Origin: Parcubacteria group bacterium Gr01-1014_20
GTDB taxonomy: Bacteria > Patescibacteriota > Minisyncoccia > UBA6257 > 2-01-FULL-56-20
DNA: 36,748 nucleotides
Assembly (NCBI GenBank): GCA_007376265.1
Contig: VMFW01000013.1
Location: forward strand, 1 to 36,748
Direction of reading: 5' to 3'
Below, one piece after another: positions 1 through 36,748 of the stretch. The notes below the pieces were generated by a model. The model saw nothing but the letters and a program-made list of their open reading frames with translations, was not told the origin of the DNA and made no database searches. Numbering within the stretch: position 1 is the first letter of the stretch; each line of letters opens with the position of its first letter. The translations under genes and the position numbers were made by a program.

Positions 1-1
1 T

Positions 2-997
2 GGCCCAACGACCTCGACCGGAGTGGTGGCGACAGACACTTTACCAATCGGTCTCACCTTCATGAATGCGACCTCTTCCCAGGGCAGCTACGTCAGTTCT
101 ACGGGCATCTGGACGGTTGGCAATATGCGAGCCAACTCCACTGCCACCCTCGCCATTGCCGCAAAGGTGAACACGAGCACAGCCGGTCAGACGATCACGA
201 ATACCGTGATTGCCCAAGAATCTTCAAGCAGTACCGACCAAAATCTCTCAAATAATTCCTCAACCGTTCCCATTATAGTCTTTACTACTTCGACGCAACC
301 AGTTGGCTGTACTACGAATTGTGGTGGAGGAGGAGGTGGTTTGGTAGTCGTGCTAACTGGTGGTGGCGGTAGCGGCGGTAGCTTTTCCTCCTACACCCTC
401 ACCATCGATGGCGGAGCAGCTTCAACTTTGACGACAAGCGCAACGCTTGCCATCCAAGCGACAGCAGCTCATACCATGGAAATCTCAAATGATCCCAATT
501 TTACGGGTTCTACGTGGATACCCTACACAACAGCGATGCCGTGGACGCTCACACCGGGCGCCGGCACTAAGACTGTTTACGGGCGGTTCCGCTCAGTGAG
601 TGGCAGTGATATTGGCGCAGCGCAGGATTCAATCCAGCTAGTTGTTGGTCAGGTCTTGGGCGTTTCAACTAACTGCGGCGCCTATCTGACTGATTACATC
701 CGTTTAGGATGGGCGAATAATCCCAACGAGGTGAAAAAACTCCAGATCTTTCTAAATGGAAATTTGGGGATCACCTTGCCGGTCACTGGAAATTACGATC
801 AACAAGATTTTGATGCTGTACAGCAATTCCAGATCAAGTACCATTCCGAGGTACTGGCTCCGTGGGTGCCACTTGGGCTTCCAACAGAGATGACACCAAC
901 TGGTTTCGTGTATCAAACAACGAAATGGTGGATTAACGAACTTCAGTGTGAAACGCTAAATCTATCAATGCCCTCCTTGAACGTCTACCAACAATAA
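2..997 (+). CDS. Surface/adhesin-like protein, C-terminal part (DUF11 repeat, Gly-rich linker, peptidoglycan-binding-like C-terminal domain); 5' truncated by window edge
   Basis: Frame is open to the left edge (GPTTSTGVVATDTLPIGLTF is DUF11-like); C-terminus LRLGWANNPNEVKKLQIFLN..VTGNYDQQDFDAVQQFQ resembles PG_binding_1. Confidence 0.8.
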   Translation, partial: GPTTSTGVVATDTLPIGLTFMNATSSQGSYVSSTGIWTVGNMRANSTATLAIAAKVNTSTAGQTITNTVIAQESSSSTDQNLSNNSSTVPIIVFTTSTQPVGCTTNCGGGGGGLVVVLTGGGGSGGSFSSYTLTIDGGAASTLTTSATLAIQATAAHTMEISNDPNFTGSTWIPYTTAMPWTLTPGAGTKTVYGRFRSVSGSDIGAAQDSIQLVVGQVLGVSTNCGAYLTDYIRLGWANNPNEVKKLQIFLNGNLGITLPVTGNYDQQDFDAVQQFQIKYHSEVLAPWVPLGLPTEMTPTGFVYQTTKWWINELQCETLNLSMPSLNVYQQ

Positions 998-1013
998 AAA
1001 AGTTGCGTACGAT

Positions 1014-1058
1014 AACCCAAAAACACCCCGCTCTAGACGGGGTGTTTTTGGGTTTTGG
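1014..1058 (+). terminator. Intrinsic terminator
   Basis: 17-bp perfect inverted repeat AACCCAAAAACACCCCG / CGGGGTGTTTTTGGGTT. Confidence 0.85.
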
Positions 1059-1148
1059 GAATCGGACGGGGAAATGGGTCGAGAAAACTTGCGTGTTCAC
1101 TCCTTTAGATATACGATGGCGATAGCTTTTTAAGGGAAGGAGCGTAGC

Positions 1149-1733
1149 ATGATTCTCTCGGTAGATAGAGCAGAAATTTTACGTCTGAGTTGCAATGATT
1201 GCAAGACAGCAATTCTAGAACGACGAAATAGTATACGCAGCTCTCGAGACCAGCGCGGTGATGATCGCTGTTTCATGGACGATTGGTTGCTATGGAAATG
1301 GCTTAGCGACTCTCCTCCTGAGCCCACCGCTTTCAGAATTGAGTGGGGAATGGAACAGTGTGCCCTCTTCTACGAGCATCGACGAATGGAACAAGTGGAT
1401 CCAGTTCCAAAAGACGCAATTCTAGATTCAGCCCATTGGGATGACGATCTTGAAGCTATGGCACTGAACCAATTACACGATGAATTGGTTCGTATCCAAG
1501 AAGCACTCCGTGCCCACAGAGACATCAAGGATCGTCCCCGAACCCTAAAGGACGACCAAGTCTTATACCAAATCCTTCCCGAGAAGATTCTTGCTGATTT
1601 TCGCCTGCCGCCCAAAGAAGAGTTCTTAGGAGAATATCGCTCTCCGCACGCTGGGTGCCCTGCATTCTGGCGAAGCCACAGCCAATGCGACACGAAGTGC
1701 CATAACCTCCATCAATGGGGTCCGTGCAAGTAA
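1149..1733 (+). CDS. Hypothetical protein, 194 aa
   Basis: ORF preceded by AAGGGAAGGAG SD-like sequence and followed by a terminator. Confidence 0.65.
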   Translation: MILSVDRAEILRLSCNDCKTAILERRNSIRSSRDQRGDDRCFMDDWLLWKWLSDSPPEPTAFRIEWGMEQCALFYEHRRMEQVDPVPKDAILDSAHWDDDLEAMALNQLHDELVRIQEALRAHRDIKDRPRTLKDDQVLYQILPEKILADFRLPPKEEFLGEYRSPHAGCPAFWRSHSQCDTKCHNLHQWGPCK

Positions 1734-1744
1734 CTAATATCAGG

Positions 1745-1771
1745 CCCGCACTCACAAAGTGCGGGTTTTTG
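1745..1771 (+). terminator. Intrinsic terminator
   Basis: CCCGCACT..AGTGCGGG followed by T-run. Confidence 0.85.
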
Positions 1772-1874
1772 CTTTTCCCGACCACACGGTTTATAAAATT
1801 GACATCCTAAAAACAATCATCAATAATAAAATTAGAAAATTAACCGCAAGTAATCTTTATACAAGGGAGGAGTG

Positions 1875-2093
1875 ATGAAGACTGTTTCACGTCTTGGGCA
1901 GGCAATGTGCGCGGTCTGGTGTAATTTCTTTGTCGGCCGAAACAAGCTGGCTCTCGCTGGTCTCGGGATCTTCGCTAGCCTGAACACAGCTATGGCATTT
2001 GGAACCTCGATCGCCATGGGGTTTTTAATGCTTTATGGCTGGGTGTTCGTCTTCCCATCTGTAATTTTTCTGATTGACACCAATCAGATATGA
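1875..2093 (+). CDS. Small membrane protein, ~72 aa
   Basis: AAGGGAGGAGTG SD, hydrophobic segments, downstream terminator. Confidence 0.6.
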   Translation: MKTVSRLGQAMCAVWCNFFVGRNKLALAGLGIFASLNTAMAFGTSIAMGFLMLYGWVFVFPSVIFLIDTNQI

Positions 2094-2150
2094 TCGACCC
2101 CATTCGAAGCGACCTACATGTCAAAAAACACTCCCAATTTCCTCCATCAA

Positions 2151-2180
2151 ACCCGCACATCTTAAGTGCGGGTTTTTTTC
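2151..2180 (+). terminator. Intrinsic terminator
   Basis: ACCCGCAC..GTGCGGGT then T-run. Confidence 0.85.
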
Positions 2181-2208
2181 TTGACAAAATCACCATCCGT
2201 GCTACACT
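2181..2208 (+). promoter_or_regulatory. Sigma70-like promoter for rplJL
   Basis: TTGACA (2181-2186), 16-nt spacer, TACACT (2203-2208). Confidence 0.65.
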
Positions 2209-2211
2209 AGA

Positions 2212-2335
2212 CCCAATCCTAAGACAGCGTGGCCGTAGGTCCCGAGCTTGCAAAAGCGAGGGATTACACTAAGTCCCGCCGAGGAAAATCCAAATTTTGG
2301 TATTTTCGCGACTCTTAGGAAGAGTCGTTTTTGAT
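2212..2335 (+). ncRNA. Ribosomal protein L10 leader with internal terminator-like hairpin
   Basis: GACAGCGTGGCCGTAGG..AAGTCCCGCCGAGG matches the L10-leader type upstream of rplJ; followed by CGACTCTTAGGAAGAGTCGTTTTT. Confidence 0.8.
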
Positions 2336-2425
2336 TTTTATTCACAGAGGCGAATAAAAATCACCCTGAGTCTATCGAAGGGTTACGATTTCACTCACAC
2401 AAGGTCGAATAATTAGAATAAAAAA

Positions 2426-2935
2426 ATGAAGACAAAAGCTCAAAAACAAACTGAACTGGAGAAAGCCAAAAAGCTTTTCGCCAAAAGCCGAACTTTGATC
2501 TTGACCGATTTCGGCCGGATTAAAGTGAATGACTTGAAAAAACTTCGAACTGCCCTCCGAGAACAAGGTGCGGACTACATGGTCATGAAAAAGCGTCTTT
2601 TGGGACTCCTGCTTAAAGAGAAGGGGATTGAGTTCGACTCCAAGGCCCACAAGTTATCGATCGGCGCAATTTACTCCGACAAACATATCGAAGAAATTGC
2701 GGCGCCAGTTGTAAAATTTTTTGGCAACCTTGGCGAAGAAATAAAAGCCGTTGAAAAAGTTCTTGGCGGTTACCACGTTGAAGGCAAAGCCTTCATCGAA
2801 CCCAAGCACGTGATCATGATCGGCAACCTTCCGCCCAGAGAAGTGCTCCTAGCGCAACTCTTAGGTATGCTCCAAGCTCCGGTCAGTTCCCTGTTGTATC
2901 TTTTTCAAGAGCGGTCGAAAAAACTAGCAATCTAA
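2426..2935 (+). CDS. rplJ: 50S ribosomal protein L10
   Basis: L10-family sequence, L10 leader upstream, L7/L12 downstream. Confidence 0.95.
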
Positions 2936-2945
2936 AATAAAAAAC

Positions 2946-3311
2946 ATGTCAGACAAATTACAAGAATTAATCACAAAAATTGAAGGCCTAAGCGCTCTCG
3001 AATTAGCCGAGATCGTCAAAGCCCTCGAAGAGAAGTTTGGTATTAGCGCCGCTGCTCCAATGGCTGCCGGAGCCGCTGCTGGGCCTACCGCCGAAGCCAA
3101 GGACAGCTTCAACGTCCTTTTGAAAGCCACCGGTGATCAAAAGATCAACGTCATCAAAGTGGTTCGGGAAATCACGGGTCTTGGTCTCAAGGAAGCCAAG
3201 GACATCGTCGATGCCGCCCCGAAAGTCGTCAAAGAAGGCCTCAAGAAGCCCGAAGCTGACGAACTCAAAGCTAAACTCGAAGCCGCCGGTGCCACCGTCG
3301 AACTTCAGTAG
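2946..3311 (+). CDS. rplL: 50S ribosomal protein L7/L12
   Basis: Characteristic C-terminus [56 protein letters not shown]. Confidence 0.98.
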
Positions 3312-3324
3312 GATTCAGATATAA

Positions 3325-3354
3325 CTAAAAACCCCTCAAGTAAGGGGTTTTTAG
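3325..3354 (+). terminator. Intrinsic terminator of rplJL
   Basis: CTAAAAACCCCT / AGGGGTTTTTAG. Confidence 0.9.
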
Positions 3355-3407
3355 TTTATAGCGCCTAGTTGTGGTTAAATACCCCAATAATGATAAAATT
3401 TTAAGTA

Positions 3408-4304
3408 ATGAATTTTCTTAAAGAAAACGCGACTTGGATCGGATCAGTGCTCTACGCTCTCGGGTTTTTAATTCTTATCATTCCAAACTCCGTAAGAATA
3501 TATAAATACAAAATAAAGGGAGCTGATTTCAGCAAGACCTCCAAGAAGGTTAAAATTTCTATAGCTATTGTTGCGCTCCTTTTCATTGCTCAAGCAATTC
3601 TTCAAACCTCAGCCTCTACCTTCTCAAATCCTTTTGCTTTATTTATGTGGTTGCTGCCCATAGCTTTTTTTATACTTTTTGCAGTAGATATGCGCTTTCC
3701 CTATCAAACAAAAAACGACAAAGCAATTCAAAAGTTAAGAAGGTTTAGATATCTTGGTGGTGGCTTAGCGGTTGCTGGAGCAGCATTTATTGCATTTGGA
3801 CTAACTTCTGGGGGATCAACACCTGTAAACAACTCGAACAACAACCAAGCAAGTTCGTCTCAAATTGCTAGCTGGAAAACGTATCGAAGTGACCAGCATG
3901 GATTTGAATTTAAATATCCGTCCAGCTGGACCGTGTATCCGTACGCCCTCGATGGTGTTATAGATTTCATATCTGCTAACCAATCAGACGGAAGTGAGGC
4001 CGGTATCGCGGTAAAAAGCATAGGTAAAATGTCTCTTGATGACGCGAAATTATTTGTCGAAAAAAAACGGAAAGAGTTGCAAAGAACTCAATATGGACCT
4101 CCAGAATTCGTTACGATCCAAGAGGCCCCCGCAGTAAGGTATTCATACACTCCGTTCGAAATTATACCTCCGGGTTTAATATATTATTTCTACGAGAAAG
4201 GCATAGAGTTTGAAATTTCTGATCTTTTTGAAGACGGTCAGATAATGAGTGCCAGTACGGGCACAACGCAGCAAATCATACTCTCGTCAATAAAATTCTT
4301 TTAG
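3408..4304 (+). CDS. Membrane protein with C-terminal PsbP-like extracytoplasmic domain
   Basis: Several TM segments, then WKTYRSDQHGFEFKYPSSWTVY, typical of PsbP-like domains. Confidence 0.65.
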   Translation: MNFLKENATWIGSVLYALGFLILIIPNSVRIYKYKIKGADFSKTSKKVKISIAIVALLFIAQAILQTSASTFSNPFALFMWLLPIAFFILFAVDMRFPYQTKNDKAIQKLRRFRYLGGGLAVAGAAFIAFGLTSGGSTPVNNSNNNQASSSQIASWKTYRSDQHGFEFKYPSSWTVYPYALDGVIDFISANQSDGSEAGIAVKSIGKMSLDDAKLFVEKKRKELQRTQYGPPEFVTIQEAPAVRYSYTPFEIIPPGLIYYFYEKGIEFEISDLFEDGQIMSASTGTTQQIILSSIKFF

Positions 4305-4305
4305 C

Positions 4306-4333
4306 CCCGCCGTTTACACCCGGCGGGTTTTTC
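4306..4333 (+). terminator. Intrinsic terminator
   Basis: CCCGCCG..CGGCGGGTTTTT. Confidence 0.85.
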
Positions 4334-4444
4334 TATATATTAATCCCATAAGGGCTCGTGGCTTTGCCTGCCAATAGGTAAGTCAGCTTGCCCGCCGTAG
4401 CCTATGGCGAAGGAGAGGCACTTCATTCACCCTCCCAAATCTCT

Positions 4445-4519
4445 GGACTCGTAGCTCAGTGGTAGAGCGTCCCGTTCACATCGGGAAGGCCACAGGTTCG
4501 ATCCCTGTCGAGTCCACCA
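4445..4519 (+). tRNA. tRNA-Val(CAC), CCA encoded
   Basis: Acceptor GGACTCG/CGAGTCC, D-stem GCTC/GAGC, anticodon arm TCCCG-TTCACAT-CGGGA, T-arm ACAGG-TTCGATC-CCTGT, ends ACCA. Confidence 0.95.
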
Positions 4520-4550
4520 GGTTTAAAAGCCGAAAGCAACCCACCAAAAC

Positions 4551-7511
4551 ATGGAAAAACTAAATTTTGACAGAAACTTTGACGAAGCCAATACGAAGCT
4601 TGAATCTTCGAAATTAGAACTCAAAAAACTTTTAGAAGAAGAAATCCTAGATGAAACTAGCCGAATTCGCCTCACTAGGGTTCTTCAGCTTGTCGAGCGT
4701 TATCGTCCAGAAAGAAATTCCAACTCCAACAAGGAAGAACAAGGGCAAAGTCTATGGTTAAAATACATCGAAACATTCCTAAGGTCACTTCCGGCTCTAA
4801 CCAGTCACCTTACTAGAAGAAAAGAAAAACCAAAACAAGAAGACCCGGAAAAACTGCCTGCTAAATCTTTTTTGACAGCCGAAAAAACCATTCAAAACCT
4901 AAGAGAGCTTCGTCACTTTGATTTTGAAATTTATAAAGAGCAAGGTTTTTCTGATGATGAAATAATCGATCAGGAGCGGTCCGGGGAAGTTATTAAAAAA
5001 GAAACCCTCGACTCCTCGCTTTCGTTAAGTTATGAACAAAAAAATTGGGGTGTTGAAAGAATTTGCTTGGACGGCGTTCAAAACCACCTCCCGAGTGATT
5101 CAAAGGGGGAGCGGGTTTGGGTAAAGTGCCTAATAGATGGTGAGTGGTTAGATATCGATCGAGCTAGAGCCAACCAAGAAAAAATTGAAGCCGTGCGGTT
5201 TGCCGACGATGGAGTCGGGTTTGATGTTAAAAATCTCGTCCTTCTCCACTCAACCAAAGCCGGAGAGCAAGGGTCCGTCGGTCAATTCGGTGAAGGCATA
5301 AAAATGATTTCTGCAGCAGCGCTCCGCGAGGGTATTGATGTCGAATTCGAATCTCAGGATTGGCGGGCTCGGCCCGTTGCCAAGCCCGTAACCTTCAAAA
5401 ACACCCGAGACAAAAAGGAGGAAGAAATAAAGCAACTTACTTTTGCCGCCGAGTACCTTAATGGCGAGCCAATGATTGGGTCACGAACCACCTTCTGGAA
5501 ACCCAACCAGCAATTTATTGACGAGGTTCTCAAGGTTGAGGAGAAAGTTTTAGCGCTGGATAAAAAATACCGGCCGGTTTTTGTTGGCGAAACCGGCCAA
5601 ATCGCAAAGCTGGAACCTGGTAAAATGTACATCAAGGGTATTTTGGTTGGCGAGCGCGACACCCTCCTCTCTTATAACTTTAACGACATCCAAACCAACC
5701 GCGATCGAAACACCACAATGATTCATGAAGGAACTCTCGATCGCAAAATAAAAGGCATTTTGAGCGAAATAAGCGACGTAAAGTTGGTTAAGACCCTTAT
5801 CGCTCGAGCTGTCGCTAATCCAGGACAAGAAGGCGAAGATTATCACTATTCAATTACGCCCAAAACCCCAACAGTTTGGGTCACAGCCTTTTACGAACTT
5901 TTTGGTGAAGACGCCGTTATCGATACTGGTTTTGAACCACCGAAAAACCTCAAAGTGCCGGAAATGAAAAAAATAAAACTTCCCCGAGGATTACAACACA
6001 CCCTCATCAAAGCCGGCGTCAAAACCGAGCAGCAAGCCATCCCCGACTTCTACGAAGAAACTATCAAAACCTCCTTAACGTTGGACTATGGCAAAGATGT
6101 GTGGGGTGAGGAAAGAATTCTCCTCGACACAATCCAAAACCATCTCCCGCATGATTCCGGTGGTTGCAGTATTTGGCTAAGATTCAAAACTAAAGACGGG
6201 AAGTGGAGAGATTATAACGAAATCTCACATTTTAAAAATGAAGACATCGAAGCGTTAAAAGTATCCGACGATGGTCGCGGGTATGAAGTTAGCGCTCTCG
6301 AACTACTTCACTCGACAAAAGAGGGAACCGAGGCCGCGGGTCGTTTTGGCGAAGGATTAAAAATGGTCTCGGCGGCGGCTTTAAGAAGCAATATCGGCAT
6401 CACTCTTCGCTCAAGGGATTGGGTTGCTAGCCCCGTTGCTATTCCCAGAGAAGTTAATGGCCTGGAAGTAAATCAACTCGGTTTCCAGGTTGTCAATTCA
6501 ATAAAAGATAAGAAACCAAAACCCGATGATCCATATGATGCTCATTCCAGAAGCTCCACCACCTTCGAGAAACCAAGCATCGGGTTGATAGATGAGTTCC
6601 GCACTGTTGATAAGAAAGTTCTCGCCCTGAACAGTGATCCCCTAGTCGATAAAACTGAAACAGGAGATATCGTCTCTCTCGGCTCCGGTCTTTTATACGC
6701 GAGAGAAATCATCATTCCAGGTGACCATCAACTTATGTTCAGCTATCATTTCCCAAAAATCGAAATAAAAAATCGCGACCGAAACACTCTTTCTCCTGAA
6801 GAGCTCAAGGGTGCAGTCGGCAGTGTTCTTGAAAGAACTGGAAGCCCGGAAGTCATAAGAACCTTTTTGTTAAACGCGCGTATTGATGCCCAGGGCGAAA
6901 ACAGAAATGGCAAAACCAAGCTCGAGTTCGATGTCGATTTTCTGCCCAAAGATTCTGGGATTTGGAAAAAAGTGTTTGAAGAAACTTTTGGAAGCGATGT
7001 TTCTGTTCGTGATGTGCGCGGTGACGATTTCAATGCAATGCACCAAAACCTTCACGTCGGCTTAGAGCTTATTTCAATGCCTTCTTCGGTCGCGAGAATG
7101 CTCGAATATGTCGGTCTGCCGACTTACAAACAAAGATTGTATGAGATGACCGATGTTATCCACATCCCGTACGAGGAGTTAACAGGTCAAGAAAAAGAGA
7201 TTCTCGAACTACTTCCAATGATAGACGAGTTCCTTCCCGGCAATCGCTCTTCCGAAATTGTAGTTTATGAACCTAAATATTCAGGCCAACACGTAGCTGC
7301 CGGTTTTGCCGATGGTTCCAAAATTCACCTAAGTCGCAGCACCCTAAGTTTCTTTGAGCGTGCCGCTGACGTCTATGTTCACGAAAAAACTCACCACAAC
7401 ACCTCTCTTGCCCCCGACGCTAGCGCCGGTTTTAGAAACTACCTAACTTTAGCCGCCTCAAGTATGGCCCTCTCGATGTTGGATAAGCTGAAATCCGCTC
7501 GGGCGAATTAA
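4551..7511 (+). CDS. Tandem GHKL-ATPase protein with C-terminal HExxH metalloprotease-like motif, 986 aa
   Basis: Two copies of LD..QNHLP.D, DDG.G[FY], G[QR]FGEG[IL]KM.SAAALR, NRDRNT; C-terminal VYVHEKTHHNTSLAPDASAGFRNYL. Confidence 0.85.
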   Translation: MEKLNFDRNFDEANTKLESSKLELKKLLEEEILDETSRIRLTRVLQLVERYRPERNSNSNKEEQGQSLWLKYIETFLRSLPALTSHLTRRKEKPKQEDPEKLPAKSFLTAEKTIQNLRELRHFDFEIYKEQGFSDDEIIDQERSGEVIKKETLDSSLSLSYEQKNWGVERICLDGVQNHLPSDSKGERVWVKCLIDGEWLDIDRARANQEKIEAVRFADDGVGFDVKNLVLLHSTKAGEQGSVGQFGEGIKMISAAALREGIDVEFESQDWRARPVAKPVTFKNTRDKKEEEIKQLTFAAEYLNGEPMIGSRTTFWKPNQQFIDEVLKVEEKVLALDKKYRPVFVGETGQIAKLEPGKMYIKGILVGERDTLLSYNFNDIQTNRDRNTTMIHEGTLDRKIKGILSEISDVKLVKTLIARAVANPGQEGEDYHYSITPKTPTVWVTAFYELFGEDAVIDTGFEPPKNLKVPEMKKIKLPRGLQHTLIKAGVKTEQQAIPDFYEETIKTSLTLDYGKDVWGEERILLDTIQNHLPHDSGGCSIWLRFKTKDGKWRDYNEISHFKNEDIEALKVSDDGRGYEVSALELLHSTKEGTEAAGRFGEGLKMVSAAALRSNIGITLRSRDWVASPVAIPREVNGLEVNQLGFQVVNSIKDKKPKPDDPYDAHSRSSTTFEKPSIGLIDEFRTVDKKVLALNSDPLVDKTETGDIVSLGSGLLYAREIIIPGDHQLMFSYHFPKIEIKNRDRNTLSPEELKGAVGSVLERTGSPEVIRTFLLNARIDAQGENRNGKTKLEFDVDFLPKDSGIWKKVFEETFGSDVSVRDVRGDDFNAMHQNLHVGLELISMPSSVARMLEYVGLPTYKQRLYEMTDVIHIPYEELTGQEKEILELLPMIDEFLPGNRSSEIVVYEPKYSGQHVAAGFADGSKIHLSRSTLSFFERAADVYVHEKTHHNTSLAPDASAGFRNYLTLAASSMALSMLDKLKSARAN

Positions 7512-7528
7512 ATGGTATAATTAAAAGT

Positions 7529-8041
7529 GTGAAAAAGAACATCCCGCTTATTTTTGCCATCTCCATTCCGATCCTTATGGTCATTGGCATTGCTCTCAGT
7601 ATTTACCTACCCGCGCTCTTCATAAAACCCGAATATGACTTTCTTTACTCAATCGGCGGCGACTATAGCTATCGAAATGAATACGTGGTCGAAAACGGCC
7701 AATTGATCAAAAAACCGATCACACTCCCCAACACCATAAAAACTGGCCAGGAGCCGGAACTATACGTCCATGATGTTTCCGAAAACGCTAGCACTAAAGT
7801 TTCGTTTGAAGAAGCGCAGAACTTGAATCTAGATTCGAACCCCCAGTCACCTGACGGCTTTGAAATCACTTACGGCTCAACTGGCGACGGCATTTTCCCA
7901 ATTTTTTTCTGGTCAGAGCGAGACTACGGCAGTCGTTACATAAAAGGTCACGGTGTTAGCAAGAAATTAAACCTACAATTAACAAGCTCATTCCAAAGCT
8001 ACTATAACGATCTGCGTTTTTTGGGATGGGTGAAAAAATAA
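7529..8041 (+). CDS. Membrane-anchored protein, 170 aa (GTG start)
   Basis: N-terminal TM segment; TATAAT 7 nt upstream; adjacent to the DUF2157-like gene. Confidence 0.65.
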   Translation: MKKNIPLIFAISIPILMVIGIALSIYLPALFIKPEYDFLYSIGGDYSYRNEYVVENGQLIKKPITLPNTIKTGQEPELYVHDVSENASTKVSFEEAQNLNLDSNPQSPDGFEITYGSTGDGIFPIFFWSERDYGSRYIKGHGVSKKLNLQLTSSFQSYYNDLRFLGWVKK

Positions 8042-8042
8042 C

Positions 8043-9026
8043 ATGGCAACCAAAGAAGAAGTTTTACAATACGTAAAAACTCTCGCGGAGCAAAACGTCG
8101 TTACTAAAGACGAACTAATAAGTGCCTATAATTCTGGTTCAAACGTTAAGGGAGATCAGGTGATCACTAAGCGACTCGGCATTGCCGAAATCCTCTACTA
8201 CATCGGCGGAGCCATCGTCTTTATCGGCATCGCGATTTTTGTTTTCCAAAACTGGGAAGACTTGAACGGCTTTACCCGTATCCTGGCTACTCTCGGTTCA
8301 GGCATTGCCGCTTACATCATTGGCCTTATCTTCTATCGAGACGAAAGAACCGAAACCATCGGTTCCGCTTTCCATTTGATCTCAGCGTTAGTTACTCCCA
8401 TCGGCCTTTATGTTGTTTTTGACAACGCCGGCTTTGATGTGAGCGGTAGTGGTTGGCAAAGTCTTATTTCTGGTATCCTCTTTGCGGAATTTATGGCTTC
8501 CTATTTTGTATTTCGAAGAAGCATCTTTATTCTGTTTAGTATTATTTTTGGAACCTGGTTTTTCTATGTCTTCACTAACTACATGGTCGGTACCCACCCC
8601 TACTTTAGTATTTGGAAATATTACTGGTATCGTACACTCGTCGTTGGTAGTGCCTACATGTCTTTAGGTTACTTCTTCAGTAAAAATAATCGCGAGCAAC
8701 TCTCCGGCTTTCTGTATGGGTTTGGCACCTTAGGCTTCCTGGGCGCCGCCTTCGCGCTCGGCGGTTGGAAACCCGAGCAAAACGCATTTTGGGAGTTAAT
8801 TTTCCCCCTCCTTACTTTTGGAGCCCTCTTCTTGAGCGTTCATCTCAAAAACACCGCTTTTCTAACTTACGGCACTCTTTATCTGATGGCCTACATCCTA
8901 AAACTTACCAGTGAATATTTTAGTGACAGTTTGGGTTGGCCCCTTACGCTCGTCATCGCCGGTCTGTTTCTGATCGCCGCCGGCTATCTGTACGTCTTTC
9001 TAAGAAAGAAATATATTTCCACATAG
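8043..9026 (+). CDS. DUF2157-like multi-pass membrane protein
   Basis: N-terminal helical region followed by repeated TM segments with the DUF2157-like pattern. Confidence 0.65.
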   Translation: MATKEEVLQYVKTLAEQNVVTKDELISAYNSGSNVKGDQVITKRLGIAEILYYIGGAIVFIGIAIFVFQNWEDLNGFTRILATLGSGIAAYIIGLIFYRDERTETIGSAFHLISALVTPIGLYVVFDNAGFDVSGSGWQSLISGILFAEFMASYFVFRRSIFILFSIIFGTWFFYVFTNYMVGTHPYFSIWKYYWYRTLVVGSAYMSLGYFFSKNNREQLSGFLYGFGTLGFLGAAFALGGWKPEQNAFWELIFPLLTFGALFLSVHLKNTAFLTYGTLYLMAYILKLTSEYFSDSLGWPLTLVIAGLFLIAAGYLYVFLRKKYIST

Positions 9027-9055
9027 TACCCACTCCCTAAACCTATAGTTTTAGT

Positions 9056-9084
9056 TTGACAAAACTCGGTCAAACCCATACAAT
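9056..9084 (+). promoter_or_regulatory. Sigma70-like promoter
   Basis: TTGACA-N17-TACAAT upstream of the receiver gene. Confidence 0.8.
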
Positions 9085-9139
9085 AAACCCCGGTTCTTTT
9101 AGTTGGGATCGGCGCAAGTAACCCAAAAGGAGGCAGGCC

Positions 9140-9523
9140 ATGAAAGTTCTGTACGTGGAAGACACCCAGTTGCTTCGGGAGGCAGTTTCAGAGCACCTGA
9201 AGTTAGCCGATCATGAAGTTGTCACGGCTGAAAACGCCAAAACTGGACTCCAGCAATTTTACATGGAGCGGCCAGAGCTTGGACTCGTGATCACTGATGT
9301 TGATCTTGGTTCTGGCATGAGCGGCATTGAGTTCGCCGATCAAATCGTTGCGAACGGTTGGGACATGAACAAAATCATCATCGTCTCCGGCGATCCCGAG
9401 AATATCGCCAAAGCCTCGTCAAAAGGCTACCAAGCTCTTTCAAAAGGGGACACCAAGTTCACTTCTTATCTCTTGAAAGCTGTCGAGGTTATTTCTCGGC
9501 TTTCGCCGTCCGCCGTGAGCTAA
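9140..9523 (+). CDS. Stand-alone response-regulator receiver domain
   Basis: MKVLYVEDTQLLREAVSEHL..LVITDVDLGSGMSGIEF..IIIVSG; AAAAGGAGG SD. Confidence 0.85.
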   Translation: MKVLYVEDTQLLREAVSEHLKLADHEVVTAENAKTGLQQFYMERPELGLVITDVDLGSGMSGIEFADQIVANGWDMNKIIIVSGDPENIAKASSKGYQALSKGDTKFTSYLLKAVEVISRLSPSAVS

Positions 9524-9531
9524 ATCTTATC

Positions 9532-9563
9532 AGGCCGCCTTATCCAATGGGCGGCCTTTTTTC
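9532..9563 (+). terminator. Intrinsic terminator
   Basis: AGGCCGCC..GGCGGCCTTTTTT. Confidence 0.9.
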
Positions 9564-9670
9564 ACCAAAATGGCTACCGAAAAACTTGCTTAATTTCCAG
9601 GTTTTAGCTATCCTCTCGACAGTAAATTGATGCTTCAAAAACCCAGAGATAGAAAAACTAGGAGGTTCCA

Positions 9671-10267
9671 CTGAAACCCAGAATCCTGATTTCGGTCACC
9701 GACAAAACCGGAATTGAGAAATTTGCCAAGCTCGTCACGCAGGGCTGGAAAATTATTTCGACTGGCAAAACCGCTAAAGCCTTAGAAGCCGCCAATATTC
9801 CGTGTGTTCCTATTGAGAGCGAGACCCAATTTCCAGAAATGCTCGATGGTCGACTGAAGACCCTGCACCCAAGGGTTTTCGGCGGCATTCTCGCCAACCG
9901 AACCAAACTCGACCACATGCAAGCCATTGCCGAATACAACATTGCCCCAATCGATTTGGTGGTTGTAAATCTCTACGATTTTCTTGGCAATCCCGGCATC
10001 GAAACCATCGACATCGGCGGCCCCTCCCTTATTCGTGCCGCCGCCAAAAACTGTGCCTCCGTGACCGTCCTCACCGATCCCAAAGACTACGACGAAGTCA
10101 TTGCTCATCTTTTTGCGACCGATGAAGTCCCCGAAGAAAAACGAGTGGCCCTTGCACTCAAGGCCTTCGAATACACCGCCCTCTACGATGCGGCCATCTC
10201 GAAGTGGTTGCGAGATAAAATCCGCTCCGGCGAGTCAATTTTCCCACTGAACGACGCGAGCCACTAA
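9671..10267 (+). CDS. purH: IMP cyclohydrolase domain (PurH N-terminal/MGS-type) without AICAR formyltransferase domain; probable CTG start
   Basis: Reading upstream of the listed ORF: (CTG)KPRILISVTDKTGIEKFAKLV..IISTGKTAKAL..GRLKTLHPRVFGGILANR..IDIGGPSLIRAAAKN; GGAGGT SD 4-5 nt upstream; in-frame TAG at 9659. Confidence 0.85.
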   Translation: MKPRILISVTDKTGIEKFAKLVTQGWKIISTGKTAKALEAANIPCVPIESETQFPEMLDGRLKTLHPRVFGGILANRTKLDHMQAIAEYNIAPIDLVVVNLYDFLGNPGIETIDIGGPSLIRAAAKNCASVTVLTDPKDYDEVIAHLFATDEVPEEKRVALALKAFEYTALYDAAISKWLRDKIRSGESIFPLNDASH

Positions 10268-10290
10268 CCCCAGCGAACAAAGGAGGTTAC

Positions 10291-10668
10291 ATGTTCATCG
10301 ATAGAGGTGATGGCACTGTCTTGTCAGGCCCAGCCGACACTCTCTGCATTTTAAGGTTGCCGGTAGGAAGTTACCACGTGGCATTCTTTGAAGAAAAACC
10401 CATGCCCGGGCCGGTAAAGCCAATCAACGAGTTATCCATCATTCGACTCAAAAGCAAAATGCACGAGACCAATGGTCACGAAACTCTCGAGGGGGCAAAG
10501 GCGAGCCTAGCCGAGCTTCGCAAGAAGTTCATCGTGCCAGACGAAAACGTAGTCGACGACGTGGCTTTCGAGGTTGAAGACCCTGTCCAGGTTTGGGTTG
10601 TTGAGAACTGGATCGGTAAGAGTCTCTCACTCAAAAATGCCCTCGGCCTCCCTACGGTTACAGCTTGA
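10291..10668 (+). CDS. Hypothetical protein, 125 aa
   Basis: AAAGGAGG SD, terminator downstream. Confidence 0.6.
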   Translation: MFIDRGDGTVLSGPADTLCILRLPVGSYHVAFFEEKPMPGPVKPINELSIIRLKSKMHETNGHETLEGAKASLAELRKKFIVPDENVVDDVAFEVEDPVQVWVVENWIGKSLSLKNALGLPTVTA

Positions 10669-10678
10669 AATATCACCA

Positions 10679-10706
10679 AGGCGCGACTAAACATCGCGCC
10701 TTTTTC
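10679..10706 (+). terminator. Intrinsic terminator
   Basis: GGCGCGA..TCGCGCCTTTTT. Confidence 0.85.
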
Positions 10707-10746
10707 CTTTTTTGATAATCCACAGTTTTTCGACTATATTTAACCC

Positions 10747-11346
10747 ATGGAAAAAGAGAAAAAAATCGCTGGATTTTTATTCGAAGTCGGGACGATGCGA
10801 AAGCTCATCCGCATGCACCGCCAAGTGCTTTTAACCGACGACCTCTCCGACAGCATTGCCTCGCACTCTTATCGTGTGGCCATCATTGGGTGGTTTTTAG
10901 CTAAAGAAGAAAAAGCTGATCCATACAAAACCGTTATGATGTGTTTGCTTCACGATATGGGCGAGGCGAGAACCGGCGACCACAACTGGATCCACAAAAA
11001 ATACGTCAAAGTTTTCGACGAAGAAATTGTCAAAGACCAGTTCGGCACGCTTCCATACCCAGACTTCAAAGAAATCGCCGACGAGTATGAAGAAAGAAAA
11101 ACCAAAGAAGCCGTCTTAGCTAAAGACGCCGACCTTCTAGACCAACTCCTATTATTAAGAGAATACGATTGGCAGGGGAACAAGGAGGCTGCCATTTGGC
11201 TTCACGGTAAAAGTGGCAACAAAACTAACGCCCAACTCGCCAGACTCCAATCCGAAGCCGCAAAAAAAATCGGTGAAGCCATCTATAACGAAGATCCCTC
11301 CTCATGGTGGGACAATCTCTGGACTTCCAACAACCGAAAAGATTAG
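10747..11346 (+). CDS. HD-domain hydrolase (YfbR/HDDC2-like nucleotidase)
   Basis: SIASHSYRVAIIGWFLA..VMMCLLHDMGEARTGDHN. Confidence 0.85.
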   Translation: MEKEKKIAGFLFEVGTMRKLIRMHRQVLLTDDLSDSIASHSYRVAIIGWFLAKEEKADPYKTVMMCLLHDMGEARTGDHNWIHKKYVKVFDEEIVKDQFGTLPYPDFKEIADEYEERKTKEAVLAKDADLLDQLLLLREYDWQGNKEAAIWLHGKSGNKTNAQLARLQSEAAKKIGEAIYNEDPSSWWDNLWTSNNRKD

Positions 11347-11433
11347 GGGGAGCGAGCAAATTAAAACCTTGACTCCTACCTCCTAAAAGTTTAAACTGTG
11401 GCCAGCTTTTAACTTATCACCCCGGAGGGAAAC

Positions 11434-11937
11434 GTGCGCTTGCGCGACGATGAAGTGGCCAAGGCTTACAAACCACCGGCCATCACTGATCGACAGATGG
11501 CAGCCTTGGAAGCAATTATCATCAAATCGAAAGATGCGAATGACTTCGCGAAAAGAGCCATCATCTGGACTCTTCGCCAAACTGAAAATCTGACCAAATC
11601 CGTGGCCCTGTCACTTTGGTACAAAGACTTCGGCATGGACCAAGTAGATGCCGTTCAAGACGGATCTCACGATATGAACAGCTGTAACGGCTCGACCCAC
11701 CTCTATTATTTTTTCGAAGCTCTGGCAACCGAGGTTGGTCTCTCCGAACACTGCGGATGCTCAGTTCCTATGCGAGAGGGCGGCAATGTCCATATCAATG
11801 AAGCCGCCGGGATCACCATCTGGTTTTCTCACATCTTCTACGATCCGAGAGCCATCCTACTTGTGAAGCCCTCCAAGGAAGACCTCGAAAGCATCGCCTT
11901 ATCAGTCAACAATTATAGGAAAGAACAATCAACCTAA
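11434..11937 (+). CDS. Hypothetical protein (GTG start), 167 aa
   Basis: CCGGAGGG SD, downstream terminator. Confidence 0.6.
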   Translation: MRLRDDEVAKAYKPPAITDRQMAALEAIIIKSKDANDFAKRAIIWTLRQTENLTKSVALSLWYKDFGMDQVDAVQDGSHDMNSCNGSTHLYYFFEALATEVGLSEHCGCSVPMREGGNVHINEAAGITIWFSHIFYDPRAILLVKPSKEDLESIALSVNNYRKEQST

Positions 11938-11950
11938 AAACATAATCAAG

Positions 11951-11976
11951 AGCCCCATTCATCCGGGGCTTTTTCT
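11951..11976 (+). terminator. Intrinsic terminator
   Basis: AGCCCC..GGGGCTTTTT. Confidence 0.8.
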
Positions 11977-12061
11977 TATTTGAATCATTTCGTTCTATAA
12001 GCTAACATCCCCCTAGGTCTTTTAATCTAAAAATCGTTGCATTCAAGAGAGGAGGTAAGAA

Positions 12062-13036
12062 GTGAAACTTCGCGGTGTCGAATTTGGCAGGGTCTGGGGT
12101 GCTTCGGGCGTTCAAGGATTTTTTGGTGAAGGTTATTGGTTTCATAAACTCCTACAACCATTCGGACTAAATTGGGCTCACGCCACCTTTGTGGCTAAGA
12201 CCACTACTCTCGGTCCCCGAGTCGGTAACATGCCGCTCAAATCTGATTTCACGCCCCAAGAAAAATTGCCAAAGTGTATTGTCGTTAAGCCCCTTAAGGG
12301 TGTCGCGCTGAACTCGGTTGGCTTGAGCGGTCCCGGCGTAGAAGCCCTGCTCGAGCGTGGCCTCTGGCAAATCCGAAAAAAACCTTTCCTCATTTCTTTC
12401 ATGTCTGTAGCCGACACTCCCGAAAAAAGAGTACACGAGCTTCACGACTTCGTGACTATCCTAAAGGAACATCTGCCAAAATTTCAAGCGCCAGTCGGAC
12501 TTCAAATCAACTACTCCTGTCCGAACACCCACATCCACATAGGAAACTTAATCGATGAAGTAGCCGAAGGACTTGGTGTTGCAAGCGAGCTAGGCATTCC
12601 TCTTGTCCCTAAATTCAGTGTCACCTTGCCCGCCGAAGTTGGGGCAAAGATCGCTTCCAATCCCGCCTGTGACGCTATCTGCATTTCCAACACCATTCCC
12701 TGGGGTGCGTTCCCGGAACAGATCGACTGGAAAGGACTTTTCGGTAGTCGCACGTCGCCCCTGGCTCATCTGGGTGGCGGCGGTCTCTCGGGCGCTAATC
12801 TTCTTCATTTCTTGATGAGCTGGATCAGATCCTCACGTCGTGCTGGACTTCGGAAACCTTTAAATGCCGGTGGTGGCATCTTAGGCAAAGAAGACGCCTC
12901 GCTAGTTCTCGGCATCGGCGCCGAATCCATTTTCCTCGGTTCCATCGCTTTCCTGCGCCCCTGGCGAGTGGGAGGAGTTATTGATTTCGCGCACAGTTGG
13001 CACATGGGTGCCTATCATTCTCAAGCGACTGCCTGA
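12062..13036 (+). CDS. pyrD: Dihydroorotate dehydrogenase family protein (class 1-like active-site Cys), GTG start
   Basis: INYSCPNTH, ICISNTIPWGAF, GGGGLSGANLLHF, LNAGGGILGKEDASLVLGIGAESIFLGS; GAGGAGG SD. Confidence 0.85.
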   Translation: MKLRGVEFGRVWGASGVQGFFGEGYWFHKLLQPFGLNWAHATFVAKTTTLGPRVGNMPLKSDFTPQEKLPKCIVVKPLKGVALNSVGLSGPGVEALLERGLWQIRKKPFLISFMSVADTPEKRVHELHDFVTILKEHLPKFQAPVGLQINYSCPNTHIHIGNLIDEVAEGLGVASELGIPLVPKFSVTLPAEVGAKIASNPACDAICISNTIPWGAFPEQIDWKGLFGSRTSPLAHLGGGGLSGANLLHFLMSWIRSSRRAGLRKPLNAGGGILGKEDASLVLGIGAESIFLGSIAFLRPWRVGGVIDFAHSWHMGAYHSQATA

Positions 13037-13060
13037 TTTTCGGGTAGTCGCTTTCTATTT
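13025..13060 (+). terminator. Probable intrinsic terminator overlapping stop codon
   Basis: GCGACTGCC..GGGTAGTCGC followed by T-rich tract. Confidence 0.65.
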
Positions 13061-13177
13061 TTGAAAAGCGGGTGAACCCAGGCCCCGTCTCAAAAAATTA
13101 GGCAGACAGGGGTCCAAAATGCTATATTTAGTGCTAGCAACTCGATTTTTACCTTAAACCAGAGAAGAGGAGGCCAA

Positions 13178-14077
13178 ATGTCTAAAGTTGTTCCTAAAGA
13201 CAAAACGGCCAGGGGATTCTCCGGGCCACTTTTTGCCATCACTATCGTTTTAAGTCTCGGCGCACTATTTTCCGCTTTCTACCTCGTTGCTCCTAGGTCT
13301 GTTTGGGCGGCACAGGTTTCGGCGAGCTGGCTTAAGTTCGTCTTCGCCTTTGTGGTAATCAGTGCGGTCAATTGTTTCGCGGAGTACCTTTTCCATCGAT
13401 TAGTGCTTCACAAAGAAGCCTTCCCGTTTCTCGGAGGGTTTTATCAAGCGCATCATTGCACGCACCATCCGCTCACCAGGATTTCAAAGGAAAAAGTGAA
13501 GGATGGTAGCGGGCGAGAGATCCTGGTGCTTGTGAACGACTATCCCATCACCCGACCTGAACAAAAAGAATCTTCGATTTTCCCGTGGTACTCTCTTATT
13601 TCATTTGGAGTTCCGATGTCACTGCTCTTTGTTTTGCTTTGGTGGAGTTTGCCGTCTTTCCCATGGTTCTTTGCGGGGTTAGGAGCGCTGGCATTTTCTC
13701 TGACGCTTTATGAAGTAGCACACTTTATCGAGCACTTGCCGCTCACCTGGTGGTTGCCACTCATCGACCATCCACGTTGGGGCTGGTTCTGGACCAAGGC
13801 CTACGGATTTCACCTGTATCATCACGCGGTGATCGAATGCAACGAAGGAATTTCTGGGTTTTTCCTCTTTCCTCTTGCCGACATCGTTTTCGGAACTTTC
13901 AAAACTCCGGACACTTTGTTTGTAACGGGCGAAGGGTGGGACCCTTCAAAATTCAAGAAACCAACTCCGGTTTGGCTAATTAGGTGGCTTGATGCTTGGA
14001 CCGATAAGTTGCAAAAAAGCCGGCGCGCTAAGTTGTTTGCCAAAGCCAAGCTCGCCAAGGCCTCCGTCGTAAACTAA
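13178..14077 (+). CDS. Fatty acid hydroxylase / sterol desaturase superfamily membrane protein
   Basis: His clusters HRLVLHK, HHCTHH, HFIEH, HLYHH between TM segments. Confidence 0.75.
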   Translation: MSKVVPKDKTARGFSGPLFAITIVLSLGALFSAFYLVAPRSVWAAQVSASWLKFVFAFVVISAVNCFAEYLFHRLVLHKEAFPFLGGFYQAHHCTHHPLTRISKEKVKDGSGREILVLVNDYPITRPEQKESSIFPWYSLISFGVPMSLLFVLLWWSLPSFPWFFAGLGALAFSLTLYEVAHFIEHLPLTWWLPLIDHPRWGWFWTKAYGFHLYHHAVIECNEGISGFFLFPLADIVFGTFKTPDTLFVTGEGWDPSKFKKPTPVWLIRWLDAWTDKLQKSRRAKLFAKAKLAKASVVN

Positions 14078-14078
14078 A

Positions 14079-14111
14079 ACCGTTCCGGTAATCATCGGAA
14101 CGGTTTTTTCT
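14079..14111 (+). terminator. Intrinsic terminator
   Basis: AACCGTTCCG..CGGAACGGTTTTTT. Confidence 0.9.
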
Positions 14112-14233
14112 TTTTGAAAAACCCTCTCGCAATCTAATTTATCGCTTGCCCCACCCTTCAATTCCTGTTAACTTATGGCTAGCAAAAGCGAATTCTAAGT
14201 AGCTTTAAAACTTATCAAGAAAGGAAGGTCGGA

Positions 14234-15358
14234 GTGGCAAGCACAGAAATCCTAAGTTCAAGCGAGTATGCCGAAGCGGGCGTAGATTACACCAAGATTG
14301 AACCCTTCAAACGGGCCATGGTCGAGGTGGGTAAGAAAACCTTAACTTTCCCAGAACACCGTTTGGTTTTTGTCGATCCTCACGATCACGGCTCGACTTA
14401 CGAATACCGTGGTCACTATCCGCACGCTTGGGCCAAAACCCAGGAAGGGCTCGGAAATAAGAACTGGATCGCCGAATGGATGTATCAATTTGCCGGCACG
14501 GGTTGCACTTATTACGAGGGCATCGGTATCGATACAGCCCTCATGGCCGTGAATGACCTGATTGCCTGCGGGGCTATGCCGGTAATCTACACGGACGAAG
14601 TAGCCGCTGGTGACTCCGATTGGTTCAAGGATGAAAAGCGCGCCAAAGTTCTCGCCGAAAGTTTTTACCAAGTCTGCAAAATGACCGGTATGGCCCTTCC
14701 AGCTGGTGAGTCGCCGGCCCTTCGTTATCTCGTCAAAGCCGAGCCGCCGGTCAAAAGCGCGCCCTCGCTCTCCGGTTGTGTTACCGGCATCATCGCTCCT
14801 AAAAAGCGGCGTATCACCGGATCAATAAAAGCCGGCGATCACATCCTTGGCGTCACCTCCTCGGGTATTCATGCAAACGGCATCTCACTCATCATCAAAC
14901 GCGCCCTGACTCTTCCCGATCAATTCCTCACCAAGCTGAATGGCCACACCCTCGGCGAAGAAGCCCTTATCCCGACCCGATCCTACGTTTCATTGGTTAA
15001 GGCGCTTTTGGATGAAGAGATCGACATCCACGCCTTTCTCCCTGGCACCGGCAGCGGTTTAAGCAAAATCGCTTTTGATAAACGGCCGTTTACCTATCGC
15101 ATCCACTCCTGGGTCAATGTTCCGCCACTTTTTAAATTCATGCGCGAACTGGGTGTCTCGCTCGAAGATTGTCTCACCACTTTCAATTGGGGCATCGGCT
15201 ACTACGTTTTTGCTTCACCGAACGTGGTGCCCGAAGTTCTGTTTATCGGTGAGCGCGCCGGCTACGAAGTTCACGACCTCGGTGTCGTCTTTGAAGGGGA
15301 GCGGAAAGTGGTTTTCGGTCCCGAAAAGATCACCCTGCCTCCTCCTGGCGAAAACTAG
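14234..15358 (+). CDS. purM: AIR synthetase (PurM)-like protein, divergent, GTG start
   Basis: EYAEAGVDY, YEGIGIDTALMAVNDLIACGAMPVIYTDEVAAG, GVTSSGIHANGISLI, LPGTGSGLSKI. Confidence 0.8.
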   Translation: MASTEILSSSEYAEAGVDYTKIEPFKRAMVEVGKKTLTFPEHRLVFVDPHDHGSTYEYRGHYPHAWAKTQEGLGNKNWIAEWMYQFAGTGCTYYEGIGIDTALMAVNDLIACGAMPVIYTDEVAAGDSDWFKDEKRAKVLAESFYQVCKMTGMALPAGESPALRYLVKAEPPVKSAPSLSGCVTGIIAPKKRRITGSIKAGDHILGVTSSGIHANGISLIIKRALTLPDQFLTKLNGHTLGEEALIPTRSYVSLVKALLDEEIDIHAFLPGTGSGLSKIAFDKRPFTYRIHSWVNVPPLFKFMRELGVSLEDCLTTFNWGIGYYVFASPNVVPEVLFIGERAGYEVHDLGVVFEGERKVVFGPEKITLPPPGEN

Positions 15359-15367
15359 TTATTCTTA

Positions 15368-15401
15368 AGCCCAAGCACTCCCGCGCTTGGGCTTTTTTTT
15401 A
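15368..15401 (+). terminator. Intrinsic terminator
   Basis: AGCCCAAGC..GCTTGGGCTTTTTTTT. Confidence 0.9.
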
Positions 15402-15427
15402 TCTCGCTGAAGCACTATACTCAGTCT

Positions 15428-16009
15428 ATGAAAAATGGAATCGTAATTTTAATTCTAGCGGTCATACTAGTCGTCACAATTGGCGTTTTTGTTTTTAATT
15501 TCGATGGCGACGAAGATGCCCAGCCGAGTCAAAATGAATCTGATGTTAAAAGCCTGTCTTATTCTGTCAACGGCGAAATCTTCACCCTCAAAGACGGCAA
15601 AGCCGAAAATGAACTTGTTCCTGGTTCCGCCACCAAAAACAAGCTCTCTATCTTCGGCGAGCCAGTCTACGGTGATCTCGATGCCGACGGCGACGAGGAC
15701 GCCGCCATCCTTCTTGCCAACGACCCTGGTGGCAGCGGCATCTTCTATTACGCCGCGTTAGCTATTAAGAACGGCACAACTTATCAGGTCACGCCCGCCA
15801 TGTTCCTTGGCGATAGAATCGCACCCCAAACCGTAGAGATCCACGACGGCCACGCTGTGTTCAATTTCGCGGAAAGAAAAGCCGGCGAGTCTCTGTCCAC
15901 TCCTCCCTCGATCGGCAAAAGCGTCTGGGTTCACTACGACCAAAAAACTGGCGAGATAGGGGAGTGGGTCAAAGACCTTGAGGGCGAATCAGCCATCCCT
16001 CGACCCTAG
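15428..16009 (+). CDS. Secreted/membrane-anchored hypothetical protein, 193 aa
   Basis: N-terminal TM anchor; Asp-rich YGDLDADGDEDAAILL segment. Confidence 0.6.
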   Translation: MKNGIVILILAVILVVTIGVFVFNFDGDEDAQPSQNESDVKSLSYSVNGEIFTLKDGKAENELVPGSATKNKLSIFGEPVYGDLDADGDEDAAILLANDPGGSGIFYYAALAIKNGTTYQVTPAMFLGDRIAPQTVEIHDGHAVFNFAERKAGESLSTPPSIGKSVWVHYDQKTGEIGEWVKDLEGESAIPRP

Positions 16010-16022
16010 CCCCCTAAACCTA

Positions 16023-16051
16023 TTGACAAATACTGGTTTATCGTGTATAAT
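16023..16051 (+). promoter_or_regulatory. Perfect-consensus sigma70 promoter
   Basis: TTGACA-N17-TATAAT. Confidence 0.9.
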
Positions 16052-16114
16052 ACCAGCTAGTATCCCTGGGAATTTTCCTGGGGCAAATCGAAATCACCAC
16101 AAGGAGGAGGGAAT

Positions 16115-16735
16115 ATGTTTCTCATCGTCTTGATCATGGCGTTGAATTTCGCAATCAGCTGGTTCAATGCTTGGGCTGTCGGCAAGGCTTGGGTTGAAAC
16201 CAAAGCCGTCGGTGGCTGGCCCCGCTTCATGGCTTGGATGGGTGGAATAATGAGTGCCTGCGGTTTCACGTGGGTCTACCTCTTCATTCTTGCCCTTCTC
16301 GCGCAAGCGTTCGGCCGCCTTGGTCCGGAAGAAATAAACGGGATGCTCTCGTTGGGTTATCTCGTCATCATTCTACCGATCATTGGTTCTGGCCTCGCGA
16401 TCACGATCGATTCCTGGGCCCACTTCTGGCGCAGGAAAAGCTTTGGCAGTGGCGCAGTTGCCGGCTACAATACGTTTGCCCAGACCTACAACACCTACCA
16501 GGCCATCAAAACTGTCCCCAAGGCATTTGAGGCCGTCGGTGGACTGTTCAAGGGTAAGGGTAGTCGCGATGGTAAAGGCGCTGCTGCGGTTTTTATCTTG
16601 ATTCTGGTTGTTCTTGCCATCTGCGGCGGAACACTCACAACGATCGCGATCGTGCGCGCCACAGCCCGCAACCACGCCGGCAGTATCGCCAGCCGGTTTG
16701 GCAACGTCACCCGTCGCCCAGCCTACCAATCCTAA
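16115..16735 (+). CDS. Multi-pass membrane protein, 206 aa
   Basis: ACAAGGAGGAGGG SD; hydrophobic segments. Confidence 0.65.
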   Translation: MFLIVLIMALNFAISWFNAWAVGKAWVETKAVGGWPRFMAWMGGIMSACGFTWVYLFILALLAQAFGRLGPEEINGMLSLGYLVIILPIIGSGLAITIDSWAHFWRRKSFGSGAVAGYNTFAQTYNTYQAIKTVPKAFEAVGGLFKGKGSRDGKGAAAVFILILVVLAICGGTLTTIAIVRATARNHAGSIASRFGNVTRRPAYQS

Positions 16736-16749
16736 GATGGGAGATAGTC

Positions 16750-16935
16750 ATGCCGTTGCATCACACCGACGACCCCCGCGAACGAGCAGCTGATATCGTC
16801 ATCGGGGAAGAACTTCGATCATATCATCAAACCGGCGATCCTAGTTCGAAAAGCTCTTTCTCCTACGGGGATACGCTTGCAATACTTGCGGGTGGGGTTC
16901 CATCCTCATGGGACCCCACCGAAGATTTCGAGTAA
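16750..16935 (+). CDS. Small hypothetical protein, 61 aa
   Basis: Short ORF just upstream of a terminator. Confidence 0.45.
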   Translation: MPLHHTDDPRERAADIVIGEELRSYHQTGDPSSKSSFSYGDTLAILAGGVPSSWDPTEDFE

Positions 16936-16960
16936 GAAGACCTATGGCCAGTGGCCATCT

Positions 16961-16993
16961 ATGGCGCGATTCACAAGATCGCGCCATTTTTTT
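16961..16993 (+). terminator. Intrinsic terminator
   Basis: ATGGCGCGAT..ATCGCGCCAT then T7. Confidence 0.9.
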
Positions 16994-17028
16994 GATAAAG
17001 CGCTCATTTAGCTATATATTTAACCCAT

Positions 17029-17560
17029 ATGTCCAAGCGAGTTTTCATCATTCACGGTTGGGGTGGGTATCCCGAAGAAGGTTGTTTTCCTTGGCTAAGA
17101 CTTAATCTCGAAAACCGAGGGTTTGCAGTTCAGATTCCCGCCATGCCCGACACCGACTGGCCGCAGATTGATCCCTGGGTGAGTCATCTGGCTAAAGTCG
17201 TTCATTCTCCGATATCTGCAATCTTTGAGAGAGGGTGAAAACATCGGGGGAGCGATATTTTTAGCCGGCTGGGTTAATTTGACCGATGCTGCGCTCGATG
17301 AAGAGCCGAACAATCGAGAAATTGCGAAGCCGTGGCTGGAGCAATCGATCAACTGGGAAAAAGTAAAATCCCACTGCAACCAATTCACCGGTATCTTTTC
17401 TGATGACGATCCCCATGTACTGCTCTCAGACTCCAAAATTTTCGAAGCCAAACTCGGCGCCAAAACTATCATCGAACACGGCAAAGGTCACTTTAGCGGC
17501 TCTGATGGCATTACGGAACTCCCCAGCCTTTTGAATGCGGTTTTAGAGATCAGTAACTAA
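17029..17560 (+). pseudogene. RBBP9/YdeN-type serine hydrolase with internal out-of-frame deletion
   Basis: Frame A MSKRVFIIHGWGG..PAMPDTDWPQIDPWVSHLAKVV, then frame B ILRYLQSLREGENIGGAIFLAGW..IIEHGKGHF; the expected GHSxG segment is missing between them. Confidence 0.8.
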
Positions 17561-17564
17561 TTGA

Positions 17565-18332
17565 ATGGATAAGGTTTTTATAAAAAACCGTAATGGCGTA
17601 AAGCTTGCTATCGTTGTCGAACAAACCCCGAACCAAAAAGGCCTTGCTTTTGTAATGTATGGCCAAGGGGGATTTAAGGAAGATTTGAACGTTCGCACTT
17701 TTACCGAAGCCTTTCTAGGAAAAGAATATACCGTTATCACTTTCGATACCACCAACACAATCGGAGAAAGCGGAGGCAAGATGGAAGATGCCACTATCAC
17801 GAGCTATTATCAGGATCTCGAAGACGTTATCGAGTGGTCAAAATCCCAAGAGTGGTATCAGGAACCGTTTGTTTTAGCTGGCCACAGTTTGGGCGGTATA
17901 TGCATCGCTTTGTTTGCCCAAAAATATCCAGAAAAGGTAAGAGCGCTGGCACCAATTTCGACGGTGGTTTCAGGCAAACTAACTTGGGAGACTATGCCCA
18001 AAGAAGAATTAGAGGAATTTCGTCGAAAAGGTTATATCGTTACGCCCAGCATATCTAAGCCCGGCGTTATGAAGAAGCTCAGCTGGGCGAGCATGGAGGA
18101 CAGATTGAAGTACGACTTAATCCCGGAAGCTGGTAAGCTTATTATGCCGGTACTGATGATAGTAGGAGAAAAAGACACCTCAACACCCCTAAGGCACGAA
18201 GAACTACTCTACGGCAAACTTCCAGGTAAAAAAGAAATTCATGTTATAAAAGGCGCTCCGCACACCTTCCGCGACCCAGAGCACCTAAAAGAGATCAAAC
18301 AAGTTTTCTTAAATTGGATTGATAAAATATAA
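17565..18332 (+). CDS. Alpha/beta hydrolase, 255 aa
   Basis: LAGHSLGG nucleophile elbow; C-terminal KGAPHTFRDPEH. Confidence 0.85.
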   Translation: MDKVFIKNRNGVKLAIVVEQTPNQKGLAFVMYGQGGFKEDLNVRTFTEAFLGKEYTVITFDTTNTIGESGGKMEDATITSYYQDLEDVIEWSKSQEWYQEPFVLAGHSLGGICIALFAQKYPEKVRALAPISTVVSGKLTWETMPKEELEEFRRKGYIVTPSISKPGVMKKLSWASMEDRLKYDLIPEAGKLIMPVLMIVGEKDTSTPLRHEELLYGKLPGKKEIHVIKGAPHTFRDPEHLKEIKQVFLNWIDKI

Positions 18333-18387
18333 CAATGAACGAAGTTCAAGAACTCAAAACAAAAAAAGAATTAAAAGTCTTTTAAGT

Positions 18388-18888
18388 ATGTCACAACAGG
18401 AAGACGACCAAAAAGCAGAGGAGTTATATTTAGCAAGAATATTCATAGAATGGCTCAATAAAAAAGAGGATCGCGACTATATTTGCTCAAGTAGTAAAGT
18501 ACAACAATCTCTAGTTGATGTATATGCGAAAAGTGTATCGGGAAAATTTACAGACATAAAAATTCAAGTTACTACAGCAGAGGCAGATTATGAAAAAATA
18601 AGAGGGATTACACTGGCTCGGATGAAAAAGTACGGTGATAAAAGCCAGCCTAGGCCAATTTCTTTTAATCCAGTCGAATGGATTTTAAGAAGTTTGGAAA
18701 ATAAAGAAAATGCTATCGGTAATGAAGATAAGGGTCAAATTACTTTACTACTCAAAGCCGGAGCAGTTCTTCGGCCCTCTAACGCTGAAAATTTAAAAAT
18801 TCCCGCGTCTCCATATAAAGAAATTTATGTCGTATATAAGCCAACCAATCAAAGTATGATTGATAATCCTGTGATACGATTAAAGTAA
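18388..18888 (+). CDS. Hypothetical protein, possible PD-(D/E)XK-like fold
   Basis: MSQQEDDQKAEE.. start preferred over TTG at 18319; VDVYAKSVSGKFTDIKIQVTTAE pattern. Confidence 0.5.
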   Translation: MSQQEDDQKAEELYLARIFIEWLNKKEDRDYICSSSKVQQSLVDVYAKSVSGKFTDIKIQVTTAEADYEKIRGITLARMKKYGDKSQPRPISFNPVEWILRSLENKENAIGNEDKGQITLLLKAGAVLRPSNAENLKIPASPYKEIYVVYKPTNQSMIDNPVIRLK

Positions 18889-18917
18889 AGCAAATCCAAA
18901 GTGCTATAATAAAAACC

Positions 18918-18980
18918 ATGAAGAAAATCATCATTGGGGTCCTGGGAGTAGGGGTAAAAACGGTAATTTTACCTACTTGA
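18918..18980 (+). other. Possible gene remnant: extended -10 followed by short ORF MKKIIIGVLGVGVKTVILPT*
   Basis: TGCTATAAT at 18902-18910, ATG at 18918, early stop, hairpin inside. Confidence 0.3.
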
Positions 18981-19077
18981 CTAGGTTGTTGCTTTTTTTA
19001 GTTTCTTTTGTTATTACTGATTCCAGAGTGCTTTTGACATTATCCAGTAACCAATAACCAAGTTAGGAGGAAGGAGC

Positions 19078-19863
19078 ATGAAAACGCTGTATTTCCCAGA
19101 GGTAGATACAGGAACTGATACAACCCCGGAAACTCCTCAGCAAAATCACCTCAAAGCAGTAGCTTTGGGCTTCTCGGAATTAGCCAAGATGTCCAATGAC
19201 TTCAAGGCCTGGCTCAAGCGACAACTGCTCGACCGCGAGCTTATTTTGCTTGATGCCGCGAATTCCCCGGTCGACTCTGAACGCGTGGATGTCGATTGGG
19301 TTCCATCAATTCATCCCGCGATTGCCGATCGCAAGCTCAATTGGCTTTTCGAAGAGATTGAGCTTGTTCCGAAGCCGCAAAGGCAAGAGGTTGTCAGAGT
19401 TTTCAATCTGGCTTGTGGCGACACAGCGCCGAAGGCGGCCGCATGGGGTGTTGTCTTCGTCGAGACGCTGGGTGTTTTCGTGGCAGGCCATCCATTCCGG
19501 AGTCCACGGTTGGATTATTCGCAGACTGTAATCCTGGGTCCCGGTTGGAATCAGCTCCAACCACAAAACCTCACCAAGCAAGTCAGCAAAGCAAGTCTGG
19601 CGGCGCTGACGAAGTGTGTCGAGGACGCAGACTTCAAGCTGGAAAGACTTGAGCCGGAAGTCAGCGCCTGGCTTCTCGAAGGATCGGGAGTCAAGCTTTA
19701 TGGCGCTGAGAGCGGCCAGGATTTTGCGGATGTTTTGGCCCATGTGCGCAAGTCCGGTCTTCCATTCGCTTCAAGCTCCGAAGAGGTGGATATGCTCGCT
19801 TTGCAACCTTGCATTAACGGCAGCTATGACATCCTCCTTGCCGGGTTGACTGTGCTGGAATAA
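19078..19863 (+). CDS. Hypothetical protein, 261 aa
   Basis: GGAGGAAGG SD, strong terminator. Confidence 0.65.
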   Translation: MKTLYFPEVDTGTDTTPETPQQNHLKAVALGFSELAKMSNDFKAWLKRQLLDRELILLDAANSPVDSERVDVDWVPSIHPAIADRKLNWLFEEIELVPKPQRQEVVRVFNLACGDTAPKAAAWGVVFVETLGVFVAGHPFRSPRLDYSQTVILGPGWNQLQPQNLTKQVSKASLAALTKCVEDADFKLERLEPEVSAWLLEGSGVKLYGAESGQDFADVLAHVRKSGLPFASSSEEVDMLALQPCINGSYDILLAGLTVLE

Positions 19864-19898
19864 ACTAAGGCGATCTTTTCCTAGGAGTATCAATCACA

Positions 19899-19928
19899 GG
19901 GCTCGACATTATGTCGAGCCCTTTTTTA
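19899..19928 (+). terminator. Intrinsic terminator
   Basis: GGGCTCGACAT/ATGTCGAGCCC then T6. Confidence 0.9.
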
Positions 19929-20029
19929 TAAGGATATACTTAACAAGTTCCAATATCGATCAGTAAAAGGAGTTGTGGTATTGGATTTTATTCTGTAGTT
20001 GGTAGGACATAAAATGATATAATAAAACT

Positions 20030-20941
20030 ATGACAAAAAAACTAATTATCGGGGCGGTAATTGTAGTCCTAGTGGGGGTCGGGGCGTATTTCCTCTTTCG
20101 AAATTCATCTAAAGATGTAGTTATAATCCCGGGGGACGAGAGTGGGGCAACCGGCACCGATCAGCCACCCACGGGTGGAACACCCGGGGTGGTGGATAAA
20201 ACTAAAACCGTGATCGGCCAATCCGCCGGTGGTCGCGACATCCTCGCGTATCACTACGGCGAAGGCGCGAAAGAGATTTTGTTTGTCGGTGGCATCCACG
20301 GCGGGTATGAGTGGAACACCGCGCTCGTGGCTTACGAGATGATGGATTTCTTGAAAATGAATCCGACCGCAATTGCGAGCGGCACGAAAGTGACCGTCAT
20401 TCCAGTCTTGAATCCCGATGGTCTTGCGAAAGTGGTTAGCTCAACCGGAAAATTTGCGAAAGCCGACGTCAACACCTCTCAGACCGTTCAAGTCTCCGGC
20501 CGTTTCAATGGAAACAACGTGGACCTAAATCGCAACTTTGACTGCGACTGGCAGACCAAAGCCGTCTGGCAGGACAAAACCGTGAGCGGAGGCAGCGCGG
20601 CTTTTTCCGAGCCTGAAGCCCAAGCGATCAAAACCTATGTCGAAACCAAGCGACCCGTAGCGGCCGTGGTTTGGAACAGCTCGGCAAACGGCGTGTTTGC
20701 TTCTAACTGTCACGCTGGAGTTTTGCCAGAGACGCTCACGATCGCGAACGTATATGGTAAGGCCTCTGGTTATAAAGTGTACAAGGAGTTTAATTTTTAT
20801 GAGATCACTGGAGACATGGTCAACTGGCTGGCTAAGCAGGGGATTCCGGCCATTAGCGTCTTGCTGGCGACCCACGAAGACACCGACTGGACCAAGAACG
20901 AAGCCGGCATTAAAGCTCTTCTAAGTCATTACGCCAAATAA
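20030..20941 (+). CDS. Membrane-anchored M14 family zinc carboxypeptidase
   Basis: GGIHGGYEWN (HxxE), RFNGNNVDLNRNFDCDW, ATHEDTDW; N-terminal TM. Confidence 0.85.
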   Translation: MTKKLIIGAVIVVLVGVGAYFLFRNSSKDVVIIPGDESGATGTDQPPTGGTPGVVDKTKTVIGQSAGGRDILAYHYGEGAKEILFVGGIHGGYEWNTALVAYEMMDFLKMNPTAIASGTKVTVIPVLNPDGLAKVVSSTGKFAKADVNTSQTVQVSGRFNGNNVDLNRNFDCDWQTKAVWQDKTVSGGSAAFSEPEAQAIKTYVETKRPVAAVVWNSSANGVFASNCHAGVLPETLTIANVYGKASGYKVYKEFNFYEITGDMVNWLAKQGIPAISVLLATHEDTDWTKNEAGIKALLSHYAK

Positions 20942-21819
20942 TGGGGATTATTTTTGAGAAGCGAACTCTCGCGGCCACGATTAGTGTTGCCGTACTGGTC
21001 CTCGGTTTAATTTTGTTTTTTGTCTTCAAAGGCGGTAACCCACCGGCGCCACCGGTAGAACCAGCTGCGGCAACCCTCAAACAAGAAACGATTGGTTTCT
21101 CGGTGGAGGGGCGGAAGATCGAGGCTTACACCTACGGGACTGGTGAGACGCGTCTCTTATTGGTCGGTGGTATCCACGGCGGGTATGAATGGAATAGTGT
21201 GATCTTGGCCTATGAGTTTATGGATTACTTAGACCAGACCTCCGGCACTATTTCTAAGAGTTTGGCGGTAACAGTGATTCCGTCGGCCAACCCTGACGGG
21301 GTTTTTAAAGTGATTGGTAAAGAAGGACGCTTTGCAATTGGGGGTGTGCCGACGTCGCAGTCTCTTCAGGTCTCCGGTCGGTTTAACGCGAATAAAGTGG
21401 ACTTGAATCGGAACTTTGACTGCAGGTGGAAACCGGAGGGTGTCTGGCGGGGGAACAAGGTGAGCGCCGGCTCGAAAGCCTTTTCAGAACCGGAAGCGGT
21501 AGCCATCCGAGATTTTGTTTTGAAAATTCGGCCAGTGGCCGTGGTCTTTTGGCACAGTCAGGCCAACGCCGTCTACGCCTCCGAGTGCGAAGACGGAATC
21601 CTCCCGGAAACCCGGGCAATTCTGAACACCTACTCGCGTGCAGCCGGCTATCCAGCGGTAGACAGTTTTGACGCGTATGTAGTGACGGGCGCGGCGGAAG
21701 ATTGGCTGGCTTCGATCGGCATTCCGGCCATCTCGGTTGAGCTTAAAACCCACGAAGCAATCGAGTGGGAAAAGAATTTGGCCGGCATCAAAGCGCTTTT
21801 TACACACTACGCAAAATAA
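20941..21819 (+). CDS. Membrane-anchored M14 family zinc carboxypeptidase, tandem paralog
   Basis: GGIHGGYEWN, RFNANKVDLNRNFDC, KTHEAIEW; TAATG overlap with the preceding gene. Confidence 0.85.
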   Translation: MGIIFEKRTLAATISVAVLVLGLILFFVFKGGNPPAPPVEPAAATLKQETIGFSVEGRKIEAYTYGTGETRLLLVGGIHGGYEWNSVILAYEFMDYLDQTSGTISKSLAVTVIPSANPDGVFKVIGKEGRFAIGGVPTSQSLQVSGRFNANKVDLNRNFDCRWKPEGVWRGNKVSAGSKAFSEPEAVAIRDFVLKIRPVAVVFWHSQANAVYASECEDGILPETRAILNTYSRAAGYPAVDSFDAYVVTGAAEDWLASIGIPAISVELKTHEAIEWEKNLAGIKALFTHYAK

Positions 21820-21863
21820 CAAAAAGGAGAATAATTCCCATTAGCGCGAATTTTGTTCTCTCC

Positions 21864-21901
21864 ACAATACTCCAACATTCTTGAGAATGTTGGAGTATTG
21901 T
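21864..21901. repeat. Long palindrome (18-bp arms), probable operator
   Basis: ACAATACTCCAACATTCT-TG-AGAATGTTGGAGTATTGT. Confidence 0.9.
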
Positions 21902-21909
21902 AGTACAAT
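21881..21909 (+). promoter_or_regulatory. Promoter with -35 at the palindrome centre
   Basis: TTGAGA (21881-21886), N17, TACAAT (21904-21909), ATG at 21916. Confidence 0.75.
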
Positions 21910-21915
21910 ATATCG

Positions 21916-22182
21916 ATGAAAACCTCAAAACAGCTAGAGAGGCACCTGAAAGGCGTAGCCAATCATTATCGAATCGAAATTCTTCTTACGGTTTCAAAGA
22001 ATCCCAGCATAACACTCGAAGGAATGGTCGAGGAGTTAGACGGTAATATGAAAACTTTTTCAGAGCATACCCGAAGGTTGGTTCAGGCCGGCTTGCTCAA
22101 CAAAAAATACCATGGTCGCAACGTCATCCACTCACTATCTCCCTATGGAGAAATTTTCGTTAAATTTATCAAAAACTTCTGA
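21916..22182 (+). CDS. ArsR-like winged-helix transcriptional regulator, 88 aa
   Basis: LKGVANHYRIEILLTVSKNPSITLEGMVEELDGNMKTFSEHTRRLVQAGLLNKKYHGRNVIHSLSPYGE. Confidence 0.75.
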   Translation: MKTSKQLERHLKGVANHYRIEILLTVSKNPSITLEGMVEELDGNMKTFSEHTRRLVQAGLLNKKYHGRNVIHSLSPYGEIFVKFIKNF

Positions 22183-22183
22183 G

Positions 22184-22227
22184 ATTACAACAATCCAACA
22201 TTCTCAAGAATGTTGGATTGTTGTAAT
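22184..22227. repeat. Long palindrome (21-bp arms) between regulator and engB
   Basis: ATTACAACAATCCAACATTCT-CA-AGAATGTTGGATTGTTGTAAT. Confidence 0.9.
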
Positions 22228-22241
22228 AATTAAGTAAGGGT

Positions 22242-22814
22242 ATGAAAAGTATTACATCAGCCAAGTTTTTAAAAGGATTAACGGGGACCAACGAGACTCT
22301 CGAGGACGGTACGCCCCAGGTGGCGCTTTTGGGCCGATCGAATGTGGGCAAATCAAGTATCATCAATTCTCTCACTAAACAAAAAGACCTAGCGAGAACC
22401 AGTGCCTACCCCGGACTGACTCAAGAGTTGAATGTATATTGGATAAATAAATCCCTTTATCTGATTGATCTGCCAGGGTATGGATTTGCGATGGCCTCGC
22501 AGGAGGGGAGGGAGCGACTACAGAAACTAATTTATTGGTACCTATTTGATTCGGGTTGTGTCCAGAAAAAAGTGCTGCTCATTATAGACGCAAACGTGGG
22601 CCCGACAGACAAGGATTCAGAAGTCCTTGCAAGTATGGAGAAAGAGAATAAAAATATTGTGATCGTGGCAAATAAAATCGATAAAATAAAAAAATTAGAA
22701 TACGAATCGAAAATGAAAAAACTAGCGGAGTTAGTCGGAGAGCATAAAATTATCCCGTACTCGGCCAAAGAGAGGATCGGAGTGAGTGAGTTGACTCAAG
22801 AGATTTTGGGGTAA
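22242..22814 (+). CDS. engB: Ribosome biogenesis GTPase EngB/YihA family
   Basis: LLGRSNVGKSSIINSL, ARTSAYPGLTQ, LIDLPGYGFA, ANKIDKI. Confidence 0.85.
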   Translation: MKSITSAKFLKGLTGTNETLEDGTPQVALLGRSNVGKSSIINSLTKQKDLARTSAYPGLTQELNVYWINKSLYLIDLPGYGFAMASQEGRERLQKLIYWYLFDSGCVQKKVLLIIDANVGPTDKDSEVLASMEKENKNIVIVANKIDKIKKLEYESKMKKLAELVGEHKIIPYSAKERIGVSELTQEILG

Positions 22815-22890
22815 GGGAGGGACGAAAGAGTAAAAATACCCCAGCTTTCAAAGTTTTTTGCCAATTATTGTATTAAATAAAAGTTATATT

Positions 22891-23097
22891 ATGGAAGGTT
22901 GGAAAACGTGGTTTAGAAAAATATTCGACAAGAATTATCCAGGTAGAAAAATTGTTGGGGTAATATTAATAGCGCTCGGCTTCCTAGCTCTCATCACCCC
23001 GCTCACCCCTGGCTCTTGGCTTATTTTCGTTGGCTTAGGGTTCCTGGGAATTCGCCTCACAATCTGGGATCGGATTAAATCGTGGTTTCTAAAATAA
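22891..23097 (+). CDS. Small PGPGW-type membrane protein
   Basis: GVILIALGFLALITPLTPGSWLIFVGLGFLGIR. Confidence 0.65.
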   Translation: MEGWKTWFRKIFDKNYPGRKIVGVILIALGFLALITPLTPGSWLIFVGLGFLGIRLTIWDRIKSWFLK

Positions 23098-23102
23098 ATA
23101 GT

Positions 23103-23297
23103 ATGAACGGACAGAAGAGAGACGATATTAAGCCAGGTTTAGAAGTAGATATTGTTTTAAAAGAAGATCAGAGAAGCGGCAAACTTACCCATGGCGTTGT
23201 GCTGGATATTTTAACCAATTCCAAGTTCCATCCACACGGTATTAAGGTGCGCTTAGAAAGCGGAGAAGTCGGCAGGGTACAAAATATTAGTGAATAA
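23103..23297 (+). CDS. YwbE family protein (DUF2196)
   Basis: KRDDIKPGLEVDIVLKEDQRSGKLTHGVVLDILTNSKFHPHGIKVRLESGEVGRVQ. Confidence 0.85.
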   Translation: MNGQKRDDIKPGLEVDIVLKEDQRSGKLTHGVVLDILTNSKFHPHGIKVRLESGEVGRVQNISE

Positions 23298-23358
23298 TCT
23301 TTATTCAATTTTCACACCAGAATTAACAAACTTCCACTCAGACCATTCCTGAATAATT

Positions 23359-23664
23359 ATGAATTCAAAAAAGGAGTACAAAATAAAAACCAACGTTTGG
23401 CTTTACCCTGGGATGGCTGGTTGGCATTTTGTAAACCTGCCAAAAAAAGAGTCGAGGGAGATTGGGGCGACATTTGGAAAGGTGAGCCGGGGGTTTGGGT
23501 CGCTGCCAGTTACCGTCACGATCGGCAAAACCAGCTGGAAAACCTCTATTTTTCCGGACAAGAAGTCAGAAACCTATCTCCTGCCGCTCAAAGCCGCTAT
23601 CCGTAAAAAAGAAAGGTTTGGAAATGGCGACCATATCGCTTTTTTAATCAAAGTAGCAGTTTAA
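23359..23664 (+). CDS. DUF1905 domain protein
   Basis: GMAGWHFVNLPKKESREIGATFG..GFGSLPVTVTIGKTSWKTSIFPDKK. Confidence 0.8.
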   Translation: MNSKKEYKIKTNVWLYPGMAGWHFVNLPKKESREIGATFGKVSRGFGSLPVTVTIGKTSWKTSIFPDKKSETYLLPLKAAIRKKERFGNGDHIAFLIKVAV

Positions 23665-23684
23665 GGTTCTTTCGGTGCGGGGGT

Positions 23685-23711
23685 TTGAAAAAACATCAAA
23701 AATGCTATAAT
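23685..23711 (+). promoter_or_regulatory. Extended -10 promoter
   Basis: TTGAAA-N15-TATAAT with TGC directly upstream of the -10. Confidence 0.6.
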
Positions 23712-23800
23712 CCTCCCTATAGATATCCAGGTCGAAACCCTCCGAACTACTGACTAATAAATCGGTATGAAGGGGGCAAACAACATAAAATCAAAAAAAC

Positions 23801-24058
23801 ATGCCAGGAAAAGCAAATTCGGCGTTTATGAAGCCGTTGACTCTTAGCTCCGAGCTTGAGGCGGTAGTGGGGAAGGGCCCAATGCCCAGGTCGGAAGTGG
23901 TGAAAGCCCTTTGGGTCTACATCAAAAAGCACAATCTTCAAGACCCGACCAATAAGAGGAATATCGTTGCCGACGAGGCCCTGAAAAAGGTTTTTGGCGG
24001 TAAGGCAGTGGTCAACATGTTTGAAATGACCAAGCTCGTTTCAAAGCACCTTACCTAA
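23801..24058 (+). CDS. SWIB/MDM2 domain protein
   Basis: FMKPLTLSSELEAVVGKGPMPRSEVVKALWVYIKKHNLQDPTNKRNIVADEALKKVFGG. Confidence 0.9.
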   Translation: MPGKANSAFMKPLTLSSELEAVVGKGPMPRSEVVKALWVYIKKHNLQDPTNKRNIVADEALKKVFGGKAVVNMFEMTKLVSKHLT

Positions 24059-24062
24059 GCAT

Positions 24063-24110
24063 TTTTCTTGTACAAGAAAACAAAGAACCGCTCAAGGGCG
24101 GTTTTTTGTT
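24063..24110 (+). terminator. 18-bp palindrome followed by intrinsic terminator
   Basis: TTTTCTTGTACAAGAAAA then AACCGC..GCGGTTTTTT. Confidence 0.75.
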
Positions 24111-24130
24111 TATAAAACCTGATTTTCCAG

Positions 24131-24159
24131 TTGACTTTCTGCACTCCCGGGAGTAATAT
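24131..24159 (+). promoter_or_regulatory. Promoter with perfect 12-bp palindrome in the spacer
   Basis: TTGACT-N17-TAATAT; ACTCCCGGGAGT at 24143-24154. Confidence 0.55.
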
Positions 24160-24166
24160 GAAAAGC

Positions 24167-24580
24167 ATGAAATCCCAGGGGTATATTATTCTTCTCGCCT
24201 TTCTGTTCTTAAGCACTCTCGGTTTTTCGAGCCTAGCGCACGCGGATCATGCCTCGCACCATTCTTGTCTTTTTAACCTTGCAAACAACTGTGCTACATT
24301 GGCCAATCCTGTAAACTCTGCCCTTGAGCACCTTTCGAGCCTACAGAGTTCTGTCCAGGCTTCCCTTGCTCAGTCCAATATTCTTGCGCTCCTCCTCTTA
24401 GCTTTCTCGTTTATTATCGCTGGCTTGTTGTCGATAAAGGCACGGCCTAAGATCCTAGCGTACTTCCAAAACCACAAAGCCCGATCTTCTGAAAACCTTT
24501 TTGAGTTCCAAAGTCGCTTCCTAGCCTGGCTTTCAATTTTAAATAAACGCGATCCGCTAATGTTTGCTACGGCGCGCTAA
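24167..24580 (+). CDS. Exported/membrane protein, His-rich N-terminal region (start 24158 or 24167)
   Basis: Signal/TM segment, then HADHASHHSC. Confidence 0.6.
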   Translation: MKSQGYIILLAFLFLSTLGFSSLAHADHASHHSCLFNLANNCATLANPVNSALEHLSSLQSSVQASLAQSNILALLLLAFSFIIAGLLSIKARPKILAYFQNHKARSSENLFEFQSRFLAWLSILNKRDPLMFATAR

Positions 24581-24615
24581 ACGCTTTCAAAAAGCGATTT
24601 TTGTGGCGCGCCGAT

Positions 24616-24641
24616 AAACACCTAAGTCCGGGTGTTTTTTA
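24616..24641 (+). terminator. Intrinsic terminator
   Basis: AAACACC..GGTGTTTTTT. Confidence 0.8.
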
Positions 24642-24665
24642 GTTATCGAAAAAATAATCCAAAAA

Positions 24666-25172
24666 ATGAAAATAAAAAACATCATCACTTTTGCTATAAT
24701 TGCCCTCATCGTTTTCGGCGGTGTATTCGTGTTTAGTCAGAATAGTAACGATGACGCGAAAACGCTGACTCAATCGGCCAGTTTACTAAGTGCTTTTGAG
24801 AAAGACTTTGATTTTGGCCCGATCTCGATGAAAAACGGCAATGTTTCAAAGGTTTTTGAGCTAAAAAATGAGGGTGTCGAACCGATTGCGATTAGCAAGG
24901 TTTACACTTCGTGTATGTGCACGGTTGCGAAAATCACAGACGCTAAGGGTGTTGTTTCGGGACCTTTTGGAATGCCCGGTCACGGTGGCGGCATTTCGAA
25001 GGCCGATCTCGAAGTGGCGCCAGGGGAAACAATTAAAGTTGAGGCTATCTTTAACCCGGCGGCCCATGGGCCATCGGGCGTGGGTTTGGCCAATCGAACT
25101 ATCTTCATCGAAACCAACTCCAGCCAAACGCCAAAAGTCGAACTGAATTTTACGGCTACGGTTACCAATTAG
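24666..25172 (+). CDS. DUF1573 domain protein, membrane anchored
   Basis: FDFGPISMKNGNVSKVFELKNEGVEPIAISKVYTSCMCTVA. Confidence 0.85.
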   Translation: MKIKNIITFAIIALIVFGGVFVFSQNSNDDAKTLTQSASLLSAFEKDFDFGPISMKNGNVSKVFELKNEGVEPIAISKVYTSCMCTVAKITDAKGVVSGPFGMPGHGGGISKADLEVAPGETIKVEAIFNPAAHGPSGVGLANRTIFIETNSSQTPKVELNFTATVTN

Positions 25173-25173
25173 C

Positions 25174-26091
25174 ATGGAGCTTATCTTTAGCGCCTCAATT
25201 CTCGCGGCTTTCTTAGCGGGGATGGTGGCGCTCTTTGCGCCTTGTTGTATCACCGTGCTTTTGCCTGCGTACCTCGCTTCAGCTTTTCGAGAAAAGAAAA
25301 ACATCATCCGTATGACCTTGCTCTTTTTCCTGGGTATCGCCGTTGTTCTAATTCCTATCGGCCTAGGCGCGGCCTGGCTTGCGAGTATCTTCCAGGACTT
25401 CCATAAAGAAATGTATTTGATTGGGGGGACATTCATGATCATTCTCGCCATTTTTTCGATTTTCGGAAAAAGCATAGCCATGATTCCGATGCTTAAAAAC
25501 ATCAAGCCGAAACTCTCCGCCTCCCATCCCAAATCCGTCTTTCTCCTCGGAATCCTGTCTGGCGCCGCCACTTCTTGTTGTGCGCCAGTTTTGGCCGGAG
25601 CAGTGACTCTTGCCGTGGTCTCGGGAGCGTTTTGGAAGGCGCTCATTGTTACCTTTGCTTATGTTTTCGGAATGGTTTTCCCGCTCTTCTTGGCGGCGTA
25701 CTTCTACGACAAGTTCAAACTGGAGAAGTCTAAAATCATTCAAGGCAAAGTAATGGAATTTAGAATTAGAGGAAAGGATTACTTTATTCACTCAACCAAT
25801 CTTCTGGCCGCTGGCATATTCTTTCTAATCGGCATTACGATGGTGGTGTTAGGTTTTTCTGGCGACACTTATTGGGCGCCCGGCTCTCAGGTGGCTGTCG
25901 GAAATTTCCTAAACCGAACCACTATTAGTTTCTTTGAAATAGCCAAAGGTGTGCCCGAGATAATTTGGGCAGTGCTTATCTTGGGATTGTTCGGCTACTT
26001 CATTTATCGAGCCGTCAGAAAATCTACGGAACTGGAATTGCCAAAAGAAGGTGAGGCTGAAGCAAAAGAAGAAAAAAAGTCGTGTCATTAA
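25174..26091 (+). CDS. CcdA/DsbD-like transmembrane protein (normal TM order)
   Basis: MVALFAPCCITVLLPAYLASAF at N-terminus; GAATSCCAPVLAGAVTLAVVSG. Confidence 0.75.
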   Translation: MELIFSASILAAFLAGMVALFAPCCITVLLPAYLASAFREKKNIIRMTLLFFLGIAVVLIPIGLGAAWLASIFQDFHKEMYLIGGTFMIILAIFSIFGKSIAMIPMLKNIKPKLSASHPKSVFLLGILSGAATSCCAPVLAGAVTLAVVSGAFWKALIVTFAYVFGMVFPLFLAAYFYDKFKLEKSKIIQGKVMEFRIRGKDYFIHSTNLLAAGIFFLIGITMVVLGFSGDTYWAPGSQVAVGNFLNRTTISFFEIAKGVPEIIWAVLILGLFGYFIYRAVRKSTELELPKEGEAEAKEEKKSCH

Positions 26092-26098
26092 AACTCAA

Positions 26099-26134
26099 CC
26101 CTCCCAAGTCCTGCCATGGCTGGTCCTGGGAGGG
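26099..26134 (+). promoter_or_regulatory. Hairpin whose 3' arm contains the putative SD of the downstream gene
   Basis: CCCTCCCA (26099-26106) / TGGGAGGG (26127-26134). Confidence 0.5.
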
Positions 26135-26145
26135 GAAACAACAAA

Positions 26146-27108
26146 ATGGAGGAACAAAATAAAAATCTTGAAGAAATACCTCCTTCACAAAAGGAGAGTT
26201 CGTGGAAATGGATCGCTGCTGGAGCCATTATCGTTTTAGTTGTTACTCAAATCTACTATCTCGGCTTAAACTCCCAAAAATCAAAAAGCGGTGGCGACCC
26301 TGATCGAGCTGGCGTTGTTCTGAATTCCGAAAGTGGAGTTTTGCCAGCAAGCGGCATTGAACTTCCAATCAAATGGAATGATATGGGCAAAAGATTAGCT
26401 GGTTCTGGCGTGATCGACGTTGAAGCGTTTGAGTCCCTGTATTCAGCTCGAGGCGGTTTAAGTCCGGAAGAAAAAAAACTTCTCCTGGGACTCACGAGTG
26501 GAAAAATCGTGATGACCGAAAGAAACTCCAGCTACTGGCTAAATCTCTTATGGGCCTTTGGGTTAGCCAATAAAAATTCGATTCTTGAGAAAGGTCCGAT
26601 GGTTAATTATGACGGGAAAGTGGGTTCGTCTGCAGAAGCCCTGGCAAAGGCAGGAAGATTTGCTTCTACCGGAGGTTGGACTCTAGCGAAAGGTGATCCA
26701 ATGGACCACTACTCGAAACACGAAATGATTAAATTAACGCCCGAGCAACAGGCGCTAGTCGAATCAGTTTCAAAAAATGTCTACCGTCCGTGTTGCGGAA
26801 ACTCCACCCATTTTCCCGACTGCAATCACGGTATGGCCATGCTGGGTTTGCTAGAACTAATGGCTGCGAATGGCGCGAGTGAATCAGAAATGTACAAAGT
26901 GGCGCTTAAGGTAAATTCTTACTGGTTCCCTGATACCTATCTTACGATTGATCAGTATCTTAAAATGAAAGGAATGAGTCTCGCAACCGCCGACCCGAAA
27001 GAAGTTCTTGGAAAAGATTACTCAAGCGCCTATGGTTATGCGAACATCTTGAGCCAGGTGCAGACACCAGAAAAAAAGTCGAGCGGGGGAGGGGGATGTG
27101 GAGTCTAA
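26146..27108 (+). CDS. Membrane-anchored Cys-containing protein of unknown function
   Basis: TM anchor; VYRPCCGNSTHFPDCNHGMAMLGLLELM; C-terminal GGGGCGV. Confidence 0.7.
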   Translation: MEEQNKNLEEIPPSQKESSWKWIAAGAIIVLVVTQIYYLGLNSQKSKSGGDPDRAGVVLNSESGVLPASGIELPIKWNDMGKRLAGSGVIDVEAFESLYSARGGLSPEEKKLLLGLTSGKIVMTERNSSYWLNLLWAFGLANKNSILEKGPMVNYDGKVGSSAEALAKAGRFASTGGWTLAKGDPMDHYSKHEMIKLTPEQQALVESVSKNVYRPCCGNSTHFPDCNHGMAMLGLLELMAANGASESEMYKVALKVNSYWFPDTYLTIDQYLKMKGMSLATADPKEVLGKDYSSAYGYANILSQVQTPEKKSSGGGGCGV

Positions 27109-27562
27109 ACTCGTGATCATTAGATCGGTTGCAATAGGATTCATCGCTTTTTTGATCCTTCTGGCAGTTTATTTCGGCCTAGTAAGTTTGATTTCAAGTT
27201 TTGATTTCGCGAAGAGCCAGTTCGGAGAATTCTGGTATTTCATCCTGAGCTTGGCGCTTGGTTTCGGAATTCAAGTCGGCCTATACGCTTATCTGAAAAG
27301 TTCCGTTAAACAGATGGCCTCAAAGAAAGTTTTAGCCGCTTCAGGTGCCACCTCCACTGCCGCCATGATCTCCTGTTGCACTCACTACTTGGCTAATATC
27401 CTGCCTATCTTGGGCGTGGCAGGAGTTGTCACTTTTGTCGCGGAGTATCAGGTCGAGATCTTTTATGTAGGTTTACTCTCCAACTTTTTGGGGATCGCCT
27501 ACATATCGAGGAAAATCATTCAATTCAAAAAACATGAGTCATCGAATCCTGCTGCTTGTTAG
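27098..27562 (+). CDS. Multi-pass membrane protein with SCCTHYLANILPILG motif (GTG start)
   Basis: 4 or more hydrophobic segments, motif STAAMISCCTHYLANILP; overlaps the preceding gene. Confidence 0.7.
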   Translation: MESKLVIIRSVAIGFIAFLILLAVYFGLVSLISSFDFAKSQFGEFWYFILSLALGFGIQVGLYAYLKSSVKQMASKKVLAASGATSTAAMISCCTHYLANILPILGVAGVVTFVAEYQVEIFYVGLLSNFLGIAYISRKIIQFKKHESSNPAAC

Positions 27563-27995
27563 CGTTATCGGAGTGATTATAGTTTTAGGGCTAGCTTTAA
27601 GTAACCGATCTGACAAAAATGAAAACTCTGTTTTATCCGCGCCGATCGAAAATCAGCCCGCGTTTGAGCCCATGACTTCAAGCGATGGCGGGGTTGAAAT
27701 AATAGTCCGTCCGACTAACCTGTCGAGCGGTTCTCCTACTTGGTCTTTTGAGGTGAGTTTGAGCACCCACTCGGTTGAGCTGTCCGAAGACATGGTTGCG
27801 GTCTCGAAGCTTGTTTTAGATTCCGGTGAGACTTTAAACCCCCTAGCGTGGGAAGGAGATCCTCCCGGCGGCCATCATCGAGGTGGCATTCTAACCTTTG
27901 CAGCGGCGCCAACAACACTCCCATTATCCGTCACTCTCAAGATTCTTAAGATCGGAGGAGTGCCGGAGAGAGAATTTAAATGGAATATAAAGTAA
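27534..27995 (+). CDS. Membrane-anchored hypothetical protein
   Basis: N-terminal TM, GGHHRGGILTF segment; overlaps the preceding gene. Confidence 0.65.
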   Translation: MSHRILLLVSVIGVIIVLGLALSNRSDKNENSVLSAPIENQPAFEPMTSSDGGVEIIVRPTNLSSGSPTWSFEVSLSTHSVELSEDMVAVSKLVLDSGETLNPLAWEGDPPGGHHRGGILTFAAAPTTLPLSVTLKILKIGGVPEREFKWNIK

Positions 27996-28001
27996 GTAAA
28001 A

Positions 28002-28178
28002 ATGAACAATAATAATCAGTCAATCAAATACACTAAGGTTTTTGATATAGTTTGTGGTATGGAGCTTGATCCGGCTAAAATTAAAGGAGCAGTGGAGTAT
28101 AAAAGAGAAACCTACTACTTCTGTTCTGATTCTTGCCGAAAACACTTTGTCGAGAAACCCGAACGTTATACCGTTTAG
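28002..28178 (+). CDS. YHS domain protein, 58 aa (not in ORF track)
   Basis: MNNNNQSIKYTKVFDIVCGMELDPAKIKGAVEYKRETYYFCSDSCRKHFVEKPERYTV*. Confidence 0.9.
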   Translation: MNNNNQSIKYTKVFDIVCGMELDPAKIKGAVEYKRETYYFCSDSCRKHFVEKPERYTV

Positions 28179-28223
28179 GTTTTTATCAAAACGAAAAGGT
28201 CCCAGTCAATAATAAAAATCAAA

Positions 28224-28496
28224 ATGAAGTTAAACACGAAAAAGTTTTCGCTAGCAGCGGCACTAACAATGGCGATTATCTATGTAATCTGCACCGTTTT
28301 TGTCGCGATCTTTCCGGAGGCGGCGACAAAAATTTTGGGGTGGATGATTCATATGACCCTCGGGGATGATATAGCGCGGGGGCAAGCTATAACTTTCGGA
28401 GGATTCTTTGTAAGTTTAGTCCAGCTCGTATTTTACGCGTCACTTTCCGCTTGGATTTTTTCGTCGCTATATAATAAATTTATTAGCAAAAATTAG
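28224..28496 (+). CDS. DUF5676-like small membrane protein
   Basis: MKLNTKKFSLAAALTMAIIYVICTVFVAIFPEAATKILGWMIHM. Confidence 0.8.
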   Translation: MKLNTKKFSLAAALTMAIIYVICTVFVAIFPEAATKILGWMIHMTLGDDIARGQAITFGGFFVSLVQLVFYASLSAWIFSSLYNKFISKN

Positions 28497-28498
28497 TA

Positions 28499-30661
28499 AT
28501 GAAAGATCATTCTTGTTGCGAAGATGGTAAAAATCTGAAAAATCAAGAGCCGACGGATATAGTAGGCGGTGTTTCCTATACTTGTCCTATGCATCCAGAG
28601 ATCCAACAGGATCAGCCCGGGATGTGTCCAGAGTGTGGAATGGCATTGGTAAGTCAAAAGTCAAAAGTTAATAGTCGTAAGTCGGAGCACGGTGAACACG
28701 ACAAGCACGCCGGGCATTCCACGGAACAATTCTTAAAGAAGTTTTGGGTGAGTCTGGTTTTGTCGGTGCCGGTTGTTCTCTATTCTGATTTCGCTAGCCA
28801 AATCTTGAAAATCGAAGCGCCGGAATTTCCTGGCTCTCGGTACCTGCCGTTTATTTTGGGTTCCTTTGTTTTCTTCTACGCTGGCATGATTTTTCTCGCG
28901 AGCGCTTGGAGAGAAATTCGGGCCAAGCTCCCCGGCATGATGACTTTGATTTCGCTCGCCATCACCGCCGCCTACCTCTACAGCGTCTTTGTGACTATTA
29001 GGGGAGAAGGAGAGACTTTATTTTGGGAACTAACCACGCTTGTTACGATCATGCTTTTAGGGCACTGGATTGAGATGCGGGCGGTCAAAGGCGCTCAAGG
29101 CGCCTTAAAAGAGCTCTCAAAACTCCTCCCGGACACCGCCGAAGTGATTCGAGGCGGCGAGCAAAAAATAGTTCCCTTAAGCGAACTCAAAGAAGGGGAT
29201 GTCGTTTTCGTTCGCCCCGGCGGAAGGATTCCAGCTGATGGCATAGTCATTGAAGGAAAATCCGAAACGAATGAATCGATGATCACCGGAGAGTCCGCGC
29301 TGGTGCCTAAGAAAGAAAATAGCGAAGTCATCGCTGGCACAGTGAATGGTGACGGTTCTCTTAAAATCAAAGTGACCAAAGTGGGGGACCACACCTTTCT
29401 CTCTGGTGTAATGCGTTTGGTTCGCGAAGCCCAAGCTTCGAAATCAAAACTCCAAATTTTATCCGACAAAGCCGCTTACTACTTAACCGTAGTCGCCATT
29501 GCCTCGGGTGGCCTCTCTTTTATTCTTTGGCTTTTAGCCAAGGCTGGTTTCGATTTTGCGCTCGAGCGCCTCGTGGCAGTCTTGGTGATCGCTTGCCCGC
29601 ACGCGCTGGGGTTGGCGGTGCCACTTGTTGCTTCCATTTCCACCACCATGGCCGCGCGAAACGGATTTCTCGTGAAAAACCGCCTAGCGCTTGAGATGGC
29701 TCGTTCGATTGATGTGGTTCTTTTCGATAAAACTGGCACGCTTACCAAGGGTGAATATGGTGTGACTGATGTTTGGTTAAGCAAGTCAAAATCCGAAAAC
29801 GATTTAATTCAAATCGCCGCCGCCGTGGATTTTCACTCCGAACATCCGATTTCGAAAGCCATAGTCGCTGAAGCCAAAAAGAGAAATCTAAAAATAGATT
29901 CTGTGGCGGATTTCAAACGCCTGCCCGGCAAAGGCGGGGAAGCTAAGTTGGATGGGCGAAGAATCTTGGTTGGCGGCCACGCCATCCTCGAGAATAACTT
30001 CAATTTGTCGAGCGATATTAAATCCAAAACTGAAATCGAAGCGGATAAGGGAAAAACCATTATTTATGTTCTCGAAAATAATGAGCTTTTGGGTGTCTTG
30101 GGTCTTGCGGATGTTATCCGTGAGGAGTCCCGCGAAGCCATCCAAGCCCTAAAAGCGATGAACGTAAATGTGGCGATGATTACCGGTGACTCCGAAAAAG
30201 TGGCCGAGTGGGTTGCCAAGGACTTGGGAATTGATGAGTACTTTGCTCGGGTTTTGCCGGGTGAAAAGTCTGAAAAAGTTAAACTCCTACAGTCGAAGGG
30301 CAGTAAAGTGGCGATGGTGGGGGACGGTATCAACGACGCGCCGGCTTTAGTGCAAGCCGATTTGGGAGTCGCGATCGGTGCGGGGACAAATGTGGCGATC
30401 GAGTCGGCCGGAATCATCTTGATGAAAAATGACCCGAGGGATATAGTAAAGATCATCCGACTTTCTAGGTTAACCTACACCAAAATGATTCAAAATCTTT
30501 TCTGGGCCACGGGTTATAATATAATCGCGATTCCCTTGGCGGCCGGCGCGCTCTGGAACCAAGGCATTACGCTAGCTCCCGCCTTCGCCGCCGTTTTGAT
30601 GTCACTCTCAACCGTGATTGTGTCAGTAAACGCTGCTTTTCTACGCAAAAGGTCGTTATAA
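28499..30661 (+). CDS. copB: Heavy-metal P1B-type ATPase, CPH motif (CopB-like), with N-terminal heavy-metal-binding domain
   Basis: YTCPMHPEIQQDQPGMCPECGMALV; VIACPHALGLAVPL; DKTGTLTKG; GDGINDAPAL. Confidence 0.93.
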   Translation: MKDHSCCEDGKNLKNQEPTDIVGGVSYTCPMHPEIQQDQPGMCPECGMALVSQKSKVNSRKSEHGEHDKHAGHSTEQFLKKFWVSLVLSVPVVLYSDFASQILKIEAPEFPGSRYLPFILGSFVFFYAGMIFLASAWREIRAKLPGMMTLISLAITAAYLYSVFVTIRGEGETLFWELTTLVTIMLLGHWIEMRAVKGAQGALKELSKLLPDTAEVIRGGEQKIVPLSELKEGDVVFVRPGGRIPADGIVIEGKSETNESMITGESALVPKKENSEVIAGTVNGDGSLKIKVTKVGDHTFLSGVMRLVREAQASKSKLQILSDKAAYYLTVVAIASGGLSFILWLLAKAGFDFALERLVAVLVIACPHALGLAVPLVASISTTMAARNGFLVKNRLALEMARSIDVVLFDKTGTLTKGEYGVTDVWLSKSKSENDLIQIAAAVDFHSEHPISKAIVAEAKKRNLKIDSVADFKRLPGKGGEAKLDGRRILVGGHAILENNFNLSSDIKSKTEIEADKGKTIIYVLENNELLGVLGLADVIREESREAIQALKAMNVNVAMITGDSEKVAEWVAKDLGIDEYFARVLPGEKSEKVKLLQSKGSKVAMVGDGINDAPALVQADLGVAIGAGTNVAIESAGIILMKNDPRDIVKIIRLSRLTYTKMIQNLFWATGYNIIAIPLAAGALWNQGITLAPAFAAVLMSLSTVIVSVNAAFLRKRSL

Positions 30662-30674
30662 AAAACAATATATA

Positions 30675-31118
30675 ATGAAAAAATTCTTAGTAGTTACCTC
30701 AATGTTGGGAATTTTGGTAATGCCCCCGTTTGCTTCTGCCCAAGGTATGATGAATTTTTCTGACGCCCAAACGCCTTCGAATATGATGCAGTACCTCGGA
30801 GAAAAAACTCTTGGTCCAGAAATTTACGCCGAAACCCAAGACTTGATGGCGAAAATGATGACCGGTAAGTTGACGGAAGAGGAAGCCAGCCGGATGATCG
30901 AAATTATGAACCAGTATCCTGGCCCTATGGGAATGATGATGGGCGGTTACAACCAACAGGATTATCGTAGTCAGAACTGGGGGATGCCACACATGGGCTA
31001 TTGGGCTGATAGCAATTATAGTCCTTGGTCATGGGTTAGCGGCTTGATGCATCTCGTATGGCTCCTGATAAGCATTCTCGCGTTAGTTTGGCTTTGGCAA
31101 AAAGTGACGAAAAAATAA
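30675..31118 (+). CDS. Exported Met-rich protein
   Basis: Signal peptide; GPMGMMMGGYNQQ, NWGMPHMGYW. Confidence 0.65.
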   Translation: MKKFLVVTSMLGILVMPPFASAQGMMNFSDAQTPSNMMQYLGEKTLGPEIYAETQDLMAKMMTGKLTEEEASRMIEIMNQYPGPMGMMMGGYNQQDYRSQNWGMPHMGYWADSNYSPWSWVSGLMHLVWLLISILALVWLWQKVTKK

Positions 31119-31134
31119 GTTGGCACCACTGCTA

Positions 31135-31173
31135 AATCCTAAAACCGCGCTTATTTGGCGCGGTTTTAGGATT
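31135..31173 (+). terminator. 16-bp inverted repeat within the island (terminator/attenuator-like, no distal T-run)
   Basis: AATCCTAAAACCGCGC / GCGCGGTTTTAGGATT. Confidence 0.6.
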
Positions 31174-31192
31174 GGGGTAGAATAAAAACGCT

Positions 31193-31801
31193 ATGAAAAA
31201 CCTTTGTTCAAAATCAGGTTTGGCAGCTGCAGTCCTGATCGGCATTATTACGAGCGTTATTATTTTGGGTAGTATTATTTATTTTACCTCGTCGAGTCAA
31301 AGTGAAACGGCGGAAACGTTCGATGACAAGAGTGATATTACGCCGGTGGACAAGAATGGTGACGCCGTGATAGGTGAGAAAAAAACGATGCCGATCATGA
31401 AGGACGATATGGAAAAAATGATCACTTTTTCTGGAACTGTTTTGGCCGGCAGCGCCGCCCCACTTCTAGATTTCACAAAAATCGACTACGAAACAGCCCT
31501 CAAATCCGACAAACTCGTTGTTCTTTATTTTTATGCCAACTGGTGCCCGATTTGCAAAGAAGAAGTACCGAGATTACAAGCGGCCTTCAACGAACTCCAA
31601 ACCTCTCGGGCGGTTGGTTTCCGGGTGAACTTTAAAGACAACGAAACCGATAAAGACGAAGAAACCCTTGCTAGGCAATTCGGAGTTAGCTATCAGCACA
31701 CCAAGGTGTTTCTCAAAAATAGCGAACGAGTACTGAAAGCTCCAGACAGTTGGAGTAAGGATCGTTACTTGAGCGAGATTAATAAATTTCTAACAAATTA
31801 A
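31193..31801 (+). CDS. Thioredoxin-like membrane-anchored protein
   Basis: LVVLYFYANWCPICKEEVPRLQ. Confidence 0.85.
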   Translation: MKNLCSKSGLAAAVLIGIITSVIILGSIIYFTSSSQSETAETFDDKSDITPVDKNGDAVIGEKKTMPIMKDDMEKMITFSGTVLAGSAAPLLDFTKIDYETALKSDKLVVLYFYANWCPICKEEVPRLQAAFNELQTSRAVGFRVNFKDNETDKDEETLARQFGVSYQHTKVFLKNSERVLKAPDSWSKDRYLSEINKFLTN

Positions 31802-32586
31802 TGGAAAACCAAGCCTTACCTCAAAAATCTTCCAGCCCAAGCCGTTGGGACATTTTTCTATCCAGCTTCTTCTTTGTTCTAGGTTTTTCCGTAGTTTTTT
31901 CTCTAGTCGGTGTTCTCCTCCAAACCGTGCTTGAAAGTTCATCCTATACCGTCCAAGAATGGTTAGGGCGAATTGGGGGGGCGATCATCATTCTTTTCGG
32001 GTTGGTCGTCTTAAGACTTTTAAAAATTCCGTTTCTAGAACGCGATCATAAACTCGCGGTCAAAACCCGTTTCAGCTCGCGTTACCTAACCTCTTTTGTT
32101 TTTGGCGCCGCCTTCGCCGTTGGCTGGACGCCATGTGTAAGCGCGGCCCTGGGAGCTATTTTAGCCCTAGCCGCCACCGCCCCCGGAGGCGCCTTCGTTC
32201 TCCTCATGGCCTACGCCCTTGGTATCGGGCTACCATTTCTCCTTGTTGGCCTTTTCACTAGTCAGGCTCAAAACCTAATCAACCGCGCCGGTCGGTGGCT
32301 CGAATATTTTCAGTATTTCTTCGGGGTAGTCTTAATTATTCTTGGCATCTTGGTTTTTGTCGGCCAGCTGAACCGAGTCGCTAATTTAGAATTTGTCGTT
32401 AACTTTCTAGACACGCTCGGCGTTTCTACCTCTGCCGGCGAAAATATCAACTCCCTAAACCCAATAAATCTCGGCATCGCTTTTTTTGCCGGGCTAGCTT
32501 CTTTTCTTAGCCCCTGCATCTTGCCGCTTATCCCAGGATTTATCTCTTACTTAGCCTCGACCACTCCCAAAAAATCATCAGTTTGA
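31801..32586 (+). CDS. CcdA-family thiol-redox membrane protein with circularly permuted TM order
   Basis: Starts at the TM2 equivalent (SRWDIFLSSFFFVLGFSVVFSLVGVL), contains FAVGWTPCVSAALGAILALAA, ends with FFAGLASFLSPCILPLIPGFISYLAS. Confidence 0.85.
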   Translation: MENQALPQKSSSPSRWDIFLSSFFFVLGFSVVFSLVGVLLQTVLESSSYTVQEWLGRIGGAIIILFGLVVLRLLKIPFLERDHKLAVKTRFSSRYLTSFVFGAAFAVGWTPCVSAALGAILALAATAPGGAFVLLMAYALGIGLPFLLVGLFTSQAQNLINRAGRWLEYFQYFFGVVLIILGILVFVGQLNRVANLEFVVNFLDTLGVSTSAGENINSLNPINLGIAFFAGLASFLSPCILPLIPGFISYLASTTPKKSSV

Positions 32587-32588
32587 TT

Positions 32589-33680
32589 ATGGGAAACAAA
32601 AAAATCCTTCTCCCCCTGGTAGTCATAGCCATCATGGCGACCATTCTGTACCTAGATTCGGGTAAAATAAAACCCAGCGAAAATCTGCCCAAAGATCAAG
32701 CCGTCACTCCCTGTGACTTGGCGAATAGTTCGAAGTACGAGTGCTATCACGAAATTTCTACCCCGGATGGATTTCTAAACACCCCCTCGGTAAACCCAGG
32801 ACAACTCGAGCCAATCACGATAGGGGAGCTGGTTGGTAAAAAAGTGATTTTGGTAGATTTCTGGACCTACACTTGCATCAACTGCCAACGCACTCTGCCT
32901 TACCTCAATGCCTGGTACGAGAAATACGAAGACGAAGGGTTGGAAATTATCGGTATCCACACGCCCGAATTCGAATTTGAAAAAAAATATGAAAATGTCA
33001 AAGCCGCGGTGGATAAGTTTAAAATTAAATATCCGGTGGTTCTAGACAACGACTTTTCCACCTGGAATGCTTATCAAAACCGTTTTTGGCCAAGAAAATA
33101 TTTAATCGATATCCGCGGGAACATTATCTACGACCACATTGGCGAAGGAGGTTATGAGGAAACCGAAAAGAAAATTCAAGAAGCGCTGAAAGAACGAATG
33201 AGCGTGTTAGGAGTCGAAGGTGAACTCCCGAGCGAAATCGGCTCTCCCAAAGGCGTGACCGCAGTCGATCCGTCAAGAGTTGGGAGCCCCGAGGTCTACT
33301 TTGGCGCCGCGAGAAATGAGTTCTTGGGCAACGGCAAAAAAGGAGTGGTGGGAGACCAGGCCTTCGGCGAACCCGAGGATTTTAAACGAAACATCCTTTT
33401 CTTAGTTGGAAACTGGAATATCAAAGAAGAGTCCGCGGAAAACAAGACTGCTAGCGCTAAAATTATTTTTAAATATAGCGCGAAAAACGTCTACATGGTG
33501 GCTGGTTCAGAAAAAGGGGCTAAGCTAAAAATTATAAATGATGGTAAGGAGGTAAACTCCCTGATCGTCAAAGAAGAAGTGCTGTATCCGATCATAGAGA
33601 ATTCAACCTACGGCGAGCACCTCCTTGAAATCATCATCGAAAATCCGGGTCTCATCGCTTTCACCTTTACTTTCGGTTAA
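32589..33680 (+). CDS. TlpA-like thioredoxin with DipZ-like C-terminal domain
   Basis: DFWTYTCINCQRTLPYLNAWYEKYEDEGLEIIGIHTPEFEFE; C-terminal YGEHLLEIIIENPGLIAFTFTFG. Confidence 0.85.
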   Translation: MGNKKILLPLVVIAIMATILYLDSGKIKPSENLPKDQAVTPCDLANSSKYECYHEISTPDGFLNTPSVNPGQLEPITIGELVGKKVILVDFWTYTCINCQRTLPYLNAWYEKYEDEGLEIIGIHTPEFEFEKKYENVKAAVDKFKIKYPVVLDNDFSTWNAYQNRFWPRKYLIDIRGNIIYDHIGEGGYEETEKKIQEALKERMSVLGVEGELPSEIGSPKGVTAVDPSRVGSPEVYFGAARNEFLGNGKKGVVGDQAFGEPEDFKRNILFLVGNWNIKEESAENKTASAKIIFKYSAKNVYMVAGSEKGAKLKIINDGKEVNSLIVKEEVLYPIIENSTYGEHLLEIIIENPGLIAFTFTFG

Positions 33681-33911
33681 ACTAATTGGCACCTCGAAGA
33701 TAAAAAAATCTACGCCGATTTCAAATTTAAGAATTTTAAAGAGGCGATGAGCTTTGCTAATCGGGTGGGGGATATCGCCGAAGCGGAGGGCCACCACCCC
33801 GACATCCTCGTTGGCTACGGCCGAGTCAGGGTTGAAACCTGGACCCACGCTATCGGTGGCCTCTCTATCAACGACTTTATCCTGGCCTCAAAAATCGACG
33901 AGCTAAAATAA
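33681..33911 (+). pseudogene. 5'-truncated pterin-4a-carbinolamine dehydratase, in frame after the TlpA TAA stop
   Basis: [76 protein letters not shown]. Confidence 0.8.
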
Positions 33912-34006
33912 TTGATTTCCTGGCCTCCGCGTGTTAAAAATCATCTAAACAATAGGGGTTGTTTTTGTCATTCTGACCAATAATTGTTCTTTAACAAGGA
34001 GGAAAA

Positions 34007-34870
34007 ATGAGAAACTACCACGAGCTTCAGAAAGCTCGCTGGGAAGAAGGCTTGTTTGTCTGTATCGGACTAGACACCGATCCGGAGAAAGTCCCAGCTC
34101 ACCGTCGTTCGGCACTTGTTGAGTCGACCATGCTTCACTTTAACTGCGATATTGTCGATGCCACTCGCGACATCGTCTCGGCCTACAAACCTAACACCGC
34201 TTTTTACAAGGCCCATGGTTCCGCTGGTATTCGTGCCCTCCAGGCAACCACTCACTACATCAACCTCAAGGCGCCAGACGTACCAGTTATTTTGGACGAC
34301 AAAAGTGGCGATATTGGCAACACTAATAATGGCCACGTGAAGTTTGCCTTCGAGTATTGTAATGCGGACGCGCTCACCATTAACCCTTATGTTGGCCGGA
34401 TGGCGCTCGAACCGTTTTTAGCCAACGGCGAAAAAGGCTTCTTCATTCTTTGTAGAACTTCGAACCCCGGAGCCGGCGAATTCCAAGACCTACCAGTTCA
34501 AACCGAATGGGCTCCGGACGGCACTATGTTTCTCTACGAATACGTCGCTTTCCGCGCCGCTAAAGATTGGAATGAAATCAATAACTGCGGGGTGGTTGTC
34601 GGCGCCACTGTTCCTGATGAACTTTTGAAAGTTCGCCAGCTTGTTGGTGATATGCCGATTCTAATTCCCGGTGTCGGCGCTCAAGGGGGCGATCTCGAAG
34701 CAATTCTTAAAGTTTGCCGCGATTCAACTGGTCAAGGTATGATCATCAACATTTCCCGCTCAGCCATCTACGCTTCCAGCGGTCCGGATTTCGCCGATCG
34801 CGCGCGGGACGAAGTAGTGAGGATGAACCAAATTATTCAGCGAACTTTAGGAATCACGAAAGGGGAGTGA
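34007..34870 (+). CDS. pyrF: Orotidine 5'-phosphate decarboxylase
   Basis: AYKPNTAFYKAHG, LDDKSGDIGNTN, ALTINPYVGRMALEPF; AAGGAGG SD. Confidence 0.9.
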   Translation: MRNYHELQKARWEEGLFVCIGLDTDPEKVPAHRRSALVESTMLHFNCDIVDATRDIVSAYKPNTAFYKAHGSAGIRALQATTHYINLKAPDVPVILDDKSGDIGNTNNGHVKFAFEYCNADALTINPYVGRMALEPFLANGEKGFFILCRTSNPGAGEFQDLPVQTEWAPDGTMFLYEYVAFRAAKDWNEINNCGVVVGATVPDELLKVRQLVGDMPILIPGVGAQGGDLEAILKVCRDSTGQGMIINISRSAIYASSGPDFADRARDEVVRMNQIIQRTLGITKGE

Positions 34871-34871
34871 C

Positions 34872-35648
34872 ATGCCGGAAAGCAAAGCCAGAGAAATTCT
34901 TGCGAGCGTCGACGCCGTAATCGATAACGATCACTTTGTTTACACCTCCGGCCTACATGGTAGGGCTTATGTGAACAAAGACGCCGTCTACCCATTCACT
35001 AGAAAAACTTCGACACTTTGCCTCGAGATCGCCATGCATTTTTTAGAAAGCGATATCGAAGTTGTTTTAGCTCCAGCCGTAGGCGGTGTCGCTTTAACCC
35101 AGTGGGTTGCCTTCCATCTTTCTGAAATCACCGAAAGAGAGGTTCTGGCTCTCTACGCCGAGAGAAGTGAAAGCGTGATTGTTGCCACCAGCCCATCCGA
35201 AAACTACATCAGAGTAAAACACGGAAGGGTTGTCTATCACCATGATTACGGTGATAGTGAAATTGGGGGGACAGAAGTTCTTCAATTGTTCCGGGGCGAT
35301 CAACTCGTAAAGAAGTACGATTCTCTTGACCTCAAACGCGGTTATAACAAACTCATTGCCGGAAAACGAGTTTTGGTTGTTGAAGACATCTTGAACACTG
35401 GTGGCACCGCCTTGAAAGCCGTGAATGTTGCGCGTCAAAACAAGGGCCAGGTTGTCGCCGTTGCTGCTCTCTGCAATCGTGGTGGAGTTACAGTCGAGAT
35501 GTTTGGCGTCGAAGAGTTGTATTCTCTCCTCAACATCAATATGCAGGTGTGGACGGCGGCAGAATGCCCCATGTGTGAAGAAGGCATCCCCGTTAACGTT
35601 GCCCTTGGTAAGGGTAGAGAGTTTTTGGAAAGTCGAGATAAAAAGTAA
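34872..35648 (+). CDS. pyrE: Orotate phosphoribosyltransferase
   Basis: PRPP motif RVLVVEDILNTGGTALKAV; adjacent to pyrF. Confidence 0.9.
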   Translation: MPESKAREILASVDAVIDNDHFVYTSGLHGRAYVNKDAVYPFTRKTSTLCLEIAMHFLESDIEVVLAPAVGGVALTQWVAFHLSEITEREVLALYAERSESVIVATSPSENYIRVKHGRVVYHHDYGDSEIGGTEVLQLFRGDQLVKKYDSLDLKRGYNKLIAGKRVLVVEDILNTGGTALKAVNVARQNKGQVVAVAALCNRGGVTVEMFGVEELYSLLNINMQVWTAAECPMCEEGIPVNVALGKGREFLESRDKK

Positions 35649-35660
35649 TTCAAAATCCGA

Positions 35661-35687
35661 AAGCCCCTTTAAAACGGGGCTTTTTTC
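35661..35687 (+). terminator. Intrinsic terminator
   Basis: AAGCCCC..GGGGCTTTTTT. Confidence 0.85.
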
Positions 35688-35806
35688 TTAGTGGGGAATC
35701 ATAAGAAAATTCAGGGTGCGTTAGTTGTGGATATCCCAAAAGTCACATCCCCATTAACCCTTATAAACTAAGGGTTTTTTATTTTTCACGCTATACGAGC
35801 GCTTCT

Positions 35807-35834
35807 TTGACAGTAGCGATAAGTGGTTTAGAAT
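35807..35834 (+). promoter_or_regulatory. Promoter of the mraZ operon
   Basis: TTGACA-N16-TAGAAT. Confidence 0.65.
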
Positions 35835-35844
35835 TAAATGAAAG

Positions 35845-35899
35845 TGGGGAGCTGTGGAGAAACATGGGGATAAACGCCACTTTTAGAGCTTTTCTGGGG
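35845..35899 (+). promoter_or_regulatory. Putative MraZ operator: TGGRG boxes with 10-bp period
   Basis: TGGGG 35845, TGGAG 35855, TGGGG 35865, plus TGGGG 35895 in the same 10-bp phase. Confidence 0.75.
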
Positions 35900-35947
35900 A
35901 TAACTTCCTGTTTCTAACAAAGAATTAAAGAATCCCATTTTTCTACA

Positions 35948-36379
35948 ATGCTTCTCGGCGAATACAAGCACAATTTAGATATCAAAGGTCGCGTAGCTGT
36001 TCCGGCTAAGTTTCGCGAGAAACTAGTCGGAGGAGCAATTATTACTCGCGGACTTGATAATTGTTTATTTGTTTTCGGAAGCAAAGAGTGGGAAATTTTG
36101 GCTCAGAAGTTGGTTAACTTGCCACTGGCACAAGCTAACTCGCGAGCCTTTTCTCGCTTAATGCTGGCTGGAGCGATGGATGTAGAGCTCGACAATCAGG
36201 GAAGAATCCTGATCCCCGATTACTTGCGAAAATATGCCGACCTAAAAAAGCAAGTTGTGGTTGCCGGGCTCTACAGCCGCGTCGAGATTTGGGATCAGGA
36301 CAATTGGGATAAATACAAACAGAAAACGGAAAACTCTTCGGAGGAAATCGCCGAGAAATTAGGAGAGTTAGGCATCTAG
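35948..36379 (+). CDS. mraZ: Transcriptional regulator MraZ
   Basis: MLLGEYKHNLDIKGRVAVPAKFREKL; DNQGRILIPDYLRKYADL. Confidence 0.95.
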   Translation: MLLGEYKHNLDIKGRVAVPAKFREKLVGGAIITRGLDNCLFVFGSKEWEILAQKLVNLPLAQANSRAFSRLMLAGAMDVELDNQGRILIPDYLRKYADLKKQVVVAGLYSRVEIWDQDNWDKYKQKTENSSEEIAEKLGELGI

Positions 36380-36748
36380 ATGTCCCACATCCCCGTTCTT
36401 TTACAAGAAACCATTGATTGCTTAGACCCGGAGCCGGGAGAATTTTTCATCGACGGTACCGCAAATGGCGGTGGTCACTCGAAAGAAATTCTGAAAACCA
36501 TTTCACCGGGCGGAACACTCTTATGTGTTGATTGGGATGAGACCGCGATTAAGAAAATCAAGCAAGAAATTCAGTCCGAAAGCTCTAAAATAGTTTTCGC
36601 CAACGAAAATTATGCCGGACTACCAGAATTATTGAAAAGAAAAAAACTCCCGAAAGCTAATGGATTACTTCTGGACTTGGGATTTTCCTCAGATCAACTG
36701 AATACCTCCGGTCGGGGATTCAGCTTCCTCGAAGACGAGCCCCTCTAC
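36380..36748 (+). CDS. rsmH: 16S rRNA (cytosine(1402)-N(4))-methyltransferase RsmH, 3' truncated by window edge
   Basis: MSHIPVLLQETIDCLDPEPGEFFIDGTANGGGHSKEIL; GLLLDLGFSSDQL. Confidence 0.93.
   Translation, partial: MSHIPVLLQETIDCLDPEPGEFFIDGTANGGGHSKEILKTISPGGTLLCVDWDETAIKKIKQEIQSESSKIVFANENYAGLPELLKRKKLPKANGLLLDLGFSSDQLNTSGRGFSFLEDEPLY

Follow-up and report, generated by a model that had tools for sequence, protein, structure and literature searches.

Can a single bacterial protein combine two GHKL ATPase modules with a zinc metalloprotease, and if so, is such an arrangement peculiar to one genome and what might it do? The question is raised by a gene of Parcubacteria group bacterium Gr01-1014_20, whose genome (0.91 Mb, 99% complete) includes the 36,748-nucleotide stretch of DNA analyzed here and referred to below as the window. 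At positions 4551-7511 of the forward strand, the window contains an open reading frame of 986 codons plus a stop codon, with no internal stop, for which an initial annotation had proposed duplicated GHKL modules and a C-terminal HExxH metalloprotease-like motif.

Domain organization of the 986-residue protein

The gene and its parts are as follows:

4551-7511, forward strand: whole gene, encoding 986 aa with an N-terminal extension followed by two GHKL modules and a zincin
4551-4991, forward strand: N-terminal extension, residues 1-147, charged
4992-6002, forward strand: module 1, GHKL plus following domain, residues ~148-484 (best stretch of the phrog_6077 match, 199-457)
5067-5093, forward strand: module 1 N-box LDGVQNHLP, with D174 at the position of the general-base Glu, and N178
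5205-5219, forward strand: module 1 G1 box DDGVG, with D219
5280-5303, forward strand: module 1 G2/lid GQFGEGIK
5697-5708, forward strand: module 1 NRDR motif, candidate basic finger of the transducer segment
6003-7112, forward strand: module 2, GHKL plus following domain, residues ~485-854
6123-6149, forward strand: module 2 N-box LDTIQNHLP, with D526 and N530
6267-6281, forward strand: module 2 G1 box DDGRG, with D573
6339-6362, forward strand: module 2 G2/lid GRFGEGLK
6771-6782, forward strand: module 2 NRDR motif
7113-7508, forward strand: C-terminal minigluzincin-like zincin, residues 855-986 (model pLDDT 90.4; Foldseek match abylysin)
7380-7394, forward strand: HEKTH, predicted zinc-binding and catalytic motif, residues 944-948
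7416-7418, forward strand: Asp956, nearly invariant, candidate third zinc ligand

HEKTH is the sole HExxH motif of the protein. The N-terminal extension has no family match, and its comparison with the extension of a Clostridia homolog (L056) revealed no convincing similarity (E 0.026 over 30 aa).

Duplicated GHKL modules

An alignment of residues 150-457 with residues 502-820 gives a local BLOSUM62 score of 453, whereas 200 shuffled comparisons reached a mean of 41 and a maximum of 63, which bears out the proposed duplication; the repeat unit comprises the ATPase core together with the domain after it. N-box, G1 (DxGxG) and G2 glycine motifs all lie within each module, placing both in the GHKL superfamily, and ten key positions of the Bergerat fold (D-N-P-D-G-G-G-K-D-R, distributed over the N-box, G1, G2/lid and NRDR motifs) are identical between them. 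The initial annotation was therefore right that the nucleotide-binding motifs are kept in both copies, with the qualification that each N-box has Asp for the usual catalytic Glu, as well as Pro for the usual Asp. The Glu-to-Asp replacement is conservative, so that membership of the superfamily is not in doubt and only the rate of hydrolysis is. Two further motifs described as shared have to be amended: RDW reads QDW in module 1, and NRDRNT, which is present, is preceded by [TK] and not by [NK].

Assignment to a described GHKL family is less straightforward. HATPase_c was the sole Pfam match (E 4e-4, below the Pfam cut-off) and a sacsin ATPase model the sub-threshold match in NCBIfam, while profile matches of the GHKL part pointed to Hsp83 (E 1e-4) and MORC3/4 (E 4e-4 to 1e-3). 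Hsp83 and MORC are GHKL proteins that dimerize on ATP. Membership of Hsp90, MutL or MORC proper was rejected, given that no such family in Pfam or NCBIfam exceeded its cut-off and the weak matches were confined to the ATPase part. A histidine kinase was likewise rejected, with no Pfam or NCBIfam match to a kinase (DHp domain, phospho-acceptor His), as was a MutL endonuclease, with no matches in the family libraries searched; both agree with what the initial annotation had stated.

Across the homologs described below, the NRDR Arg is present in 61/61 aligned modules, and the G2 Gly and Lys in essentially all 61-62, the Lys without exception wherever it could be aligned. Of 60 N-boxes, 57 have the Asn and the other three Glu. 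The general-base position separates phage from cellular proteins: Glu occupies it in all 41 phage and plasmid modules and Asp in all 19 cellular modules, 16 of which also have Pro for the later N-box Asp. Since all cellular members carry the Glu-to-Asp replacement, slow hydrolysis is suggested, in keeping with a timed switch and not a fast motor. The near-universal difference between phage and cellular modules thus offers a ready question on switch versus motor behavior.

The C-terminal zincin domain

A direct sequence search of the PDB with the single 986-residue protein returned no match. An AlphaFold model of residues 485-986, based on an alignment of 28 sequences, has a pLDDT of 87.6 and a pTM of 0.73. 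The C-terminal domain taken alone (pLDDT 90.4) consists of a helix, three strands, the HExxH helix and a C-terminal helix, and thereby contains the three-stranded sheet, HExxH helix and subsequent C-terminal helix of the zincin fold, the core of which has been described (PMC5512222). The HExxH motif noted at the C-terminus accordingly lies in a confidently modeled zincin, and it is conserved in homologs. The best PDB fold match of this domain in Foldseek is abylysin (4jiu; probability 1.00, TM 0.51/0.62, E 0.018), followed by PprI, HtpX, BepA and Wss1, and weak profile matches were obtained to AIP56, Wss1 and Spartan (E 0.01-0.05). For the ATPase part, Grp94 and MutL were weak PDB fold matches, with TM of 0.35 or less for the GHKL domain; PDB fold matches were weak overall, none having an E-value below 0.001. 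Among viral models, the fold matches comprised several uncharacterized phage proteins, a Sulfolobales filamentous virus protein and T4-type RIIA. The Sulfolobales protein is A0A3Q8Q6V3 of Sulfolobales Beppu filamentous phage 1, annotated as a putative viral structural protein; its match to the GHKL-zincin model has an E-value of 1.6e-12 and would extend the GHKL-zincin family to archaeal filamentous viruses.

Among the modules that reach the zincin region, the HExxH Glu is present in 41/42 and the downstream Asp in 40/42. All 31 phage or plasmid members have the HExxH motif and 30 of them the Asp, against 9-10 and 10, respectively, of the 11 cellular members. Conservation of both HExxH and Asp956 extends to distant relatives, so the HEKTH motif is not a chance occurrence. 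The third zinc ligand is more difficult to assign. No Glu is conserved on the C-terminal helix, where a minigluzincin would have its third-ligand Glu, and the Glu of the REFE motif in Moorella-type members was rejected as a candidate, its position being variable in cellular members and the preceding Asp conserved. A His lies five residues past the Asp in 20 of 31 phage members and most cellular members have Phe near there, so the identity of this ligand is uncertain.

A widespread, mostly phage-borne family

The protein matches phrog_6077 of PHROGs v4, a family of unknown function, in two stretches (E 6.4e-25). Direct protein searches of genome and viral contigs with the window protein or a Moorella phage protein as query confirmed nothing, so alignments were needed to find relatives. 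A tblastn search of phages and plasmids identified proteins of the Moorella phage, a Streptomyces plasmid and multi-module plasmid proteins, all ending in an HExxH domain, and alignments built from them led to 13 and 23 loci in viral contigs and 17 in genomes. With an early alignment (A1), other genomes of the phylum gave weak matches to GHKL proteins, which vanished with a family-specific alignment (A4); one of them (L023) is an unrelated GHKL protein.

Nearly all relatives have the same order of GHKL, following domain and HExxH. Dozens of phages carry such a protein, as do plasmids of Firmicutes, DPANN archaea, a Clostridia chromosome and Omnitrophota. The commonest form is a single module of about 420-600 aa, found in phages, Woesearchaeota and other DPANN archaea, and Desulfofundulus. 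Two modules are present in the window protein and in proteins of Clostridia (L056, 1108 aa), a Micrarchaeon (L057, 979 aa), Levybacteriota (L069, 1941 aa) and Omnitrophota (L065), and three in an Alkaliphilus plasmid protein (L004); module number thus ranges from one to three, with the zincin single and C-terminal throughout. The Clostridia protein is chromosomal, has the same tandem order and is 34.9% identical over residues 152-979 (E 1e-152). The architecture recognized in the initial annotation is real, and GHKL and zincin are fused across phages, plasmids, archaea and bacteria, although the protein is not a lone oddity but the tandem form of a widespread, mostly single-module, phage-borne family, phrog_6077. 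In the libraries and papers searched, no characterized protein with a GHKL-GHKL-HExxH architecture was found, as had been stated, nor any paper describing GHKL plus HExxH. The family is wide, has no entry in Pfam and is without a name or assigned function, both of its domains being of known kinds.

Several members depart from this pattern. In three phage contigs, a second cluster of very divergent proteins lies close to a family member (L020:3350-4831, L085:10297-11814, L095:12970-14535); the L020 copy matches the family profile (E 3e-10) and has an HExxH of its own (HEFAH). In Omnitrophota (L065; JAKPTF010000035.1, G529:C26), the tandem GHKL modules and a degenerate zincin lie inside an open frame of 48,300 codons, which, from our own reading of its translation, presumably also encodes parts resembling glycogen-branching enzyme, other carbohydrate enzymes and HAD hydrolases. 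Archaeal copies of Nanobdellota type (L058:8643-8645, L113, L116, L118, L133) have single in-frame stops, nearly all TAG. The stop in L058 stands at the position of a Gln in a relative, and TAG also terminates other ORFs there; such copies may be pseudogenes, sequencing errors or cases of TAG recoding.

About a hundred named phages carry a GHKL member of the family, with a zincin in an Exiguobacterium phage and without one in E. coli phage 4MG. With members in so many phages, among them E. coli and Pseudomonas phages that carry the ATPase part, the function of the family is testable now. One phage branch (L005, L007, L008, L017) has GHKL and no zincin, which implies that the ATPase can act without the protease. 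HExxH has also been lost in two cellular copies whose frame is still open, namely that of Omnitrophota (EEIAH) and the second copy at L063, where two archaeal copies are adjacent and overlap (6208-7995 and 7979-9778) and the one without HExxH keeps a full frame. Both the branch and the losses would suit a GHKL chaperone or switch whose zincin binds metal or substrate without cleavage, or processes only its own chain; zincin domains in multidomain phage proteins are indeed thought to process their own polypeptide (PMC5512222). We nevertheless regard a zincin that is non-cleaving or only self-processing as quite improbable, for HExxH and the Asp persist in nearly all other members despite great divergence, and the catalytic Glu would be unneeded for metal binding alone.

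Gene history and genomic context

In a tree of 21 modules, module 2 of the window protein groups with module 2 of the Clostridia protein (94/99) and module 1 with module 1 (90/50, weak). A topology joining the two modules of the window protein was rejected (p-AU 0.008), and with it a recent duplication inside this protein; the tandem thus predates the split of the window and Clostridia proteins. Phage members without a zincin form one group beside members with a zincin, and cellular members form their own group.

Occurrence in cells is patchy: the gene was found in 1/380 sampled genomes of the phylum of the window and in 14/279 of an archaeal phylum. Two genomes of the same genus lack it, as does every other genome sampled from the wider groups of the window (samples of 151, 380 and 244 genomes); a more distant member (L069) lies in a Levybacteriota genome. 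The immediate surroundings of the gene are:

4445-4519, forward strand: tRNA-Val (cac), directly upstream
7529-9026, forward strand: two closely packed downstream genes, one for a 170-aa protein that has a hydrophobic stretch near its N-terminus, the other for a DUF2157 membrane protein

Relatives without the gene keep the order rplL then tRNA-Val, whereas the window has a PsbP-like gene between the two and the 986-codon gene after the tRNA, indicating a variable insertion site. We read the gene as a horizontally acquired insert at this site and an isolated acquisition. The PsbP-like membrane protein gene extends over 3408-4304, where a same-genus genome (G002) has about 100 bases. The gene and the two downstream genes are possibly co-transcribed, an arrangement not conserved with homologs. 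Further downstream, a short ORF at 9839-10267 matches the N-terminal part of IMP cyclohydrolase/AICAR transformylase (60/311 profile positions) and may be a purH fragment.

Among cellular members there is no shared neighborhood, clusters being phage-internal only, and the copies of the window, Clostridia and archaea are surrounded by housekeeping and not by defense genes; neighbors of the other cellular copies include genes that, from their sequences, we take to be metG, EF-1alpha or prfB. These surroundings bear on two readings of the function. A phage-derived conflict protein, acting in counter-defense or host takeover by cleaving or remodeling a host or rival protein and kept in some cells for defense or superinfection exclusion, would account for the predominance of phages among the relatives and for the patchy cellular occurrence. 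Some relatives are annotated as RIIA lysis inhibitor, the fold matches include a RIIA model from Aeromonas phage 44RR2.8t (E 1.8e-5, with a low TM-score of 0.21-0.28), and RIIA-like GHKL proteins have been discussed as counter-defense factors (PMC7824862). However, PADLOC models gave no match to the window protein, and with housekeeping neighbors and cellular members forming a group of their own with a distinct N-box, such a role appears unlikely.

The second reading is that of a nucleoprotein clamp-protease, in which the GHKL part would close on DNA, as in MutL and MORC, and the minigluzincin would clear DNA-bound proteins in the manner of Wss1 and Spartan at DNA-protein crosslinks, both being minigluzincins that act on such substrates (PMC4559962). 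MORC is among the best GHKL profile matches and Wss1 and Spartan among the best zincin matches, albeit weak ones. Several phage copies lie in regions devoted to replication and nucleotide metabolism, next to genes for helicase, ligase, SSB, dUTPase, exonuclease or primase, but phage early regions contain replication genes anyway, and cellular copies have no repair-gene neighborhood. As no DNA-binding domain was recognized in the protein either, we consider action on nucleoprotein improbable.

A putative ATP-switched zinc protease

With moderate confidence, we favor an intracellular zinc protease switched by ATP, in which the tandem GHKL modules would form an intrachain dimer. The initial annotation had suggested an ATP-gated protease or chaperone-protease controlled by dimerization of two intrachain GHKL modules, an interpretation that is partly supported. 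From the tandem modules, their conserved motifs, the predicted folds and the family, we infer ATP binding, dimerization, proteolysis and a coupling between them. Each module, with its Hsp90/MORC-like Bergerat fold and an NRDR segment supplying Arg, would bind ATP; two chains of the single-module form would pair through their GHKL modules, and in the tandem form the pair would consist of modules 1 and 2 within a single chain. ATP-driven opening and closing would then place a protein substrate at the minigluzincin-type domain of the C-terminus, unfold it or let it enter; in this domain, the histidines of HExxH (H944, H948) and Asp956 would hold zinc. By analogy with Hsp90, MutL and MORC, intrachain closure of the GHKL modules would govern access to the zinc site.

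The near-invariant HExxH and Asp fit what is expected of a working active site, and a varying number of modules with a single zincin fits GHKL modules serving one protease; the three-module plasmid form is a poor fit to a simple pair. More tentatively, the family, spread by phages and present as a one-chain tandem in a few bacteria and archaea, could be an ATP-dependent protease of a new class, in which a GHKL dimer clamp and not an AAA+ ring controls a zinc protease. To our knowledge, the ATP-dependent proteases of cells all rely on AAA+ motors, and a family that ties a working GHKL switch to its zincin would solve the problem differently. The family may also help to explain the RIIA-like GHKL proteins, the role of which is not yet well understood (PMC7824862).

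Comparison with known systems

Like the window protein, Hsp90, MORC and MutL have the Bergerat motifs and, following the ATPase domain, a basic residue that is conserved. The similarity is weak, and the window protein differs in that its modules stand in tandem within a single chain, Asp replaces the catalytic Glu and a zincin is fused to them; it lacks a CW zinc finger and the endonuclease part of MutL. T4-type RIIA, a GHKL protein of phages, is similar in having a separate part at its C-terminus; we know of no HExxH domain in T4 RIIA. On the protease side, the minigluzincin and WLM-SprT proteins (abylysin, Wss1, Spartan) have the same succession of helix, three strands, HExxH helix and C-terminal helix. 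In contrast to them, the window protein has a near-invariant Asp after HExxH instead of the gluzincin Glu and is fused to GHKL, and the E-values are weak. The AIP56/NleC-type zincins (Peptidase M85) share HExxHxxTGxxD, with the spacing of cellular and some phage members; however, the match is limited to the motif region, and AIP56 and NleC are secreted effectors without GHKL. The family phrog_6077 shares a homologous GHKL and following domain, and single-module phage members match it with E-values of 1e-36 to 1e-82. The window protein and its HExxH relatives match this profile of 366 positions up to about position 300, without the zincin; the best match among the scanned single-module proteins is one without a zincin (L017). 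A further difference is that the window protein has two modules.

What the first reader, a model, noticed from the sequence alone, without database searches (positions are those of the whole stretch)
21864..22227. ArsR-like regulator gene bracketed by two long palindromes with reverse-complementary 24-bp cores, directly upstream of engB
Upstream palindrome: ACAATACTCCAACATTCT-TG-AGAATGTTGGAGTATTGT (21864-21901). Downstream palindrome: ATTACAACAATCCAACATTCT-CA-AGAATGTTGGATTGTTGTAAT (22184-22227), starting 2 nt after the regulator stop. The 24-bp cores TCCAACATTCTTGAGAATGTTGGA and TCCAACATTCTCAAGAATGTTGGA are exact reverse complements. The -35 hexamer TTGAGA (21881-21886) lies at the centre of the first palindrome, 17 nt from TACAAT, so binding would block the promoter. 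The second sits between the regulator and engB. This suggests autorepression plus control of a ribosome-assembly GTPase; alternatively the bracketed gene could be a mobile mini-cassette with inverted ends.
Basis: partly seen in the sequence, partly recalled or inferred. Interest (0 to 1): 0.72.

Follow-up and report, generated by a model that had tools for sequence, protein, structure and literature searches.

The report
Palindrome-bracketed regulator gene that moves
A tiny gene for a DNA-binding protein, framed on both sides by copies of the palindrome it probably binds, behaves as a self-contained ~365-base mobile unit found throughout the ultra-small Patescibacteria, and lone copies of its palindrome are scattered over their genomes, even inside working genes.

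Summary
In detail: an 88-aa ArsR-fold winged-helix gene (21916-22182) sits between two long palindromes, far beyond chance. The main interpretation (control of engB) fails; the alternative (a mobile cassette) is the better one. At least 236 homologues exist, nearly all in Patescibacteria MAGs, and most are bracketed alike: one palindrome over the -35 region, one that usually supplies the stop codon. DNA similarity between cassettes in unrelated contexts ends at the outer palindrome edges. Two ~85%-related genomes show palindrome-gene-palindrome versus a lone palindrome at the same junction, with the cassette elsewhere in the second. Lone palindromes are not promoter operators: no -10 enrichment, more convergent than divergent sites, and 19 of 109 lie inside ORFs of 250 aa or more, read nearly always as HSNIL(Q/E/K)NV(G/R)M, as Rickettsia palindromic elements are read in frame. 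Palindromes and protein co-occur strongly (p~4e-14 and 2e-10); residues that vary with the site lie in the recognition helix and wing; the protein is under purifying selection. No transposase is encoded and no target duplication was found, so how the unit moves is unknown. Autorepression is likely; engB is an incidental neighbour.

The parts
21862..22227 (+). Whole cassette: palindrome - promoter - winged-helix gene - palindrome
   Evidence: In relatives DNA similarity between cassettes begins about 17-20 bp outside the upstream palindrome centre and ends 14-20 bp outside the downstream centre.
21864..21901 (.). Upstream palindrome ACAATACTCCAACATTCT-TG-AGAATGTTGGAGTATTGT, probable operator of its own gene
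   Evidence: same position in most homologues.
21881..21909 (+). Promoter: -35 TTGAGA (21881-21886) at the palindrome centre, 17 nt, -10 TACAAT (21904-21909); probable leaderless start
   Evidence: -10 enrichment at this spacing over the family.
21916..22182 (+). 88-aa ArsR-fold winged-helix protein (no cysteines, no catalytic domain)
   Evidence: purifying selection in homologues.
22184..22227 (.). Downstream palindrome ATTACAACAATCCAACATTCT-CA-AGAATGTTGGATTGTTGTAAT, right end of the cassette; in many relatives it supplies the stop codon
22242..22814 (+). engB (yihA) GTPase gene: neighbour, not part of the cassette
   Evidence: adjacency not found in relatives.

Best explanation
The feature is a minimal mobile cassette of Patescibacteria: a ~38-bp palindrome, a promoter, an 88-aa ArsR-fold winged-helix protein, and a second ~38-bp palindrome. 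Each palindrome consists of four 8-bp half-sites (ACATTCYA-ACATTCTN and their mirror image) and is most likely the binding site of the encoded protein. The upstream copy covers the -35 region, so the protein probably represses its own gene. The cassette changes place as one unit with the palindromes as its ends, and lone palindromes, including those in frame inside genes, are footprints, solo remnants or separately copied ends. Shown here: the conserved bracket, the sharp ends, the patchy and horizontal distribution, occupied versus lone-palindrome alleles at one junction, dispersed lone palindromes that are not promoter elements, one-frame presence in genes, and selection on the protein. Inferred: DNA binding, autorepression, and any role of the protein in bringing the ends together. 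Unknown: the enzyme that cuts and joins. No catalytic domain is encoded, so a host or trans-acting recombinase, or recombination between palindromes (each is at once a direct and an inverted repeat of the other), would have to supply it.
For: Bracket: of 77 loci with enough flank, strict palindromes upstream in 49, downstream in 56, both in 41, background 0.27 per kb, and in most of 29 relatives' loci read one by one. Ends: among 92 non-collinear pairs similarity starts and stops at the outer palindrome edges; L146/L147 92% over 339 bp with no shared flank. Alleles: L148 versus L149, site 1 and site 2. Horizontal and patchy: 75-78% identity to other lineages, no close homologue in the two same-genus genomes, 16 of 379 genomes in many families. 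Co-occurrence of protein and palindrome p=4.5e-14 and 1.6e-10. Lone palindromes not promoters and found in genes. Site-protein co-variation in recognition helix and wing. dN/dS 0.04-0.15. ArsR fold.
Against: Movement was not observed; there is one clear allelic case (L148/L149), its direction is inferred and site 2 is too diverged for an exact empty site. No catalytic gene, no target-site duplication and no mobilising enzyme found. Sharp similarity ends could partly reflect selection on gene and operators while neutral flanks decay. The site-protein co-variation rests mainly on one clade. Some neighbours recur (tspO downstream in 9 of about 100), which a freely moving unit would not predict.
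Confidence: 0.63

Rival explanations
1. An ordinary autoregulated ArsR-type repressor whose regulon consists of genes near the palindromes, engB among them; lone palindromes are its operators.
For: The upstream palindrome covers the -35 and a -10 follows at a fixed spacing in the family. In this genome two lone palindromes lie about 40 nt upstream of genes (NUDIX, small membrane protein). tspO recurs downstream of cassettes (9 of about 100).
Against: Lone palindromes lack -10 boxes (35 of 109, shuffles 46+-4.5), convergent 15 versus divergent 7, 19 inside long ORFs; as many genes have their 3' end as their 5' end at a lone palindrome (70 vs 55). Lone palindromes persist in genomes without a close homologue of the protein (e.g. 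G001, G067). engB adjacency not found elsewhere.
Confidence: 0.12
2. The palindromes are MITE/REP-like repeats spread by an unrelated enzyme (for example a Y1/HUH transposase), and the winged-helix gene is a passenger, or a repressor captured between two copies.
For: Architecture like REPtrons (coding sequence bordered by palindromes, PMC8266576). Y1 transposases are mildly associated with palindromes (11 of 30 versus 12 of 71 genomes, p=0.04).
Against: 19 of 30 palindrome-bearing genomes lack a detectable Y1 transposase; no GTAG tag at the palindromes (3 of 256). A passenger would not be bracketed in nearly every homologue, co-vary with the site, or stay under strong purifying selection.
Confidence: 0.18
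3. The palindromes act as RNA hairpins: terminators or 3'-end stabilisers of mRNA, with no link to mobility.
For: Strong predicted hairpins (z-scores -6.6 and -7.4); many lie just after stop codons or in convergent gaps.
Against: Neither palindrome is picked as a terminator-like site (no T-run). Presence inside genes; co-occurrence and co-variation with a DNA-binding protein. Symmetry ends at about +-19 bp with fixed half-sites, as expected of a protein site.
Confidence: 0.04

Closest known systems
Rickettsia palindromic elements (RPE)
   Same: Dispersed palindromic repeats, intergenic and in frame inside genes of conserved proteins, read so as to give a conserved peptide (PMC10969869, PMC2229807).
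   Different: RPEs are 105-150 bp; this palindrome is about 38 bp, unrelated in sequence (not aligned here, judged from length and consensus), in another phylum, and tied to a gene that it brackets. I know of no gene tied to RPEs.
REP/BIME repeats with RAYT (TnpA-REP), 'REPtrons' and REPINs
   Same: A coding sequence bordered by the palindromes that are dispersed through the genome; presumed movement through the gene product (PMC8266576, PMC3116915).
   Different: The gene is a winged-helix protein without HUH/Tyr catalytic motif; no GTAG tag; copies per genome about 1-10 instead of hundreds.
ArsR/SmtB autorepressors (CzrA, CadC, SdpR family)
   Same: Fold and probable autorepression over an operator at the promoter.
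   Different: No cysteine ligands, sequence below all family cut-offs, operator of four half-sites, and a second operator-like palindrome at the stop codon.
MITEs and integron cassettes
   Same: Small unit with inverted-repeat ends without its own catalytic gene; solo and full alleles differ by gene plus one palindrome, as cassette plus one attC would.
   Different: No target-site duplication, no parent transposon with these ends found, no integrase or array; the carried gene is always the same regulator.

Membership tests
ArsR/SmtB transcription factors | ArsR winged-helix fold | tested here: met
   AlphaFold pLDDT 93; Foldseek TM 0.76-0.90 to 3cuo, CzrA, CadC, SmtB.
ArsR/SmtB transcription factors | Curated profile score above cut-off | tested here: not met
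   HTH_20 19.8 bits (cut-off 27), HTH_5 16.3 (22), NF033788 31.6 (55).
ArsR/SmtB transcription factors | Metal-binding cysteines (metalloregulators only) | tested here: not met
   The 88-aa protein has no cysteine.
ArsR/SmtB transcription factors | Binds a palindromic operator and represses | not testable with these tools
   Geometry only.
REP/RAYT (REPtron) | Y1 HUH transposase between the palindromes | tested here: not met
   The only gene is a winged-helix protein; Y1 absent from 19 of 30 palindrome genomes.
REP/RAYT (REPtron) | GTAG tetranucleotide next to the palindrome | tested here: not met
   GTAG in 3 of 256 outer flanks as tested.
Rickettsia palindromic elements | Palindrome inside protein genes, translated in a preferred frame | tested here: met
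   22 in-gene sites in ORFs of 200 aa or more, 18 read as HSNIL(Q/E/K)NV(G/R)M.
Rickettsia palindromic elements | Length of about 105-150 bp and Rickettsia origin | tested here: not met
   About 38 bp, Patescibacteria.
MITE / DNA transposon | Target-site duplication | tested here: not met
   No enriched direct repeat at cassette edges over 74 cassettes.
Mobile element in general | Same unit at different sites with sharp ends; occupied and unoccupied alleles | tested here: met
   one clear allelic case.
Mobile element in general | Observed movement | not testable with these tools
   Needs culture or strain-level long-read data.

The most novel reading that the evidence does not exclude
A winged-helix DNA-binding protein with no nuclease domain is itself the driver of a mobile element and of an RPE-like spread of its binding site, by synapsing or folding palindromes so that host replication or recombination copies them. 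It would be among the smallest gene-bearing mobile units and the first gene tied to gene-invading palindromes.
Probability: 0.3. Interest if true: 0.87.

Novelty: new variant of a known kind. Interest (0 to 1): 0.64.

Why it matters
How short palindromes that invade protein-coding genes (such as the Rickettsia elements) spread has stayed open; a review read here states that transposase-driven movement is hypothesised without experimental support (PMC2229807). Here such a repeat is physically and statistically tied to a gene, so the question becomes testable: express the 88-aa protein, test binding to the 38-bp palindrome, and look for excision or transfer. It also suggests that streamlined Patescibacteria genomes carry an unnoticed mobile family that alters tRNA-modification and other enzymes. 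No earlier description was found in the papers searched.

Tried and rejected
engB regulation: rejected on patchy engB and unshared context. Regulon of lone palindromes: rejected on -10, orientation and in-gene tests. Y1/RAYT mobilisation: tested, not required. REP tag GTAG: absent. Target-site duplication: none. Long extra outer arms as a separate hairpin feature: symmetry falls to background beyond +-20 bp, so the longer arms seen by eye are mostly chance. Viral origin: the 25 viral-contig hits to the 18-mer have no extended arms and look like chance; no match to the protein in 50,697 phage or 72,556 plasmid records. Homogeneity of the central dinucleotide within genomes as proof of copying: set aside, because it also seems to follow protein clade. 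Looking for a third allele in relatives of the L148 genome failed (handle not accepted).

Full report
WHAT IS THERE. The core with up to three mismatches occurs only at these two places in the window, against 0 expected. A sigma-70-like promoter has its -35 at the centre of the first palindrome and its -10 six bases before the ATG. The protein has no cysteine. Its AlphaFold model (pLDDT 93, pTM 0.82) is an ArsR/SmtB winged helix with recognition helix 45-57 and wing 61-74, while sequence profiles stay below their cut-offs. Two genomes of its family have contigs whose lengths and match positions fit records named Candidatus Liptonbacteria (G004:C19, 40217 bases; G022:C6, 87312 bases), so it is a Patescibacterium of that neighbourhood.

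THE PALINDROME IS DISPERSED. The own genome has five cores: the two here, one between a histidine-kinase and a NUDIX gene, one at the end of a CYTH-domain gene, and one inside the miaA ORF (these gene names are my reading of the sequences). The protein has no close paralogue in the genome. In 101 genomes (this one and relatives), 30 carry the core and 37 a homologue at E of 0.001 or better; counting homologues at E of 1e-15 or better (30 genomes), 25 are shared (Fisher p=4.5e-14). In an even sample of 379 genomes of the phylum the figures are 21, 16 and 10 shared (p=1.6e-10). The reversed-pattern control gave almost nothing. Cassette copies contribute to both sides of these counts, so the association partly restates the bracket.

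THE BRACKET IS THE FAMILY'S HALLMARK. A scan of genome contigs found 236 relatives; the 79 loci kept are almost all titled as Patescibacteria lineages or unnamed bacteria. Of 77 loci with enough flank, 49 have a strict palindrome upstream, 56 downstream and 41 both, against a background of 0.27 such palindromes per kb; many of the rest show an imperfect one by eye. The downstream palindrome is part of the gene: the stop codon lies 1, 10, 18 or 21 nt before its centre in most cassettes, so C-termini such as ...TFQHS-stop are read from it. Over 256 palindromes symmetry holds to about +-19 bp and then falls to background, with tandem 8-bp half-sites (these palindromes were chosen for symmetry over the inner 12 bp, so only the outer positions are an independent test). 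Divergent homologues have divergent palindromes, and the residues that best track the ACATTC/ACATCC difference are 49, 45, 69 and 56, in the recognition helix and wing. That correlation rests largely on one clade (tree), so it is suggestive rather than independent proof. The protein is under purifying selection (dN/dS 0.04-0.15 in seven close pairs; an eighth pair was not in register).

IT IS A UNIT THAT CHANGES PLACE. Among 92 non-collinear pairs of cassettes (73-92% identical) DNA similarity begins at a median of 17 bp outside the upstream centre and ends 14 bp outside the downstream centre. L146 and L147, from different MAG lineages, are 92% identical over 339 bp and share no more of the flank that is held (little for L147). 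Most neighbouring genes are not shared: 122 of 197 are singletons. The window's protein is closer to homologues in other lineages (75-78%) than to the best one of its own family (64%), and it has no close homologue in the two same-genus genomes. In G001 the tandem M14 peptidase genes to the left are syntenic, but neither cassette nor engB follows them. The best single case is L148 versus L149, about 85% identical: ASCH - site 1 - MsrB - site 2. L149 has the full cassette at site 1 and nothing recognisable at site 2; L148 has one palindrome at site 1 and the full cassette at site 2. The lone palindrome matches the left one of the full allele and is followed directly by the right flank, so the alleles differ by gene plus one palindrome. 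In L148 the lone palindrome and the cassette's left palindrome are nearly identical, which fits departure from site 1 leaving a palindrome behind. The direction is inferred; insertion into a pre-existing palindrome is also possible.

LONE PALINDROMES ARE NOT A REGULON. Of 109 lone palindromes, 35 have a -10-like box in the right window, fewer than the 46+-4.5 of shuffles, whereas 52 of 74 cassette-upstream palindromes do (26+-3.6 expected). Contexts: 46 tandem, 15 convergent, 7 divergent, 19 inside ORFs of 250 aa or more, 7 inside shorter ORFs, 15 too near a locus end (genes here are simple longest-ORF calls). Genes lie with their 3' end at a lone palindrome at least as often as with their 5' end (70 vs 55). 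Inside genes the palindrome is read as HSNIL(Q/E/K)NV(G/R)M in 18 of 22 cases (16 by the script, two more by eye): at two different places in MnmA, in the variable linker of MiaA (present in G000, G002 and G017, not seen in G001), in TspO and in an O-antigen-ligase-like protein. This is the behaviour described for Rickettsia palindromic elements (PMC10969869, PMC2229807).

HOW IT MAY WORK. Most likely the protein binds each palindrome as two dimers and represses its own promoter. As each palindrome is its own reverse complement, the two ends of the cassette are both direct and inverted repeats, so a crossover between them would release gene plus one palindrome and leave one behind, and re-entry at any palindrome would rebuild the bracket; this matches the L148/L149 alleles. 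What makes new lone palindromes at fresh places, for example inside miaA, is not explained by that scheme. No nuclease is encoded, Y1 transposases are present in only 11 of 30 palindrome-bearing genomes, and no GTAG tag and no target duplication were found. The enzyme is therefore unknown, and the share of the protein in movement is conjecture.

VERDICT.

Noticed in passing
L050, L163, L166, L176, L202, L209, L217, L224, L225, downstream of the cassette: A tspO-like gene is the next gene downstream, same strand, in 9 of about 100 cassettes, from both palindrome clades; in some of them and in L045 tspO itself contains a palindrome. More than a random neighbour would give; regulation, shared ancestry or an insertion hot spot.
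   Followed up: partly
L022, L026, L044, L124, L171, L182 (mnmA): Palindromes inside mnmA at two different positions in different lineages; mnmA is also a downstream neighbour of cassettes. Together with miaA, two tRNA-modification enzymes are hit repeatedly.
   Followed up: partly
L115 1553-1586 and 1606-1641: Two palindromes of different subtypes (ACATTC type and CTATTC type) lie 20 nt apart inside one ORF that resembles RNase HII.
   Followed up: no
L148/L149 sites 1; outer flanks of 74 cassettes: The left outer flank is C-rich and the right one G-rich 24-27 nt from the palindrome centre (e.g. CCCCTT...): a possible target preference or further end motif.
   Followed up: partly
L225 (IMGVR_UViG_3300025323_000435): The only viral-contig homologue; the contig end carries terminase-like and methylase-like genes, a transposase-like gene, then the cassette and tspO: probably a prophage border with host DNA.
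   Followed up: partly
window 20030-21819: Two tandem M14 carboxypeptidase-like genes (54% identical), conserved in order in the same-genus genome G001; the stretch after them (cassette, engB, small ORFs up to about 24130) is replaced there by other genes.
   Followed up: yes
L149 record JAGXTF010000025.1: A MAG titled Bacteroidetes carries the cassette and genes about 85% identical in DNA to a Paceibacterota MAG, so it is probably mislabelled or contaminated.
   Followed up: no
L159, L168, L216 (between a ThpR-like and a MurC-like gene): The same intergenic site holds cassettes of different palindrome types in related genomes, as if the site were reoccupied or converted.
   Followed up: partly

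Follow-up and report, generated by a model that had tools for sequence, protein, structure and literature searches.

Does the open reading frame (ORF) at positions 31801-32586 (forward strand; 261 aa, ATG start) of the DNA stretch analysed here encode a CcdA protein whose first transmembrane helix (TM1) now lies at its C-terminus? The stretch, hereafter the window, comprises 36,748 nucleotides of contig VMFW01000013.1 from Parcubacteria group bacterium Gr01-1014_20, and an initial annotation had proposed that this ORF is a circularly permuted CcdA. Homology searches bore this proposal out. The only significant PDB match of the ORF was the CcdA of Thermus (TtCcdA, 5vkv), in two separately significant stretches and in swapped order: phmmer aligned residues 20-192 with TtCcdA 41-205 (i-E 3.9e-26) and residues 222-253 with TtCcdA 3-34 (i-E 2.1e-4). 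The Pfam DsbD_TM profile (PF02683) scored 66.6 bits against a curated cut-off of 27.1, which satisfies family membership, with ORF residues 16-184 on profile positions 42-213 plus a second stretch. Both redox cysteines expected of a CcdA are present, Cys239 in TM1 (SPC..P..P) and Cys112 in TM4 (GWTPC); the collinear TM1-to-TM6 order is not. Sequence comparison confirmed that each CcdA segment occurs once, in the order TM2-3-4-5-6-1, which places the protein as a permuted variant and not as an ordinary CcdA. It also has what is asked of a natural circular permutant, as the full domain content is rotated, the moved segment is unduplicated and the former ends are joined.

Along the chain, with all features on the forward strand, a K/R-bearing cytoplasmic N-tail precedes the TM2 equivalent (aa 15-46; 31843-31938), which was assigned from an AlphaFold2 (AF2) helix at residues 15-46, the 5vkv alignment and charge statistics. 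The TM3 equivalent (aa 49-70; 31945-32010) coincides with an AF2 helix, and the TM4 equivalent (aa 94-126; 32080-32178), predicted as helices 94-108 and 110-126, carries the invariant motif AVGWTPC with the Cys112 codon at 32134-32136. The TM5 (aa 128-151; 32182-32253) and TM6 (aa 164-187; 32290-32361) equivalents were taken from the AF2 model. An extracytoplasmic linker follows (about aa 188-221; 32362-32463), identified by its K/R content and its match to canonical C-tails, and leads to the C-terminal TM1 equivalent (aa 222-254; 32464-32562) with the motif FLSPCILPLIP and the Cys239 codon at 32515-32517; this last assignment rests on the match to 5vkv 3-34, on conservation and on a broken AF2 helix.

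The homologue search showed the permutation to be wider than first supposed, extending over Parcubacteria and DPANN archaea. Among the relatives of the window's genome, a full-length permuted form is encoded by two further genomes, one of them with two copies, and others have a canonical order. A scan of 84,980 species genomes gave about sixty permuted loci among the best 80; the sources of these 80 were bacterial (Lipton-, Taylor-, Nomura-, Kaiser-, Staskawicz-, Azam-, Sung- and Vogelbacteria) and archaeal (Woesearchaeota, Nanoarchaeota and Aenigmatarchaeota). In profile searches, permuted matches in a single stretch turned up in 29 of the 327 genomes from the Woesearchaeota/Nanoarchaeota phylum, in 10 of 156 of an Aenigmatarchaeota-type phylum and in 6 of 87 of the phylum of locus L100; among 380 genomes drawn across the phylum of the window, only the window's own match came up. 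All relatives come from uncultivated genomes. The viral contigs searched held no relatives. CcdA matches in the plasmids searched were all distant and none was permuted, with less than 80% of the query covered in every case, and the best consisted of two pieces in canonical order within an annotated CcdA gene.

This spread bears on two readings that would do away with the permutation. One takes the C-terminal SPC segment for an extra copy, with the true TM1 supplied by another gene or lost, as from a split or seven-helix ancestor; partial and frameshifted fragments occur in some MAGs (L041, L056 and L097) and would fit such a history. With identical sequences removed, classification yielded 204 ORFs, 86 of them permuted and 118 canonical, and not one had TM1 at both ends, which largely refutes a duplicate and agrees with the earlier claim that the segment was relocated. 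Moreover, the window has no SPC-bearing helix upstream of TM2, where the preceding gene has a single N-terminal TM anchor without SPC, and the permuted gene holds the operon position of the canonical one. We consider this reading extremely unlikely. The other, an assembly error, frameshift or pseudogene, draws on the MAG origin of the data and on two broken relatives (L056 and L097), but dozens of independent genomes from several phyla have this order in a single frame, which excludes chance and refutes an assembly error, and dN/dS well below 1 in both TM1 and core is at odds with a pseudogene. The chance left to it is practically negligible, in line with the initial annotation, which had judged a frameshift artefact unlikely.

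Between the window and its relative L034, TM1 gave dN 0.127 and dS 1.59 (dN/dS about 0.08) and the core gave dN 0.086 and dS 1.88 (dN/dS about 0.05); in three more distant pairs, pN was lower in TM1 (0.10-0.16) than in the core (0.17-0.19). Both cysteines and their motifs (GWTPC and SPC..P..P) were invariant in 55 aligned permuted sequences (alignment A1), as were the TM1 residues G, F, S, P, C, P and P, and the conservation profiles of permuted and canonical proteins correlated at r=0.86 in TM1 and r=0.82 in the core. Judged by substitution rates and conservation, TM1 and both active-site cysteines are under purifying selection. Coevolution between TM1 and core was not used as evidence, the strong raw correlation having mostly disappeared under an entropy-matched control (0.148 against 0.126 +/- 0.012, with 22 of 500 controls as high).

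How such a chain could keep the CcdA topology can be read from its charges. In the permuted set, K and R account for 19.8% of the N-tail, 21.9% of the C-tail and 3.6% of the linker, and in the canonical set for 22% of the TM1-TM2 loop, 0% of the N-tail and 6.3% of the C-tail. Under the positive-inside rule, this pattern indicates a break within the cytoplasmic TM1-TM2 loop and a closure outside, every helix keeping its direction and the topology being retained. The protein shares with CcdA/DsbD (PF02683; TtCcdA, 5vkv) the six helices, both Cys motifs and thioredoxin-like neighbours, and differs in its C-terminal TM1 and in its ends: the charges of this six-helix chain put both new termini in the cytoplasm, not outside the membrane as in CcdA, the two free ends of CcdA are replaced by an extracytoplasmic linker, and the cytoplasmic tie of the TM1-TM2 loop is lost. 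A canonical N(out)-TM1-6-C(out) chain would thus have been cut at that loop and its former ends, both extracytoplasmic, connected by the linker, giving N(in)-TM2-3-4-5-6-linker(out)-TM1-C(in). All six helices are inferred to retain their orientation and contacts, in which case Cys112 (TM4) and Cys239 (TM1) would still form the central redox pair, and TM1 would be tethered to the scaffold only from outside, via TM6.

The linker itself carries traces of its history. Its first 22 residues, a stretch that takes in a few residues of TM6, gave a mean local score of 33 against canonical C-tails, compared with 16 +/- 0.2 for shuffled linkers (LSRIANFE.. is an example of the resemblance), and its end resembles a short canonical N-tail; as a whole it resembles a canonical C-tail, a spacer and a canonical N-tail in succession. 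A C-tail-like start and an N-tail-like end are the remnant expected of an in-frame tandem duplication whose outer parts were lost. We infer that the most likely origin would be such a duplication of ccdA, after which the first copy lost TM1 and the second lost TM2-6; no fused ccdA-ccdA intermediate was found among the relatives.

The within-chain packing of TM1 is inferred as well, and a domain-swapped oligomer, in which the C-terminal TM1 enters the O-shaped scaffold of a neighbouring copy and a dimer or ring does the work, has to be weighed against it. The TM6-to-TM1 linker is long (about 34-38 aa in the ORF) and varies in length and sequence between permuted groups, and no measurement places the TM1/TM4 pair within one chain. 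Nevertheless, TtCcdA is described as monomeric (PMC7329351), the linker ends lie on the same side of the membrane with length enough for a return within the chain, and the monomeric AF2 model built on 55 permuted sequences reached a pTM of 0.74 (pLDDT 80). We regard a swap as quite unlikely. The model breaks the TM1 helix at the SPC..P motif, as does that of a canonical control. With Foldseek, its only significant PDB match was again 5vkv, over 176 columns and with a modest TMq of 0.43, compared with 218 columns and 0.60 for the canonical control, and a shorter match is expected if a sequential aligner follows TM2-6 only. To the extent of this match the predicted structure is CcdA-like, and placement of the C-terminal TM1 by TM4 is not shown by it.

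We also asked how often the order has changed, using trees built from rotated alignments with the linker omitted. The main permuted group formed a single clade (100/99). The Parcubacterial permuted genes (100/90) were nested in archaeal ones, the joint group standing at 100/99, and this nesting points to a transfer, permuted ccdA having probably passed from DPANN archaea to Parcubacteria. Three more permuted groups were recovered, one Aenigmatarchaeal (100/100), one of loci L195-197 (100/95) and one of L100/L199 (100/98), the last falling among canonical Micrarchaeota genes (clade support 100/97). The tree requires four order changes, of which the starred branches force two. A single origin, with all permuted genes held together, is weakly disfavoured (AU p=0.042 and 0.039); the main and Aenigmatarchaeal groups as one clade were not rejected (p=0.52), and the main group together with L100/L199 was weakly disfavoured (p=0.11). 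More than one origin is likely, though not proved, since the data are compatible with one to four, and a reversal to the canonical order in Micrarchaeota is an alternative to multiple origins. To us it is an even question whether the permutation arose several times independently in DPANN archaea, each time at the same cytoplasmic TM1-TM2 loop; the lineages concerned in that joint reading would be the main Woesearchaeota clade (from which Parcubacteria later received the gene), Aenigmatarchaeota and two of a Micrarchaeota-like phylum. If true, recurrent permutation would be a natural test, in a polytopic membrane transporter, of the need for a cytoplasmic-side tether on TM1. Both orders can occur side by side: one archaeal genome (L174) carries a permuted and a canonical ccdA (3033-3782 and 8327-9037) 4.5 kb apart, each adjoining its own thioredoxin partner, and a Liptonbacterium contig (L041) carries, about 2.6 kb upstream of its permuted gene, a truncated canonical ccdA that ends after TM3 (1061-1426) and has its own thioredoxin gene in front.

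In the window, the permuted gene lies between two partners. Upstream is a membrane-anchored thioredoxin-like protein with the motif NWCPICK (31193-31801, +; Pfam Thioredoxin, 2.4e-10), whose stop codon shares its last A with the ccdA start (TAATG), exactly as the initial annotation had described, and which, judged from this junction, is a translationally coupled partner of ccdA. Downstream is a membrane-anchored TlpA/ResA-like thioredoxin with the motif TYTCINCQ (32589-33680, +; AhpC-TSA, 1.5e-11) and a C-terminal DipZ-type Thioredoxin_10 domain (1.1e-24). The Pfam matches on both sides substantiate the annotated position between two thioredoxin-fold genes; the annotated overlap with the next gene holds only for the mechanically listed TTG start at 32583 and not for the more natural ATG at 32589, 2 bases past the ccdA stop. 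A Trx - CcdA - Trx/Thioredoxin_10 operon is common to permuted and canonical relatives. Counted as lower bounds, because detection was loose, a downstream thioredoxin-fold gene was present in at least 56 of 76 permuted and 59 of 101 canonical loci with room for one, Thioredoxin_10 in at least 51 of 76 and 56 of 101, and an upstream thioredoxin in at least 32 of 80 and 38 of 106, respectively. DipZ is a canonical CcdA fused to Trx and Thioredoxin_10 domains. The downstream gene of the window combines the same TlpA-like thioredoxin and Thioredoxin_10 domains, but the single-chain fusion is absent, as CcdA and Trx/Thioredoxin_10 are separate genes; a downstream thioredoxin that is encoded separately and brings its own TM anchor fits a CcdA that ends on the inner side of the membrane.

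Further upstream of the redox operon lie an HMBD-containing P-type ATPase (28499-30661, +; Pfam E1-E2_ATPase and HMBD) and, directly before the operon, an ORF for a Met-rich one-TM protein (30675-31118, +). A link to copper is possible, and membership of the operon is not shown. These two genes would favour the view that the permutant is a membrane protein that descends from CcdA but has taken on a new role, such as metal or thiol transport, in place of electron transfer to thioredoxins. The conservation of both redox cysteines and their motifs across the permuted set speaks against a new role, as do the extracytoplasmic thioredoxin-like partners that flank permuted genes as they do canonical ones, and we find it very unlikely. 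We consider it highly probable that the product of the permuted gene is a functional CcdA that underwent circular permutation in nature.

Its most likely activity, inferred without biochemical data, is thiol electron transfer in the manner of CcdA, with TM1 and TM4 acting as an elevator. In the elevator model, which comes from work on canonical CcdA and is summarised in PMC7329351, TM1 and TM4 move inside an O-shaped scaffold. By analogy with CcdA, a cytosolic dithiol donor, probably TrxB with a glutaredoxin-like protein, would reduce Cys112/Cys239, and the TM1/TM4 elevator would present the pair outside to the two neighbouring membrane-anchored thioredoxin-like proteins, which once reduced may keep extracytoplasmic cysteines reduced. 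The inferred path would run from NADPH through TrxB and a glutaredoxin-like carrier to Cys112/Cys239 and on to the extracytoplasmic thioredoxins. The window's genome has a gene for a TrxB-like protein that carries the motif CSIC, and an 80-aa glutaredoxin-like frame. Its sole Pfam Thioredoxin match is the membrane-anchored upstream partner, so that some other protein has to act as the cytosolic donor.

Among soluble proteins, natural circular permutation is a familiar phenomenon. For membrane proteins, the relationship of VKOR and DsbB was presented in 2015 as the first case of circular permutation linking two helical families (PMC4555120), and a 2020 paper stated that its authors knew of no such permutation observed in a membrane protein (PMC7162841). 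VKOR/DsbB likewise concerns a redox-active membrane helix bundle for which duplication and deletion were proposed as the route (PMC4555120), but its divergence hides direction and history, whereas permuted and canonical CcdA of the same group are about 50-65% identical in the core, fall in one tree and share an operon context. This close relationship makes the origin, break point, linker history and topology directly readable. Engineered rhodopsin circular permutants (cited in PMC7162841) also show a polytopic helical membrane protein tolerating permutation; those were engineered, and the permuted CcdA is natural and fixed across lineages. We found no relevant paper on permuted CcdA or DsbD in the open-access literature, most subscription papers being outside this scope, and VKOR/DsbB is the only proposed precedent that we met there; permuted proteins match ordinary CcdA models, which makes the rearrangement easy to overlook. 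Permuted CcdA is among very few known natural circular permutations of multi-pass membrane proteins, and it illustrates a rare event, here in a known family, with unusual clarity. CcdA is proposed to work by movement of TM1 and TM4, and the permutant therefore also shows that a mobile helix cut inside and tethered outside is evolutionarily allowed.

Other DsbD_TM proteins were seen around these loci. The window encodes a second one at 25174-26091 (+), in canonical order, with the unusual motifs FAPCCITVLLPAYL and SCCAPVLAGA and directly preceded by a DUF1573 gene (24666-25172). A third DsbD_TM domain, with the motif LPCTLPLAF, is encoded on the minus strand of L003 (C11 of the window's own genome), in a protein of over 720 aa with a His/Met-rich extracytoplasmic part. 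TM1-only matches upstream of permuted genes in Woesearchaeota had suggested a split gene, a candidate we rejected when they proved to belong to another protein, which is DsbD_TM-like, complete and accompanied by its own thioredoxin. This distinct family (APLGAVCVLPLYPGFL / ILPCNPASL) sits just upstream of permuted ccdA at L036:2229-2918 and L044:2281-2964. Finally, DUF3179-type proteins (CPLC) recur beside CcdA/thioredoxin genes at permuted and canonical loci alike (L041:1596-2585, L036:2896-3963, L044:2970-4007 and L174:9047-10483; Pfam was run for L041 only). They are possible substrates of the CcdA/thioredoxin pathway, a role that we only infer, and the one in L174 is fused to a thioredoxin.
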